Source: Leucogyrophana mollusca
Lineage: Eukaryota; Basidiomycota; Agaricomycetes; Boletales
Length of the DNA: 64,000 nucleotides
Reading direction: 5' to 3'
Assembly (NCBI GenBank): GCA_021014945.1
Contig: MU266345.1
Span: 33,989 to 97,988 of the forward strand
Of this stretch, positions 1 through 64,000 are shown piece by piece. Under the pieces are notes generated by a model that was given only the letters and a program-made list of their open reading frames with translations, ran no database searches and had not been told where the DNA came from. How positions within the stretch are numbered: the first letter of the stretch is position 1; every line of letters begins with the position of its first letter. Position numbers and translations under genes: made by a program.

Positions 1-167
1 AGGTACTTTTGCGGGTGGCCGTTTTATCCATCCAGGTTGAACTGGATCCAGCTGACTGGCACCAATGACAGTCCTCGTAATTGCTGTATCTGACAGCCTA
101 TAAACGCCCTCTCTCCCCCATTGCAACGAACATCCATCTCCAGCTCGACATTCACCAGCTTTCAACG

Positions 168-2121
168 ATGTGGCAGCCCCGCAACCCCGCCATAATCTGG
201 AAACGCCTCTCCTCCTCGAGCACGATAACGCTCAAGCCCGCGCCCCCAAAAGCGCACCTCCACCAGCCCATCCCCGACTCCGCCTTCCCGCACCACTTCT
301 CCCTCACAGGCCTCCACGCCGGCGTCAAAAAGCCCAAGCCCACCGCCCCCGCGCCGCCCGACCTCGCCCTCATCCTCTCCACCTCGCCCCGCCCCACGAC
401 CGCCGCCGCCTGCTTCACGCGCAACGCATTCCAGGCCGCCCCCGTCCTCGTCTCCCAGGCCGTCCTCGGCGCCGGCGCCGGGCGCGCACGTGCGGTGGTC
501 GTCAACAGCGGGTGTGCGAATGCGGTCACGGGGAAGCGCGGCATGGAGGACGCATGGGCGATGGTCAGGGCCACCGACGAGCTGCTCGGCGAACTCGGGG
601 TGTCTAGTCCCAGCCCCACCCCCAGCGAGACCCTCGTAATGAGCACGGGCGTCATCGGCCAGCCCCTCCCCATCACGCGCATCCTCGCCGGCATCCGCGC
701 CGCGCGCACCTCCCTCGGCACCGACTTCCCCGCCTGGGAGCGCGCAGCCCGTGCGTTCATGACGACGGACACCTTCCCGAAGCTCCGCGCGCGCACGTTC
801 GAGGTCGGCGGGCGCACGTACCGCATGGCGGGCATGGACAAGGGCGCGGGGATGATACACCCGAATATGGGCCCCCCGGCGGCAGGTGGGTTCTTTGTTT
901 GCGGTCCTGGTTTTGGTTTTGGTGTTGTTATTGGCCGTGTGCGTGGCTGACGTCTCCCGCAGCGCCCCAGCTCCACGCCACGCTCCTCGGGTGCATCCTC
1001 ACCGACGCCGCCGTCTCCCCACGCAGCCTCCAGTCCGCCCTCACCTACGCCGTCGCGCGCAGCTTCAACTCGATCAGCGTCGACGGCGACATGTCGACGA
1101 ACGACACGATCATCGTGCTCGCGAACGGCGCCGCTGCGGGCGGTGATCCCGCTGCTACTCCTGCTACAACTGGTGCAACTGCTACAACTGCTACGACTAC
1201 AACGGAGACACACGAGATCGACGAAGTGCGCGACCCGGCGGCGTACACCGCCTTCCGCGACGCGCTCACGTCCTTCGCGGCGGAGCTCGCGCAGCTCGTC
1301 GTAAGGGACGGCGAGGGCGCGACGAAGTTCGTCACCGTTTCGGTCGAGGTGCGTGCGTTCGGACGTGTGGAGGAGATCTGTGCTGATTGGATCGGTGTTT
1401 GCGTGGCGGGTGTGGTTGATCTTTGGTTGACTGCACTGGTGTCGACGTCGACTGATTGATTGATGGATCGACGGTGCTGATTGGTTGATGGCGCTTGTTC
1501 GCTCCGCACCCACCCCCTACAGAGCGCACCGACATACGAGGACGCACATCGTGTCGCGTCGACGATCAGCACGTCCGCGCTGGTGAAGACGGCGCTGTAC
1601 GGTGAGGATGCTAAGTGAGTCCCTGTCCTTACCTTCCTTGCCTTTCTCGCCTTGCCTTGCCTCCCCCTTACCCCCCCTCACCTTACCCCACCTTACCCCA
1701 CCCACCCTTTCACCCCCACCGAGATGAGCGCTAACCACCCCCCAGCTGGGGCCGCATCCTCTCCGCCACAGGCTCCGTCCCGCTCTCCACCCCGCTCGAC
1801 CCCACACGCGTGAGCGTCTCCTTCCTCCCCGCCGACGGCACGCCCGCGCTGCCCGTGCTCGTGCGCGGCGAGCCCGTCTCCGTCGGCGACGGCGCGGTGA
1901 AAGACGAGTTCGAGGCGCGCGCGAAGGAGATTCTGAGCCAGGAGGACTTCGAGGTGCGCGTGGAGCTGGGGATGGGGAAGGAGGGGGCGAGGTATTGGAC
2001 GTGTGATTTTAGCTATGTGAGTGGTTTTTTTGGTTTTTGCTGGTTTTTGGTGTGTGGGCAAGGGCTGATTGATGGGCGTTCGCAGGAGTATGTGCGGATT
2101 AATGGCGATTATAGGAGTTGA
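168..2121 (+). CDS. argJ: Mitochondrial arginine biosynthesis bifunctional protein ArgJ (glutamate/ornithine N-acetyltransferase)
   Basis: Transfers acetyl between N-acetylornithine and glutamate (and can use acetyl-CoA) in the mitochondrial cyclic arginine pathway. Five exons give an unbroken 500-residue frame: 168-885, 963-1348, 1523-1614, 1746-2016, 2086-2121. The N-terminus ([18 protein letters not shown]) is basic and Ser-rich like a mitochondrial presequence. Family landmarks seen: [12 protein letters not shown] near residue 125, [10 protein letters not shown] near 225, and the autocleavage motif LHATLLG with the predicted nucleophile Thr about residue 246; intron 1 falls just before this motif. 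The C-terminus [11 protein letters not shown] matches the usual ArgJ end. Exon 2 contains a short Ala/Thr-rich insertion (about 1141-1205) that may be a lineage-specific loop. Convergent with TYR1. Start chosen as the first ATG in frame with the presequence. Confidence 0.93.
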
Positions 2122-2297
2122 TTGGGTGCTTGGGGTGAGGGGTGTGGGGGCGGGAGGAGGGGAGATCGTGTGCTGAGTCTGGAGGATGTTTAAGGGATGG
2201 ATGCTTTGGGATTTGAAGATACAACTCGTTTAACTTATGTAAATACCACAGCAACAATACTTTCTGCTACACAATGCACTATGCACGCCCGTTACAC
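2122..2297. other. Short convergent spacer (3' UTRs)
   Basis: 176 bp between the stop codons of the convergent argJ and TYR1 genes. It must hold both 3' ends; no other feature seen. Confidence 0.6.
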
Positions 2298-4331
2298 CTA
2301 CGCCCCCGCCCCCGCCCCCGCCCCACTCTCCACAACCGCCCTAATCATCGCCCCCCCAATCCGATTCGCCTCCTCAAACCGGCTCTCAAAAAACCCACTC
2401 GTCTCCTCAAACCTCCTCCTATACAGCTCAAAGCTCCCAAACTCCACACACTGGCTCCACCCCCTCGCGCCCACAACAAATTCCAAATCGTCCGCCCTGT
2501 GTCTCGTATCATACAAAGCGGCGCGGAGGGCGGCGTCGAGCCGCGAGCGCGCGCGGAAGAGGTACTCCGCGACGCCGATCCAGAGCCGGAACACGGGCGT
2601 CGCGGCGAGCGAGAGGTGGTCGAACGGCTGGATGGAGAGGCGCGCCCAGCAGTCGACCATGGCGAGCAGGGCGAGGTGCGAGTTGCACGGCGGCGGGGTC
2701 GTGCTGCCCGTGGCGGCCTTGGGGGGCCCGCCGATGGTGAATTGGTCGAGGACGTCTTCGGTGAGGAAGATGGGGGTGCGGGGTTTTGGCTTGGGGTTGG
2801 GGTTTGTGTTTGGGGTTGGGGTTTCCGCCCCTTGCCCCTCGGACTCCACTTTCGCTTCGTCTTCGCCGCCCTCAAGGCCGTCCGCGTCGCCCTCGCCATA
2901 CCCAAACACCGTCCGCCGTGCGGCGTACACGCGCGCCCGCAGCGCGCCCTCCTGCCCCTCGAGCATGAGCTTGAAGAGCTCCCCCGCGGAGCGCGCGTAC
3001 TGCCGGATCTGCACGCGCGCGGAGGGGTTGAGGATCGCGAGCCCGGCGTAGACGTGCCATTTGTTGGAGTAGATGCGGAGCATTATGTTTACCTGTGGGG
3101 TCGGGTGGGGTGATGGGTAAGCATGGGTTCGGGATTGGAGTGAGGGAGGGGGGGAAGGGAAAGCAAGGGAGGGAGGGGAGAGGGGAGAGGGGAGGGGAGA
3201 GACGGGAAACATACCTTGACGGTTTCGATTCCCCCGACGTAGTGCCCATGCTCCCAGGGGTAGGACAGGGAAGAGGCCCAGGCTGTGCCCATCCTGTGGT
3301 TTGGGATTGGCGTGTGGGTTGGGGTTTGTTTTTGCGTTTCATGAGTTTGTAAGCGTGCGCGAAAGGTGAGTGTGAGAGTAAAAGACAAGACGAAACAGCG
3401 GAGCAACGTCAACGTCAGCGAACCGCACCACCAAACAAAGGGGCACGCACGTGAGGAACGCAGCATGGGTGACCGCCTGGACGTTTGCGGTGACGAGGTC
3501 GTGGTCCTCATACGTGAGGTACACGTAGCGCGAGCGGAAGCAGCGGAATATGTTCTCGACGAAGCGCAGCGCAGCGTCGGGGGCGCGGTGTTTGATGAGG
3601 ACCTGCCCAAAAGCGCCGCGTCAGTCCACTCATCTCCCCCTGCGAGCCCGAATAGCCCGAATAATAAACTGAATGAAGAACACGACTCACGAGCGGCTGC
3701 CCGACGGGGGAGACGGTCGGGCCGTGGAGGGAGTGGAGCGAGACGATGTGGACGTCGGCGGGGAGGTGCGCTTCGAAGGCCTCTTTTTCTGGGGCTTTTA
3801 CGGAGGTTTGGCCGGAGACGATGGAGCCTACTTTGGTTGCTGTTGGGTGGGTTAGAATGGGTGGATGGGGTAGGGTGGCAGAATGGGGAAAGAGGGGAGG
3901 AGAGGGGGGACGGAAGCGAGGACGTACAAGGTCCGTACTGGGCGACGACGCGCCCGATGTGCTCTGCCTCGACGGAGTACATGATAAAGTCGGAGATGCG
4001 CGAGACAGCGTGGCCGTCGGGGTAGACTGTGACTCCGGGGACGCCTGTGGGCGAGTGAGCATGGGTTGGGTGGGGAGGCGAGGTCGAGGCGTACCTTCAT
4101 AAGCAGCTTTCAGCGACTCGTACTTTGCCGGGAGGTCGCACACGCTGATTCTGCACCGAGGTCAGTCACACGACATCAAAGGCGGGACGAAACGGACTTT
4201 TTCCAGCCTGCGTCGGAGAGGTGCTTGGCGTACATGGCGCCCATTGCGCCCATGCCTATGAGGCCTATTGTGGGCTGCTGATCGACGGGATCGGTGGGGG
4301 CGATGTCGGTGGTGGTGTCGAGGTTGACCAT
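2298..4331 (-). CDS. TYR1: Prephenate dehydrogenase (NADP+)
   Basis: Oxidative decarboxylation of prephenate to 4-hydroxyphenylpyruvate, the committed step to tyrosine. Seven exons on the minus strand: 4331-4198, 4150-4095, 4044-3928, 3839-3691, 3602-3451, 3293-3215, 3092-2298; all joins keep frame, giving 493 residues, usual for fungal TYR1. A Rossmann dinucleotide motif GLIGMGAMGAMY lies near residue 22. Family signatures seen: QYGPSTKVGSIVSGQTS, HIVSLHSLHGPT, and MGTAWASSLSYPWE at the helical dimerisation domain. The C-terminal exon has a variable Pro/Lys-rich stretch (around 2770-2850) and ends in an Ala-Gly repeat. Tail-to-tail with argJ (176 bp between stops); its 5' side faces the serine-rich gene across about 1.3 kb. 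Confidence 0.93.
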
Positions 4332-5669
4332 GGTGGGGGTGTTGTTGAAGTTCTACGAGAGGGAAGGGCTGGGTGATAAGTAGGGTGAGGTGGACTCGGT
4401 GCTAAGCCTTGTTAGTGGTGGCTTCATACACGGACACAGGATGGGCGGGCTGTGGATGGATTAGTACGTGTATGAGCCAGTGCTGGTGCTAGCGGATATC
4501 TCCTATCTCCTACTTACCGTATCAATTAACCAATGCGATGATCCGCCCTCTCGCCTCCTCCGTCTCCGTAAAGGCGAGCTAACGGCACAAGTCCAAATAT
4601 GGAAACACGCGAAATTTTACATACCTTTGCGCTCGACGGCCGTTGCCACCCCAGATTCGCACCCACATTCTTCTAAATCGTTATTCGACCTTGCCTGTCA
4701 CTTTGTATCTCGTTCTTATACGTGTTCGTCTCGACGGCGAGCAGCTCTTCTGACCCCAGTCTACTTCGCCTTCTGTTAAAGCCGCGCCCGTAGCATTGGC
4801 AACGACGAGCGCTCCTGTCACCCATTAAAATATCCCCGTCAGTCCATAATCGTCAGCTGCCAAAAACTTCAAACTCCCTTTTTTGACCCAGCACTTGTCT
4901 TACCTTTAGACTTTCACCTGGACAGCCTTTTCGCGAATTGCCATTGAATCCGATAGTCTCGGCGTATGCAGAGGTATGCATCCGTGTCTGTGTCTCACCT
5001 GCGTTTTGGATGTAGGGCTGATTCTGGGGCGGGCAGCATACCCTAGCTTTCTTTCCTGAATCGCAGTTGTCGTTCCGAGTTTCTCACCACACCACACTCA
5101 TTTTTCACCACGTTCATTCCATTCGCCGTCGACCCTCGTTTCTATCACCACCACAAAACTCATTGCAAAAAACTTCACCCCGACCGCCGCCGCCGCTCCT
5201 CGGGGGTTATTATTATCATCCCCCGGCCGACCTGTGATTCTCGCCGCCGCACCCCGCCCAATCTCGGCTCGCCTCACCGCCGTTTCGCCCATTTTAGCAG
5301 CCTCCCCGCCGCCACCTCCGGTCCCCCAAAGTCCTCGCTTCGCGCAACTCTATTTTGACACCCCGCGCGCCGCAGGCTACGTACTCTGTTGACGCGCGTT
5401 TGTCCCGTCTCGTCTCTCTATAGCCCTTTTGGCGCCCCTCGTCAGTCTCGATCGACGATCGCCCCGCCCGAGCAATCCCCAGCGGTTGCCGTGCTATGTG
5501 AGTCCCCCCGTTGCAACCCCGTAAAACTGACCAACTCACCCTTGCCTTGGCTTTGTTTTTGCGTCCCTGCCAGGCTGACGCTGTTCTGAGACTTTTTCCG
5601 CCCCACATCACATCACGACACCGAAACAGAAAAAAATTAGTTGCGCGGCGAATAGGCAAAGATAAATAA
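4332..5669. promoter_or_regulatory. Divergent promoter region and 5' UTR
   Basis: About 1.34 kb between the divergent starts of TYR1 and the serine-rich gene. Pyrimidine-rich tracts occur on the plus strand towards the serine-rich gene, common in fungal promoters. No coding exon with family resemblance was found. The last part holds a likely 5' UTR intron (see 5498-5573). Confidence 0.55.
5498..5573 (+). other. Probable 5' UTR intron of the serine-rich gene
   Basis: A strong donor (GTGAGT) at 5498, a branch-like CTGAC about 45 nt before the end, and an acceptor CCCTGCCAG ending at 5573 bound 76 nt, typical intron size here, about 100 bp upstream of the ATG at 5670. Inference from splice signals only. 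Confidence 0.5.
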
Positions 5670-8600
5670 ATGAACGCCATGAATCCCGATTCTGATGCGA
5701 GTCCGCGAGAGGTGAGCTCCACATCCCATCTTTCTTGTCGTATCAGCCGCTCATACCCCCCTTATCTGTTCTTCTTTTCGCGCAGACACAGCGCCTATAC
5801 CGGCCCTCCTCTCAGCCGTCTACGCCCCCGCCAGCCAGGACTCCAGCGCGGTACCAAGGCGCCGATACACCCCTCCGCCAATCCGGCCCCGCGCGTGTCC
5901 TTGCGGCGCTCGATCCACCGGCGACGGCGCCTGCGTCTGCGTATGCCGGCGCGAGGTTTACGAGCTCTGATCCCGGCGCGCGGTTCACGGGGCCGTCTTC
6001 AGCTGGGTTCGCCTCCCCGCAGTCATCCTCTGGCCACGGCTCGAGGTTCACGTCCTCGCAGTCCTCCCATTTCGCATCGTCACAGTCCTCCCACTTTACG
6101 TCCTCGCAATCTTCCTCTGGCCATGGCTCGAGGTTTACGTCCTCGCAGTCCTCGCATGTCACCTCGCAGTCCTCCCACTTCGCCTCTTCGCAGTCCTCCG
6201 CCCACGCACCCTCCGCCTCAGAACCCCGCGCCTCAGAGCCCCCCGCCGCAGAGCCGCGCACCCCGAGCCGCTCGAGCTTCGGCATGGGGAAGCTCGCAGC
6301 CGTGCTCTCGCGCTCGGGAAAGTCGAGCAGCGTCAGCGTCGGCGTGCCATCGCACAAGGCGGGCAGCGGCTCTGCGCACTCGCACTCGCAGTCCGCGCAA
6401 TCCCAGCCTCAGTCCTCGCAGTCCCAGTCCCAGTCGTCCCACACCCCACATAGCAAACCAAGCAGCGTGCACATCCCCATCGCGCGTGCACGCTCCATCG
6501 CCGAGACGGACTCCCATCACCCTCACCAGCATCAACTCCATCAGCACCCTCCCCACCACCAACACCAGCATCAACACCAGCCGCCCCTGCTCGAGATCCC
6601 GCGCGCCCGGCCCCGTGATGCCTCATCTCCGCGCCCGCGCACCGCGCCGGGGGGCCAGTCGTGCTCGCCGCATACGTCGCGGGACGGCTTGCCTGCGGGT
6701 CGTGGTCGCCTGGATGTCTCGCCCACTAGTCGCCTGGACGGGTCGCCGATAAGCCCCCATTCGTTCTCCCCCGATGGGCATAGCCAGTACAGCCCACACT
6801 CGCTCGCAGACACGCACACCCAGTACAGCCCGCACTCGTTCGCAGACACGCACAGCCCGCACTCGTTCTCCCCGCGGATCCGCAGCGCCGTCGCGAGCTC
6901 GGAGAGCCTCCCGCCCTCATCGGGGTCTGGGTCGGGTTCGGGGTCGACGTCGCGTGGGTCTGAGCAGAGGCAGCGGAACGTCTTGCGGCGACGCCCAAGT
7001 CGAGGTGCGGGGGCGCTCAAGGGTGGGAGTGGGGACAAAGACAGGGATAGGGAGAAGGACAAGGATGGAGACAAGGATAGAGACAAGGACAAGGAACAAT
7101 CACGGGAGAAAGCGAAAACGAAGGGGCACGGACTGACGATCCCCACCGCGCTGATACCGGGGAAGCGCGCGACGATGCCTGCGTCGCCTGTGTCGACTGC
7201 GTTTCTGCCTGCGCCGTCGCCTGTTAGGGGTTCGTTCCAGCCTGCGCCGTCGTCCCCGTCTTCTTTTGCGCCCTCGCCGTCGTCAGCTGGGAAGTCGCCT
7301 GCGTCGTCCTCGGCTGGAAAGTCGCCAGCACCGTCCTCGGCCGGAAAGTCGCCAGTCTCGCCGTCTACGACTGGAAAATCACCGGCCTCGCCATTAACAC
7401 GCCGGAAATCGCCATCGCTCTCGCTCTCCCTGACACCCGCGCGGGCGGTCGTGCAGGCGTACAAGCAGCGCGAGGGACTTGGCTCCCCAAGACTGCGCAC
7501 TGGCGAGGCAGAGCCCGGTGCCCACAGCGGTGAAGCAGAGATAGAGATAGTCGCAGACGCAGAGATCGACACACAGCCCCCAGAGCGCGCAGACCCGTCC
7601 GCAGAGACCGAGCAAGCACCCGCGCCCCGCTCCCCGACGCCGTACTACACCGTCTTCGGGAACGCCTCGGACCGCGTCGTCGTCGCGGGCGGGCGCGAGG
7701 AGCGCTGGCACGGCTTTGAGAGCCACGTCATCGCCGAGGCGCGCCCGCCCGCCGCGGCGAGGAGCCTCACGCGGAAGGTGTCGAGTCGGTTCAAGAGAGG
7801 CGGGAGTGGGAGTGGGGGTGGTGGAGGGCAGGGGGAGGAGTCCCCGTCGCGGAGGAGTGGGGGCGCGGGGGTGTATAAGTCGCCTGAGAGGGAACGGGAG
7901 AGGCAGCATAAGAGGGCGGGCGGGCGGTCGATGGATAATGGGACGGGCGGGCACTCGATGGATTTTGTGGACTTCCGGGAGGCGTGGTCGGAGGTTGGGC
8001 ACGGCGGGCGTGTTGAGTCTGCGCATAATGGACGCGCCGAGTCTGCGCACAACGGACGCGCAGGGACACACGACGGACGCGCAGGGAAGGAAAACGCCAG
8101 CGAGGGGGGGAAGATCTGGAAGCTCATGAAGCGTATCAGCACTGGGGGCCTACGGGAGCGCTTCCAGGCCGAGAAGGAGAAGGAGAAGACACCGCCCGTG
8201 CCTGCGATCCCGAAGGACTTCCTACCCGGTGCACGCACGCCCCACGCCACCGCGGACGCCGAGCTCGGGCGCGTCATGAGCCACCCGTCGCCCTCCTCGC
8301 CGCCTGCCAACCCGCAGCGCCCGCGCCACTCATCCACCCCGCGCGCGCCGAGTGTGCCCTCCACCCCGCGGGCCATCCCACCGCCCCATCCGCGCCCGAG
8401 CATGGCGACGACGTCCTCGTCGCCGGGGTCCTCCGAGGTCGCGTCGACGCGGTTCTTCCACCGGAGCCAGTCAGCGCGGTCGTCGGTGTCGTCGTATGGC
8501 GAGGAGGTGGTGCGGCCGGCGGTGCCTGTGCAGGGGCTGTCGATGCTGGACCGGCATATTATACCGCGCCAGGAGCTGTTGAGGCTTGCGCACGAGGACG

Positions 8601-9301
8601 AGGTGATGGTGATGAAGGAGACGTCGAGGTCGCGCTCTCCTCGGCGTACTGCGTCTGGTCCCGCGGACTTGGGCGGGGACGGGCTGGATCCTGGTCCTCC
8701 TGAGGAGAGTTTTCCGCCTTTGACGCCGAGGAAGGCGGGGGGTAGTGATGAAGCGGGCTCGGACTCGAGCTGTCTCTCGGTTGCGGCGTCGCCCCTTATT
8801 CCTTCGTTTTCCACTGCGAACCCGATAAATACCTTCACGCCAAACAGAAAGGAGCCAACGCGGTCGGCAACAGCCCCTACCGAGGCCAGCGTGTTCCTCA
8901 CTCCTCCGCCCCCTCGTCCGGCGAGAAGCCTCCTACGCGGAAACGCAAATGCGTCCAAGTCCGACTCCTCAGCGCCCGAGTCTGATTGCGACGACACGCT
9001 CGCAGAGCGCACCTCCCACCGCGTCTCGTCCGGCGCGCACAGCAACGCATCCACAGCCAAAGCCCGCCCGCGCTCGAACTCGTTCAACTCCACCAGCGAG
9101 GAGGCGGAGGCGCACCTCACGTTCCGCGAGCTCGATGCTCCGCGGCGGCGCCCGCCGCTCAGCGAGCGGGAGAAGGCCGAGATATGGGACGACCTCCTCG
9201 AGCGCAGCGCGCAGGCGGGGGGGACGCTGCATTTGTCTGGCGGCGGAGGGGGGCTCATGTCGGACCGCATGCGCTTCTCGAATTATTCTGAATTATCCTG
9301 A
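5670..9301 (+). CDS. Large serine-rich low-complexity protein, function unknown
   Basis: Two exons, 5670-5711 and 5786-9301, encode 1185 residues. The first exon gives MNAMNPDSDASPRE and splices in frame, replacing an upstream open stretch without ATG. No catalytic domain is recognised. Composition is Ser/Pro/Arg/His-rich with several internal repeat blocks: Ser-Gln/His arrays (about residues 85-150), a His/Gln run (about 255), a charged Lys/Asp/Arg/Glu block (about 430) and SAGKSP-like repeats (about 510). Ordered patches are the Pro-flanked YYTVFGNASDRVVV near residue 640 and a conserved-looking C-terminus (LTFRELDAPRRRPPLSEREKAEIWDDLLERSA, split here by description only at its ends). Probably an intrinsically disordered scaffold or signalling protein with many phosphorylatable Ser-Pro sites. 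High GC at third codon positions, as in argJ and TYR1. Confidence 0.8.
6035..6200 (+). repeat. In-gene tandem repeat coding Ser-Ser-Gln-Ser-Ser-His-Phe units
   Basis: Degenerate units of about 18-21 nt built on TCCTCGCAGTCCTCCCA repeat several times in frame within the serine-rich gene. They code SSQSSHF-type repeats, so unit gain or loss would keep frame. Confidence 0.75.
7275..7395 (+). repeat. In-gene repeat coding Ser-Ala-Gly-Lys-Ser-Pro units
   Basis: Four to five in-frame units of about 24-27 nt code variations of SAGKSPASS / TTGKSPASP. Each supplies a Lys-Ser-Pro motif, a possible proline-directed phosphorylation site. Confidence 0.7.
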
Positions 9302-9873
9302 TCTATATGTCTCTCTTTTCCTATCTCACTTACATACACCCCACTGCACATAGAACGACGGCCCATCGAACAGCGATTTTTCATATACCCACGTTGCCCA
9401 CATACCCCACCTCACCCACCTTCCGCTGTGCATCCACGACCACACGGTTCTATACACCACACCGAATACGAGCGGCATGCATCATATCTGATATGTTCGT
9501 AGTATAATGATTGACGAGGCTAATGGGTCTTCCTTCCGTTCGTAGACGATCTGAAGCCGAAGCTTGCTTTTGTTTTTGCTTTTGTTTTCTTGCTATCGAG
9601 TACGGATACGACCCATTCTGCATTTCTGCTGTCCTTCCAATCCAAATGTATATCGTCAACATGAATTGATCGTGATTTGAATCAAATGCTCGAGTCGGGT
9701 CGTGATTGATTTCCAGGCTGCATGGAAAGCGTGTTATTGACGCCTGTTTACGCGTCTTGATATTTCCACGTCACTCGGGTCACGCCGTGAGGTCACCGTC
9801 GACGGCAACCTGAAACCCACAAGCATCAATCAATATCCAAGCACTACTCCCGCGCACATATTCGATTTCTGAC
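9302..9873. other. Intergenic: 3' UTR and promoter
   Basis: 572 bp between two plus-strand genes. A T/G-rich stretch around 9565-9590 (TTTTGTTTTTGCTTTTG) is the only notable composition. No coding feature seen. Confidence 0.5.
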
Positions 9874-11270
9874 ATGGGTTCGACGCTCAGCCATATTTCC
9901 GCAGAGGCCATTATTGCCGTGCTCATTGCGGGCGCCGCGGTGTACGCATATGTGTCCTACACAAAGCCCCGGCCTGCCGTTGGCCCTGCAGCCCAGAAAC
10001 CCGCGGGGAAGAAGGCCAAGGGCAAGAAGAAGGAAAAGGAACTGTATCCTAGCAGTGCTGCAGAAAATTCTGATGCCACTAGCAAATTTCCCCAGCTTTC
10101 ATCCTCCAGACTCCAAGGCGACCCTGTCGTCGTTCCGTTCCCGCGCGTCGTCCCGGGCGACTTCGACCCCGCGGCCACGAGTTCGGAAGAACCGTCCGCG
10201 AAGTCGAAGAAGGGGAAGAAGCAGAATAAGAAGGCGAAGAGCTCGAATGCTGCTGCTTCTGCTGCTGTACCCACCCAGGGGTCCGGGGGTGTGGAAACCC
10301 CCAGCCCAGCCCTAGCTCCGGCCCAGGCAACCCAGAGCCGCGACACGCTCCCACAGAAGGAAACCCAGCAACCTGTCAACGAGCGGCAGCTGAGGCCTTC
10401 TTCATCGGACACCGATAGCTCCTGGACCCGCGTTAAGCCGCACCGCCAGAAACCCGAGCGCTCCGCCTCCAAAGCTGCCGCCAGAGCAGAAGACCAGCAG
10501 CTCGGTGTGTCCACCGACTTCACGAGCAGCGACTTTGGCCCGTCGACGACGGGCACAGGCGACTCCCCTGTGGCTGAGCGCACAGTCGTGGGCGCAGGCA
10601 CGGGTGGGGGTGACAGTGACGATAACCGGCGAACTCTGGCTGAGAAGCTCCTCCCAAAGCCAAGGAAAACAGGTGTTGACGAGTACGTCAGCGTCCTTGT
10701 CGATCGCGCCCGCAGGGCTGTAAGGTGCTTACCGTTTTTAATTCGCGCAGCGTGTTGGAGCGATCTGACTATCCGGGCTTGGCTCGCGTCATGCGAGTGC
10801 AACCCCGGGCCGATGAGACGCCCGCTGCAGGATTTTCCTGGAAGGACTACGAGGATGTCGACGAAGGAGGTGCCCTTAACGACGCGGACGAGGATGAAGG
10901 GGAATGGGGTGTCGTAAAAGGGAAAAGCCGCTCCAGTAGGATTTATTCATCTACTGAATTTATTTGAACCAGGAGTTGACGCCTAAAATCAGAACCAGCT
11001 CACATCAGTCCCTCCACGTCGTCTCCATCCGTGCAGAAAGCCCCGGAAACGTTGACGAAGCGCCAAAGACAGAATGCCAACAAACGCGCCGCTGAAAAGG
11101 CTGCAAAAGCCGAGACCGACGCCCTTCAGCAGGCTAGATTTTCTCAACACAAGAGGGAGTTGGAACGCGCCAAGATTCTGGAACAAGTCTCGAAAAAAGG
11201 GGGCCGGAAGACTCCTGGCGGTGGTATGCAGGCCAGCGTGGACACCCAAGGACATATGGTATTTGATTAG
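9874..11270 (+). CDS. Membrane-anchored Lys/Ser-rich basidiomycete protein, function unknown
   Basis: Three exons, 9874-10682, 10751-10935 and 10999-11270, join in frame to 421 residues. A single N-terminal hydrophobic segment (residues 9-27, AEAIIAVLIAGAAVYAYVS) precedes a basic tract (KKAKGKKKEKE), suggesting a signal anchor with the bulk cytosolic. The middle is disordered, Ser/Thr/Pro-rich with a second Lys tract (KSKKGKKQNKKAKS). After intron 1 an ordered segment reads DVLERSDYPGLARVMRVQP and FSWKDYEDVDEG. The C-terminus is a charged probable coiled coil (TLTKRQRQNANKRAAEKAAK) ending TQGHMVFD. The last acceptor at 10998 was chosen over 11036 because it alone keeps the frame with the donor at 10936. 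Family seen widely in Agaricomycetes as uncharacterised protein (recollection). Confidence 0.85.
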
Positions 11271-11816
11271 CGCCATACCATGCATCATAGATATTATCTA
11301 GCAACGAGGCCGTGGTAGTATTTAAATGGTAAGGACAATGATTGTTAAAGCTGTCATGTCCGCTGTGTATATGCCGTATCATATCATATCGTATCGTAGC
11401 GAAAATGGAAGGAACGGTATTAACTTACTGTAGATACTAGCTACAAGTTCAGAAGGCCATTGCACAACGTAACGATAAATAGGATACCTGCGAAATGTGA
11501 TACAGTGCGAAAGCATGGAGGGTATGCAGCGACAACCGTCACGGAAGAATGTTCAAAGCAAACCGCGAGGATTGTCCGGGAAACAATGGACGGCGGGAGA
11601 GCTCTCACAGACGAGTCAATGGAGTGGAGCCACTTCTGAAAATAAAATTCACCGCAGGCTTAGGATCAACGGACTTGCCGTAGTCGCATCCACGAGGATG
11701 GGGAACTTCGCATGATCAAAGAAGCAGCCATCAGCGATCTATCGGGTCGAAACTGGGGCCTGGCCTTCGCTCTCGATGGTCTCCACCTTCGCGCGCCGGC
11801 GCAATGCTAGGCAGCA
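11271..11816. other. Convergent intergenic region
   Basis: About 545 bp between the stops of the membrane protein and the Zn(2)Cys(6) factor. Nothing convincing on the plus strand; the minus strand near 11731-11967 is open in another frame and could be an alternative 3' end of the factor. Confidence 0.4.
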
Positions 11817-13293
11817 CTAGTGGCGAATCGCTGTAACGTCTAGACGATACGCTGGGTGCGTGGAGCGACATTGAAGGATTCGATGGGCCTTCCATAGAGA
11901 TGTCTGGCACACTCGAGCCAGCTGACGGCGGAGGGCGCCGTTGAGGGAGGCCACTGGGTCTTTCCAACCTTTTATTGCTGGGCGCAGACGCTCCCCCAGT
12001 GTCATGAACGTCTGCGCGAGGTAGTTTTTTGACTGCGAGTCAGGGTAGTAAGGGGACGTAATGGATGCCAATGACAGAGGGGACTGCCTGACAGTGGTGG
12101 GGGACTTTGCGTCAGACGGACGACGCATGTGGGAGAAGCCCGATGCTTGGGGGGGCTGGCCACCAGACGATGACGGGCCAGCATGCAGGGTACCCATCCC
12201 CGGCGCTTGTACATGAGGCGACGAGGTCGGAGAGTATCGGTGAGACTTCGGATGAGTTTCTTGGAAAGACGATGGCGACAGGGAAGGCGGGTACATAATC
12301 GAACCCGCAGAAGGGTGTGTGGTATGGTACGGAGGCACACTCTCCGAGGGCGGCGGCCCTGGTAGATCCGACGGCATCGAATACATTGGCATGGGGACTG
12401 AGCCTGCAGGTGCAGCAAATAGTCGCGAGACGACCGTCTCCAGGTGGTCAAATCTTGCCTTGAGCTCTTCATAATCAGCTCTGCTCCTGGCTTTAAGCTC
12501 TTCGTATTCAGCTCTGCTGACATACTTGTCCCTGTCAGACGGATAAGGATGATGTTGGGTAAGCCACAGGCTGTAGTTGGACGTACACCGGTTCCAACGT
12601 TCGCCATTGGCATTTTGTCTGTTCGCCGCGCCGTGTACAAGGCCCACATGGTTGTGCCCTGAAATGCGGTCGTCAGCATCATGGCCGGTGGTGACATTAT
12701 AAAGGCCGAACCTGTCACATTTGATCTTTCGTCGTTTGCATTCTGTAGGGACGCGCGTGACAGGCATCACAAGGCCGATAACATGCGAAACGATTGATCG
12801 TCGTGTACGAAGGCATATTCCGAATCGATAACGGGCGTGCGATCAGTCGGGGAGCAAAAACCACAATTCGGTACGCACCATTGCAACTCAGGGCTTGTCG
12901 TCGCCGTTTCTTCTTTGCCGGTCCTTGCTGCTCAGCCTCACCTTCAGGTTCGGATTCGGGTACTTCGTGACGGGCGTACATGCTAGACGGGGCTTGTGCC
13001 GTTTGTGCAGCGTGCACGTCACCAGCCCCGGATCCGGATGGCATAGAATAGACGCTCGGTGGTGGATAGGTATAGCCAGAGGATTCGGGCGGAGGTAGGT
13101 GAGACTGAGACATGCCGGATGGCGGGAGATAGGGGTGTAATTGACGTATTGAGGGCAGCGACTGCTGCGGATACTGTGACGTAGATGGGGCTAGTGACCG
13201 ACTCTGATCCTCTGGCACGGACGGAGTGGCTAGTCGGCGGGACTGCGCAGGCGGATTGCGCCCAGGATTGCGTAGATGTCTATCGGGATCCAT
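11817..13293 (-). CDS. Zn(2)Cys(6) binuclear cluster transcription factor
   Basis: Four minus-strand exons, 13293-12879, 12742-12712, 12658-12587 and 12531-11817, join in frame to about 410 residues. The zinc cluster is spread over three exons, including one of 31 nt, and reads SCNECKRRKIKCDR followed by AQPCGPCTRRGEQTKCQW: six cysteines in fungal Gal4-type spacing, at about residues 137-163. It is preceded by a basic run (AKKKRRRQ) usable as nuclear signal and followed by DKYVSRAEYEELKARSRADYEELKARFDHLE (described in part), a likely coiled-coil dimerisation region. The rest is Pro/Ser-rich. No fungal-specific transcription factor middle domain is seen, so this is the short family. The 3' end is uncertain: a different frame stays open to 11731. 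Nuclear DNA-binding regulator; nearest metabolic gene is the hydrolase 2.9 kb away. Confidence 0.85.
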
Positions 13294-16188
13294 GATAGCG
13301 TAGAATACTCCAGTGTCAGCACGCGTCTGGGAACAGAGCGGAGAAAAACGACAGGTTGGATCGACGGAGCAAGCAGCACGAACCCGAAGGAAGCCAGCGA
13401 AGTTTAAATGTGTCTGAGGTGAGGGAGTGAAAAAGACACAAGGCCGTGGCTGTTCACCTAAATAAGTGCGAGCTGAAGCGGGACTAGTTGTTTCAATGAG
13501 GGCGCTAATAAACTTCCGGGTATAGCAGAACTTGGCCAGTTCGGGTCTGTGCCAACGAGACAGCCTGCATGCAATATCAGAGGTGACGTTGAGAACCTTG
13601 CCCCTTGCGATCTCGGGCCTAAGTTGATCTACCCAGTTAAATGAGTTCAGGTTCGCGTCCAAGTAATAAACCTTACCTTTCAATCAGTGACACCCCCACA
13701 GAGGCAGAGATTATTTACCGGCGCCCAATAGTTTATACCTGCGGATAATAGATTTAATAGTGAATATAATAAGCTGCCTACCTGCAATCTGAGGATTTGT
13801 ACGCCCGCTGACGGTGCTGTGTTACAGGCACACGTTGGATTTGGTAATAGCGTGGAATAGACTTTTGGATTTGGTTCGGTTCTTTCCGGGGAAACCTCCG
13901 TCTATCGCCGGAATAACTGCCACCTTCCTACTTCGGCCACCTTCTGTGTGGAGTCGTACCTTGTCCTCACGACTTGCGTTCGTTTCCACTTTCACGCCAT
14001 CATGAAACAAAGGTATGTCGCTCGAGGGACGACTGGATACTAAAATATCTCCTCAGATCAGGTCCGCTGAATATCTCCTAAATCTCCGTCATCCGCGATG
14101 ACCGGAAGGGGCGATGCGGGGTTCCGCCATCTTCATCCGGATCATGCTATCCACTTTGGAAGCCGCATTGATTACTTATAGATGACTGGAGCCTAGAGGT
14201 ACACATAACTTTCCAATATTTGTCCGCTTTGCGCTCACGAGCAGCCACAACACGCTGTCATCCTGCTGGCGATCTTAGTCGGCTGGACGCCTCGCGGTCG
14301 ACTTCCGTTTGTTAATCGCTCTTCCCCGCTGACACATGACACGTTAACATTCGTCATATCAACAGGTGTGTTCAACATGAGGTTGTAACGTCTCGTCAAT
14401 GCGCTGCGTGCCAGATACCGTGTACGCAAGTTTACACCCACATTTACACGGTAACGGCAGGTACGCCGTTTACCCTCCCTTTCAGCGATAATATCCGGCC
14501 TCGACGCCCCCTTTCCCTTTTTCTTACACAGGATCTCTATGTGAGAACGTGACATCCTGCCATGCGCTGATAATCCATCGATCCCCGTTGGCTGCCTTGT
14601 TCAAATCGGTTCTCTCGGTAGATTAAGAAGTTTCGATTATTCTTGTCCGATCTTGTCCAGGACTTGGGTTTTAAACGCCTGGAACACCACAAAATGCGGT
14701 CGATCACGCTGGAGACGTTCGCATGGTAACCGTTAAAACACGCTGGCTTTTGGCAGGATGGATAATCCATCTGCAAACCTTCTTGCGTACTTCTTCGATG
14801 CTTCTACGGGCCGAACTTGAAGACGTGTGCGGAGGACTCGGTCCTGCCATTCCGACCTGCTCGTCTCCCGCAAAAGCCTATCATAGGTACTGGCTGGCCT
14901 CTCGAGCGCGCGCTACCTCCTCAAACCACCTCACAATGCCGTAATCTCCGCCGTCATGGAATGATGGAACGAGCGGTCCTGACATTAGCCCCTCAGTTCA
15001 CACACTTGACAGAGTGCACATTAAAGGTCGTCATGGGCCCTCACCCCCCAGTCGCGAGAATTCCAGGAGCGAATATCATTTTCTCCGTACACGCCTCAAT
15101 AAAAGTTAACGCCGCTTGGTTTCACCTCATATCCCTTGTGTCATAATACTCACGTACTTAATGTTTCCATTGGGAACCTGTTTTTGTCGCCAAAGTCATC
15201 GTCAGCATGCATTCAGGACTTGGCGGTCAGTGTGGTGCTCTACCCTAGATGACCGGTTATACTGACGCACCCTTCCCATCGACTGGTACCCCTGTGTCGA
15301 GCCGTGTGGCACCGCTATCCACCTTGTTCTAACGCCGCGATAGGTTCTGCCTCGAGTTGTTGCGAGTGACCATGCTTCGGCCACTGCCCTTAGCTCTATT
15401 ACAGCTCTATTACTCTGTCATGGCATCAACGCGCAGGCGATCGGAAAGTACACCTGCCACATTCAGCGCCTTCTTGGCGATATCTCCGCCTCGCGGATGA
15501 CGTGCTGTAGCAGTGCCTCTTGAGTTTAAGTCGGTAACCTCGGTGGAGCCCTTTCAGTTCTATCGTCCCCCGATCGGGGCGGAAAACCGAAACCCGGATA
15601 CATGCCGTCTACACGAGGGTGCATAGTGATAAAAGCGACGAGGCGCATGCATCAGTGTTGCACTGGTCCCGGAACCCCTGCGGAATGGGCGTAAACTCGC
15701 AGAATGGTAGGGGCTGTGGATACAACCCATGTCAACAGGGTCACCCGTTCTCCTCGAGGTTAGTTGCTGTTGCTGATCGGTCAGCTGAACACCTTGTCGT
15801 AAACCGAGGGTGTCACGGAGCATGAAGTGCAGGTCTTCGTATGTAAGTCCCAACATCATAAGGACCATGGGTGATCAATGGTTGATCAATGGTGTCAGCG
15901 CTTTCTCAGGTAAATGACGTGAAGACCCAATGACATTCCATATGACCGAGCCTAACTTGCTGCATTTAGAGCGACTCTGTCCGCTACAGCATCCTAATGT
16001 CCGTAGTTGGGTCTTCTGACCACTCCTCGTTTATAACGAAACCAAAGTTATTACATTGAGTAAATGGAATCAGAACACTCGTCCCTGCATTTGACATATC
16101 CCCGAGCGGAACATGATCTCCCAATCACCACGAGGACGCTACTAGCCGATCGTCGACCGAATTACAGGTGCGTCATCGAATCGGTTTG
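13294..16188. other. Long intergenic region without recognisable genes
   Basis: About 2.9 kb between two minus-strand genes. Only short open frames without family resemblance or splice-linked continuation are present. No tRNA, no clear terminal repeats. It includes the promoter of the Zn(2)Cys(6) factor. Confidence 0.5.
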
Positions 16189-17450
16189 TTATACCGAGGC
16201 TACCCATTCCGCGATTGCTGTGTATGCCTCGCTGCGTTCCGGTTCATGGAAGTCAAAGGCGGGGTAGACATGAACTCCATCTGGAGCCTCGTAGTAGGTA
16301 ACCTGCCCAGCTCCAGCCCCTTCGCCCATATCCACCGCCATTTTCTTCCTCAGTGTTCTTATCTGATCAACCAAGAGCTCAGCACCGCCAGCGTTGATGA
16401 AAGTTCTTGGAAAGCCCAAAAATCTAGCCTCGCAGTGCAAAGAGGCTGGGGATATGAAACGATTGGACTCCGCAGCCTCGTTGCCTAACGCTCCTAAGTA
16501 TGCGATCTTCGGGTAGCTTTTGCGACCGTTAAGGCCGGTTCCAAGCGTGTCTGATCCGGCGAAGGAAAGCATCGAGGAGCCCGGTGTTTCATGAGAAACG
16601 CTCAAATCAATCCAGGGAGACAGCAGTATAACCCCTCCCGGAGGAGCGGGTAGGTTGTTCTCCGGATTATTTTGAGATTCTACGAGGTAGCGAACTAAAG
16701 CCAGGGCAAGGTTCCCCCCAGCGGAATCTCCTTCGACGATAATATCGGAAGGGTTGATACCCATGACATTTGTGAGGTAGTTGTAGCCGGCAAGAGAGTC
16801 GAACAATGCAGCAGGGAAGGGGTTACTCGCAGAATACGGAGCAGCTTTGGATAGTCTATACTCGATGGTAAAAGTGCGCTTGAATTGGGCGCAAAACTGC
16901 ATAAGGGCTCTGGAAATTCCCGTGGAAGGGTCGGTGGGATGAGCCGAGAGCCCAACAAATCCCCCGCCGTGAATACGGTAGAGAATTTTTTCCCCCTGCT
17001 GTAAAGGATCGCCCACAGGGATGTCCAGGCCTTCTCTGTCAATCCAGTAGCCGGGAATACGGATGGGTTCCACGCCCATGGTGGATGCCCACTCCAGCAG
17101 TTCTCCGTAAATGAGCTCTGGTACAGGATTGATCCACAAGGCTTTCACGCCTGGGCCATCATGAATTGCAAGGTGGTTAGTCCCACCCGAAGGAGGACCA
17201 ACTCTGCCAGAAATAATCAGTGACAACGTGTAGAGGCACCGGAGATGAGGACACACTTGTCATTGATCCCTGATAAATGACGGATCAGTCTAACCTGCAA
17301 GCAGCGCTTGAGTGTCCATGACGCTCTTGGGCGCCAAGATTTGGGGAGCGATAAAAGGAACCATAACGGAAACCTAACCAAGGTCGTGGTGAACAGCTGA
17401 TAAGTCAGGTAAAGCCCCCGAAATGGTTGATAGCGCAGTTCATGCACCAT
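16189..17450 (-). CDS. Alpha/beta hydrolase, HGGG (hormone-sensitive lipase-like) family
   Basis: Predicted serine esterase/lipase. Two exons, 17450-17257 and 17203-16189, give 402 residues. N-terminal 30 residues are hydrophobic (YLTYQLFTTTLVRFPLWFLL), likely a membrane anchor, followed by WRPRASWTLK. Catalytic features: oxyanion-hole HGGG at about 143-146, nucleophile in GDSAGG with Ser about 225, and a C-terminal DGVHVYPAF that supplies the histidine; the acidic residue is expected near ELLVDQ. These match the Abhydrolase_3 fold (steryl acetyl hydrolase/AB hydrolase group of fungi). Start chosen at the first ATG of the anchor-coding exon. Substrate not deducible. Upstream are relic-like exon stretches (17.6-18.45 kb). 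Confidence 0.9.
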
Positions 17451-20400
17451 ATTGAATGGACTCGGAGGGGGGAAGAACTCGACATGAATGCGTGAGCGAT
17501 GTTATAAAGGAGTGAGGAAATGCGTGTACATACTCAAAATCAATGGGAAGATGGCCGGGCCGGCGAATTATGAGCCATACCAACGGCGATTGTTGCTGGA
17601 GAGTGGTCAGTGGTCACGGATATTGACTGCAAAAACACCGGAAATTGTTGAACATCACATCTGCTCAACGACATGACACGCAGGCCCTGGTGAGCAGGTA
17701 CATACCGAGCGCCAAGATGGCAGCGTGCCAACGGGACTCGGTGACCATGAGTTCCAGGTACTGGTCGCCACCACCTGTCAGCATTCGCCACGCGAACGAA
17801 AATAGCCCTGCAAATCCGAAGGTAACGCGATGAACCTTCGAGCGGATATCGCTCTACACGGTGTAATATCAGGAAGGCGAGTGGATAATAGTATGGCCTT
17901 CATACTTCCTCAAGCTCAGGCTCTCCTGGCACGTTTTTTACTGTGTGAAAACCCATGTCAGTTCCTGCTTATCCACTCGCCCGCCCTAAAGGCGCGCCTT
18001 CGTGCTCGTCTAGAAATGCATTATTGACACTCGCGTGCGCCGCGTAAGCGACGGGCCCCGCCTCAGCCTCGGAGGATGCTCAGCTTATAAAATGGTCTTG
18101 TACCCCCCTTCCCCTCGGATGCGACTTGTGTTCAAGGTCTGGATGGTCACAAGTCACGGCTCAAGGCGATTATTATTACCGGTATTAGAATGTAGCCTCA
18201 AACTGCATATATTTTTGGGTGAGAAACATTGAATCAGATTCAGAGCAGAGAAACCAACCTAAGGTCCGGGTTCCCCCCGAGCGTGTTCTTTGCGAGCGAT
18301 CACGGCACGGTACGCGTCCATTCCCCATTGTCGGATAAGGATTGAATGGTCGTGTGCTCCACCCGTGTCACCCCAATTTTTGAAAGATACAGTGTTCGCA
18401 ATATCAGGATAGGTGACCTGTCCTACGAGAGTAACCCCTCTCATATCTCGTATAATTCTCCTTCAAGGCGCGTATGAGGCCCAATAACAGCTCCTCCCCC
18501 GTCAACGATAAACGCCCGAGGGACGCCCTAAACTTGAGTGTGCAGCGAGGTATGCAGGCCAATCCGCAGCAGCTACACCATACATGCATAAAAACGCTGC
18601 CTTTGGCCCCAAAACGACTCGTAGCCGAAAAAATCGCAGCGCGCGTTCCTGAATCAGAACGAGGGACCAGTTGTGTCATTGGAGATGCCAGCGTCAGATA
18701 ATGGAGCAAGGATTAGCCCACAGGCGACGCAGGAAGGCCCGCGAATGGGTCTTCTCCACGTTGTGAGAGGTATCACGTCCATGCAAGAGGTATGTCTGCT
18801 CCCGTTGAGTCGTCAACAACCACAATACCAACTGGAAAATATCCCTGGACTATCACCGGCCATCACCAGGTATTATTCAGCGAGAGCTCCAATCAGCGCA
18901 GCAGGGAATGAATTGCCCGGTGGGCATGGAGGACTCGTCGGAAAGGATTTATTCGACGGAGAATGTGCAGCAAAATGTGCAGTGCTCAAAATGGCTCTCC
19001 ACCAACACGGCCGACGTATCAGAGGGATGAACGGACATTGCAATGTTGCCACCGCCACACAGACGATAGAAAACATTTTCGCAGACGGCTACTGGAGTGC
19101 CTTTTGAAATGGCCATAACCTCTTTATGATTCATCTAGTCAATTGGTTGGCTGCAAGCAATATCCCTGAGGATAGCTAGTCATGGACGCTAGGGCTATCC
19201 TCCATTGCATGGTTATTTGGTGTATGACCGAATGGGCCCCCACTAACCGATACCTTAGCGGTGTTTAAAGCGCTAGAACTACATGCACTCACCTGCCATC
19301 GATGTGCCCGGTGTAACAGATAACTGAACTATCAGAGACCCCCTGGAAGCGAAGATCGTCGTAGCAGCCATGCCCTTGGCGTGGAGACGACAAGGCACGA
19401 CGAAAACAGGACGAAAAGTGTAACGCAAGGCTGGTGTGCCAAGGAGATTGCTATGAGATGCTCACTACATAGTCTGACCATCACAAGCGCTGAACTTCAA
19501 AGGACTTCAGGCTTGAAATGATGGTCTTGAGGTTGTAACGCCCACTACATATTGGGTGTATCACCACTTCGAATGAAGCTTTGTGCGAAAAGAGGTCCAG
19601 GCCATCGCAGCGCCAAACCCCGTGGTTCGACAATGGGATCGTGAGGTTGGTCCCAAAGAGCCCTCAGGGAGGCGGCTACGGCTGCGCCGTTGACTGCCGT
19701 TGATGCGACAAACATGCACGAGAGTTGTGCACTGGATGCATTTTGTGGTGCGCACCTCAAGACTCAACCCTGTGGCAAGCCTGAGCCACGACTCCGGAGG
19801 ATGATACTTATGCAGAATAGCTGGACACAGATGATGCACAGACCGAGATCATAATGAAGATCAGGGTCCACTTCGCTGTAGCGGGCGCATTGCGTAGCTT
19901 GGGTTTTCCCGGAAGCTGGTTCAGAGGCTGTCCGGACTCGTGGTCATATCCACAACCATCAGGCGTAAATCCGGTTGCGTTCAGATCTTGAGGAGATCCA
20001 CCGTAGATGGCATGGCGTGTTAGTCAGGCGCTAACCGGGCGGTAAGTATCTCTATATTGTTTGCTGAACTTTGGAACGAACACCTTGGAAAAGGGGTGGA
20101 GGATACAGTTCAACATGGTTTGATAGAGCAAAAGTGAAATACAGTCGGTATAAGATGATCATATGCCAAGTACTGATTAGCCGCTCGATCAGTAGAAGAA
20201 CAAAGGATAAACGGCATGCCCAGTTCTTGACCCCAGTTGGAGTCCTTCTTCTCGACTGTCGACAGAATATGAAGTACGCGACGCCCATCATTGAGACCGT
20301 AGGACGCCAACTTCGCAGACCGAGGTGACTGTGAAGAAAAAAGCCAAGTGTCGGCAAATTTGGATTATAAGGAAATCTCAAGTGGTCCGTGCGCATGAAG

Positions 20401-20850
20401 GCCTATATAAACGAGATCCGGCCATCAAACACATTTTCTTTATCGAAAGTTCACCTGGCAGGTTGATATTTGGGCTTCTCCTCAGTTTTCGAACGATTTT
20501 ACTGGAGAATCTTGAACCTATATACCTCAGGGAGAGCCACTCCTTTCACCCAAGATCGCACCGATGTTGAAGAGGTCGGCGGCGGCCCGTATGAGAGGTA
20601 CATTCTGTCACTCATAGCACTCATTCTTAGATCTTTTGTTGCACATTAATTGGACGGACTTTTACCACCATTTAATCCGCGTTTTCCATGAGCAGTGCCT
20701 CAATGGAGAGAAACTTTGCAGATGGCCCCGGCTGACGAGTTCGCCTCTCGGATGCTGTGCTATACCGTGCTACAAGGATCCACGATCAAGCTTGGTTATA
20801 CAACATGAATGATATTAAACGATACACGCAGAACGACGAATATCTCGCCA
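17451..20850. other. Long intergenic region with possible decayed exons
   Basis: About 3.4 kb. Three minus-strand stretches look exon-like but link to nothing: 18444-18259 (GVTLVGQVTYPDIANTVSFK, ending at a stop), about 17845-17680 (GLFSFAWRMLTGGGDQYLEL, membrane-like), and about 20010-19855 (HAIYGGSPQDLNATGFTPDG then a hydrophobic run). A TATA-like CTATATAAAC occurs near 20402. No complete gene can be supported. Confidence 0.4.
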
Positions 20851-22314
20851 TCATTGTTCGTTCACGAACACGGCAGCCATCCCCATCCCTGATCCAATGC
20901 ACATGCTGGTAACGAACACTCTCTCATTCCTCTGCTTACCAATGCTGAGACCCGTCGCGATCTGACGAGCACCAGCTACGAGTGGTCATGATGAGATGGG
21001 CAGAACAGATGGAACAGTTGGATGAACACGCACTGCAACCAAGAGGATGCCCTATAGCGATAGCACCGCCATTCACGTTTACCTTCTCGAACGGAATTCC
21101 TATCTTGTCCACACTGTACACCGCTTGTGATGCGAACGCTTCGTTGATCTCGTAGAAATCGATATCGTTTTTTGATAGACCAACTTTTTCGAGCACTTTG
21201 GGAATGGCGTAGGCTGGGCCAACGCCCATGATACGCGGTGGACATCCGACAGCAGTCGCTGCCACGTATTTGCCGACGATAGGTAGTCCGAGGCGTTTAG
21301 CGACGGAACGGCGGCAAAGCACCACGGCGGCTGCGCCATCTGAGATCTGAGAAGCATTGCCTGTGCATCAAACTAAGCGTCAGATCAAGCTCAAGATGCA
21401 AAAATCGCCAGAAATTACCAGCATGGGTGGAACCATCCTTCTTGAACGACGGTTTCAACTTGGCTAAGCTCTCTGCGGTAACACCGTCTCGAATACCCTC
21501 GTCCGCGTCGACAATGATCTCTGATACCTTCTCAGTCTTCGGGTCGACGACTTTGACTTTGAGGGGAACAATTTCATCTCTGAATTTCCCGGCTTTTTGC
21601 GCCGCGGCGGCCTTCTGGAATGACTCTGCTGCAAACTTGTCTTGAACTTCCCGAGAGATCCCGAAGTCCGAAGCAACGTTTTCCGAAGTGAAACCCATGG
21701 GAATGAGACAATCTTGGGCCTCCTTGTTCGTAAGGACCTCTTCTGACCAGCCATCAGGCAAAGAACTGCCTCCCCAACCAAAGGTCATCGACTCGACTCC
21801 AGCACCTGCATGAAATCTTGTAAGGGCGATTACTCACGCATGCACAAGAGGACTGACCGATGCCGAGGTCAATCTGACCAGCGATGATCTGGTTAGCAAT
21901 TTGATTGACGGCTGCTAAGCCAGACGAGCACTGGCGGTTCACGGTATTTATGGACGTCGTTATGGGGATCCCGGAGTGAAGAGCTGCCATGCGAGCAGCA
22001 TTTGCACCACCACCGGGTGGGAGGACGTTACCAACGGCAATATCTTCGATTAAAGCGGGGTCGACGCGCGCTCTCGTGTAGGCAGCCTTAAGAACGCCAG
22101 ATAGGAGCTCCTCAGGCCGAGTGTCCTTAAATCCACCCTTCCTGCCCTAATCGCATGAAAACAGATAACTGTATTCAGCGAGTCGTTCAAGAATTTCCAA
22201 CTCCAAAGCACCCACCTTGGCTAGTGCGGAGCGCACGGCAGATACAATCACCACATCATTTTCGTGCTTGGCGAGGACCTTTGCCTTTGCGCTTGATGTG
22301 CTTTGAGTCGACAT
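20851..22314 (-). CDS. 3-ketoacyl-CoA thiolase (acetyl-CoA C-acyltransferase)
   Basis: Thiolytic cleavage of 3-ketoacyl-CoA to acetyl-CoA and a shortened acyl-CoA, the last step of beta-oxidation. Five minus-strand exons, 22314-22216, 22146-21858, 21805-21419, 21360-21034 and 20975-20851, give 408 residues, the family length. Nucleophilic cysteine in NTVNRQCSSG at about 106; YEINEAFASQA, GGAIAIGHPLGCTGAR and SMCIGSGMGMAAVFV supply the catalytic His and second Cys. The last intron splits the GHPLGC/TGAR motif; using the GTGCGT donor restores it exactly. No SKL-type C-terminus (ends NEQ) and no clean PTS2 at the N-terminus, so peroxisomal location is expected from the family but not evident. 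Head-to-head with the monooxygenase cluster about 1 kb away. Confidence 0.93.
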
Positions 22315-23302
22315 GGGGGGCAGTTGGATGATAAATGTTAGAGACAACGTAGGAGTTGGGCGTTTATACAGCCGGTGGGGAAAGATGCATGTGTTTACCG
22401 GTTACTCGACGCTTAGTAAGGCAGACTTTCACTGTAACCCTAACCATAATCGACGCTCGCTCGCCTCCTCAACCAAGGCTCCTCCGCAACCTGCTTTCCG
22501 TGCCGTCTGAGGTGTGTGACATGTGTTTCTAATAAAGCGATCGAGTGGATTCAGTGCGTCTATATAACTTTAGTTGATCCTATAAGCAGCTTACCGTCGG
22601 AGGAATAGAGCTCGCTGCCAACTTACTAGTACACTGCCCGCGTCGAAGTCACTGGTTAAGATTCACGTTCGGGGACTTCTTGCAGCTTCGGATCCGACCA
22701 AACAGTACCCTGCAGTATTCAATCTTTTATTTTCTGGTTTACTTTTGAGATTTTATATTTTCTAACCTTGATTTCCACTGCCATGTTCACCAGACGCCGC
22801 GAAAGGCCACCGTAGCGTGAGGAGCCGGGTGGACACAGTCCGACACACTGAGCCCTGTCCGCGAAGCCCTTTTCACAGTCAATTCGACCGAGGAATCAGG
22901 ACTCGGAGCAATCGATTTGCTTTGATTTCCGTGAACAGCTCCCCTGGCATCCATACGCCAAGATACCTAACTTCACGAGTGTTTTGCGTCCGAGTCCCAA
23001 GGGACCTATGCGACCCTCGCATCGTTAAAATTACCCACGAAGTCTATCTCCTATTCCCTCCCTTAGCTCCCGGGAGATTACTTCTATCTTTAGATCCAAT
23101 GCTTATCCTTCGCTCTCTCTGCTCACGACCTGGATCACGCTGACCTCGACATTCACACTGGAAAAACTATTTGGACGCGACGCCGCCCGATCATGTGCGA
23201 AGTCTTCGGGAGAAATGCTTGCTTTAATCCCGCGTCTTTGAAGTGCAAGTGTAGCTCTTGAGACGCCTTTGATAACGAAAGAAAACAACCACTCTCACAA
23301 AG
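22315..23302. promoter_or_regulatory. Divergent promoter region, thiolase / monooxygenase 1
   Basis: About 990 bp between divergent starts, so it holds both promoters. No coding feature or clear palindromic operator was recognised. Confidence 0.45.
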
Positions 23303-25032
23303 ATGGACCCGGAGGAAGACAACCAGACTCTCAAGAACCTTGCTGTTGTGGCGCCTCCAGACAGTACTGGAATCGAAATTATCGTTGTCGGATGTGGTTA
23401 TGGCGGTCTCGCTTGCGCCATCGAATGTAAGCGCAAGGGCCATAAAGTCACCATCTTGGAGAAAATCCCAGAATTCAAAGTGCTCGGTGAGCTTCTCTGC
23501 CATCAGAATAACGCGGGAGTTCGCTGACATCGAGGCCTATAGGTGATGTACGTGCACTCATGCGTTAATTTCGATATCAGCTGACGTTCTGCAGGTCATC
23601 AGTCTTGGGCCTAACGCGGGACGGGTTTTGCAACGATGGGGCATACACGATAGGTACATCCATTTTCTCCCAGTTCGCTCGAGTGCTTATCATGTGTCTG
23701 ACAGAATATGGCCTATCTGCCGCCACGTAAATACTCTTATTCTCCACAACTATAGGGGCGAGATCGTTAGGGAACAACCCCTCCCACTTCCACTATGGGG
23801 AGCTTATGGCTATGATGGGCATCGAGCCGAGATGCATCAGGTCATCTACGATTATGCGGTATCTATCGGTGTTGACATCCGCTTCGACCATGGCGTGGAG
23901 GCCTATTATGAAGACGAGGCAAACGGAAAGGCTGGCGTAATTGTTAAAGGCACGAAGTTCGAAGCAGACCTGGTAGTCGCTGCCGATGGTGTAAAAAGCC
24001 AAGCTAGACATTACATTCTTGTGAGTAATTCACCTCCTCTCACAACAGTACTATAGGTGACCTCCCGCAGGGGTACGATGACAAACCCAGAGCTTCCGGC
24101 TATGCTATATTCCGCGCTTGGTTTGATGCCAAGGAACAAGGCGTCGACCAAGATCCTTTGACAGACTATCTCTGCAAGGATGGTGACTCTTTCTATGGAT
24201 GGATAGGTGAGTGGTCTGATTCAGCTGAGCACCCATATTTATTTGAACTGTCGTTAGGCAGGGATGTGCACTTCTTGGCGTCTTCTACTCGAGGAGGCAC
24301 GGAGATTTCATGGGTCATAACTCGCAAGTAAGGACCGTCCGGTTTGGTGTTTGGCCCTTGGCGTGATCTTTTATCTCTAATTTGCAGAAACGACTTCGAA
24401 ATCTCTGACTCTTGGTCCTTCCCTGGTAAAATGGAAGATGTCCTTGCAGTCGTCGATGGCTGGGACCCTCGATGCGCTGCTATCCTTTCGAAGGCACCTT
24501 CTTGTATCGATTGGAAACTCATCATCCATGATCCCCTTCCGACGTGGATAAGCAAGACGACACGAGTAGTGCTAATTGGAGACGCTGCTCATCCCTTCTT
24601 ACCGTGGGTTCATTTCGCCTGGATTAAAAAAGTATACTCACCTCCACGCAGGACGAGCCAACAAGGTGGCTCTCAAGCTATCGAAGACGGGGTTACGCTG
24701 GCAGCAGTTCTGCAGCTCGCCGGGAAAGACAACGTGCCTCTGGCGGTGAGATCCTGGGAGAAAATCCGGTATGTAGCCCTTGTCCCACTCCTCTAGCTGT
24801 ACTCATATTTGGCCTTAGGTACCAGCGAGTTCGTAAAAGTCAGCTCATGGGTGAAGAAGTTCGCAACAAATGGCATCAGTCGAAGCCTGAAGATCGGGGA
24901 GAGAGCTTGGATATGCCGAGACCCGAATGGCTATTCGCCTTCGATGCGGAAGCTCATGCGTATACAGTGTATGATGCAGTTGCGAGAGATATCCAGGAGA
25001 ATGGCTACCAGCTACCCACATTGCCTGTGTAG
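23303..25032 (+). CDS. FAD-dependent monooxygenase, tandem copy 1
   Basis: Class A flavin monooxygenase of the FAD_binding_3 (salicylate hydroxylase-like) type; expected to hydroxylate an aromatic or related ring using NAD(P)H and O2. Nine exons: 23303-23486, 23543-23547, 23595-23653, 23705-24020, 24071-24206, 24258-24327, 24388-24603, 24652-24768, 24819-25032; 438 residues. FAD motif GxGxxG at 30-35 (VVGCGYGG), DG motif VVAADGVKSQAR, and GD motif VVLIGDAAHPFLP are all present. Exon 2 is only 5 nt and is needed to read KVLGDVISLGPNAGR. No signal peptide or membrane helix. Versus copies 2 and 3 the N-terminus is longer, and GRD replaces the GQD that follows the fifth exon. Confidence 0.92.
23543..23547 (+). 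other. 5-nt microexon (GTGAT) of monooxygenase 1
   Basis: Flanked by introns of 56 nt (23487-23542) and 47 nt (23548-23594). Inserting these five bases is the only way to keep frame and obtain the family sequence LGDVISLG. Confidence 0.85.
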
Positions 25033-25546
25033 AGTCCACCAGCACTACTGTTAACTCACCGGGAAATCACGAAACAAATAAATAAATAGAACCATCGAAT
25101 GAGTTAGCTAACTTTAAGACTGCCACCCGCGCTCAGTTCTTTTCTCAAAGGTTCGAAAAGCAGTCACCCTCCTTTCTTCCGTCAGGCCTCTGCTTCGATA
25201 TCTACACCTTGTCTGATTGTCTTGATCGAGCATTTTCCAGGAAATTCGTTTTGGAGCCGAGCCCCGACGCTCTGGGAATATACTGAGGTCTGGATGTTGC
25301 ACACGACTTGATGAGCCTCGTGCTCTCATGAACATGGATTAATTATCTGGCGAGTTTTGCGGAACCAATCCGTTAGACTCGCACGAACCGTTCTTCGACC
25401 CGAGTATCGCGTGCGATTGTGATTAAAGAGGGAGGACTGACTCGAAGAGCAGAAGTCTGGGGTCGTCCACTGACGTCTATTGCAAGTACTCCAGCCCGGG
25501 GCGTCACATTTCTTTCGACCTTTGTATTCGCTTCGCTTGGGGAAAT
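25033..25546. other. Intergenic spacer between monooxygenases 1 and 2
   Basis: 514 bp carrying the 3' end of copy 1 and the promoter of copy 2. No other feature seen. Confidence 0.5.
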
Positions 25547-27278
25547 ATGCACGCCAACTTTGAACGCATCGCGCCTGCTGGGAGTACTGGCATCAAGGTT
25601 GTGATTGTCGGAGCCGGGTATGGTGGCCTTGGATGTGCCATTGAATGTATCCGGAAAGGTCATGACGTGGTTGTGCTCGAGAAGTTCTCCGAATTGAAGA
25701 TACAGGGTGCGTTTTCGTCCCTGCTGGGTTGTGGTACTTTTGCTGAAAGGCATTGTCTTTGCAGGCGACGTAAGTCGAATCAAGTTGGACTCGACGCATC
25801 TTTCTTACCCGAAATGTGTCCAGATCCTCAGTTTGGGACCGAACGCTGGTCGCATCCTGGCGAGATGGGGGCTGCATGACAAGTGATTCAGCTCCAACGA
25901 TTTCTCTATCGCAAGGACTAATCTTGTCATGCAGGATTTGGCCCATTTGCGGACACCATCCTGGTCTGAATCTCCATAACTACAAGGGAGAGAAGATTCG
26001 TTTCCAGGCGTCCGTACAACCTTTGTTTGGCGCGTATAGTTACAACGGACATCGCGCCGAGATCCATCAAGTGTTATTCGATCACGCTGTGTCTCTCGGT
26101 GTCCGGATTCGAATGGGCCAGGAGGTGGTATCATACTGGGAGAACGATGAGCGCAAGTCCAGTGGAGTTGTATTGCGTGGAGGAGAGTATATCGAAGCCG
26201 ATTTAGTTGTTGCTGCTGACGGTGTCAGGAGTCAGGCGAGGCGATATATCTTGGTACATTTATCGCATTTCATCGCGATTCTATTTGCTGAACTTTGTCA
26301 CCGCAGGGTTATAACGATAAGCCCAAGACATCGGGATACGCATTGTATCGTGCGTGGTTTGATGCGGCGGAGAACGGGGTCGACAAAGATCCTCTCACAA
26401 ATTACTTGTGCACGGATGGCGACGTCTTTTATGGATGGATAGGTAAGTCACAACTGACGCCACGCACCAACTACTAACATGGTTGCAGGACAAGATGTCC
26501 ACATGCTAGCCTCATCGAGCCGCAATGGAAAAACGATATCCTGGGTAATCACTCACAAGTGCGTCGCAGACACTGCATCTTGTTTACATGTCCTAAAGCT
26601 CTCGGTTATACAGGGATGACACTGACCTCCAGGATACATGGTCTTTCCCCGGAAAAACGGAAGATGTAGTCAAGATCGTTGCGGGGTGGGACCCGCGATG
26701 TGCTGCCATCCTCTCCAAAGCTCCTTCCTGCATCGATTGGAAGCTCATCGTTCACGATCCTCTTCCCACCTGGATCAGCAAGTCTGGAAGAGTTATTCTA
26801 GTCGGCGACGCCGCACATCCATTTTTGCCGTGCGTCTTCCCGCCATCGGTTTGTAAGATGGGTAATAACATTGGAATTTCCCGGTGATTTCCAGCACGAG
26901 TGCACAGGGTGCCTCGCAGGCTATCGAAGACGGGGTCACGCTGGCTGTGACTTTGCAGCTTGCGGGAAAGAACGACGTCCCACTTGCAGTGAAGTCCTGG
27001 GAGAATATTCGGTATGTTTTGGTGACTCTTTTCTCATGACAACTTTCATAGCATTGACATGTCATAGGTATCAACGCGTAAGAAACAGTCAGCTTATGGG
27101 CGAGTCGACCAGAGACAAATGGCATCAAGCCAAACCGGACGACAAGGGAGAACATTTAGATATGCCTCGACCAGAATGGCTGTTCGCTTTCGACGCTGAG
27201 GCCCATGCATACTCAGTTTACGATGGGGTAGCTAGGGAGATAGCGGAGAAAGGCTATCAGTTACCCACGCTCCCCTAA
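25547..27278 (+). CDS. FAD-dependent monooxygenase, tandem copy 2
   Basis: Same family and exon plan as copy 1. Exons: 25547-25706, 25765-25769, 25824-25882, 25935-26253, 26307-26442, 26489-26558, 26614-26829, 26895-27011, 27068-27278; 430 residues. FAD GxGxxG at 22-27 (VGAGYGG), DG motif VVAADGVRSQAR and GD motif VILVGDAAHPFLP are intact, so the enzyme should be active. The C-terminal block (DKWHQAKPDDKGEHLDMPRP) is nearly identical to copy 1. The fourth exon is one codon longer than in the other two. Differences cluster in the substrate-facing middle, which allows different substrates. Confidence 0.92.
25765..25769 (+). other. 5-nt microexon (GCGAC) of monooxygenase 2
   Basis: Preceded by TTTGCAG and followed by GTAAGT. 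Joins a phase-1 exon to the next to read QGDILSLG. Confidence 0.85.
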
Positions 27279-27776
27279 TGCGGGTCGTTAAGCTCACAAG
27301 TTCGGGACATATTCACTAATTATGCATACGATCCTACAGCTGTGATCCGTCGCGTTTGATCTCGGACGCGACCTTCGGACCAAATCAATTGAGGGTGTTA
27401 CTCTTGCTTGCTTTCCGCATGACAATAAATTACTGAGGGTGAAATTCGGCTGAGTCCATGATCCCATGGTATGCTCGGTGTTCAGTTGGCAATAACGCGT
27501 CAGTAGCATGCCGTTTTTCTACCCCTTTCGCTGATAATTTTGGGCTACAGATCGTCTAATAATCCACGCCGATGCTCGTGCCATCTGTCAGACTTCCGGC
27601 TCCTGCCCTGAGAAGCCTGTGCCCTCTTTACCTCATGTCCGAGCTATCGCACAATAAATGTGCTGTGCCCCGCTCATCGGGCCAGTACAAAGCTCGCACA
27701 TAAAGACAGTCCTAAAGCTGGATTCCCCCGATTTTTACCCTTCTCCGCGAGGCTGAACTGACCGATACCACACAAT
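27279..27776. other. Intergenic spacer between monooxygenases 2 and 3
   Basis: 498 bp; 3' end of copy 2 and promoter of copy 3. Nothing else recognised. Confidence 0.5.
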
Positions 27777-29463
27777 ATGCCACACCAAACCACACCCCCT
27801 GACGGTGAACACACTCAAATTATCATTGTAGGTGCTGGATATGCGGGCCTCGCATGCGCGATTGAGTGTAAGAGGAAAGGCCACCAAGTCCTAGTTCTGG
27901 AGAAAGTCCAGAAATTCAAGGTTCTAGGTCTGTCCACCACTTGTTCCGTCTTTCATGTCCTAATGTCTTCGCACAGGCGACGTGCGTTTTTTCTGTTATG
28001 TATGGTAGACGCTTCACTCACAGGTTCCCAGGTTATCAGTCTCGGTTCAAATGCGGGGCGCATAATAGCCAGATGGGGTCTTCATGACAAGTAGGTACTG
28101 TCGATTTCGGGTGGATATATCTTAATCCTTCGGTACAGACTGTGGGACATTTGTGGACATGCCCCCGCTCTCAAATTGCACGACTACCGAGGCGAGCTGA
28201 TCCAGGTCCAGCCATTACCTCAGCCGCTTTTTGGTGCCTATGCCTACAACGGACATCGTGCACAGATCCACGAAGTCCTATTTCAGTATGCATTATCCAT
28301 CGGTGTTGAGATTCGCATGGATCAGGACGTGGGTGGGTATTGGGAAAGTGCGGAGACTAATAAAGCTGGTGTTTTCGTACAAGGCGAGAAATTGGAGGCT
28401 GATGTGGTTGTCGCTGCGGACGGAATCAAGAGTCAGGCAAGACAGTTTATTCTGGTAAGAGGGGCGGTCTCTGGTTACATCGCTGTCAAAGCCTCATAAT
28501 GTTTAGGGATATCGCGACAATCCCAGGCCTTCCGGTTATTCTATCTATAGGGCGTGGTTCGATGCCGTAGAACACGGTATCGATACTGACACGTTGACGG
28601 ACTTTCTGTGCAAAGACGGAGACGTATTATATGGGTGGATAGGTCAGTTGCTGCCGAACTTCAGCGCTCTCTGGCTGACACACCTTCACTTTCAGGTCAA
28701 GATGTGCACTTCCTGACGTCGTCCCAACGCCAAGGAAAATCGATTTCATGGGTGATCACTCACAAGTTCGTCGGTTTTGCCCTTCATCGAGTAAATATCT
28801 CATTATATTCCAAGGGACAATACTGACATCCAAGACGGCTGGTCATTCCCGGGTAAGATAGAAGACGTACTGCGTATAGTCGAAGGGTGGGACCCTCGAT
28901 GCGCTGCAATTATATCGAAGGCACCGTCTTGCATTGACTGGAAGCTTATCGTTCATGACCCTCTCCCGACGTGGCTAAGCAAGGGGGCACGAGTTGTACT
29001 AATCGGAGACGCGGCCCATCCGTTTTTACCGTTAGTTTTTTGCAAGTTGTTGCGCGTCAGCTGATTAAGGGGTTCGCAGGACGAGTGTGCAGGGCGCATC
29101 TCAAGCTGTTGAGGATGGTGTGACACTAGCTGTCACGCTCAAGCTGGCGGGAAAAGGCGATGTACCTCTTGCGACGAGGACGTGGGAGGCGATTCGGTAT
29201 GTCCACGCCCCTTACCTGCTGCTGTAATTCCGTTATGATTTCTCCTTAACAGCTATCAGCGAGTGCGTAAAAGTCAGCTACTGGGCGAGTCCACGCGGGA
29301 TAAATGGCACCGCGCGAAGCCCGGAGACAATGGGGAGGATTTGGACCTACCAATGCCCGAATGGTTGCACGCTTTCGACGCTGAAGAACACGCCTACTCC
29401 GTTTACGACGGGATTGCAAAATCGATTCTTGAAAAAGGATATCTACTTCCGACGATCCCATGA
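27777..29463 (+). CDS. FAD-dependent monooxygenase, tandem copy 3
   Basis: Exons: 27777-27927, 27977-27981, 28032-28090, 28139-28454, 28507-28642, 28696-28765, 28815-29030, 29080-29196, 29253-29463; 426 residues. Motifs: GxGxxG at 19-24 (VGAGYAG, last Gly kept), DG motif VVAADGIKSQARQ, GD motif VVLIGDAAHPFLP. The internal exon lengths 5, 59, 316, 136, 70, 216, 117 equal those of copy 1 exactly, which strongly supports the model and common descent. Somewhat more diverged at the C-terminus (LDLPMPEWLHAFDAEEHAYS). Confidence 0.92.
27977..27981 (+). other. 5-nt microexon (GCGAC) of monooxygenase 3
   Basis: Preceded by TCGCACAG and followed by GTGCGT; restores LGDVISLG as in the paralogues. Confidence 0.85.
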
Positions 29464-31999
29464 CCGGGATCAAAGAGATGGATATTCGAATATTGAAACC
29501 ATTGTGTAGACAGTGATTTGAAGGACAACCGAGAGCTTGAAAGATTGTGTCAGAAGTTTGGGCCCCACCGCATCTATCATTGGTCATTTCCATTTTTTCA
29601 AATGCTGTGAATGCCCTCGTCAATAGTATAGTCCAGGCGAGTGTGCAGGTACTTAAGCATGGTCACACTCCTGTCGATCGTCAGAAGCATTCACTCGGAT
29701 TGGAATCTCCAGTGCCTTTTCTTGCTTACCTTTGACCCATCTGGACCCGCTGCTGCCCACAACCCAGTCACTGAGTTAGAATCAAATTGAGCTGTAATCC
29801 AAGTGAAAACTTTGCTGGCGTGGCTTACCATCTGCAGCGCCCCAGGTGTATCATGAGTCTGGTCATGCCCAATCGGCTATAGTTCGGTGGATTTCCACTT
29901 TCTAGTTAGTTCCCGGGAAAGATCCAGGCATTGAGTAGGATGGCGTTCAGCATGCCATCGAGGAACCACTGACTTGATTCTCGCATCAGGCTAACTCCTG
30001 GTATGCCACCCAGATGCAAGAATGCCCAAACCACGGTACGGCTTGCGAGGACCTTCCTTTCCCGCCGAGTTGACGATTATTTGTCAAGTGTATAGAAATT
30101 TATGTCCAACCACCGCATGCGACAATGCCGTGTCGCTGGGAGATTGCCAGGGTTCCTGTTTGAATCGCAGCTGTGATTCAACGTGCGTACACACCTTGGT
30201 CCCCGTCCTGGCACGGCAGGCACCGGTCTTTATTGTCTGCGCCGGGATGAGTCGATCAGGAATGCAGCTCCCAAGAGGGTTTACTCTCCTGCTCATTGTT
30301 CAACAGTTTAGCGGAGCCGACACTCTTTAGCTCGGGGGTCTCACACTAAAATGTGTAAAATTATCGGCCCAACGTGCAACGGTGCAATTCAGCTAGGTCG
30401 CGTTGTCACCGAAGTTCAACAACTATATGTGCACTTTAGGCCGCCGGTGACTCAGGTGAGCTATATTTACGAACTTAGGTCCCACAGACCAGAGCAACAG
30501 CACTGCACGCGCCAGGGGGTAAGTACGATGCAAGTCTATCAACTCCTAACGCGATCATGTCGGGTTGATAACAACATCGATAGGCTTCCCGTCGTGCGTA
30601 CAGTTGCTGACACAGCTGCCGTATCGAAACCCAAATCTGCATAGAGGGTTGTTGTAAGGCACCACGTTCTCTGGTACAATGGCTTTATACAACCGGCCGC
30701 TTCTGGAACACCTTGCGACAGTGGAGCACCTCCGACTCGGACAGGACTAAGAAAAAGTCCTTGTACTCGGGGTCACGGTTCTCCACGCCAATGGTACAGT
30801 ACGCTTCGATGCCCTTCTCGTTAGACACCTTTGCCCTGCTGCCAGCCATATGACCAGCGTCGATTTCGTTACGGACCATTGGGTGCTGGATATCAAATAC
30901 CAAGGCTCTGATTTGATCACGGACGTTCTATTTGCAGCAGGTACCTCAGCGCCAAAACCGAAACTAAGGTCAAGTGATATACCCCCGCAGCAAGGATAAG
31001 TCCCTAAAAGCGCCAGGCCACCCCTTTGTGTGGAAGTCGAGAAAGCACCGGTGAGTTTAGGATACCGCGACTGTGGTCCGCACTCGCAGATGAGAAGTTC
31101 CGGAGTCTGATTGTATCATCTACTAATCAGCGTCTCAAGTTGATTCGGTGATAGCATTGATCCCGGACCGCTGATGGAGGGGTTCCTGAACTGGGCATAT
31201 GTGCTGCAAGGTCTCTCACAGGTACTGGGCGTCCAAGGCGCTGATGGCTATCTTCAGCGAAAGACTTCGAGAATGTCTGTGACATGTGTATGTACAGCAA
31301 GGCAAGTTTGGACATTTCCAGACGTTCTCGGCGTCAGGGTAATAGATGGCGAGGCGCCACGGGGGCATCCATAACGGAAGGACAATCGATTCAGATGATT
31401 GCTCCAGATCGTGTACACCCCTCTGACAGCCGGTACTATGTTCATCAGATCCGGTGGTGATGCTGAGAAGCTCCCAAGGTGGCAAGATGGCGGGTCCCCA
31501 TCGACTTCTTAACCACCTTCTTGGAAGATAAGTACGTTACTGGAATCAACGAGGCAAGTAGATCATGCTGTGGCAGATGAATTGGATTTTGCAACAAGGT
31601 CATATCTGGACTTGCAAACATCGTCGATGTTGCTCAAGAACGGGAGTATATAATTTCTGGCATAAATAGGTACTGCAAAGCTTCAATAGTCCAAAATGAG
31701 GGCAGATGCGTGATAATACAGCGAGTCTCCAAGAAGTTGTATAAGTACACGTAGAGCAAGACCTTGACACAGTTTATACGAACGAATACTGCTACTGTGA
31801 ACGGGTTTACCAAGTTTCAAAATAATTACGAAGAATGCAACCAGGCGAAAATAACGCGGGTCGATGAGCAAGATCTAATCAAATTATGCTGAGGATAATT
31901 CGTGTAGCGAACAGGAGGCATGGAAGCAGTTTTTTTTGGCGGCAGATGGCTTCTCCACGGAGCTCCGGGCTGCCAAAGAAGCAAAGCCAGCGGCGTTCA
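29464..31999. other. Long intergenic region with one exon-like stretch
   Basis: About 2.5 kb. On the minus strand 30924-30685 reads an open, amphipathic sequence (DIQHPMVRNEIDAGHMAGSR ... HCRKVFQKRPVV then stop) after an acceptor-like TAG, resembling a terminal exon, but no partner exons are found upstream. Other open frames are short and unconvincing. Confidence 0.4.
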
Positions 32000-33569
32000 T
32001 TACGCTACTGCTTCGTGGACACTTGGGGGGCGCATGTCCACGTGGTGCTGTAGGCGAGGGGGCGTCCGTTGACGTGGAGGAAGAGCATGCTCATGTGCGC
32101 GGTCTGACGTTGAATGATATGCAGAGGAGCGCGAAGCAGGTGCATCAATCCAAGACTGGATTTGAGGCAGGATGTCCGAGTGCTGCGGTCTCCTCGAGTC
32201 GGGTACAGAGTTCAGAGGTGCAATGGAAGGGTGGGTGTAATGGTATGGGGCAAGAGGGGGGACATGAGTGGAGATGGGAGGGAGTTGCGTTGACTGCGGG
32301 GGCGTTCTTGGCCGCATTGTGGAGGTCGCTAGCGGACCTCGGCGGTGAGGGAACTGGTCAGGTCTCGACCGACCATGTGTTCGCTCAAAAAGCCCGCACT
32401 TGTTACACAACTGGAGATACAGTTTAGACATCGCACGCCCAGCCAGAGGTTTCAATCCAACTTACCACCTTCCCTGGGCTAAGATTTGAGCGCCTCCATG
32501 TCGAGGTATCGGTGGTACTGCAGTTATAACACCGTCTGCGCACTCTGTCACTCAGCTTGGTAGCGGCGTCGTCCGTGTAGCCGATGGCATGGTAATTTTG
32601 GCCGGGTATGGGGTATGAAAGAGGGGCATCCCGCCCGTTCCCGATGGCACTGTGAGCCAGTCCGGGACTAGTATAAGCTGTAGACACATGGTATGGGTGG
32701 GAGTCATGTGAGTGTCTGTGCTCAGGGTATGGGCGGCTGTATGAGTAGCTGTGCGATACTCTGGATGTGTCTCGGACAGGGTCGTGTGGGTAGGGTCTCG
32801 ACGACTGTCTGGCCATCTGATCTTGATGATAGTAAGCGTCAGAATACGAAGAATGGGAGTCTATCGAATGATCCGTGGGTGATCGACGAGGGGGAGGCGA
32901 CGATACCGAAGAACGGTCTAGTGAAGAAACAGAAAGAGAAGGGGAATGTGAGAGCGTTGCGATTGGAGGGGGTGTAGGACGACGGTAAGGGTGGTCGTAG
33001 CGGTAATCATATTCACGTCTGTGTCTGCGTGAACTATCAGATATTGCAACATCCAATTGATAGGAAATACGTACGAGGACGGCATTGGCATTGATTCAAC
33101 GCGATGAGGCATGTGCAGTGGCGGTAGTGGAGGTGCGTGAAGGTCAACCGAGGATGGGTGGTGAAAGCCAATTGCGGAATCACTCAGAGAATGCTCTGAT
33201 TTAACGGACGGGAAGGATGTTGAGAACTATGATATCAATCAGTATCAGACAAGGCACGGCATTGAAACAAACAAAGAACGAACACCGCGCTTATCGAAGG
33301 GATCAGGAAGTCGTAAATTTGGCGGCAAAGCTGTTTCCTGAGATCTCGTGTCTGAAAGCGTGTGGACAGTGTCTTGGGATATCAAAGAGTCCGGTGCAGG
33401 ACTCGGGAGCCCGATATCACGAAGGCGATGATCAGATGGAGGCGCAAAAGCTTCTCTTGGGGGAGAACGGTGAGAATCTGATTGCTGGGAGCTGTGACGG
33501 TCTTCCCTGAGGATTGGAGGTGTGAGAAGGGGTTAGCATGCAAGGACGCGGTATTTGAGTACTTGCCAT
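32000..33569 (-). CDS. GATA-type zinc finger transcription factor
   Basis: Nuclear DNA-binding regulator. Model on the minus strand: 33569-33563, 33501-33284, 33226-33075, 33033-32466, 32410-32000, 451 residues, in frame throughout. The zinc finger is well supported: CYNCSTTDTSTWRRSNLSPG, then KVLCNKCGLFERTHGR, a C-X2-C...C-X2-C finger with the WRR and CNKCGL signatures of fungal GATA factors; the intron 32465-32411 lies inside the finger just before LCNKC. Upstream is a long Ser/Tyr/His/Arg/Pro-rich disordered region; downstream a Pro/His-rich tail with PLPP-like runs. The two upstream exons and the 7-nt first exon are inferred from frame continuity and are uncertain; the region 33075-32000 is solid. 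Confidence 0.8.
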
Positions 33570-36033
33570 GAATTCATTTTGTTTGGCAGAGAGCGTCCGA
33601 AGTGCGGTGCAGCGGTCTGATGATCCGAGTGGGAGAACATGGCTCCTGGGGAAAGGGGAAACGAGAATTCTGGACGACATTCGGCGTTTGAAGAAGACAT
33701 CGCAGGGAACTATCAGAATTCAGAAAGAACTTGCTCACCGAAACCTCATATTATTAATATTTTACATTCTCCTTTTCGGGATATTATTAGACCCAAATAC
33801 CTTGTAACCCAATATCCTCAATCGGAGATTTAATCACCCGGGTTCGCATGCCGCTCCGGCAGCCTCGATTCTTCTCACATATCCTGTGGCACCTGCATCC
33901 TTTTGGGTCGCCGACATTACGACAATCCCCGCGACTTTTCCCTCGGACTGCCCGCTCCCATTTTCCGCTGATATTTCTCCCTAAAGGCGATGTTGGATTG
34001 ATGATTTAATTCCTCCTCGAAGGGTGTCGATCGAATTTTTAGAACGAGAGTTATGATGATTGTGTCTGCGAACAGCGAGCTGAAACAAACCTAGCGTCCA
34101 GTCGCCGCGACGCTCTCAGGCACTTGGCTGCCATTCTATAATTGTATGTTGGGTATCATCTTGATCACCTACCCTATCAATGCGACCCTGCGCATCACAT
34201 CAGATTTCGACGTTTTCATTTTGAGATGTCATACACACGCCGCCGGGCGCTCGCTGTCGACATGATCAACAAGACCAAGGCACCTCCCTGTAGTTCCGTT
34301 TCCGATACTTCCGCAACCACATGTACGTTTGTACGCATACTTATCTGCACAGCGAACGGGTGTCCGTCCCTTAGCCACGGACTTTGCCCAAATAAATCGC
34401 GAAGGGTTCTAATCTGAGACGCCCAGGCCAAGTTGCGGTGCTATTTTTTGATGGTGTCTCGTGTTGTGTCCCCATTTCTGAAACGCCCTCGCTAACGACC
34501 CTCCAGCTTGTCTCGATATGTGTTGTCTCCCAACACGAATACAAGGACAGACTTCCATCTTCACCGGCTTAACGTTGGTTATGTTGTTGGATGATGGGGT
34601 TGGATGATTTCACACCGAGAGTCGGATTTGGTACGTCTTGATGCTGCGATGGCTGTTCTAACTTTGCACTTAGCGGCTTAGCCCTAGTACATGGTCGAGA
34701 TTATCAACACGTGCACGGACCAACAAGGTGGCACGAGACGCTCACGTCTATCACCATCATTAGAACTTGAGAGATTGCGTCCTGATCATTGTTGGGGCAC
34801 ATCTCGATTCATGTGGGCTGTACTTGGACACCCACAACATCGCATTCCCTTTGCAATGTAGAACAGCAACAGGGGTGTCGCAGAGCGCGCCTAAAGCCTC
34901 AAAATATGGGCCGAATTTGTCGCACGGAAGCATAGCGGTGTCTATCTTATTGGCCACACCTCACAGCCTTGGACGACTACATAGCTTGGTGAACTTGGGC
35001 CACAGCATTAGGTAGACTCACACCGTCGTGCTTCTGGATGGTACAATGAGTCACCGGGGCTCCAATCAATCTCAGGTGAGTGGGCCCGATTTGTTCAATC
35101 TGTGTCGACTTGATCACGAACAAGTTTCGCGCAGGGATGTATTGATCGTTATCATGGTGTATTCATGGCATCGGATCAAAGGTAATGATCCAGCACCGGA
35201 CGTCAGCTGATGTTTGATCAACAATTCATCTTCCCCAGGCTCGCTGGAACAATATGCCGTCCACTGGACAGAACCAGGCGCTACGTAGTACTTTTAATAC
35301 CCGAGTGCGTCCGGGAAGAGCCGCGGCGTCGGTGCAGCGCGAGGGCGCTGGTTTTGTCACGCGTGAGTAGCATCCCAGAAATTCCGAAGCATATAGCTTA
35401 GTTAGGATCCTCAGCGCCGTTCTCTGCACCTGCTAGAAGGCCGTGGAATTTGTCCCGTCGACCGCTTCGCTTCCTTATTTTTGCCGCTGTCGTACCTCTT
35501 TCCGCGTCTCCTACGGCAGACGCCGTGGTCGGACGAATCCCGAGTCCCTAGCAGGTATTTCCAGGTTTGAACTTGTCATAAAATTCCCTACACCAACGAT
35601 GCTCAATCTAGGGCCCAGTTTGGTGTTTTGATTGCTCACCGCGCCATTCCAGGCGCGCTGATATTTACGCGACGTGTCGTCGTCAAGACACATCGAGTGG
35701 CACAGTACCTTTGTGCCACTCCGTGTCGGAGTTCAGGTTGAGGCGGTCTCCTTGCTTTGCCTAACGCGGGCAGTCGCTTTGACCACTATGAACTGTCGCA
35801 ATGAAGATTGTGGACCATTGCTTTGACCGCTGTGGAGTCCCGCTTTGACACACCGACCGCTGTGGACTGAAACCACCGGCTATGACGGCGGCTCACCACA
35901 TATAAATAAAACATGTTGACTCTGATTTTTTGCATCAACGCGTACTGATTCTTCATTGCACTCCATCACCTCAGATCTCCAATCTCCATCACATTTCTAT
36001 TCGCAGCTCATTCTCACCGCGTTTACCACCATC
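33570..36033. other. Long intergenic region without recognisable genes
   Basis: About 2.46 kb between the start of the GATA factor and the Cys/His-rich gene. Short open frames only, none with family resemblance. Around 35,725-35,885 there are repeated phrases (CTTTGACC..., GCTGTGGA...) giving a mildly repetitive stretch. Confidence 0.45.
35898..35910 (+). promoter_or_regulatory. TATA-like element upstream of the Cys/His-rich gene
   Basis: CATATAAATAAA about 125 bp before the ATG at 36034, a plausible TATA box distance for a fungal gene with a short leader. Sequence match only. Confidence 0.45.
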
Positions 36034-36603
36034 ATGCAAAGAGCAGCGGTTGCACGCCCCATGCCCCAAAGAGGCTCTCATCAGGCTATGTCCTTCACCG
36101 CAGCAGCGCGATCTGAAGCAATGAGCATCCTCAGATATTTTCTCAACAACACAACGCCACAGGAACTGCACACCCGCATCATTAATGGACTCTCCAATCG
36201 AATGATGCTCTCCACGGACGTGGAAAACCTTCTTTCCGTCCTCGAGGTCTTCGGGGTCGTTCCGTCCATTGCGCGGGCTGCGATTGCAGACAGCAGCCCC
36301 CGGCATTGCGTGCGGTGCCACAAGTCATATATGGAGAGCGATAACGGCCTGCGGTCCTGCGTTATTGCACATGCTGATTTACAGCTTGCTCCGCCAGCAC
36401 CCCGGGCCCTTAACACATCTGCTCCCACACATGTCCACGGACATTTTGGGTGTTGCAAGGCCGCCGTCGAGTTGGACGTAACTGTCAAGAGTATGCATTT
36501 CATTGGGAGGCACACAACGTTGATGGAGAACGTTGCCTACAATGCGACCAATGTTAGGACTTGCGTTGAGAAGGAGTGTAATGGCGGGATCAGGGTGCAG
36601 TAA
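36034..36603 (+). CDS. Cys/His-rich putative zinc-binding protein, function unknown
   Basis: Single exon, 189 residues from ATG 36034 (an upstream in-frame ATG at 35956 is possible but lies close to the TATA-like element). The N-terminal part is helical-looking (SEAMSILRYFLNNTTPQELH). The C-terminal half carries regularly placed Cys and His: HCVRCHKSYMESDNGLRSC, HGHFGCC, FIGRHTTLMENV and VRTCVEKECNGG. This arrangement resembles a fungal-specific zinc-binding domain seen in uncharacterised Agaricomycete proteins (recollection). No signal peptide or membrane segment. Function unknown. Confidence 0.75.
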   Translation: MQRAAVARPMPQRGSHQAMSFTAAARSEAMSILRYFLNNTTPQELHTRIINGLSNRMMLSTDVENLLSVLEVFGVVPSIARAAIADSSPRHCVRCHKSYMESDNGLRSCVIAHADLQLAPPAPRALNTSAPTHVHGHFGCCKAAVELDVTVKSMHFIGRHTTLMENVAYNATNVRTCVEKECNGGIRVQ

Positions 36604-36912
36604 AGCGCTCGTAGACGGATGATTCCGACGTCGGGACCAGTGTAACACAATTTCACGCATGCGTTTATGACATGTTCGAGGAGCATGCGGTTGCCCCGCC
36701 ATGAATAGGATGGCTTCCATCACGCGCCCTACGATACTTCTTTGACGAAACAACTCCATAATTTTAAACGAGATAAGATTTAATTGTGCCGTCAGGTATA
36801 TCTTCCATATGCCCAGTTGCACAGCCGGTGTGACTTGCGTGAGCACCTCCTGGCAAGCCGCTGCATAGTGTATCCGCTACCTGTTCCGCCAAGCAAGATA
36901 CCAATAGCTCAC
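36604..36912. other. Intergenic spacer
   Basis: 309 bp between the Cys/His-rich gene and methyltransferase 1; nothing recognised apart from the presumed promoter. Confidence 0.45.
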
Positions 36913-37584
36913 ATGGAGGACCCAAAAGAGACCGTCCGCGCTGGCTATGATGCGCTATCACTACTGTATCGGCAAGATAACGACGAACCAGTCCACCACA
37001 AAGCGTGGACCTCTCAACTCCTCGAAATACTACCCGCGCCCCCCGCCCACATCCTGGATCTAGGCTGCGGATGCGGAGTCCCCGTGGCGCGGGACCTCGC
37101 CCGCGCCGGTTACCTCATCACTGGGGTGGACATCAGTGGCGTCCAGATCGATCGCGCCAAGAAACTCGTTCCCCAGGGGACGTTTTACCAGGCGGACGTT
37201 GCGAATCCTCACCTCACCGATATCGTACCCACTTCGTCCCAATTTGACGCTATTATCGGGCTATATGTCCTTATTCACATCCCCGTTGCCGAGCAAGCGG
37301 CGCTGATGCAGCGGATGGGGGCATGGGTCAAAAATGGGGGTTACTGTATTCTGACCGTGGGTATATCGCCATGGACGGCAGAGATACGAGGGTGGTTGGG
37401 TGGCGACGAAAAAGTAAAGATGTGGTGGTCGCAAACTAGTGCGGAGGAGTACCGGAGATGGGCGAGAGACGCGGGCTTTGAGATCGTCAGAGACGAAGAA
37501 GTCAAGAACTATCGCGACCCCGATATCGAAGGACACCAGTTCCTGTTACTCAGAAAGACTCAATCGGTCGCGGAACAACCGTAA
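36913..37584 (+). CDS. Class I SAM-dependent methyltransferase, tandem copy 1
   Basis: Intronless, 223 residues. Rossmann-type methyltransferase: motif I ILDLGCGCGVPVARDLA at about 46-62 binds S-adenosylmethionine, followed by the acidic end of strand 2 in ITGVDISGVQIDRAKK and motif II/III-like FDAIIGLYVLIHIP and GGYCILTVG. Methyltransf_11/25 type; acceptor not deducible. Start ATG 36913 gives MEDPKETVRAGYDALSLLYR, which aligns residue for residue with copy 2, so the longer upstream open frame was not used. The last 50 residues (MWWSQTSAEEYRRWARDAGF) are strongly conserved between the copies. Confidence 0.9.
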   Translation: MEDPKETVRAGYDALSLLYRQDNDEPVHHKAWTSQLLEILPAPPAHILDLGCGCGVPVARDLARAGYLITGVDISGVQIDRAKKLVPQGTFYQADVANPHLTDIVPTSSQFDAIIGLYVLIHIPVAEQAALMQRMGAWVKNGGYCILTVGISPWTAEIRGWLGGDEKVKMWWSQTSAEEYRRWARDAGFEIVRDEEVKNYRDPDIEGHQFLLLRKTQSVAEQP

Positions 37585-38377
37585 TTCTTTTGTCGGCTGA
37601 ATGGATGTAGCCTGTGAATCGGCAACGCACAGTAGATGCGCAGGCACATGGGGTTGGAGGGGACTTTATGAAACCGTGTTGTTAGTCAACTTTGTAGACA
37701 TGGGGCCCGCAACGCACTAATGTCCAAGATGGGTTTGTGAAATTGTGTTGTTAGTCAACCCCGCAGACACGGAGATAGTAACGTACCGGACTTATCATTA
37801 TTATGGATATAGGTTCAGAAGCGGGCTTTGTGAAACCGTGTTGTCAATGTCGTAGACATGTTACGCTCCTGTACATTTAGGAAAGGAGCGGTCTGTATCG
37901 CTGCGGACTGCAATTAGTCATTCACGCTGGAGGAAGCTGAACTCACTGATGTAGGTGAGGTGGACGAATTCCGCATCGGCAAACAAGATATGATCGCGCA
38001 GGTCCCCCATTCCCGGGAAGTAAGTATCCTAAAGACAGGGTGGGCAAGCATCATGAAGGCGGGATGGCAAAAGGTGTCGAAGGAGAGCGTAGGAGCTTCT
38101 TCGGCCGAAGAGACGAAACGAGTCGCTTGATGGCATGCACTTTGACGTCCTGCACGAGGTTATGAGACTTGGACCTCCCTATACTCGCCTTAATGAGCGC
38201 GCCTACCACGCTTCCCCTTGGACCAATAAAGCTTCTTCTTAGCGCGAACGGATCCGATATCGCGGTGGTTATTACATGACTCGAACAACATGTGCCGGAA
38301 GAAGTATAACGGACGCCCGTCAATATACCTAATCATTTCTTCACAGAATAAACTCACCGACCAGCCGGCTTAGCTTC
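37585..38377. other. Spacer between the methyltransferases, with imperfect repeats
   Basis: 793 bp. Contains three imperfect direct repeats (37661-37861) described separately; the rest shows no gene. Confidence 0.55.
37661..37861. repeat. Three imperfect direct repeats
   Basis: Cores at about 37661-37702, 37731-37771 and 37821-37861 share TTTGTGAAACCGTGTTGT, then GTCAA and GTAGACATG-like endings. Spacing is about 70 and 90 bp. Possible remains of unequal crossing over, or repeated protein-binding sites. Confidence 0.65.
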
Positions 38378-39037
38378 ATGGATCCCAAGGAGACAGTACG
38401 CCAAGGCTATGATGCTCTATCGCTCTTATATCGCGAAGATGACGCGGATCCTGCTCAGTACAAAGCATGGGCCGCACGACTGCTCGAAGTATTACCCCCA
38501 CCGCCAGCGAACATCCTGGACATCGGATGTGGATGTGGGATCCCCATTTCACGAGACCTTGCTCTCGCGGGATACTCGGTGACGGGGGTGGACGTTAGTA
38601 AAGTTCAGATAGAACGTGCGATGCGACTCATCCCGCAAGGAAAATTCATCCACGCAGACATCACATCTGACGCACAGTTGGGGGATATAATGCAATCGCC
38701 AAGGCACTTTGATGCCATCGTCGCGTTATACGTGCTTTTCCATATTCCCCTGGACGAACAGGCTACGTTGATGAAGCGGATCGCGGGGTGGATTAAGGAA
38801 GGTGGATATTGCATAATGACAGTCGGAATTGAGCCGTGGACGGGCGAAGAGAGGGGTTGGCTTGGTAGTGATGAGCGCGTCAACATGTGGTGGTCGCAGA
38901 CAGGAGTCGAACGGTACAGAAGTTGGGCGACAGATGCAGGTTTCGAGATCGTGAGAGATGAACATGTGGCAGATCTTGTGGGTGGGGGCGACGGTCATCA
39001 GTTCTTGATGCTTAGGAGGAAGTTTGATAACCTGTAG
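38378..39037 (+). CDS. Class I SAM-dependent methyltransferase, tandem copy 2
   Basis: Intronless, 219 residues, start MDPKETVRQGYDALSLLYRE. SAM-binding motif I NILDIGCGCGIPISRDLA, then VTGVDVSKVQIERA, FDAIVALYVLFHIP and GGYCIMTVG, all matching copy 1 in order and spacing. Clearly a tandem duplicate of 36913-37584; conservation covers the full length, so both are probably functional. Acceptor substrate unknown. Could act with the monooxygenases as tailoring enzymes, but the distance (about 9 kb, with two regulators or unknowns between) makes that only a suggestion. Confidence 0.9.
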   Translation: MDPKETVRQGYDALSLLYREDDADPAQYKAWAARLLEVLPPPPANILDIGCGCGIPISRDLALAGYSVTGVDVSKVQIERAMRLIPQGKFIHADITSDAQLGDIMQSPRHFDAIVALYVLFHIPLDEQATLMKRIAGWIKEGGYCIMTVGIEPWTGEERGWLGSDERVNMWWSQTGVERYRSWATDAGFEIVRDEHVADLVGGGDGHQFLMLRRKFDNL

Positions 39038-39585
39038 ACCACACCAGTGTCATGTATGTGTATGCTGGAACCTTGCCAGGAACATCGCGCCAGACTGGTT
39101 CTAGCAGTGGAAAAGGCCTTGACCGCTCATCAGTTTCTTCGGATCGATGTAGAACTCCGAACGACAGGCCGAGTAAATAACGAACCTAGAGGGTGCGTGA
39201 TCAAGGGTAGCTGTAAAGAAGGGAAAGAGAATGATGATCAGTACCGAACCTAAGTCACAGGCACCAGCACTCCGTGTCGGCGATTCTTGTGGATGCGTTC
39301 CTCCTTGAATCAATGGCTCGTCTCGTTCGCCGTGGCCGGACTCTCCGAGATACAGCTTCCTGCTCAATTTGAAGACACCCCCCTGGGGTAGACGTGTTGA
39401 AAGCAAGCTTTATTTTCCGAATAATTGTCAGTGTTCTCCCTTATTCGCTGCGTTCATCTGTGCGGTCGATATTGTGGAGTTTATGCATGAAGGAGTGCAA
39501 GCAGACGTTAGTTTTGAGGTGGTCCCGATTTGAATTGTACACGTGAAAAATGTCGCCCGCGCTCGGTGCAAAAAAGTGGCAAAAA
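39038..39585. other. Intergenic spacer
   Basis: About 550 bp between methyltransferase 2 and the tRNA gene. No feature recognised except the T-run terminator of the tRNA at its right edge. Confidence 0.45.
39577..39585 (-). terminator. Pol III terminator of tRNA-Pro
   Basis: A run of five T residues on the minus strand (AAAAA at 39581-39585) begins immediately after the discriminator base; a second longer T run follows at about 39570-39575. Confidence 0.75.
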
Positions 39586-39688
39586 GGGCCCAACCGGGAA
39601 TTGAACCCGGGACCACGCACATGCTCACCACACCAAGTGTGGGGGAGTAACTCCCGAAGCGCGTATCATACTACTAGACCATTAGGCC
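39586..39688 (-). tRNA. tRNA-Pro (anticodon CGG) with a 31-nt intron
   Basis: Minus strand. Acceptor stem GGCCTAA pairs with TTGGGCC (one G-T), discriminator C. D-arm TGGTCTAGTAGTATGATA; anticodon stem ACGCGC/GTGCGT with loop TTCGGGT and anticodon CGG; T-arm CCCGGGTTCAATTCCCGG with its B box. A 31-nt insert after the base following the anticodon is the canonical position for tRNA introns; mature length 72 nt. Confidence 0.93.
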
Positions 39689-41475
39689 GGTGGTAACTTG
39701 CCTCAACCAGTGCATTATATACCACATCCAAGATACCTGGAGCTCTCAGCCTTTCCCAGTCTTCCTTGCACCGCGCGTCTTATTTTAGTTGCGTAGCAGT
39801 CTCTACTGCTTGTTGTGGTATGTAAATATAGAAATACCCTCTCTCTCTCTCCTGGTCTTCCCTGATCCTTCCCCTATGTTGTGCAAGTTTGTTTTACCAC
39901 CAGCAGAACTTTATTGTGCCATTGCCGTGAAGACTGTGCACGAGATCTCAGAAAATGGTAACGTTTCATCAACGTTTCATCGTGATCTTCTCTTGCTCAA
40001 TTTCATGACGGGGATCTCCAAACTAGACACCGATCGGCGTATATGTTCGCACATGTGCTGTTCTTGATATGGACTGTTCCCGCGGACCATCGACATTTTG
40101 CTCCAGTCTATCCTCTGTGTAAGATGTCCTAAGCTTTCCCACATATATCTGGTATTAATCAAAGCATCCGCTCGTGACGCAGGTTTTTACCCCTGGCTCG
40201 GGCACACTGCACCAAGTGAAACAGTCAGAAAATCTCCCTGCCCCCGTGATATCACCCATACTTGAGACTCCCGTGGGTTGAAGTGGGTCGAGATGTCATT
40301 CGAATTATCTTGGGGCCTTGCCAGCGCATGGGTCCTCGAGCGGCGTGTGTGCGTTCGTTGACTTGATTGTCATTGTCGATACCCATCGCCTTTGGCGCTG
40401 TGCATGGCGTGCGCTGGCTTGGATGGAGTCGTCTCATCTACAAGATCACGGAATTGCCAGCTATGCGCTGTTTATCCAACTGAGGCCGCGCCACGTTCAC
40501 CATCTCTGTTGGGATAAAACAGTGTGGCCAGGTGGAGGCGTCTCGGGGGCCCTTTCGGGTTTCGTTCGACCTCATACAAGGCACATAGCGAAGTTTCAGA
40601 GTTGTTGTCGGGCCTCGGGCCTGCTGACAGGGTTTTTTTTCGGAGTTGAGCACATTTCGTGCAACGGCAAAGGATCAAATCCGGCGATGTATCCATCCTA
40701 TCTGCTGGAGGGTTTTCGCGGATCTATTCCAACGTTCATCTCGTGTGTACGCTGCCTTTCCCACATATATCTGACGCTAATGGGCACGGACACCCATGGC
40801 GCAGCTCTCTGCCCCTGATTCAGCCAGTGAAACTGGTCAACGCGACAAGTTCATTCATCTGCCTAGTTTTGTAAAATGCACAGTCGGGGCACCGGTGGGT
40901 CGCGCGGCCCGTTTACTTTGTTGAGCTTGAAGCCGGTCCTCGATTCATATCCGCGGCGATCCTCTGACCGTCTGCCAGCACATGCGAGGGCCCCAGGTGA
41001 TACCATGTTAATATCGCTGCCGCCATCACGCTGTAACTTCGACTTTGGAGCCTGTGCAATATATCCGCCAAACTATGTTCGTCTTACCACCAGAGCAGTG
41101 TCCATCGGACTAACTCAGACTCACGTCAAGGTATCCAAGCACCGTCGCTGGCTCAAGTCCAAAGCGGAATGCTCTTGCTACGAGAAGCTCCGAGCTCCGT
41201 TCTCCCTGAGTTCCGTACCTGGTGAACCACGCACATCCATCGAAAAGTGGCCAGGAACGATCGCCGCAGAAGAACTCGCCATATGGCGCGGGGTACTGGT
41301 AGATCAGTTGACTCCTGCGCTGACAACATAACCCCTGTTCTCAGAGGTATAAATCCCAATCAACTATGGCTAGACACTCCACCAACAGCTCTCCGAAACC
41401 CACTACAGGTACTCCTTTAGCCCACACTTTCTCTCTTAGTGCCTCACACTAACCCCGAGGCAGAAATCAAACACG
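39689..41475. other. Intergenic region with a diverged repeat pair
   Basis: About 1.8 kb. Two related stretches near 40133-40215 and 40753-40840 share TTTCCCACATATATCTG and downstream phrases (see findings). A short CT microsatellite lies at 39839-39850. No supported gene until the secreted protein. Confidence 0.45.
41348..41356 (+). promoter_or_regulatory. TATA-like element upstream of the secreted protein gene
   Basis: GTATAAAT about 125 bp before the ATG at 41476, similar in distance to the element before the gene at 36034. Sequence match only. Confidence 0.45.
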
Positions 41476-41997
41476 ATGTTCAAATTTTCCGTCCTCGCCT
41501 GCATCGCTCTTGCGTCTGCTGCAGCCGCCACCTGCGTGTACTCCAAGCAAGGGCATCCATGGGAGTTCCATGCTTATGATCTCCCAGACTGTAAGTCCCT
41601 TCTTCACTTCGTTCCTTCCTTCCCTGGCCCCTTCCCGTAGTCAACTAGTAGTTAACACGGAGCTGAAATTCGAACAGGCTCCCCGTCGGCCGCTGACGAG
41701 TACCACTACGGGTACTTGATGAACGGCTGCGATACTTGCGTCAATCTCGGGGCTACTTACGCGGACGTTGAATCCTTCGTCTTCACCTCACCAGGCGCTG
41801 GCGCGCACTTGATGCTCTGGTCCGGCGCAGACTGCAAAGGAACAAAGCAAGGTGCGCTATTTAAACGGAAATGCCCCTCTGGCAGCCGGTGTCGGTTCGC
41901 ATGCTGACCCAATCACGTAGGTGATTCAACTCGAAAGTGGATCGACAACTTCGTTGGTAATCAGGACATCAAATCTTTCCAAGTGTGCCCCACCTAG
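41476..41997 (+). CDS. Small secreted cysteine-rich protein
   Basis: Three exons, 41476-41590, 41678-41851 and 41921-41997, join in frame to 121 residues; no single open frame shows it whole. N-terminus MFKFSVLACIALASAAAA is a clear signal peptide with cleavage expected after about residue 18. The mature part has six cysteines (TCVY, PDCS, NGCDTC, ADCKG, QVCPT), an even number fit for three disulfides, and aromatic Gly/Tyr-rich segments (YHYGYLMNGCD). No enzymatic motif. Fits the small secreted protein (effector-like) class of basidiomycetes; function unknown. Confidence 0.85.
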
Positions 41998-42647
41998 GAG
42001 GTGGTCAGCTGTCGTTAAAGTTGGTGGGTTGATGGCGAGAAAGGGTGCTGTGATTGGATGAGTTGAACCGTCATAACACTCGGATTGTACTTTTAACAAA
42101 CCCGTGAACGCAATAACATATATTGACTACTGATTAGACCTGTGACCCCCTTTCAGCCACGGCGCAAGGCTCAGAGCTGGTGCATCGTCCCCTCCGGCTA
42201 CCCGTTGGCCCTGCATCTGCGCACATCAGCGTCCTCATCTACAGTGGTGCTACTTGCAGATATTTGACGTAGTACCAGACGCAGATCCTTGATACACGGT
42301 CGCCGTGATCCTGCCACGTGTATGTGTGCACGTATCGAACCGCATGGACGGCTGATATTAGCGACGGGTAAGGGTAAGAGTTCACAACGATACCGTTGGA
42401 AGAACGAGCCTTGAGACATCACTTCAGCCCTGAGTATGGTAATTTTGAAACAGGGCTAAGTTTCGACTTCCAGTTTAGTATGAGAAGAGTGCATAATGTA
42501 CAGTGACTTGAGTGAGCGTGCATGGTGATAACCTTGTCCTCTGGAAACAAGTCCCTATCATCCTGAGAGGTAGTCGATGCGTAACAGTAAACATGACGAA
42601 GCGTAACGTACGAGTACAAACTAGTCCGATGAGAGGTATGCATAGTG
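41998..42647. other. Convergent intergenic region
   Basis: 650 bp between the stops of the secreted protein and the Pro/His-rich gene. Holds both 3' ends; no other feature supported. Confidence 0.45.
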
Positions 42648-44243
42648 CTAACCCAGCACCGGTGTGCGCGGACCTGGACTTGGATAGCGAAGCTGCTGTG
42701 GGGCCCTCGAAGGAGAATAGCGGTCCTGCGGTGGGGGCATAAATGGATGCGGAGAAGCAACCATGTACACAGGACGTGCCTGCTGCATCTCAGGGCCGCC
42801 ACCGCCAACGCTTCCCGAGCCAGACATAATCCCGGGAGGCGGAAACCCCGAAGGATACACAAACAATGGCTGTGCGACATACGCAGGAGCGTAGTGATGG
42901 GGGTAAATCGGATTTCCGTGGCTGTCGGTAGATCCCTGCTGGGACGGGGGGCCTTCGCCTGAAGGAGTGCGTGATCCGCCTGCTGGTGCGTGTCCGTGTG
43001 GGTAGAGGAGGTTGGCGCTGGAGCCCATGACATATGGGGCGTGGTGGGAGTGGTGCGGCTGGAAGTGATGTGGGTGTGGGTGGGCGATTGATGGACCTGC
43101 GAGGAGGTCGAGGGAGCGGTCGTGTCGAACGTTGTACCATGATACAGCCGGCTTCGAGTCTCTATGCCGGCTATACCGGGCACGACTAGACTCTCCAGGG
43201 ATATATTCTGCGGCGATACGCGAAGCAACCCATGGTAGCTCGTTTAGTTCTCGTACGAAACGCTGGACGCGAGCGAACTGCGAGCCGAGGGAAGTGTCCG
43301 AGGGCGGGCGGATGGGTGATTCCATTTTGGCGTAGTCAGAGCCGGGTTTTGGCGACGCAAGGACGGGGCTGGCGAGAGCTTCTGCGGAGGGGTGGAAGGG
43401 GTGGTGGGGGTTGTTGAGTTCCAGTCCCAGACCATGCCGGTCGTCTGACTGGTGTTCGAGGGAGTGCTCGTGCACTGCAGAGAGCGTCAGTCTCTCCCTG
43501 CGCATATCTCCTGGTGTAGCTGGATGTACACTCCCGTTCTCGTTCAGAGACATGCGTGGTGAGATGGGACGCTCGTGGGCGTGTTCAGCGCTGGGCATAT
43601 CTATTGCTTCGACGTACTGCACATTTGATGTGGCCAGGTCAGGTTTAAGCTGAGGGTTTGACTGGTATCGCGGGAGGCTGGATCTGCTTGGGTCGCGGTC
43701 CAAGTCGACGGTATGTGCTGTGCCCTGCCGAGCGTTCTTACGGTCTCTGAGACGGCCTTTCGACATGACCTTCGGAAGGCGCTTCAACCCGCTGACGAAC
43801 CCGCCCACAAAAGTCTTCGCTCCGCTTTTTTTCTCCTCGCTGAAGCCATACCCCATTTCCGGATGCACCAACCCGTCTTCTTGGAACTCGTGGATGTGCC
43901 TTTCCCCTTCAATCTCACCACCGACGGTGACTGTCATGTACTCTGCATCAAGCCAGTCGGATTCTGTTGGCGGGCGAGAGATGGTGCGGGGATGATCGGC
44001 TGGGGGAGTAGGGACGGGTATAGGCTGTGGTGGAGGTATATAGCGGGGTGTTTGCGGGGTACGTGCGGAAGACGGCTGCTGGGATTGAGAGGTCGATATC
44101 CAGGTGACGTCTCTGAATCGACTCTGGCTCCGTCTACGGGGCTCAGGCTGATAATCCGGGTAGTCGCTTGAAGGACGAGCGGCATAGCTAGTGTCGATAT
44201 GAATATCTCGGGGCGTCTGATGAAAGTCCATAAAATCAGTCAT
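42648..44243 (-). CDS. Pro/Ser/His-rich disordered protein, function unknown
   Basis: Single exon, 531 residues, starting MTDFMDFHQTPRDIHIDTSY. Mostly low-complexity. Three more ordered patches: TESDWLDAEYMTVTVGGEIE, a basic segment KTFVGGFVSGLKRLPKVMSK (could bind membranes or nucleic acid), and QFARVQRFVRELNELPWVAS followed by AAEYIPGESSRARYSR. The C-terminus is rich in His, Pro and Tyr. No known catalytic domain, no signal peptide. The ordered patches suggest a conserved Agaricomycete protein (recollection). Its promoter abuts a 150-bp element that recurs upstream of the macro-domain gene. Confidence 0.8.
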   Translation of the reverse strand: MTDFMDFHQTPRDIHIDTSYAARPSSDYPDYQPEPRRRSQSRFRDVTWISTSQSQQPSSARTPQTPRYIPPPQPIPVPTPPADHPRTISRPPTESDWLDAEYMTVTVGGEIEGERHIHEFQEDGLVHPEMGYGFSEEKKSGAKTFVGGFVSGLKRLPKVMSKGRLRDRKNARQGTAHTVDLDRDPSRSSLPRYQSNPQLKPDLATSNVQYVEAIDMPSAEHAHERPISPRMSLNENGSVHPATPGDMRRERLTLSAVHEHSLEHQSDDRHGLGLELNNPHHPFHPSAEALASPVLASPKPGSDYAKMESPIRPPSDTSLGSQFARVQRFVRELNELPWVASRIAAEYIPGESSRARYSRHRDSKPAVSWYNVRHDRSLDLLAGPSIAHPHPHHFQPHHSHHAPYVMGSSANLLYPHGHAPAGGSRTPSGEGPPSQQGSTDSHGNPIYPHHYAPAYVAQPLFVYPSGFPPPGIMSGSGSVGGGGPEMQQARPVYMVASPHPFMPPPQDRYSPSRAPQQLRYPSPGPRTPVLG

Positions 44244-44310
44244 GGTTCGAGGGAGGTTTCAATGCTTGAAGAATGGATGCCATTGAGGTATTTGAGGCGG
44301 ATATAAGGCA

Positions 44311-44465
44311 GGCCGTGTCCAGCGCAGCAATGAGCCTATCGTTTGGTCAACACGAGGCAGCTGTGAGGAGTCTTTAGCCGCTTATACTGGACTTGGCTCT
44401 TTTCCATCTAGGTCTACATCCACAGCGAGAATGTTGTAAGCCTTTTTGTCACGCATCACCAAAGG
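44311..44465. repeat. Dispersed ~150-bp element, copy A
   Basis: Starts GGCCGTGTCCAGCGCAGC and includes CTTTAGCCGCTTATACTG and CCATCTAGGTC. The same order of phrases recurs, same orientation, at 49424-49580. Confidence 0.7.
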
Positions 44466-45639
44466 ACCGCCGTCTTATATTCTCGAGTCAGCCAGTCTCG
44501 AGGGTTTGAGCTTCAAGCGCTCAACGTCAACCCAACCCAACCTCTCACAGTGATGCACAACACTTTATTGATCCCCGAAATCCTGCGGGAAATGTCTTTC
44601 TCCGAGCCCTGAAGCTGAAGGCAGGACTTTGGCTGCACTTGCGAGAACATGTGTCTTCTAGGACCCAGCTCTTGCTATCCTTTAGGTATATTCCAATGGC
44701 CTTCAGACTCTGATGTTGTGTCTTCCCGATGCATCTACGGAAGCCGCCACTGAGTGCGAATGACGCACTAGTGAGTGTCTCGACGAGCATAGTTTCATGC
44801 CAGAGCTCGCTAAAACCGTTTCTTCTTTTTTCAGTGTATGCCATCAAGTGCAGACTGGATTGTTTTCGAGCAATACACCTATCGCGTTCGAAAGCTAGCA
44901 ACACGTCCAGACGCTCTTGCGCACCTCGCCAACATCCAACCTCATCCAACATCATGGTCGCACTTATTATAAAACGCCCACGCAGGACCCCTCGATTACC
45001 ATTGCCCAGCGCTTACGAATGTCTACGTTTGTCCACGCGTTTCGGATGACGATCAGTTAGCTGCTGGTTGTCTCGGGCCCCAGAGTCTTGTTCTTGGCAG
45101 CGAGTAGAACGATTATTTTGCGGTGTGCTCGACGGGTCAGCACTGGCGCGTAACTCGGTCGCCGTCCCCGAAGGTGCTCGTAGCTACGCTTCCTTGACGA
45201 CTATCCGCAACAACAAGCTCCGCCGCCGGATTTACAAGTGTTTCAACACTACATCCTTGAAGGCTTTTGAGGTGTCTTCCATGATTTCATTCGTTTGAGC
45301 TGGGAGGTGTTGCTCGAGGCGGTCGGGATTTGGTTGTTCATGACAAGTTTCGCGTTGTCCTCGATAGAGGAGCTTTTAATCGGGTTATCACGCCAACTCT
45401 CCATCCGCTTCAAGTGTCTGTCAGTGCGAGACAGTCTATAGCTGGAGACGGCCGCTTCCAGAGTATGACGATAAGTATCACAACAACGGAACTACCCTTC
45501 GGCTTTTTCAATTCGCGCGTTTTCTTTTCGAGAGGCTGGGCGCGTTCGATTCCGATGGAGCTCACGGCCGCCCGGCCACACTACAAGAGCTATCTCTCAA
45601 CCGGTGCCCATCGAGACTCACGTTAAAAGGTCTCGTCTC

Positions 45640-45960
45640 ATAGAAAAGCCAGGCGCCGTAGCTCTCAACCGCGACTCCATACTCCTTCATCTAGAATGTG
45701 TCCACGCCTGGAAGAAGAACGACAGCGGGTGCGATATCGCCCACTGTAGGCCGAGGTGAACGAGCATTTGAAGTTCTTCAAAGTCGTGAAAGAACGACCG
45801 ATACTACAGAGTCAGATTCCAGAAAACACTTGCACTCGGGAAACCATGAGAGCTTTCAATTGCAGAGGCAAGCTTCATTTCTCGTCACAGAAAGACAAAC
45901 GGCAAACGAGACCGACCTCGAACCACACAGCCATGCTAGCACCACCACATGTCCATAGAC
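45640..45960 (+). pseudogene. N-terminal fragment of an uncharacterised Agaricomycete protein family (copy 1)
   Basis: Frame reads RLIEKPGAVALNRDSILLHL then ECVHAWKKNDSG, but is broken soon after (stops in the ...RPRTSI region); continuation pieces ETMRAF and HFSSQK and HTAMLAPP appear in shifted frames. Copy 2 at 58010-58310 keeps the same protein open (LECVHAWKMNDSGSDALRYP ... REIMRACRGEPIFFSSQKGR). The expected continuation of this family lies at 48030-49124, beyond the ubiquitin ligase. Confidence 0.6.
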
Positions 45961-46278
45961 AACTGTTTGGAAGGATTTGAGGCGAGGATTCTCTTAAACC
46001 GCCGGGTGCGATCTCATGTCATGTCATCGATGGCGCTTTTGCGCAGAACAAGCTTCTCCGAGTTACAGTTTCATGGCTGTCTGGCATCGTCGACGTTAGT
46101 TCACAAATTAGTATCCCGAAGCAAAAGCAAATGTTATTGGCATGTGGTTTCGGCGTCGGAATAACGCGTCGGTGCCGAGGTGCCATTACTTAACAGTGGT
46201 GTTGAGCCTGGGATCGCGGAATACGCCTTCCCTTGACTTTGTACTTTACTAACATACTAACGTTGGCTTTCATTGTCG

Positions 46279-47972
46279 ATGTCGATTCGTGCGAATGTAG
46301 AACTCGATCAGTCAGACCTTGATTCGTGCCGCTCCATGCAGCTAGAGGAATGGGAGGTCCTAGAGGTGTGCCATTCCACTTTCCCAGTCCGTCACGGTCA
46401 AACAATTACTAACCAGGTGTTATCGATCATCCGGGCAGTCGATATACCCAGACTGCTGCGTATCCAGTGAGATATCAAAAGGATCTATCAAGCTCGAGAT
46501 TCCCATTGAGTTGGGAGACTCGAGGATTGTCGCTGTACTAGATGACGGCTCGCTCCATCCTACGACCAGTTCCCGGAAGCAGCAGGAAATACGTGGGGAC
46601 TTGGCGTCCTTACCGCCGGTCTTGTTGCAGATTAATCTACCGCCGAGCTATCCGATATACTCGCCTCCAGAGATCGTGTCTCTCCAGGCAACTCATTCGT
46701 GGATCCCACGGCTGCCCGAACTCCAAGAGGTGTTGCTTGACATGTGGCAGTCTGGAGACGGCGTGCTGTACAGTTGGATAGAGCTAATACGCAGTGGAGA
46801 GTTTCTCCAAGTCATGGAACTATCGGGTGGTTCTGATGACGCTATTCAGTGAGTCCCTCCAACGTTCGTTCGGAGCTGTCGTTTACCGCCTCCTAATCCT
46901 AGCATCCCGCACCCAGCTCCTCACATTCTCCTCCCACTCTTAGTGTCCCATGACTTATCGGCCAAATCGTCGCAATTCTCCCAGAACTCATACACTTGCG
47001 CTGTATGCCTAACTTCGCAGAAGGGTGCGCGATGCCTGCAATTGTCATGTTCGCACATTTTTTGCCGATCCTGCCTGGAGGATTTCTGGGGGCTTTGTAT
47101 CACAGAAGGTGACGTCGGACGAGTGGGCTGTCCCGATCCAGACTGCGTGAAAGAGGCCCGCGAAGCAGTGGAAGACGAAGTGATGAGAGTCGTCTCTGAA
47201 GAGCAAGTCAGGCGGTGGAGATGGCTACGGCAGAAGTGTACGCTAGAAAGAGGTATGTCTTCCGACCCCGCCGACAATACAAGCTGAACATGTCGTTAGA
47301 TCCGTCCATGGTTCATTGCCCCATGGAATTCTGCCAAACGCCAGTCCCTAAACCGAAGTCCGATGGTGACGATGAGTCTGGCTGGGCGCGACTGAGAACG
47401 TGCCAGGCGTGTGACTACTCTTTCTGTGCATTCTGTAGGCGAACATGGTAGGTCTTTTGTTACTTTTTTGCCAGCGTAAAGCCCGCCCTGACGTCCTTGT
47501 AGGCATGGTCCACTATCTGATTGCCCGATTTCTGCAACAGAGGCTTTCGTTCTAGAATACATGGAGCTGCCAGAGGTTTCCCCAGCCTGAAAGACTATTG
47601 AACGGCGATTTGGCAGGTCTAACGTCCTGAGATTGGTGGCCAAGTGTGGGGAGGAACGACCGAACAAGAAGTGGATTGAAGATCCGACAATGGCATGTCC
47701 AGGCTGCCAAGTGCATGTCGAAAAGTCCCTGGGATGTAACCATGTTCGAGCCATTCCTATGCTGATTATGCGTATTTGCTAACGAGCCACGGATGTAGAT
47801 GACATGTGCCAAGTGCAAGCAGCACTTTTGCTACCGCTGTGGAGAGAAGATCCAGGCCAGCAACCCGTACGCCCACTTTTCGACACCGGGGCTGCGGTGC
47901 TTCTCGAAGCTCTTTGACATTACGAGTGGCGAGGATGAATGGCAGCCCATGGAAGCATTTGAGTTGCTGTAG
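46279..47972 (+). pseudogene. RWD-RING1-IBR-RING2 (RBR) E3 ubiquitin ligase with one in-frame stop
   Basis: Six exons, 46279-46365, 46439-46848, 46903-47252, 47300-47447, 47503-47743, 47799-47972, give 469 codons with all joins in frame but a TGA at 47588-47590 (codon 361). Order: RWD domain (about 1-150; SIYPDC, LPPSYPIYSPPEIVSL, GVLYSWIELIRSGEF), RING1 (CAVCLTSQKGARC ... CSHIFCRSCL ... CPDPDC, about 198-245), IBR (VHCPMEFCQTPVP ... CQACDYSFCAFCRRTWHG), RING2 (CPGCQVHVEKSLGCNHMTC, about 397-425, with the catalytic Cys expected in it). RNF14/Itt1-like. A product ending at the TGA would lack RING2 and so ligase activity. In copy 2 the same codon is CGA. Either a very young pseudogene, an allele, a sequence error, or readthrough. 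Confidence 0.82.
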
Positions 47973-48029
47973 CGCAAGTTTGATGGAGACTTGGCAGTGT
48001 GTGGGGATAGGCAGGCTGACTGAACACGA

Positions 48030-49124
48030 TTAGGGGCTGTGGGACGACAACGTGTACCCACTATGTGCACCAATACAGCTCTCTGCTGATCTCCTCGATC
48101 CGGTTTGCGACCTACAGTTTGGCCACATGATTGCCGTTGGTAGGTCCAATAGTAACCCATCGGATCCTATTTTACCTGGGCGTATCAATACGCTGCGCAG
48201 GAAGCAGATACATAGGCGCTGATTTATTAAAGGCTTCAAGTTGCGGCCTCACTGATCTTCGCCTCTTGTTGTTCACTGACGTTGGCCCCCTTCGAAAACC
48301 CAACGCCAATCCCAAAGATGTCATCCAGCCACCCATCCACTGGGTAGGTATCAGCACATCGTCTAGACTCGTTACCAGCTAATCATACCTTACTGTATAG
48401 GGAAGCAGGATCGCCCGATCAGCAGGCGACAGCCCCTCGACGTAAACGCAGGTCGAGACGCAACCTCACGGGAATCACGTCTGCAGCTACGCCTCTGGAT
48501 GATTTCTTCTCCCAATATCCTCCCTTCGTTTTTAATCGAACAAAGTCCGCACCAGACGAATTCAAGCGCCTGTGCTCCCATTTTCGTTGGAGAAAGGAGG
48601 ATAGAGATGAAGTGCGCGCGCAATACAAAGATGCGCTGGTGAAAACATTCAACAGCACCTTTGGGACGGACGAGAACGACCTTACCTCGTGGAAGAGCTT
48701 ATGCCAAGACATTAGCATCTACCCAATCCCAGATGACCTGGAGAGCTGCCGACAAGTACGGTATCCAAGCCTTCTCCTGCTTTTGCCGCACTGACCCTGC
48801 CACAAGGCAGTTTGGAGCTCCTATGTCAATATAGTCGATTTGGTTGATAGCCAGAGGACTGGTGTTGCAGTGTGCAGGTTCCCCTCTTTGGGGGATTTGG
48901 TGGAATACACGATAGACACAGAGAAGTATTTCCCGAAGGAAAACGCTTATGCAGGTGGGCTACTGCGGGAGCTTTTACGCGAAATCCTGGGGACCTACCA
49001 TGGCAAGCGGAGACCCAAGGTGCGAATGGTCTTCCCCGATGGTATTTCCACCACGGATACTGATGGTGTTCAGGGGAACGCTCCTCGACGTCAGCGCAAG
49101 CCCAAGAAGAAGGCTCAATCGTAG
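48030..49124 (+). pseudogene. C-terminal fragment of the same unknown Agaricomycete family (copy 1)
   Basis: Begins GLWDDNVYPLCAPIQLSADL and continues PGRINTLRRKQIHRR to a TGA (about 48221); after a gap relative to copy 2 the frame resumes as SRRNLTGITSAATPLDDFFS, ALVKTFNSTFGTDENDLTSW, an intron near 48758-48805, and YVNIVDLVDSQRTGVAVCRF ... ENAYAGGLLRELLREILGTY to a stop at 49124. The 3' part (48430-49124) is intact enough to be translated, but the front is interrupted by a stop and a deletion. No known domain. Confidence 0.65.
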
Positions 49125-49712
49125 TTTTCCACACTGGCGCTGGATCTGGATTTCGTGCCTCGATCCTTAAATAGCGCGCCTTAGGGGTCGGGATCTGATG
49201 AGGTGTCTGATTCCGATGAGCTCCTGCTTGGCTCTTTGACTCTTCTTTTCTCTTGTAATAGTATGCGGGCGATCATCTCAGCATGAAAGGCGCCTTACAA
49301 TATCCGATGTTTTGCGAGTCAATATTCTCCGTGCATGTAGTCTGGTAAAATCGCCTCAGAGATGGTCGACGCGACATCCGCGGAACTGCAAACATACCGT
49401 GTGCGATGTGTCGCGGTCTCTTAGGCCGTGTCCAGCGCAGCCATGATCCTATATTGGTAAAAACGAGGTAGTTGCGAGGAGCCTTTAGCCACTTATACTG
49501 AACTATTGCTATTACCCATCTAGGTCGATATATTTACGGCGGGAACGTTGTGGGCCTGACAGCTGTCAGGAATCACCGAAGAAAAGTCTCCAACTACATA
49601 CAAGGTACAACAGGTCACCGTCACTGGTCCCGGTCAACATCGACACTACCATCACCGTGTCAATGAGCGACAGCTCCAAAATCGCAACTTTACTCTAATT
49701 AATAGCCCTGAC
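49125..49712. other. Intergenic; end of shared block and start of copy-1-only segment
   Basis: Similarity to copy 2 (60530-60730) continues to about 49405; then the 150-bp element (49424-49580) and the promoter of the macro-domain gene follow. Confidence 0.55.
49424..49580. repeat. Dispersed ~150-bp element, copy B
   Basis: Second copy of the element at 44311-44465, same orientation, ending about 130 bp before the macro-domain ATG. Confidence 0.7.
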
Positions 49713-50495
49713 ATGTCGGATGTTTCGTTCATCCTCATAAATCCCAAGCCCTTCAGGAAACAACGCGACACGGAAACCCCGATTTCACTCATCGATGCGT
49801 GGCGAGTCGCCCTTACCCAGCACCTCATTCCTGCCGATCGGGAGCGATTCTTGATTGTCGAGAGTACATTGGACCAGTTGGACACGACACAGCATCAGTT
49901 TGACTGCATCGTCTCCCCCGCAAATTCGTATGGTATCATGGATGGCGGGTTAGTCGGACTTCCCTTGATGGTGGCCGAGTTACGACAAACTGACTGATGC
50001 TTTTCTGCAAGATTTGATTACTATCTATCCGCAGCCTTTTCTCCAAGCAAGGATATAATGGCTCTCACCCGCCTTGTCCAGTCTGCTATCAAATCACGCT
50101 ACTATGGTTTTGCCCCTCCTGGATCGTGCATCCTTGTCCCCGACTTGCCGCCCAATCGCTTCGCCTGCAGAATCATAGCAGTGTGTCCCACCATGCGCTT
50201 ACCAACCGAGCTGCAGTGGCACAAAGACATCGTCTACAACACGATGTGGGCCTTGCTTGTGGAGATCGAAAGATGGAATCAAGCAGCGAATGACGACGAC
50301 AAGATCAAAAAGGTTCTCATGACGGGCTTGGGAACGGGAGTTGGCAGGATTGCGCCGGACGTCTGTGCGCAGCAGATGGCTTTGGCTGTGAAGCACTTTC
50401 TTGCTGTGAGGAGTCAAGACGGCAAAGAAAAGTGGGCGCGGGACGATTACCCGAGCTGGAGCGATGTTCTTTCCGTGGCGAAAGAAGTGTTTTAG
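49713..50495 (+). CDS. Macro-domain protein (ADP-ribose/derivative binding or hydrolysis)
   Basis: Two exons, 49713-49948 and 50012-50495, 239 residues. Macro-domain signatures: FDCIVSPANSYGIMDGGFDY (ADP-ribose binding loop with the Ala-Asn and Gly-Gly) and a C-terminal GLGTGVGRIAPDVCAQQMAL, the second phosphate-binding loop. RIIAVCPTMRLP forms the expected central strand. Resembles fungal stand-alone macro proteins (Poa1-like or uncharacterised), which act on ADP-ribosylated substrates or ADP-ribose phosphates; exact reaction not deducible. Length and both loops intact, so likely functional. It occupies a segment missing from copy 2 of the duplication and follows the dispersed 150-bp element. 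Confidence 0.88.
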
Positions 50496-51701
50496 CATGT
50501 TGACTGGTATCTCATTTTGTGGAATGTTCGTCCTTGGCCACATCACTTTCCTCCCAAGGTCGCATGAATCGCAGTCAGGAAGTCGTTAAATACAGGAGGA
50601 TGCGATAAGAAGCGAGAAGAGCACGGGACTGATTACCAGGATTCACGATAACAACTATATAAGGACTCGAGAAATGGAACGCACGGGCACATAGCGTCAT
50701 GACAGTGGCCCCACGGGACCCACCTCCTGCTCTGAGTCTTCGTTCGCCTTAACGTGAGGAGCTCCTGCAGCACGCACGATAACGTGGGCCGGACGTCGTG
50801 TGCCGCGCTCCAGAGACCCTTTGCTACTAGTCTGCTGGCAACAGGATGGAGTCGGGAGACCTCCGACCAGCGCGTTATCAAGGTGGTTTCACCGGCTTCC
50901 CCCACATTTTGAAGTTCCCTGCGATTTGAGACGGAGGCAAAGCGTCATAGGAGGGGTAGGTATACATACGCTGGAGTCGTGTCGAGGGGTAGGGATGAGG
51001 AGTTTGATCCGCCAGGACCTCAGGCCCCACGCAGCACCTGGGAGATGCGATGGGCGGCGGGTAGTTTGATGTCGGAGAAGGACAAGAGGATGGACTCAGT
51101 GACCAGACGGCTTGGTTGGGGGTGCATACATGTTTTGTATGTCCGTGTATGCATCATTTGTCAGAATGTAGCGTCTACGGTTGAGCAGGACGTCGGAAGA
51201 CTTCAACGGATGAATGGTGACGCCGCGTCCGCGACGCATGTCATTCGTTTACATCTCAAGACCACCGCCCTTCAAAAGGTTTGCGGAACTACGGAGAACC
51301 CCGAAATCTATGATGGTGTGGGACAGAAGGTATGCGTTGTTGGCTGACGGAAAGGCAGACGAGTGATGCTGAAGCGGAGGGTTGTATTTCAGAATTGGTG
51401 AACTCACCCGTCAAAACGGTGACCAACCTGACGCATTGCGGGGGTGAGGCTAATGCCAGAGGCCCACCGCGATGCCAACGTTTCCGGGGAAGTATTTATA
51501 GTGTAGCATACTATGCAAGCAAATCGAGAGGAACAGGCCTAGGGACAGCGCTGGAAGTCTGAGGCGGCGGCGCGATTAAGTACGAATAAGACGAACGAAT
51601 AACATACGAATAAAAAGAGAGAGGCATCCAAAATGGTGCCTCGAACAAAAGCGGCCGGAACTCCCCTCGCCACCCCTCGTCTACCCCACCCACTCGCCCA
51701 C
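50496..51701. other. Intergenic; second part of duplicated block 1
   Basis: From about 50525 to 51257 collinear with 60965-61760; no intact gene is seen in either copy. At 51258-51345 a piece of GTPase exon 1 is attached (listed separately). Confidence 0.55.
51258..51345 (+). pseudogene. Stub of small GTPase exon 1 (P-loop region)
   Basis: Reads KTTALQKVCGTTENPEIYDG, matching residues about 24-45 of the GTPase at 62640 (KTTILQKVCKTTENPEIYDG). It is joined directly to block sequence without the start codon or the rest of the P-loop, and nothing follows it. Confidence 0.85.
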
Positions 51702-52460
51702 TTAATCCATAACCCAAAATCTCACCGCCTGACATGCGCCGATCTCTGGATGGAGGAGGACGGCGGAGAGCCAGTACTGCAGCTGCCGTCTGCGTTTGTC
51801 GAGGAATGCGGGTCTGTAGCGCGCGAAGGGTGATTTTGGGGGGAGGGCGAGAATGAAGTGTTGTTGATGGCGCTGTGCGGTGGGTGAGTGGGGTGGACGC
51901 GGGCGGGTGCATAGATGAGAGGAATGGGTGGACGTACTGGTAGAGTCCGTCGGAGGTCCTCATATAGCTCGACGAACGCACTATACCGCTTATGCGCATG
52001 CATCGTCGTGCCCTCCTTCGTTCTTATCACGCAGTCATATACTGGCGCCGGCGAGTTAGCGTCAGGCGGGCGAAGCAAACGACCTACGCACCGATGTAAG
52101 CGCCCCCAAGCTTATCCCCAACACTCGTCCAGCCGCTTATCTTGACGTCGCGGGCAAATGCGCGGCTCTCGCCCGAGTTGTCACCGAGCCATATGTCGCG
52201 GGAGAATATCGAGGGGGGGCCTTTCGGAGAGCGCGGGGCAGGGCGTTGTTGGTCCTGGTGGGGTTCAGTACTGGTGTGAGGAGATGGGGAAGTGGACGGA
52301 CATCACATAGATCGTCGTAGAGGCGTGATTCCTCTTCGACGTCGATCCCGTCTGGAATAACGACGAGGAGGCTGGTGGAGTTCTTGAATGGGTGGGATGG
52401 AGGCGGTGACGGGGAGGGTCTTGTAGTTGGCGAGGCCGGTGTTGACGATGTTGATGGCAT
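51702..52460 (-). CDS. PX-domain protein (YPT35-like), phosphoinositide binding
   Basis: Four minus-strand exons, 52460-52302, 52254-52092, 52041-51938, 51872-51702, give 198 residues. After a Pro/Ser-rich N-terminus comes PPSIFSRDIWLGDN, then the PX domain: WTSVGDKLGGAYIVYDCVIR, HAHKRYSAFVELYEDLRRTL (the RYSxF core that binds the 3-phosphate) and ALPPKSPFARYRPAFLDKRR with QLQYWLSAVLLHPEIGACQA, ending FWVMD. Binds PtdIns3P on endosomes/vacuole by family. The acceptor at 52255 was chosen because it restores the GPPSIF frame; the next upstream acceptor does not. Intact and unduplicated, located between the two duplicated blocks. Confidence 0.87.
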
Positions 52461-55400
52461 CCTGTGACTTGAAGTGTGGGGGCGCACGTGGTGAAAAGAC
52501 GTCTGATCCGTGACCCTAACCCTACTCTCCCCATCAGTCCTTCTCCACCTTTCCTCCACCCACCTGCACATCCTAGCCTCCCCTCACGTCAACGATAATG
52601 GAGACCTTTTCAACGCACGAACTTGCAGTATCCGGGAGCGCACAAAGGTCCTGGAAGATGTTTGATGGATAAGATCCACGGCCACACAGCCCAAGGTTCG
52701 AACGCAATGCTGACGCTTTTTTTTTTTTTTTTTTTTGAAAGATCCACCCGACCTACCCATGTCTGATACCGTCCGACACAACCAAGTTCCGCAGCGCTCT
52801 CGCGATGCGCCTCGAAATTATATGACACGAGACCATCCATGGTACCTCCCGGGATTCTACCCACACGTGGTGGAAAGATATCGTTGTGCGTAAATCGCTT
52901 CTTGGGGAATGTTCTGGTGAACGTTGTGTCTCGTCTTCTCGCGGAGGTAAGTCCAATCATCAGATTATCATTTTGTGATTTCTAGCCGAGTAACAAGGCG
53001 CCAGCAACGGTCCACGAACACGCGTCCCAGTGCCTCGCCATCGGAGCAGCCCTGGCTAACCGACATATCTAGCTGTCCAGGCACTCGGATAGCGTCGGTC
53101 GAGGGGATTGGCGTGACTGGCGTGGCTGGCTCCTTGAGGCCACGACTGGCGTCTGAGGATGGGACAGGCCAGAATAACGAGAAAGGAAAGTACGTTGTCA
53201 AGCACATATTGGTAGGGCTTGCGTTGGGGACATGTGGTGAACCCCCAATCTATGCTAATACTTATATCGGCTTGCCCAGACAGGGTTTCGTTTATTAATG
53301 ACATGTCCCGAACGTGCGCACTCCTGCCGCCACGTCTTAGGGTCTCAGCGACTCGGTAACAATCAGTCCCGTGGCATGACAAGCAGCTGTCCTCATTATC
53401 GTGATGCCCCTTACGACGTTGTGGATGGACCAATGTGTCCAGCGACATCAGCGGCTACCATATCGGCGACGGTAGCGTGCAACAAAGTGGGTGGGCTTTG
53501 GCCGCGTTAGCACCCACTGCCTTGCCGCCCGACAGCACAATGCAAGTCATTTGCCGTAAATCTTCTTGCAACGTGCTTCGAATTATATGATGTCTCGAGG
53601 TCAATCACTGTGCGGGCGGACAGGCTTAAAAACGTACCCGAACCGAAGAGGAAATTCTAGCCACAGCCCATACTCGTTCATTTCCATCCAATTCTTATCA
53701 AGGCATCGACATCGACAGTGTGCCGCATGCCGCATGTGGCAGTGGGGGTGCTGAGTCCACGTATAAGGCTGTTACCGGATTCTGGTGTATGTTACTTCGG
53801 TTGATATTGATCCAAGTCGACCAGGAGCAAGATGTGTCTCGGAGCATAATAGATTGGTTTTGACTCATGCATACCCTGTTGTTTTTTGCTCGATAGGGCT
53901 GACCAAGTTAACATGTTTCCGTTTACACTACTGACTTATCAGCCAGTGTTCTTGTCGCTCCCGAGTGACAAGAACTGAAATCTATTGTTCGCAAAATGTC
54001 TAGAACGTCGGAGATACATAAGGCCTCCGTATCCCATATAAACGATCACCGCCGCAAAACCTGGATCTCTGTCGAAGGAAGCCCCTTCACCAACATATCC
54101 CAACATAAATACCAGTTCACAACGCGCAATAAATAAAAAGATGTTTAATCTTCCCTACCGATTAGTGAGCAACCCTGGAGCGCACGAATAAAGGTGACGC
54201 ACAACAGTGTATCCGACTGCAAGCCACCATGATACCGTGCTCTGCTGACGGCAGAGGCTATATGGTCATCTATTTGGTGGGTCGATGTACAGGACCACAG
54301 CTGGTCTGGTCTAGGCCAACGCACGAGACACTGTCAGCAGGTACTGGCACTGCCGTAGCGAGCATCGCGGATGAAAGAACAATAACGTGCCTGAGTGCGG
54401 TGAAGAACTGCATTCTGCTGGGGGTGGATGACTTGCTCACCTCGTCCTTGCAGCCTTATACAGCTCGCAACAACAACAGACAATGATCGCCACAGATAAG
54501 CAAGAATATCTGCTTGCGATCAACGCGCAACCCGCCCACGCCAGCGCCAGAGAGCGAGCCTTTGAGACGGGTTCCAGTGGTTTTCGCCCCCTTGATGACT
54601 GCATAAAACGGATTATTGTTCCCCGAGGCCGATAACAAAGAGATGACGCTTACTGTTCACTCAAAGTAAACCGTGAGCGGCACATATATAGCGAAGCCAT
54701 CGATCCGCTGTGATAATACGGTAATTCGGTCGGATGCCAGCAAGCCACCGAGCCAGGGCACCGTAAATTATTACTCTAGTCGCCAGTCGGTGATCGCCTC
54801 AGTGGTTGTGGTACCATGCACGCGTACGTTAGCCACCTACCCCTCGACATATTGACATGAAAGAAAAGTGATTTGGGAAACAGGTCTAAACTGCACTTTG
54901 GTGCACCTGTGGATGTTTTTCACATACCCCAATCGACGACCTTTTTGCAAAAGGCCCCCAGATCAATGAGCACTCATGGATCTCACGCGCTGTGAGCTAG
55001 AAAGCCGGGGACGACGACACACAAGGAGTCGTCAATAGAACCGAGGCACCGTATCAGAGAGGGTAAAGATGAGATGGCGCTCCAATTTACGACATACCAA
55101 AATTGATACGTGATTACGGAGTTACCGTTGACAGACAAGGGGGACCATGAACCCCTCATCCTGTCCACCCTCCCTGTTTCGTAGCCGTCGGGTTATGTGT
55201 AGACAGAGGTTGAACCTCCAACACTGAAGTACTGACTGACCATCGGCGGACCATCATATATTCCTAAGCCAGAGTACTTGACCACGAGCTTTGAACATGA
55301 GCCCCCAGAGTCATCCGCCGCCCCGGTACAGCTAGTCCAGCAGTGAGTAAAATAGTCAGGTGAGTATTTTTAGCGAAGCCTTGTCGCCGTTCTTGCCGAT

Positions 55401-55847
55401 CGTGTGGCGGCGAGGTATAATTGAAGCTCGTAATGAGCTGATCCATGCAGCAAAATGTGTCTCGAAATCGAAAGAAACGATCGTTGTCCATCCAGCGATA
55501 CCATCTCAATCAGATGAAACAGTGAGAGCGAGGGATGGATTTCGAACGTGACGTTGACACTTGTGACCAGAATGTGACCCCGACATTTGCCACTCAAGAG
55601 TCACAATTTAATCTTCTATTCGTACTGTCCATTATCTTATTTCACTCCAGCTGCCGCTGATGTGGTGTGTATGCGTATCGAAATATTTTTGATGGGTGGA
55701 CTTGGCTGCTACTTTAAGCCCCTAGGTGTCGAGGCCCGACACCGTGACAGATCGTAAGTTGTGACGTCGGGAATTGTGACAGCGTCACTCATTCCGCGGC
55801 GCCAGTCCCTTCACCCGAACTCAGCCCTCTCCTCAAATACACCTGGT
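52461..55847. other. Long intergenic region
   Basis: About 3.4 kb between divergent PX and CDK7 genes. It holds a 20-T homopolymer (52717-52736) and several TATA-like strings (near 54033 and 54682), but no open frame with family resemblance and no tRNA. Confidence 0.5.
52717..52736 (+). repeat. Poly(T) tract of 20
   Basis: Uninterrupted run of 20 T on the plus strand. Could be the A-tail of a minus-strand retroposed sequence or simple slippage; no target-site duplication is evident. Confidence 0.8.
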
Positions 55848-57374
55848 ATGGACGCGGTCGAAAGGGCCAATACCGAAAGGCAAAAGAGATGGTTCGTAAT
55901 CAGCCACAATGTCACCATTTCCCCTGATAACACGTTTGATACAGGGTCAAGGACCAGAAAGTAGGGGAGGGTACCTATGCGGTCGTGTACAGAGGTCTGT
56001 CGTATTGTGTCCAGGCCATCCCACTCGCAGCCCTGGTTTCTGAATATGCCCTGACAGGACGAGAATTCGCCACGGGACGGAAGGTGGCTATCAAGAAAAT
56101 CAAAGTTGGGCAGTTCAAAGATGGTCTTGACATGTCTGCCATACGCGAGGTCAAGTACCTCCGTGAGCTGCACCACCAAAACGTCATTGAGGTTCGTATA
56201 GCTCTTTCTTGCAAGAAACCCTCAATTAATTTCATGCCAGCTGCTGGACGTTTTTTCGTCAAAAACAAACCTCAACTTGGTACTTGAATTCCTCGATAGC
56301 GACTTAGAGAAGATCATCAAAGACCGGACACTTGTTTTCCTCCCTGCCGATATTAAAGCGTGGATGGCAATGACCTTTCGCGGGCTCGAGTTCTGTCACC
56401 GAAACTTCGTGTTGCATCGAGTTTGTGCTAATTGCGGGGTTTGTTCGTTCTCGCTGCTCATACCACACTAGGATCTCAAACCCAATAACTTGCTCATCGC
56501 CTCGGACGGGCAGCTCAAGATAGCAGATTTCGGTCTTGCACGAGATTTTACGGACCCAGGGCACAAGATGACATGTCAGGTTATAACTCGGTAAGCACCC
56601 ACACTACCTTCAAAACCTCTGACCTAAGCTTAAGTTGTGTTTATACTTTATACAGCTGGTACCGACCACCCGAGCTCCTCTTCGGTAGCCGCTATTACAG
56701 TACAGCGGTTGACATATGGTCCGTCGGATGTATATTCGCAGAACTAATGCTGCGCACGCCATACCTACCCGGCGAAACTGATATGGACCAACTCAAGACT
56801 ATATTCCGGGCGCTCGGCACACCTACTGAGGAGGATTGGCCGGTATGCTCTCCCTTCCTGTGCATGACCAACCTACTACTACTTACGTGTGAACAGGGAC
56901 ACACAAAACTACCAGACTACGTCCCGGTTGGACAATTCCCCCGGACGCCTCTCCGTGACCTCTTCACTGCTGCTACAACTGATACGTTGAATCTACTTAG
57001 CAAATGCCTCATCTACGAACCTCGAAAACGTATTGGTGCAAAAGAGGTGCGTTCACTTCTGCTCTCTTTTGTTCGTGTTACCACTGCAAAATAACTAACG
57101 CATCACCTCTTAATCATCCTTGAAGGCTCTCCACCACGCCTACTTCTTCGCTCTCCCCTACCCCTCCCACCCATCTAAATTGCCAAAGTTAAGCAACAAC
57201 ACTTCCTCACGGCCACTCGACGAAGTCGATGGTAACGTCGACATGAACGCTTCCGGCCCAGGCGTCAAAGCCTCTGCACCGAACAGGCTAAAACGGAAGC
57301 TCTCCTCGCCAGGAGACGAACTGGGCGGAAGACCCCTCGCACGCCGATTAGACTTCACTCAAAAGCGCTCATGA
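55848..57374 (+). CDS. CDK7: Cyclin-dependent kinase 7 (TFIIH-associated CTD kinase, CAK)
   Basis: Eight exons, 55848-55891, 55945-55994, 56058-56191, 56241-56420, 56472-56590, 56656-56842, 56897-57046, 57126-57374, give 370 residues. Kinase features: glycine loop [12 protein letters not shown] (21-32), VAIKK with Lys about 44, [13 protein letters not shown] cyclin-contact helix, HRDLKPNN (135-142), DFGLARDF, and T-loop Thr about 170 in [25 protein letters not shown] together with the NF.LHR context is typical of CDK7/Kin28/Mcs6. Substrates by family: RNA polymerase II CTD Ser5 and cell-cycle CDK T-loops. The C-terminal 70 residues are disordered with a basic [20 protein letters not shown]. 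Single-copy essential gene lying between the two duplicated blocks. Confidence 0.95.
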
Positions 57375-57680
57375 TTTCGAGCTAGCACTTGTAAACCACC
57401 AATATCTCCCTCCTCCCTCGCTCTCATTTGTTCTGTTATGTATGTGTAGCTAATGAACTTGTATGAGAAGTGTACATGTATCGAATGGACCTTGGGAAAT
57501 GCGCATACTCGCGATGACAATGTCGATAAAATCAGCAGCGAAGAAGGCAAAGACGAGGGCGCGTTCAACGGAAATGGCGTGCGGGGGTTCATGGCGTATG
57601 GGACTGGCCTTGAGCTTGAGGCCTGAGGCCTGAGGGTTAGTCGCGTTCCGCGTGAAGGTCAGTCAGAACACGCGAGCTCT
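57375..57680. other. Intergenic spacer
   Basis: About 305 bp holding the CDK7 3' UTR. Contains a GAG-GCC-TGA phrase repeated around 57612-57635. Nothing else. Confidence 0.45.
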
Positions 57681-58009
57681 TAACCACGTTATCACGCCAA
57701 CTCGGATCCCATGGCCGCTTATGTAAAACCTCTTTTCGCCTTTTCCAATCTGCGCGTTCTCTTTTTCGAGAAGCTGGGCACATTTGACCTCGACGATCCG
57801 GGTCCCGACTTGACGGAGCATGCGACTGCCTGGCCACACCCACAAGAGCTACCCCCCAATTATATCAGTGGATCGTACTTGCCCGCGGCTGCAAGACCTT
57901 GCCCCAGTCATAGATGCAACCCAACTCGACTGAGACCCTAAGCCTTCCTCGGCAGGAAGTTCAAAGCCATAGTATCCAATCTCTTCGTCTGTGAGATTCA
58001 CCCATTGAA

Positions 58010-58310
58010 AAGCCAGGCGCAGTAGCCCTCATCCTCGAGATTGCACTCCTTCGTCTCGAATGTGTCCACGCTTGGAAGATGAACGACAGCGGGTCAGATG
58101 CGCTCCGATATCCCCCCACTGTGGGCCGAGATGAACGAGTATTTGAAGCTCTTCAAGCTCGTGAAAGAGAACGACCGATCCTACACAGCCCAGAAGAATC
58201 TCGCACTCGGGAAATTATGAGAGCTTGCAGAGGCGAGCCCATTTTTTTCTCATCACAAAAAGGCAGACGACGAAAGAGACCGACCCACACAGCCATGCTA
58301 GTACCATCGA
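58010..58310 (+). pseudogene. N-terminal fragment of the unknown Agaricomycete family (copy 2)
   Basis: Open frame: PIEKPGAVALILEIALLRLE, CVHAWKMNDSGSDALRYPPT, VGRDERVFEALQARERERPI, RTREIMRACRGEPIFFSSQK, HTAMLVPS. It keeps the frame that copy 1 has lost, then runs into ubiquitin-ligase remnant sequence at about 58310 and loses meaning. Confidence 0.6.
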
Positions 58311-59335
58311 TTTCTGAGGGCTATGTATCACAGAAGGTGATGTCGGACGAGTGGACTGTCCTGATCGGGACTGCGGAAAGAGGCCCGCGAAGCAGTGGAA
58401 GACGAAGTGGTAGGAGTCATCTCTGAAGAGCAAGTCAGGCGATGGAGATGACTATGGCAGAAGTGTACGCTAGAAAGAGGTATGCCTATCCCTACCCTGC
58501 CGACAATACGGGCTGATTGTGTCGTTAGATCCATCCATGATTTATTGCCCCATGGACTTCTGCAACGCTAGTTCCAAAACCGAGGCCCGATGGTGACGAT
58601 GAATCTGGCTGGGCGCGACTGCGAACGTGCCAGGCGTGTGAGTACTCTTTCGGTGTATCCTGCAAGCGAACATGGCGAGTGCTTTTGCTACAATGTTATC
58701 GGCGTAAATCCAGCCCTGACGTCCTTACAGACCTGGTCGTCTGTCTGATTGCCCGATTGGTGCGAGGCATCTGCTTTATAGGTAACATCTGTTGTCATTG
58801 GGTCCCACTGCCACTCTCTGTGGATTCAAGCTCTGGACTGCACCGCGGAATTATCTCAGACGGTGAGCGTTCGGAGGCTGATCCCTTCAATCGCCACAGA
58901 CCTTTATTCTGGAATACATGCGGCTCCCGGAAATTTTCCCGGCCCGAAAGACTATTAAGTGGCGATTCGGCAGGTCTACCATGTTGGTATCAGCAGCCGA
59001 GTGTGAGGAGGAACGATCGAAAAGGAAGTGGGTTGAAGATTCGACGATGGCATAACCACGTTTGAGTCATTCCTATCGTTGATATTGCGTATTTGCTGAC
59101 GAGCCACGGGTGTAGATGCCATGCGCGAAGTGCGAGCAGCACTGTTGTTACCGCTGTGGAGAGAAGATCCAGACAAGCAACCCGTACGTCTACTATTCCA
59201 CACTGGGGCTGCGGTTTTTCTCGAAGCTCTTTGGCATTGCGAGTGGCGAGGATGAATGCCAGGCCGCCCGTAGAAGGATCTGAGCCCTGGCGCTACTGCT
59301 GTAGCGGAGGGTTTATGGGGACCTGACAGTGTGTG
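58310..59335 (+). pseudogene. Decayed remnant of the RBR ubiquitin ligase (copy 2)
   Basis: Matches copy 1 from the end of RING1 onward (counterpart 47085-47990): HCPMDFC-like IBR sequence with single-base deletions, an insertion of about 140 bp after the GATTGCCCGATT phrase, ARKTIKWRFGRS where copy 1 has the TGA, loss of the first part of RING2, then KCEQHCCYRCGEKIQTSNPY. RWD and most of RING1 are missing. Not translatable as a ligase. Confidence 0.8.
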
Positions 59336-59339
59336 GGGG

Positions 59340-60512
59340 TAGGCGGGCTGAACGAACACGATTAGCAAATCTGGGGCGCCAACGTGTACCCACTACATGG
59401 TCAGTTCAACGATCTACTGATCTCCCCAATCCGACTTACGACCTACAATTTGACCATGTGATTACCGTGGGTAGGATCAATAGCAACTCGTCGGATTCCG
59501 TTTTACCCAGATGGATCAATACGCTGAGCAAGAAGCAAATGTACGGGTGCAGGTTTAACAAAGGTCTCAAGTTGGGGCCTCCACTGATCTCAGTGATTTT
59601 TAGTGATCTTCGACTTCTGTTGTTCACTGACGCTGGCCCCCTTCGAAAATCCTAGGCCAATCCCAGAGATGTCGTCCAGCCACTCTTCAACTCGGTAGGT
59701 CTCATCGTATCGTCCAGACTCGTTACCGGTTAATCACATCTTTACATATAGGCGAACAGCATCGCTTGATCAGCAGACAATAGCTCTTCGACGTAAACGC
59801 AGGCCGATATGCAACCTCACGGAAATCGCGTCTGCAGCTACGCCTCTGAATGATTTTCTCCCCCAATATCCTCCCTTCGTTTTTGATCGAACGAAGTCCG
59901 CAGCAGACGAATTCAAGCGCCTCGAGCTTCGCTTGAAAAAGAAGGATAGAGCTGAAGCGCGCAGGTGCGGGCACATTTAACAGCGTATTTGGGACGGACG
60001 AGAACGACCTCACATCATGGGGGAGCTTATGCCAGGTCATCAGCGTCTCTCCAATCCCAGATGACCTAGAGAGCTGCCGACAAGTACGGTATCCAACCTT
60101 TCTCCTGCTTTTGCCGCTCTGACCCCGCCACATGGTAGTTTGGGAAATACTTATCTTCCTCTACCGTGTATTGCACCAAATCCCCAAAGAGGAGAACCTG
60201 CGCACCGCAACGCCAGTCCTCATGCTATCGACCAAATCGACTATATTGACATAGGAGCCCCGAAGACAAACACTTATGTATTCGGGTGGGCTGCTGCGGG
60301 AGCCTTTACGCGAAATCGAGGGGACCTACCGTGGCAATCGGAAATCCCAGGTGCGAAAGGTCTTACCCGATGATATTCCCAGTACGGATGCTGATGGAGT
60401 TCAGGGAAACGCTCCTCGACGTCAGCGCGAATTCGAAGAAGGAGGCGAAGTCGTAGTGTTCCGCACTGGCAGACGCTGGATGTGGATTTCCTGCCTCAAT
60501 CTGAATCCTTGA
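59340..60512 (+). pseudogene. C-terminal fragment of the unknown Agaricomycete family (copy 2)
   Basis: Pieces in shifting frames: PRWINTLSKKQMYGCRFNKG with DLRLLLFTDAGPLRKS to a stop at 59655, FNSVFGTDENDLTSWGSLCQ, and EPLREIEGTYRGNRKSQVRK ending near 60512. Several frameshifts and stops make it a pseudogene. It retains 24 nt near 59585-59612 that copy 1 lacks. Confidence 0.7.
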
Positions 60513-62639
60513 ATAGGGAACCTAAGGGGTCGGAATATGATGAGGTGTTTGATTCCGATGAGTTCTTGCTGGTCTCTTCATCTTGTAATAGTATACGGGC
60601 GATCATCTCACCATGAAAGGCGCCTTGCAATATGGGACATCTTGTGAGTCAATCTTTTCTGCGCATGTAGTCTGATAGTAGAGGGTTCGCGACGTCCGCG
60701 GAACCGCAACCGTACCGCGTGCCGAGATGAGCTGGTCGTTCGTTCAGGCTGAAGCGTCTAAGACCAGTTACATCGGCTCTGTGGTGTATGAATAGCAGTC
60801 CACATATACACGCCTCATCAAGGATTTTTCAGCGTAAATCAACGCCAGACAACAAATGTTAGCTGTGCTACTCAATCTCCGGCGGCCTTTCGCTAACTCC
60901 TCAGCCGCAATGCCAGCGTTGACGTCTGGCCCAGCACAGGGCACATATTGCCTAGCGGCACCACTGTCCGTCCTTGAGTCACATCACCTTCCTCTTGAGT
61001 TCGCATCCGCGGCCCAACAGGACCCACGCCTGCTCAGAATCTCCATGACGTCAAGATCTCCTGCGGCACGCACCGTCGTATTTGGTGCAGTAACGTGGAC
61101 TGGACGTCGTGTGCCGTGCTCCAGGGACCTTTGGTCATCTGGCGGCTAGGTTTATGGCAGCAGGTTGAAGCTGGGAGACTTCCAGTCAGCGCGTTATCAA
61201 GGTGGTTTCACCGGCTTCCTCCATATTCGAAGCTCCCTGTCGTCTGAGACGGAGACGAAGTGTCGTAGTGGGGGCAAGTACACACACGCCAGAATCGCGT
61301 CGAGGGGTAAGGATGAGGAGAGTTTGTTCCGCCAGGACCTCGAGCCCCATGCAGCAACCTGTAAGATGCGATGGGCGGCGGATGGTTGGATACAACCAGA
61401 GAACGTGCTCAGCGACCAGACAGCTTGATTGATGTGGTGCATACATGTATTGTGTGTTCGTGTATGCATCATTGGTCGGGATGTAGCGTCTACGGGTAAG
61501 GGAGATAAGGCTCCTACAAAGACGTCGCGAGTGGCAGGGTGCTCGAACTTGAAGCACTGGTTGTAAGTGAAACCAGATGGCCAGTGGAGGTAGCGGGTGT
61601 GGTGCGTCAGTGATGGTTGCCAGATTGACGCGAGGCTCGTAAGTGTGCACTGTGCACTCGACCGGGCTACTAAGCGGGCACATCAGAAGACTTCAACGGA
61701 TAACGAAAATGGTGACGCCGCATCCACGACAACGGACGCATGTCATTCGTTTACATCTAACGTCTTGGCGGTGAAGGAGGGACAATCACTATGACGCACT
61801 TTTAAGGCACTATTCTGGGCTCACTGCTTCAGATGAGAATCCCTTGGTGATTTGAGCGGTAGAGTAGGGTAGAATCCGCCAAACAAAATCAATACTGAGC
61901 CCATACCTCCATGCACACGCCTAGATACCCGCGGCCCCATTCCGTCTTGTTTGCGACCCGAGGGGTGCTCGGGACGGGATGATTTTGTACTAGCGGCCTT
62001 GGGTGACTGCGGTGGCGAACATTTGCCAAATGTCGGTGATGCTGTTGCAAAGCCTCACGTCAAAGGCATGTGTGTTGACCTCGACCGGCTGCGTTCCCGT
62101 CTACGCATAATACGTGCGACTCAGAGGTGTTGAAGCAAAGTTGGAATATCCCGAGGAGACGGCGATGGAGCCCTGACGAGACACAAGAGGATAAGTCGAC
62201 TAAACGCGGTCAAAGGGCCGAAAGGTTAAACAAGAAGGTGCCCAGCTCATGCTCGGGTACATAAGTAGCGGACGTTCAACACCAACGGTCATTGGTGACC
62301 ATGCAGTCCAGGATCTGGGGGAGTCGTGATACTTCTGTTGATGCGGCGGTAATTTCGGAAAGTGATCCTTGCTCAAGTTATAGGGATTATTCTGAGGAAA
62401 GACCGAGCAGCCTTCCTTGGAAAGTTTGATTTGCCGACGAGGCCCGTAAGTGCTCAATGCAACTACGAAGTCATGGCGGTTCAAGTTCTGAGTTCGAGGT
62501 GACGCCACCGTGACGGTTTGACGCCTCGCTGGCAGCCTCTTATCGAACTCACACCACTCGACCAACTCCATCTGTCATCGTCAAGTGTTCCTTCACAGCT
62601 CTCCAGACATCCTCCGTTAAACCTACAAACATCTTTTCC
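60513..62639. other. Intergenic; rest of duplicated block 2 and GTPase promoter
   Basis: 60530-60730 and 60965-61760 match copy 1 (49140-49405 and 50525-51257). 61760-62639 has no counterpart in copy 1 and carries the presumed GTPase promoter. No intact gene seen. Confidence 0.5.
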
Positions 62640-63883
62640 ATGAATACTGCTGATATTAGAGATCGCATCCCCCGCTTTCGCATTCTCGTCATAGGAAGAG
62701 CTAATGCGGGCAAGACCACCATCCTTCAAAAAGTTTGCAAAACTACAGAGAACCCCGAAATCTATGATGGTGCAGAACACAAGGTGAGACCCGTGTTTCA
62801 TAGGACGCGAGCATCGAGTTGCTGATTGATCTTCACTAGATCGATGCCGCCATCTTGGAATCTTCTAAAGAGGTACGTGTATCATCTTGTCGAGGCGGTT
62901 AGCGAGACGCGACGAATGTCCGCCTAGCGTGGAAATCACCAAATCGAAAACGAAATGGTTTTCCCCAGTAACCCGGGCTTCGTCTTTCACGACTCGTGTG
63001 GTTTCGAGGCCGGCGGAGAAGATGAATTCGAGATCGCGAAGAGATTTATTTCCGAGCGTGCAGATGAAAGGAGGCTGGAGAAACGACTCCACGCTATATG
63101 GTAGGAGAACACATGTCTTGTATCGCTTTATGGTGATTTCCCTCGCACAGGTACTGTATTCCGATGGATGAGCATAGTCGGGCGTTCACCGAGGCGGAAG
63201 CAAAGTTTTTCGACAACTGCAACCCGGGAAGTGGTGAGCCGCTAATGGAATGTCTCTGGCCTCAGATTGATCCTTCGCCTCAGTCCCTGTGATCATGGTG
63301 TTCACTAAGTTCGATGCACTCCACAATGTTGCATTTAGTAGGGTCCCAAGGGCGCTCCCACGGCAGGAACGATTAAGGCAGGTTTCACAGCTTGCCGAGA
63401 GTCTTTTTGCAGAAACAAAGATTGTGGATCGACTGTTGGCGAGGAAATATCCTCCTCGATGCCATGTGTGTTTGCAAGGTGGGTTTCTCTTTGGTTGCCT
63501 TGGTCCAGTATATCAAATCATGCTGCTTCATGCTAGACTTGCATAAACTTTCAGCGGATTGCAATGTGCTGCTGGAAAGCACTGCTGCCACATTGGATGA
63601 TGAAGTGTTAAAACAGTTGCTTGTCTCGACACAGCAGACAAACCTGGAACTTTGCATCAAGTACGCTGTGGATGAGTAGGTTGTGCATGTCTTCACTGTC
63701 AGGTAAACACTGATATATAGAATGTGTTGTAGCACCCTTATGAAGTCTGTTGATAGGACACATCACCCATGGACCAAGCTTAATCCAGTGGAGTTGGGGG
63801 AGCAGCTGGCTGTTTGGTTTCCACAATATACGGTGAGACCATTGAACTCTAGCATGGAGTCTGAAGGCAATTTCTATGGTTAA
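62640..63883 (+). CDS. Small GTPase-like protein (Agaricomycete-expanded G-domain family)
   Basis: Seven exons, 62640-62783, 62840-62872, 62928-63100, 63151-63233, 63284-63478, 63555-63675, 63733-63883, give 299 residues. G motifs: G1 GRANAGKTT (about 19-27), G3 DSCGFEAGG, G4 FTKFD. Typical companions IENEMVFPSNPGFVFHDS, HAIWYCIPMDEHSRAFTEAE and STQQTNLELCIKYAV place it in a family of stand-alone predicted GTPases present in many copies in mushroom-forming fungi (recollection); cellular role unknown. The last exon reads through a possible GTGAGA donor at 63833 to a stop at 63881-63883; if that donor is used the gene continues beyond the view here. Its first exon also survives as a stub at 51258. 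Confidence 0.88.
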
Positions 63884-64000
63884 CTGAATGTTTATATTAA
63901 GTGAGTAGTCTGGTGATGCCTATGGTTCAGTGATGTTGATGGTGAAGGAATGTCTCACTAGATTACATATCAACAGATTGTAAGTGCCTGGTGCTGACTG
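63884..64000. other. Right edge of window
   Basis: 117 bp after the modelled GTPase stop. Includes an A/T-rich stretch and possible 3' UTR; nothing recognised. Confidence 0.4.

Follow-up and report, generated by a model that had tools for sequence, protein, structure and literature searches.

Microexons have been defined as exons of about 3–30 nt, and smaller ones are known (PMC11121469). It has been previously reported that the CYP621A genes of Fusarium contain a 1-nt exon inside a conserved motif, which was discovered through out-of-phase flanking exons, checked against an intronless relative and confirmed by SRA reads; according to its authors, every deposited transcript but one is wrong at the motif (PMC12940212). 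In the P450 genes of Phanerochaete chrysosporium, introns measure 45–55 bp and the shortest exon 6 bp, and microexons encoding 2–10 amino acids are stressed (PMC1184071); for this fungus, PMC12940212 cites an exon of 8 nt within the conserved I-helix motif of a P450. Inclusion of a microexon in Trichoderma virens Xlr2 depends on conditions and affects the protein (PMC11121469). The basidiomycete genome papers that we searched for microexons name them only as a read-mapping option.

Leucogyrophana mollusca (Boletales) is a wood-rotting fungus of the mushroom group, and it has three neighbouring FAD monooxygenase genes. We found that nine-exon models can be constructed for all three, each with a second exon of 5 nt (Table 1), and as read from the DNA we regard it as very probable that each gene carries this exon as a constitutive coding exon between two ordinary short introns. 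The parallel with CYP621A is a tiny exon inside a conserved monooxygenase motif, which shows up because its flanking exons are out of phase and can be compared with an intronless relative, but here it is 5 nt long in an FAD enzyme of a basidiomycete, whereas there it is 1 nt long in a P450 of ascomycetes (PMC12940212). The locus resembles the P. chrysosporium P450 genes in being from an Agaricomycete with small introns and very small exons, and differs from them in enzyme superfamily (PMC1184071). With Xlr2 it shares a fungal microexon that affects the protein, condition-dependent inclusion being a feature of Xlr2 (PMC11121469). Fungal microexons have thus already been published down to 1 nt, and the 5-nt exon of the FAD monooxygenases is a new case.

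Gene 2, the copy that was scanned, contains the FAD-binding domain PF01494 (90.1 bits against a curated cut-off of 22), and its product is similar over its full length to the solved members 7cp6 (E=1.5e-74, query 9-427) and 7kpq (E=2.3e-72, query 15-422). By domain and similarity it is a predicted fungal FAD-dependent (MAK1-like / group A) monooxygenase. Compared as proteins, the L. mollusca enzymes, 7cp6 (MAK1-like), 7kpq (CtdE) and 6pvf belong to one family and have Gly-Asp at the same place in the block; the three best PDB matches all carry it, two at canonical spacing and 7cp6 with one extra preceding residue.

Table 1. Genes, and exons and introns around the 5-nt exons; positions are those of the window, the whole 64-kb stretch of DNA that was analysed
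Feature	Position	Strand	Description
Gene 1	23303..25032	+	9 exons, 438 aa FAD monooxygenase
Exon 1	23303..23486	+	last base = first base of Gly codon, phase 1
Intron 1	23487..23542	+	56 nt, GTGAGC...ATAG
Microexon GTGAT	23543..23547	+	last two bases of Gly codon + Asp codon
Intron 2	23548..23594	+	47 nt, GTACGT...GCAG; rival acceptor inside at 23580
Exon 3	23595..23653	+	starts VISLGPNAGRVLQRWGIHD
Gene 2	25547..27278	+	9 exons, 430 aa; deposited L. mollusca protein P0001
Exon 1	25547..25706	+	
Intron 1	25707..25764	+	58 nt, GTGCGT...GCAG
Microexon GCGAC	25765..25769	+	
Intron 2	25770..25823	+	54 nt, GTAAGT...CCAG; multiple of three, no in-frame stop
Exon 3	25824..25882	+	
Gene 3	27777..29463	+	9 exons, 426 aa; deposited L. 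mollusca protein P0005
Exon 1	27777..27927	+	
Intron 1	27928..27976	+	49 nt, GTCTGT...ACAG
Microexon GCGAC	27977..27981	+	
Intron 2	27982..28031	+	50 nt, GTGCGT...CCAG; rival acceptor inside at 28023
Exon 3	28032..28090	+	

The original prediction had placed the three 5-mers exactly to the base; AG precedes and GT follows each. It had also held that a 5-nt exon between two normal introns is needed in all three genes to keep the frame and to read LGD(V/I)(I/L)SLG, and this was borne out: intron 1 is in phase 1 and intron 2 in phase 0, and when exon 1 is joined directly to exon 3, translation stops at codon 68 in gene 1, 72 in gene 2 and 69 in gene 3. In 3/3 genes the very short exon has a plausible acceptor and donor and flanking introns of normal size (56/47, 58/54 and 49/50 nt, against 46-65 nt for the other 18 introns). 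Length and coding content are conserved among the paralogues, each having 5 nt and Gly-Asp; the copies vary at this exon only by GGT/GGC and GAT/GAC, all synonymous, while their four-fold sites are 26-30% identical (silent sites are saturated) and intron sequence identity is at or near the shuffled level. Furthermore, YAGGYGAYGTRNGT, a pattern defined after the sites had been seen, occurs three times in the window, searched on both strands, and at the microexon sites only, against 0.04 expected.

Some of the flanking splice signals score low. The donor of intron 1 reaches 4.8 bits in gene 1 and 3.9 bits in gene 2, against 5.1 for the weakest training donor, and the acceptor of gene 2 intron 2 reaches 3.4 bits against 3.6 for the weakest training acceptor; this is partly explained by the training set, 18 sites that were themselves scored in-sample. 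A YTNAY branch-like motif is absent at the usual distance in gene 2 intron 1 and present in 17/18 introns that do not adjoin a microexon.

It had been argued that three independent copies with the same phase and length make chance unlikely. We made 5000 dinucleotide shuffles per gene and counted frame-restoring internal exons <30 nt, which appeared in 1465, 2150 and 1258 shuffles (genes 1-3); such exons of 5 nt appeared in 366, 551 and 332 (~7-11%), and ones encoding Gly-Asp in only 3, 4 and 3. Therefore, shared length and phase are weak evidence by themselves, and it is the Gly-Asp content that excludes chance. Nor are the copies independent: by their placement in a tree, which served only to place genes 1-3 and included 10/58 ascomycete proteins, they arose by tandem duplication and inherited a single microexon, and thus represent independent retentions, not independent origins.

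We then considered homologues, which had been expected to be mis-annotated. At the microexon site, 37/69 basidiomycete proteins of the clade have an indel or gap, against at most 9/69 not clean at any single one of six other junction sites; the same defect is seen in 0/58 ascomycete proteins and 0/7 sister-type basidiomycete proteins. A class-based count gives 39/69 against 0/65, but it scores P0030, which has one extra residue and an intact Gly-Asp, as broken, and the Fisher test on it treats related proteins as independent and was not relied upon. Intron starts leak into the wrong proteins as GE (6/69) or GDVR (2/69), neither of which occurs in the 65 controls. The expectation does not extend to every model, since the deposited proteins P0001 and P0005 equal our gene 2 and gene 3 models letter for letter; the microexon is therefore not always missed. 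For gene 1 no identical deposited protein was found among the matches listed, in a protein set clustered at 90%, so that its protein may be hidden in the cluster of three represented by P0007.

Gly-Asp stands at canonical spacing in 58/58 listed ascomycete proteins, and because their block is intact we see no sign of the microexon in ascomycetes. P0108 and P0133 are likewise of the canonical class. Among relatives, the full block was found in 7/7 site-covering proteins from contigs <=3217 nt, which, judged by shortness alone, are probably cDNA. In particular, P0032 is 96.0% identical to the Suillus hirtellus prediction P0043, whose sole internal gap is this block; P0043 was chosen for the comparison over P0049, which has an extra 12-residue gap against P0032 outside the block. 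The L. mollusca genome yielded 24 PF01494 matches. A separate search of this genome listed 13 matches, 9 of them in genes 1-3; a paralogue on contig C104 has no intron at the site, one exon reading through in a gap-free alignment, and the distant matches on C490 and C55 probably have an intron near it. No relative turned up in a scan of viral contigs.

A broader proposal is that the 5-nt exon has been obligatory since the common ancestor of the Agaricomycete orders Boletales, Russulales, Hymenochaetales, Gloeophyllales and Gomphales, and that regulation, in addition to protein sequence, maintains it; because the exon length is not a multiple of three, inclusion would then act as an intrinsic on/off control of the enzyme. 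We regard this as rather unlikely. A regulated switch, in which the microexon is real, its inclusion yields the enzyme and its omission yields a frameshifted RNA destined for decay, overlaps with the constitutive exon and would add to it, and seems to us somewhat less likely still. The non-triplet length would suit it, and Xlr2 provides a precedent (PMC11121469). In gene 1, moreover, the exon begins with GT, and once intron 1 is gone G|GTGATG could act as a second donor through which the 5 nt would be spliced away; it scores 3.2, and the real donor 5.7. Genes 2 and 3 have GC at the corresponding position (scores -9.3 and -3.2), so that this additional donor is not conserved.

It is very improbable that there is no microexon and that every gene instead has a single, longer intron ending at a different acceptor. 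Such forms would run from 23487 to 23580 in gene 1 (VLADVLQVISLG) and from 27928 to 28023 in gene 3 (VLGSQVISLG), with gene 2 keeping intron 2 in frame (QGDVSRIKLDSTHLSYPKCVQILSLG); they have GT-AG sites and preserve the frame, and many genome predictions in relatives chose solutions like them. We ranked GT-AG models with 0, 1 or 2 introns of at least 35 nt, and donors allowed from ~16 nt upstream of the exon 1 end, by an ascomycete-only profile, comparing in detail the best six per gene. The microexon model came first among 8, 24 and 24 frame-keeping models (genes 1, 2 and 3), by 10.7, 5.0 and 8.6 bits over the runner-up, and it likewise outranked the single-intron frame-keeping GT/GC-AG solutions, which numbered 8, 19 and 16. 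The forms lacking the microexon scored 550.9 against 561.6 in gene 1 and 537.9 against 546.5 in gene 3, and in gene 2 the form retaining intron 2 fell outside the best six (<=574.3 against 583.4). The gene 2 runner-up has two introns around another 5-nt exon (25750-25754, IQGIILSLG), with a splice sum of 9.7 against 23.7. In addition, omitting the microexon requires three different solutions for three copies, is not what the deposited genes 2 and 3 use, and leaves the conserved YAGGYGAYGTRNGT within saturated intron sequence unexplained. We give almost no credence to a stwintron, in which the stretch of ~104-117 nt from exon 1 to exon 3 is a nested intron that leaves in two steps with nothing kept: on DNA its two adjacent GT-AG units look like consecutive splicing, and stwintrons are known in fungi, but re-forming an external intron with no exonic base kept breaks the frame in 3/3 genes, at the stops given above, and the 5 nt encode the family Gly-Asp with synonymous variation only.

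In LGD(V/I)(I/L)SLG, a block that directly follows the first part of the FAD-binding domain, a constitutive microexon would complete the split Gly codon with its last two bases and contribute the entire Asp codon. An exon of 5 nt may be hard for the spliceosome. We infer that recognition pairs the splice sites across each of the ~50-nt introns, in which case exon size would not be limiting. With 5 nt between them, the acceptor of intron 1 and the donor of intron 2 could presumably not be occupied simultaneously, so that the introns would leave sequentially. Skipping would cause a frameshift and a null protein of ~70 aa, and selection would thereby maintain length and content. The microexon probably predates the three-fold tandem duplication and may be common to other Agaricomycetes.

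These findings bear on both annotation and splicing. Of the listed basidiomycete protein models of the clade, more than half appear to be spoiled by one 5-nt exon, and a spoiled block in the conserved FAD domain affects family trees, synthetic-gene cloning and structure prediction. Three paralogues with unrelated introns, all predicted to splice a 5-nt exon, offer a simple test system; since their intron sequences are unrelated, the features they share should be those that the fungal spliceosome needs. If confirmed on DNA, the wider Agaricomycete microexon would be a deeply conserved frame-shifting exon.

The five-nucleotide second exons of the three tandem genes were found where the original prediction had placed them, each preceded by AG and followed by GT. 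Complete models could be built for all three genes, and exon 2 measures 5 nt in every one. The internal exons match in length across the genes (exon 3, 59 nt; exon 5, 136 nt; exon 6, 70 nt; exon 7, 216 nt; exon 8, 117 nt), with exon 4 at 316, 319 and 316 nt in genes 1, 2 and 3, respectively. Intron 1 is in phase 1 and intron 2 in phase 0. Since the last base of exon 1 is the first base of the Gly codon, the microexon supplies GT or GC to complete Gly, followed by GAT or GAC for Asp. Joining exon 1 directly to exon 3 leads to a stop at codon 68, 72 or 69 in genes 1, 2 and 3. Intron 2 of gene 2 (25770-25823) has 54 nt and no in-frame stop, and if kept it would insert 18 aa within the FAD domain and bring the protein to 448 aa; gene 3 likewise stays in frame when introns 1 and 2 are both retained.

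Gene models and other open frames in the window
Feature	Positions	Strand	Structure	Microexon	Model
Gene 1	23303-25032		nine exons, 438 aa	GTGAT, 23543-23547	complete
Gene 2	25547-27278		nine exons, 430 aa	GCGAC, 25765-25769	complete
Gene 3	27777-29463		nine exons, 426 aa	GCGAC, 27977-27981	complete
First presumed methyltransferase frame	36784-37584
Second presumed methyltransferase frame	38333-39037
Presumed hydrolase frame	16189-17259	-

Judged by sequence, these genes encode fungal FAD-dependent monooxygenases. Gene 2 yields exactly the deposited protein P0001, named monooxygenase [Leucogyrophana mollusca], and gene 3 exactly P0005, likewise assigned to this basidiomycete of the order Boletales; the contigs behind the two entries are equal in length. 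Gene 2 matches PF01494 with 90.1 bits. The top solved relatives, 7cp6 (a MAK1-like monooxygenase), 7kpq (CtdE) and 6pvf, all have Gly-Asp at the place encoded by the microexon. Elsewhere in the window, two similar adjacent open frames (DLGCGCGVPVARDLA / DIGCGCGIPISRDLA), which we take to be SAM-dependent methyltransferases, are apparently another tandem duplication, and a further frame with the motif HGGG...GDSAGGNLA is presumably an alpha/beta hydrolase.

We enumerated GT-AG models with 0-2 introns (minimum 35 nt) that kept the frame without a stop (8, 24 and 24 models for genes 1, 2 and 3) and scored them on a profile built from 58 ascomycete relatives only. The microexon model ranked first for all three genes. 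The runner-up for gene 2, which has two introns around a different 5-nt exon (25750-25754), scored 578.4 vs 583.4 bits, with a splice-site sum of 9.7 vs 23.7. Single-intron models came second for gene 3 (acceptor 28023; 537.9 vs 546.5 bits) and gene 1 (acceptor 23580; 550.9 vs 561.6 bits), and these are the type of mistake that a predictor would make. Splice sites beside the microexons scored within or slightly below the range set by the remaining 18 introns, 3 of 12 falling marginally under the weakest training site, and a branch-like YTNAY was present in 5/6 of the introns flanking a microexon and 17/18 of the others.

The original prediction had also held chance to be unlikely, given three independent copies of the same length and phase. 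In 5000 dinucleotide shuffles per gene interval (internal exon <30 nt, introns of at least 40 nt), a frame-restoring internal exon arose 1465, 2150 and 1258 times, and one of exactly 5 nt 366, 551 and 332 times, so shared length and phase are weak evidence by themselves. The strong part is the family residues: an exon encoding Gly-Asp arose in just 3, 4 and 3 shuffles. Nor are the copies independent cases. A FastTree tree placed gene 1 in a set of six together with Hygrophoropsis P0007 and Serpula P0035, and genes 2 and 3 each beside another Hygrophoropsis protein (P0002 and P0008, respectively). By this grouping the triplication would probably be older than the divergence of the genera, and the microexon inherited. 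Four-fold degenerate sites are saturated between copy pairs (37/140, 42/139 and 36/138 identical), and most of the 24 comparisons of intron cores gave alignments that did not exceed the shuffled level; the strongest, between the third introns of genes 1 and 2, was matched by 5/300 shuffles. The microexon has been maintained despite this saturation, and its two differences are synonymous, at third positions; the evidence of weight is its retention among copies, not independence. The pattern YAGGYGAYGTRNGT, composed post hoc, occurs three times in the 64 kb, only at the microexon sites, against an expectation of 0.04. In Hygrophoropsis aurantiaca the orthologues of all three paralogues (P0007, P0002, P0008) appear to lie on one short contig (36600 nt), and of their models those of P0002 and P0007 are altered at the block.

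To the claim that homologues may be mis-annotated, the relatives gave support. We compared 147 proteins, the best 120 of each of two protein searches with overlaps counted once. Among the matches listed, Gly-Asp had canonical spacing in 58/58 ascomycete-named proteins, in 37 of 76 basidiomycete-named proteins (33 not, 6 without the upstream anchor) and in 10 of 13 unnamed proteins (1 not, 2 without the anchor). Some of the 33 come from models that are short at the N-terminus, and one, Cyathus P0030, has an intact block with one extra residue ahead of it. The 76 include seven proteins of a sister type, marked by an insert after the block; in all seven the block is intact. When, as a control, every gene 2 exon junction was compared across the remaining 69, which are related proteins and not independent events, the microexon site was clean in 32, carried an indel in 35 and was missing in 2; the six other sites were not clean in 9, 4, 0, 5, 5 and 3. 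The microexon site was clean in 58/58 ascomycete and 7/7 sister-type proteins, although at junction 3 all 65 of these scored as changed owing to a real insert, so the measure alone cannot separate error from true difference.

The altered residues themselves point to particular errors. LGE stands at the site in 6/69 basidiomycete proteins, as would be expected if a G|GTGAG donor of intron 1 were read through (gene 1 would then give KVLGELLCHQNN), and GDVR in 2/69, as if the microexon were read into a GTRCG intron 2 donor, a readthrough that would produce LGDVR in genes 1 and 3. The 65 ascomycete and sister-type controls and the 13 unnamed proteins show neither form. The GDVR proteins are from Artomyces (Russulales) and Suillus, those with LGE include Phellopilus (Hymenochaetales), and broken blocks are also seen in Heliocybe (Gloeophyllales) and Ramaria (Gomphales); the block is intact in 6/6 proteins from Dacryopinax and Calocera, the latter presumably also a Dacrymycete. 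We infer from these proteins that the microexon is common to several Agaricomycete orders.

For ten unnamed proteins the source contig does not exceed 3217 nt. Of these, seven span the site and all have the full block; the others (P0060, P0076, P0087) start downstream of it. At 1555-1646 nt for proteins of 430-461 aa, four of the seven contigs leave no room for eight ~50-nt introns besides the reading frame and are thus probably cDNA. P0032, from a 1733-nt contig, is 96.0% identical to the Suillus hirtellus prediction P0043, whose sole internal gap lies at the block (LEKVRELKQLGDLLSLGPN against LEKAGTKATLGPN). P0032 also shares 96.4% identity with P0049 of S. fuscotomentosus, which has LKQLGHLGPN there; most likely, both genome models carry an error at the block. 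P0049 also lacks 12 residues, GETFDADVIVAA, at a mid-exon position in the window genes, a probable second prediction error. The frame of P0060 (1740-nt contig) starts in apparent retained intron 3 sequence ahead of RIWELCRH, which suggests a partly spliced transcript.

Where fungal introns measure 50 nt, the pairing of splice sites most likely takes place across the intron, and a tiny exon would therefore be tolerable. The two inner splice sites lie 5 nt apart, and assembly on both at once would be unlikely. Skipping would cut the FAD domain after ~70 residues and so leave a null product. The gene 1 microexon begins with GT, creating a donor-like G/GTGATG once intron 1 is removed (23543-23553), 5 nt upstream of the real donor (3.2 vs 5.7 bits), with which it might then compete; genes 2 and 3 have no second donor at the microexon start. 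For animal microexons, a splicing-order study likewise suggests that simultaneous assembly is unlikely, and reports that the downstream intron is removed first in most SRRM4-dependent cases (PMC10250204).

In the portions of the open-licence PMC literature available to us we found no report of a 5-nt FAD monooxygenase exon. Published reports describe smallest exons of 6 bp in Phanerochaete P450 genes (PMC1184071), a regulated microexon in Trichoderma (PMC11121469) and, as a close but smaller parallel, an exon of 1 nt in the CYP621A genes of Fusarium (PMC12940212). Tiny fungal exons are thus already known; for the 5-nt exon of this family the consequence for annotation is unusually clear.
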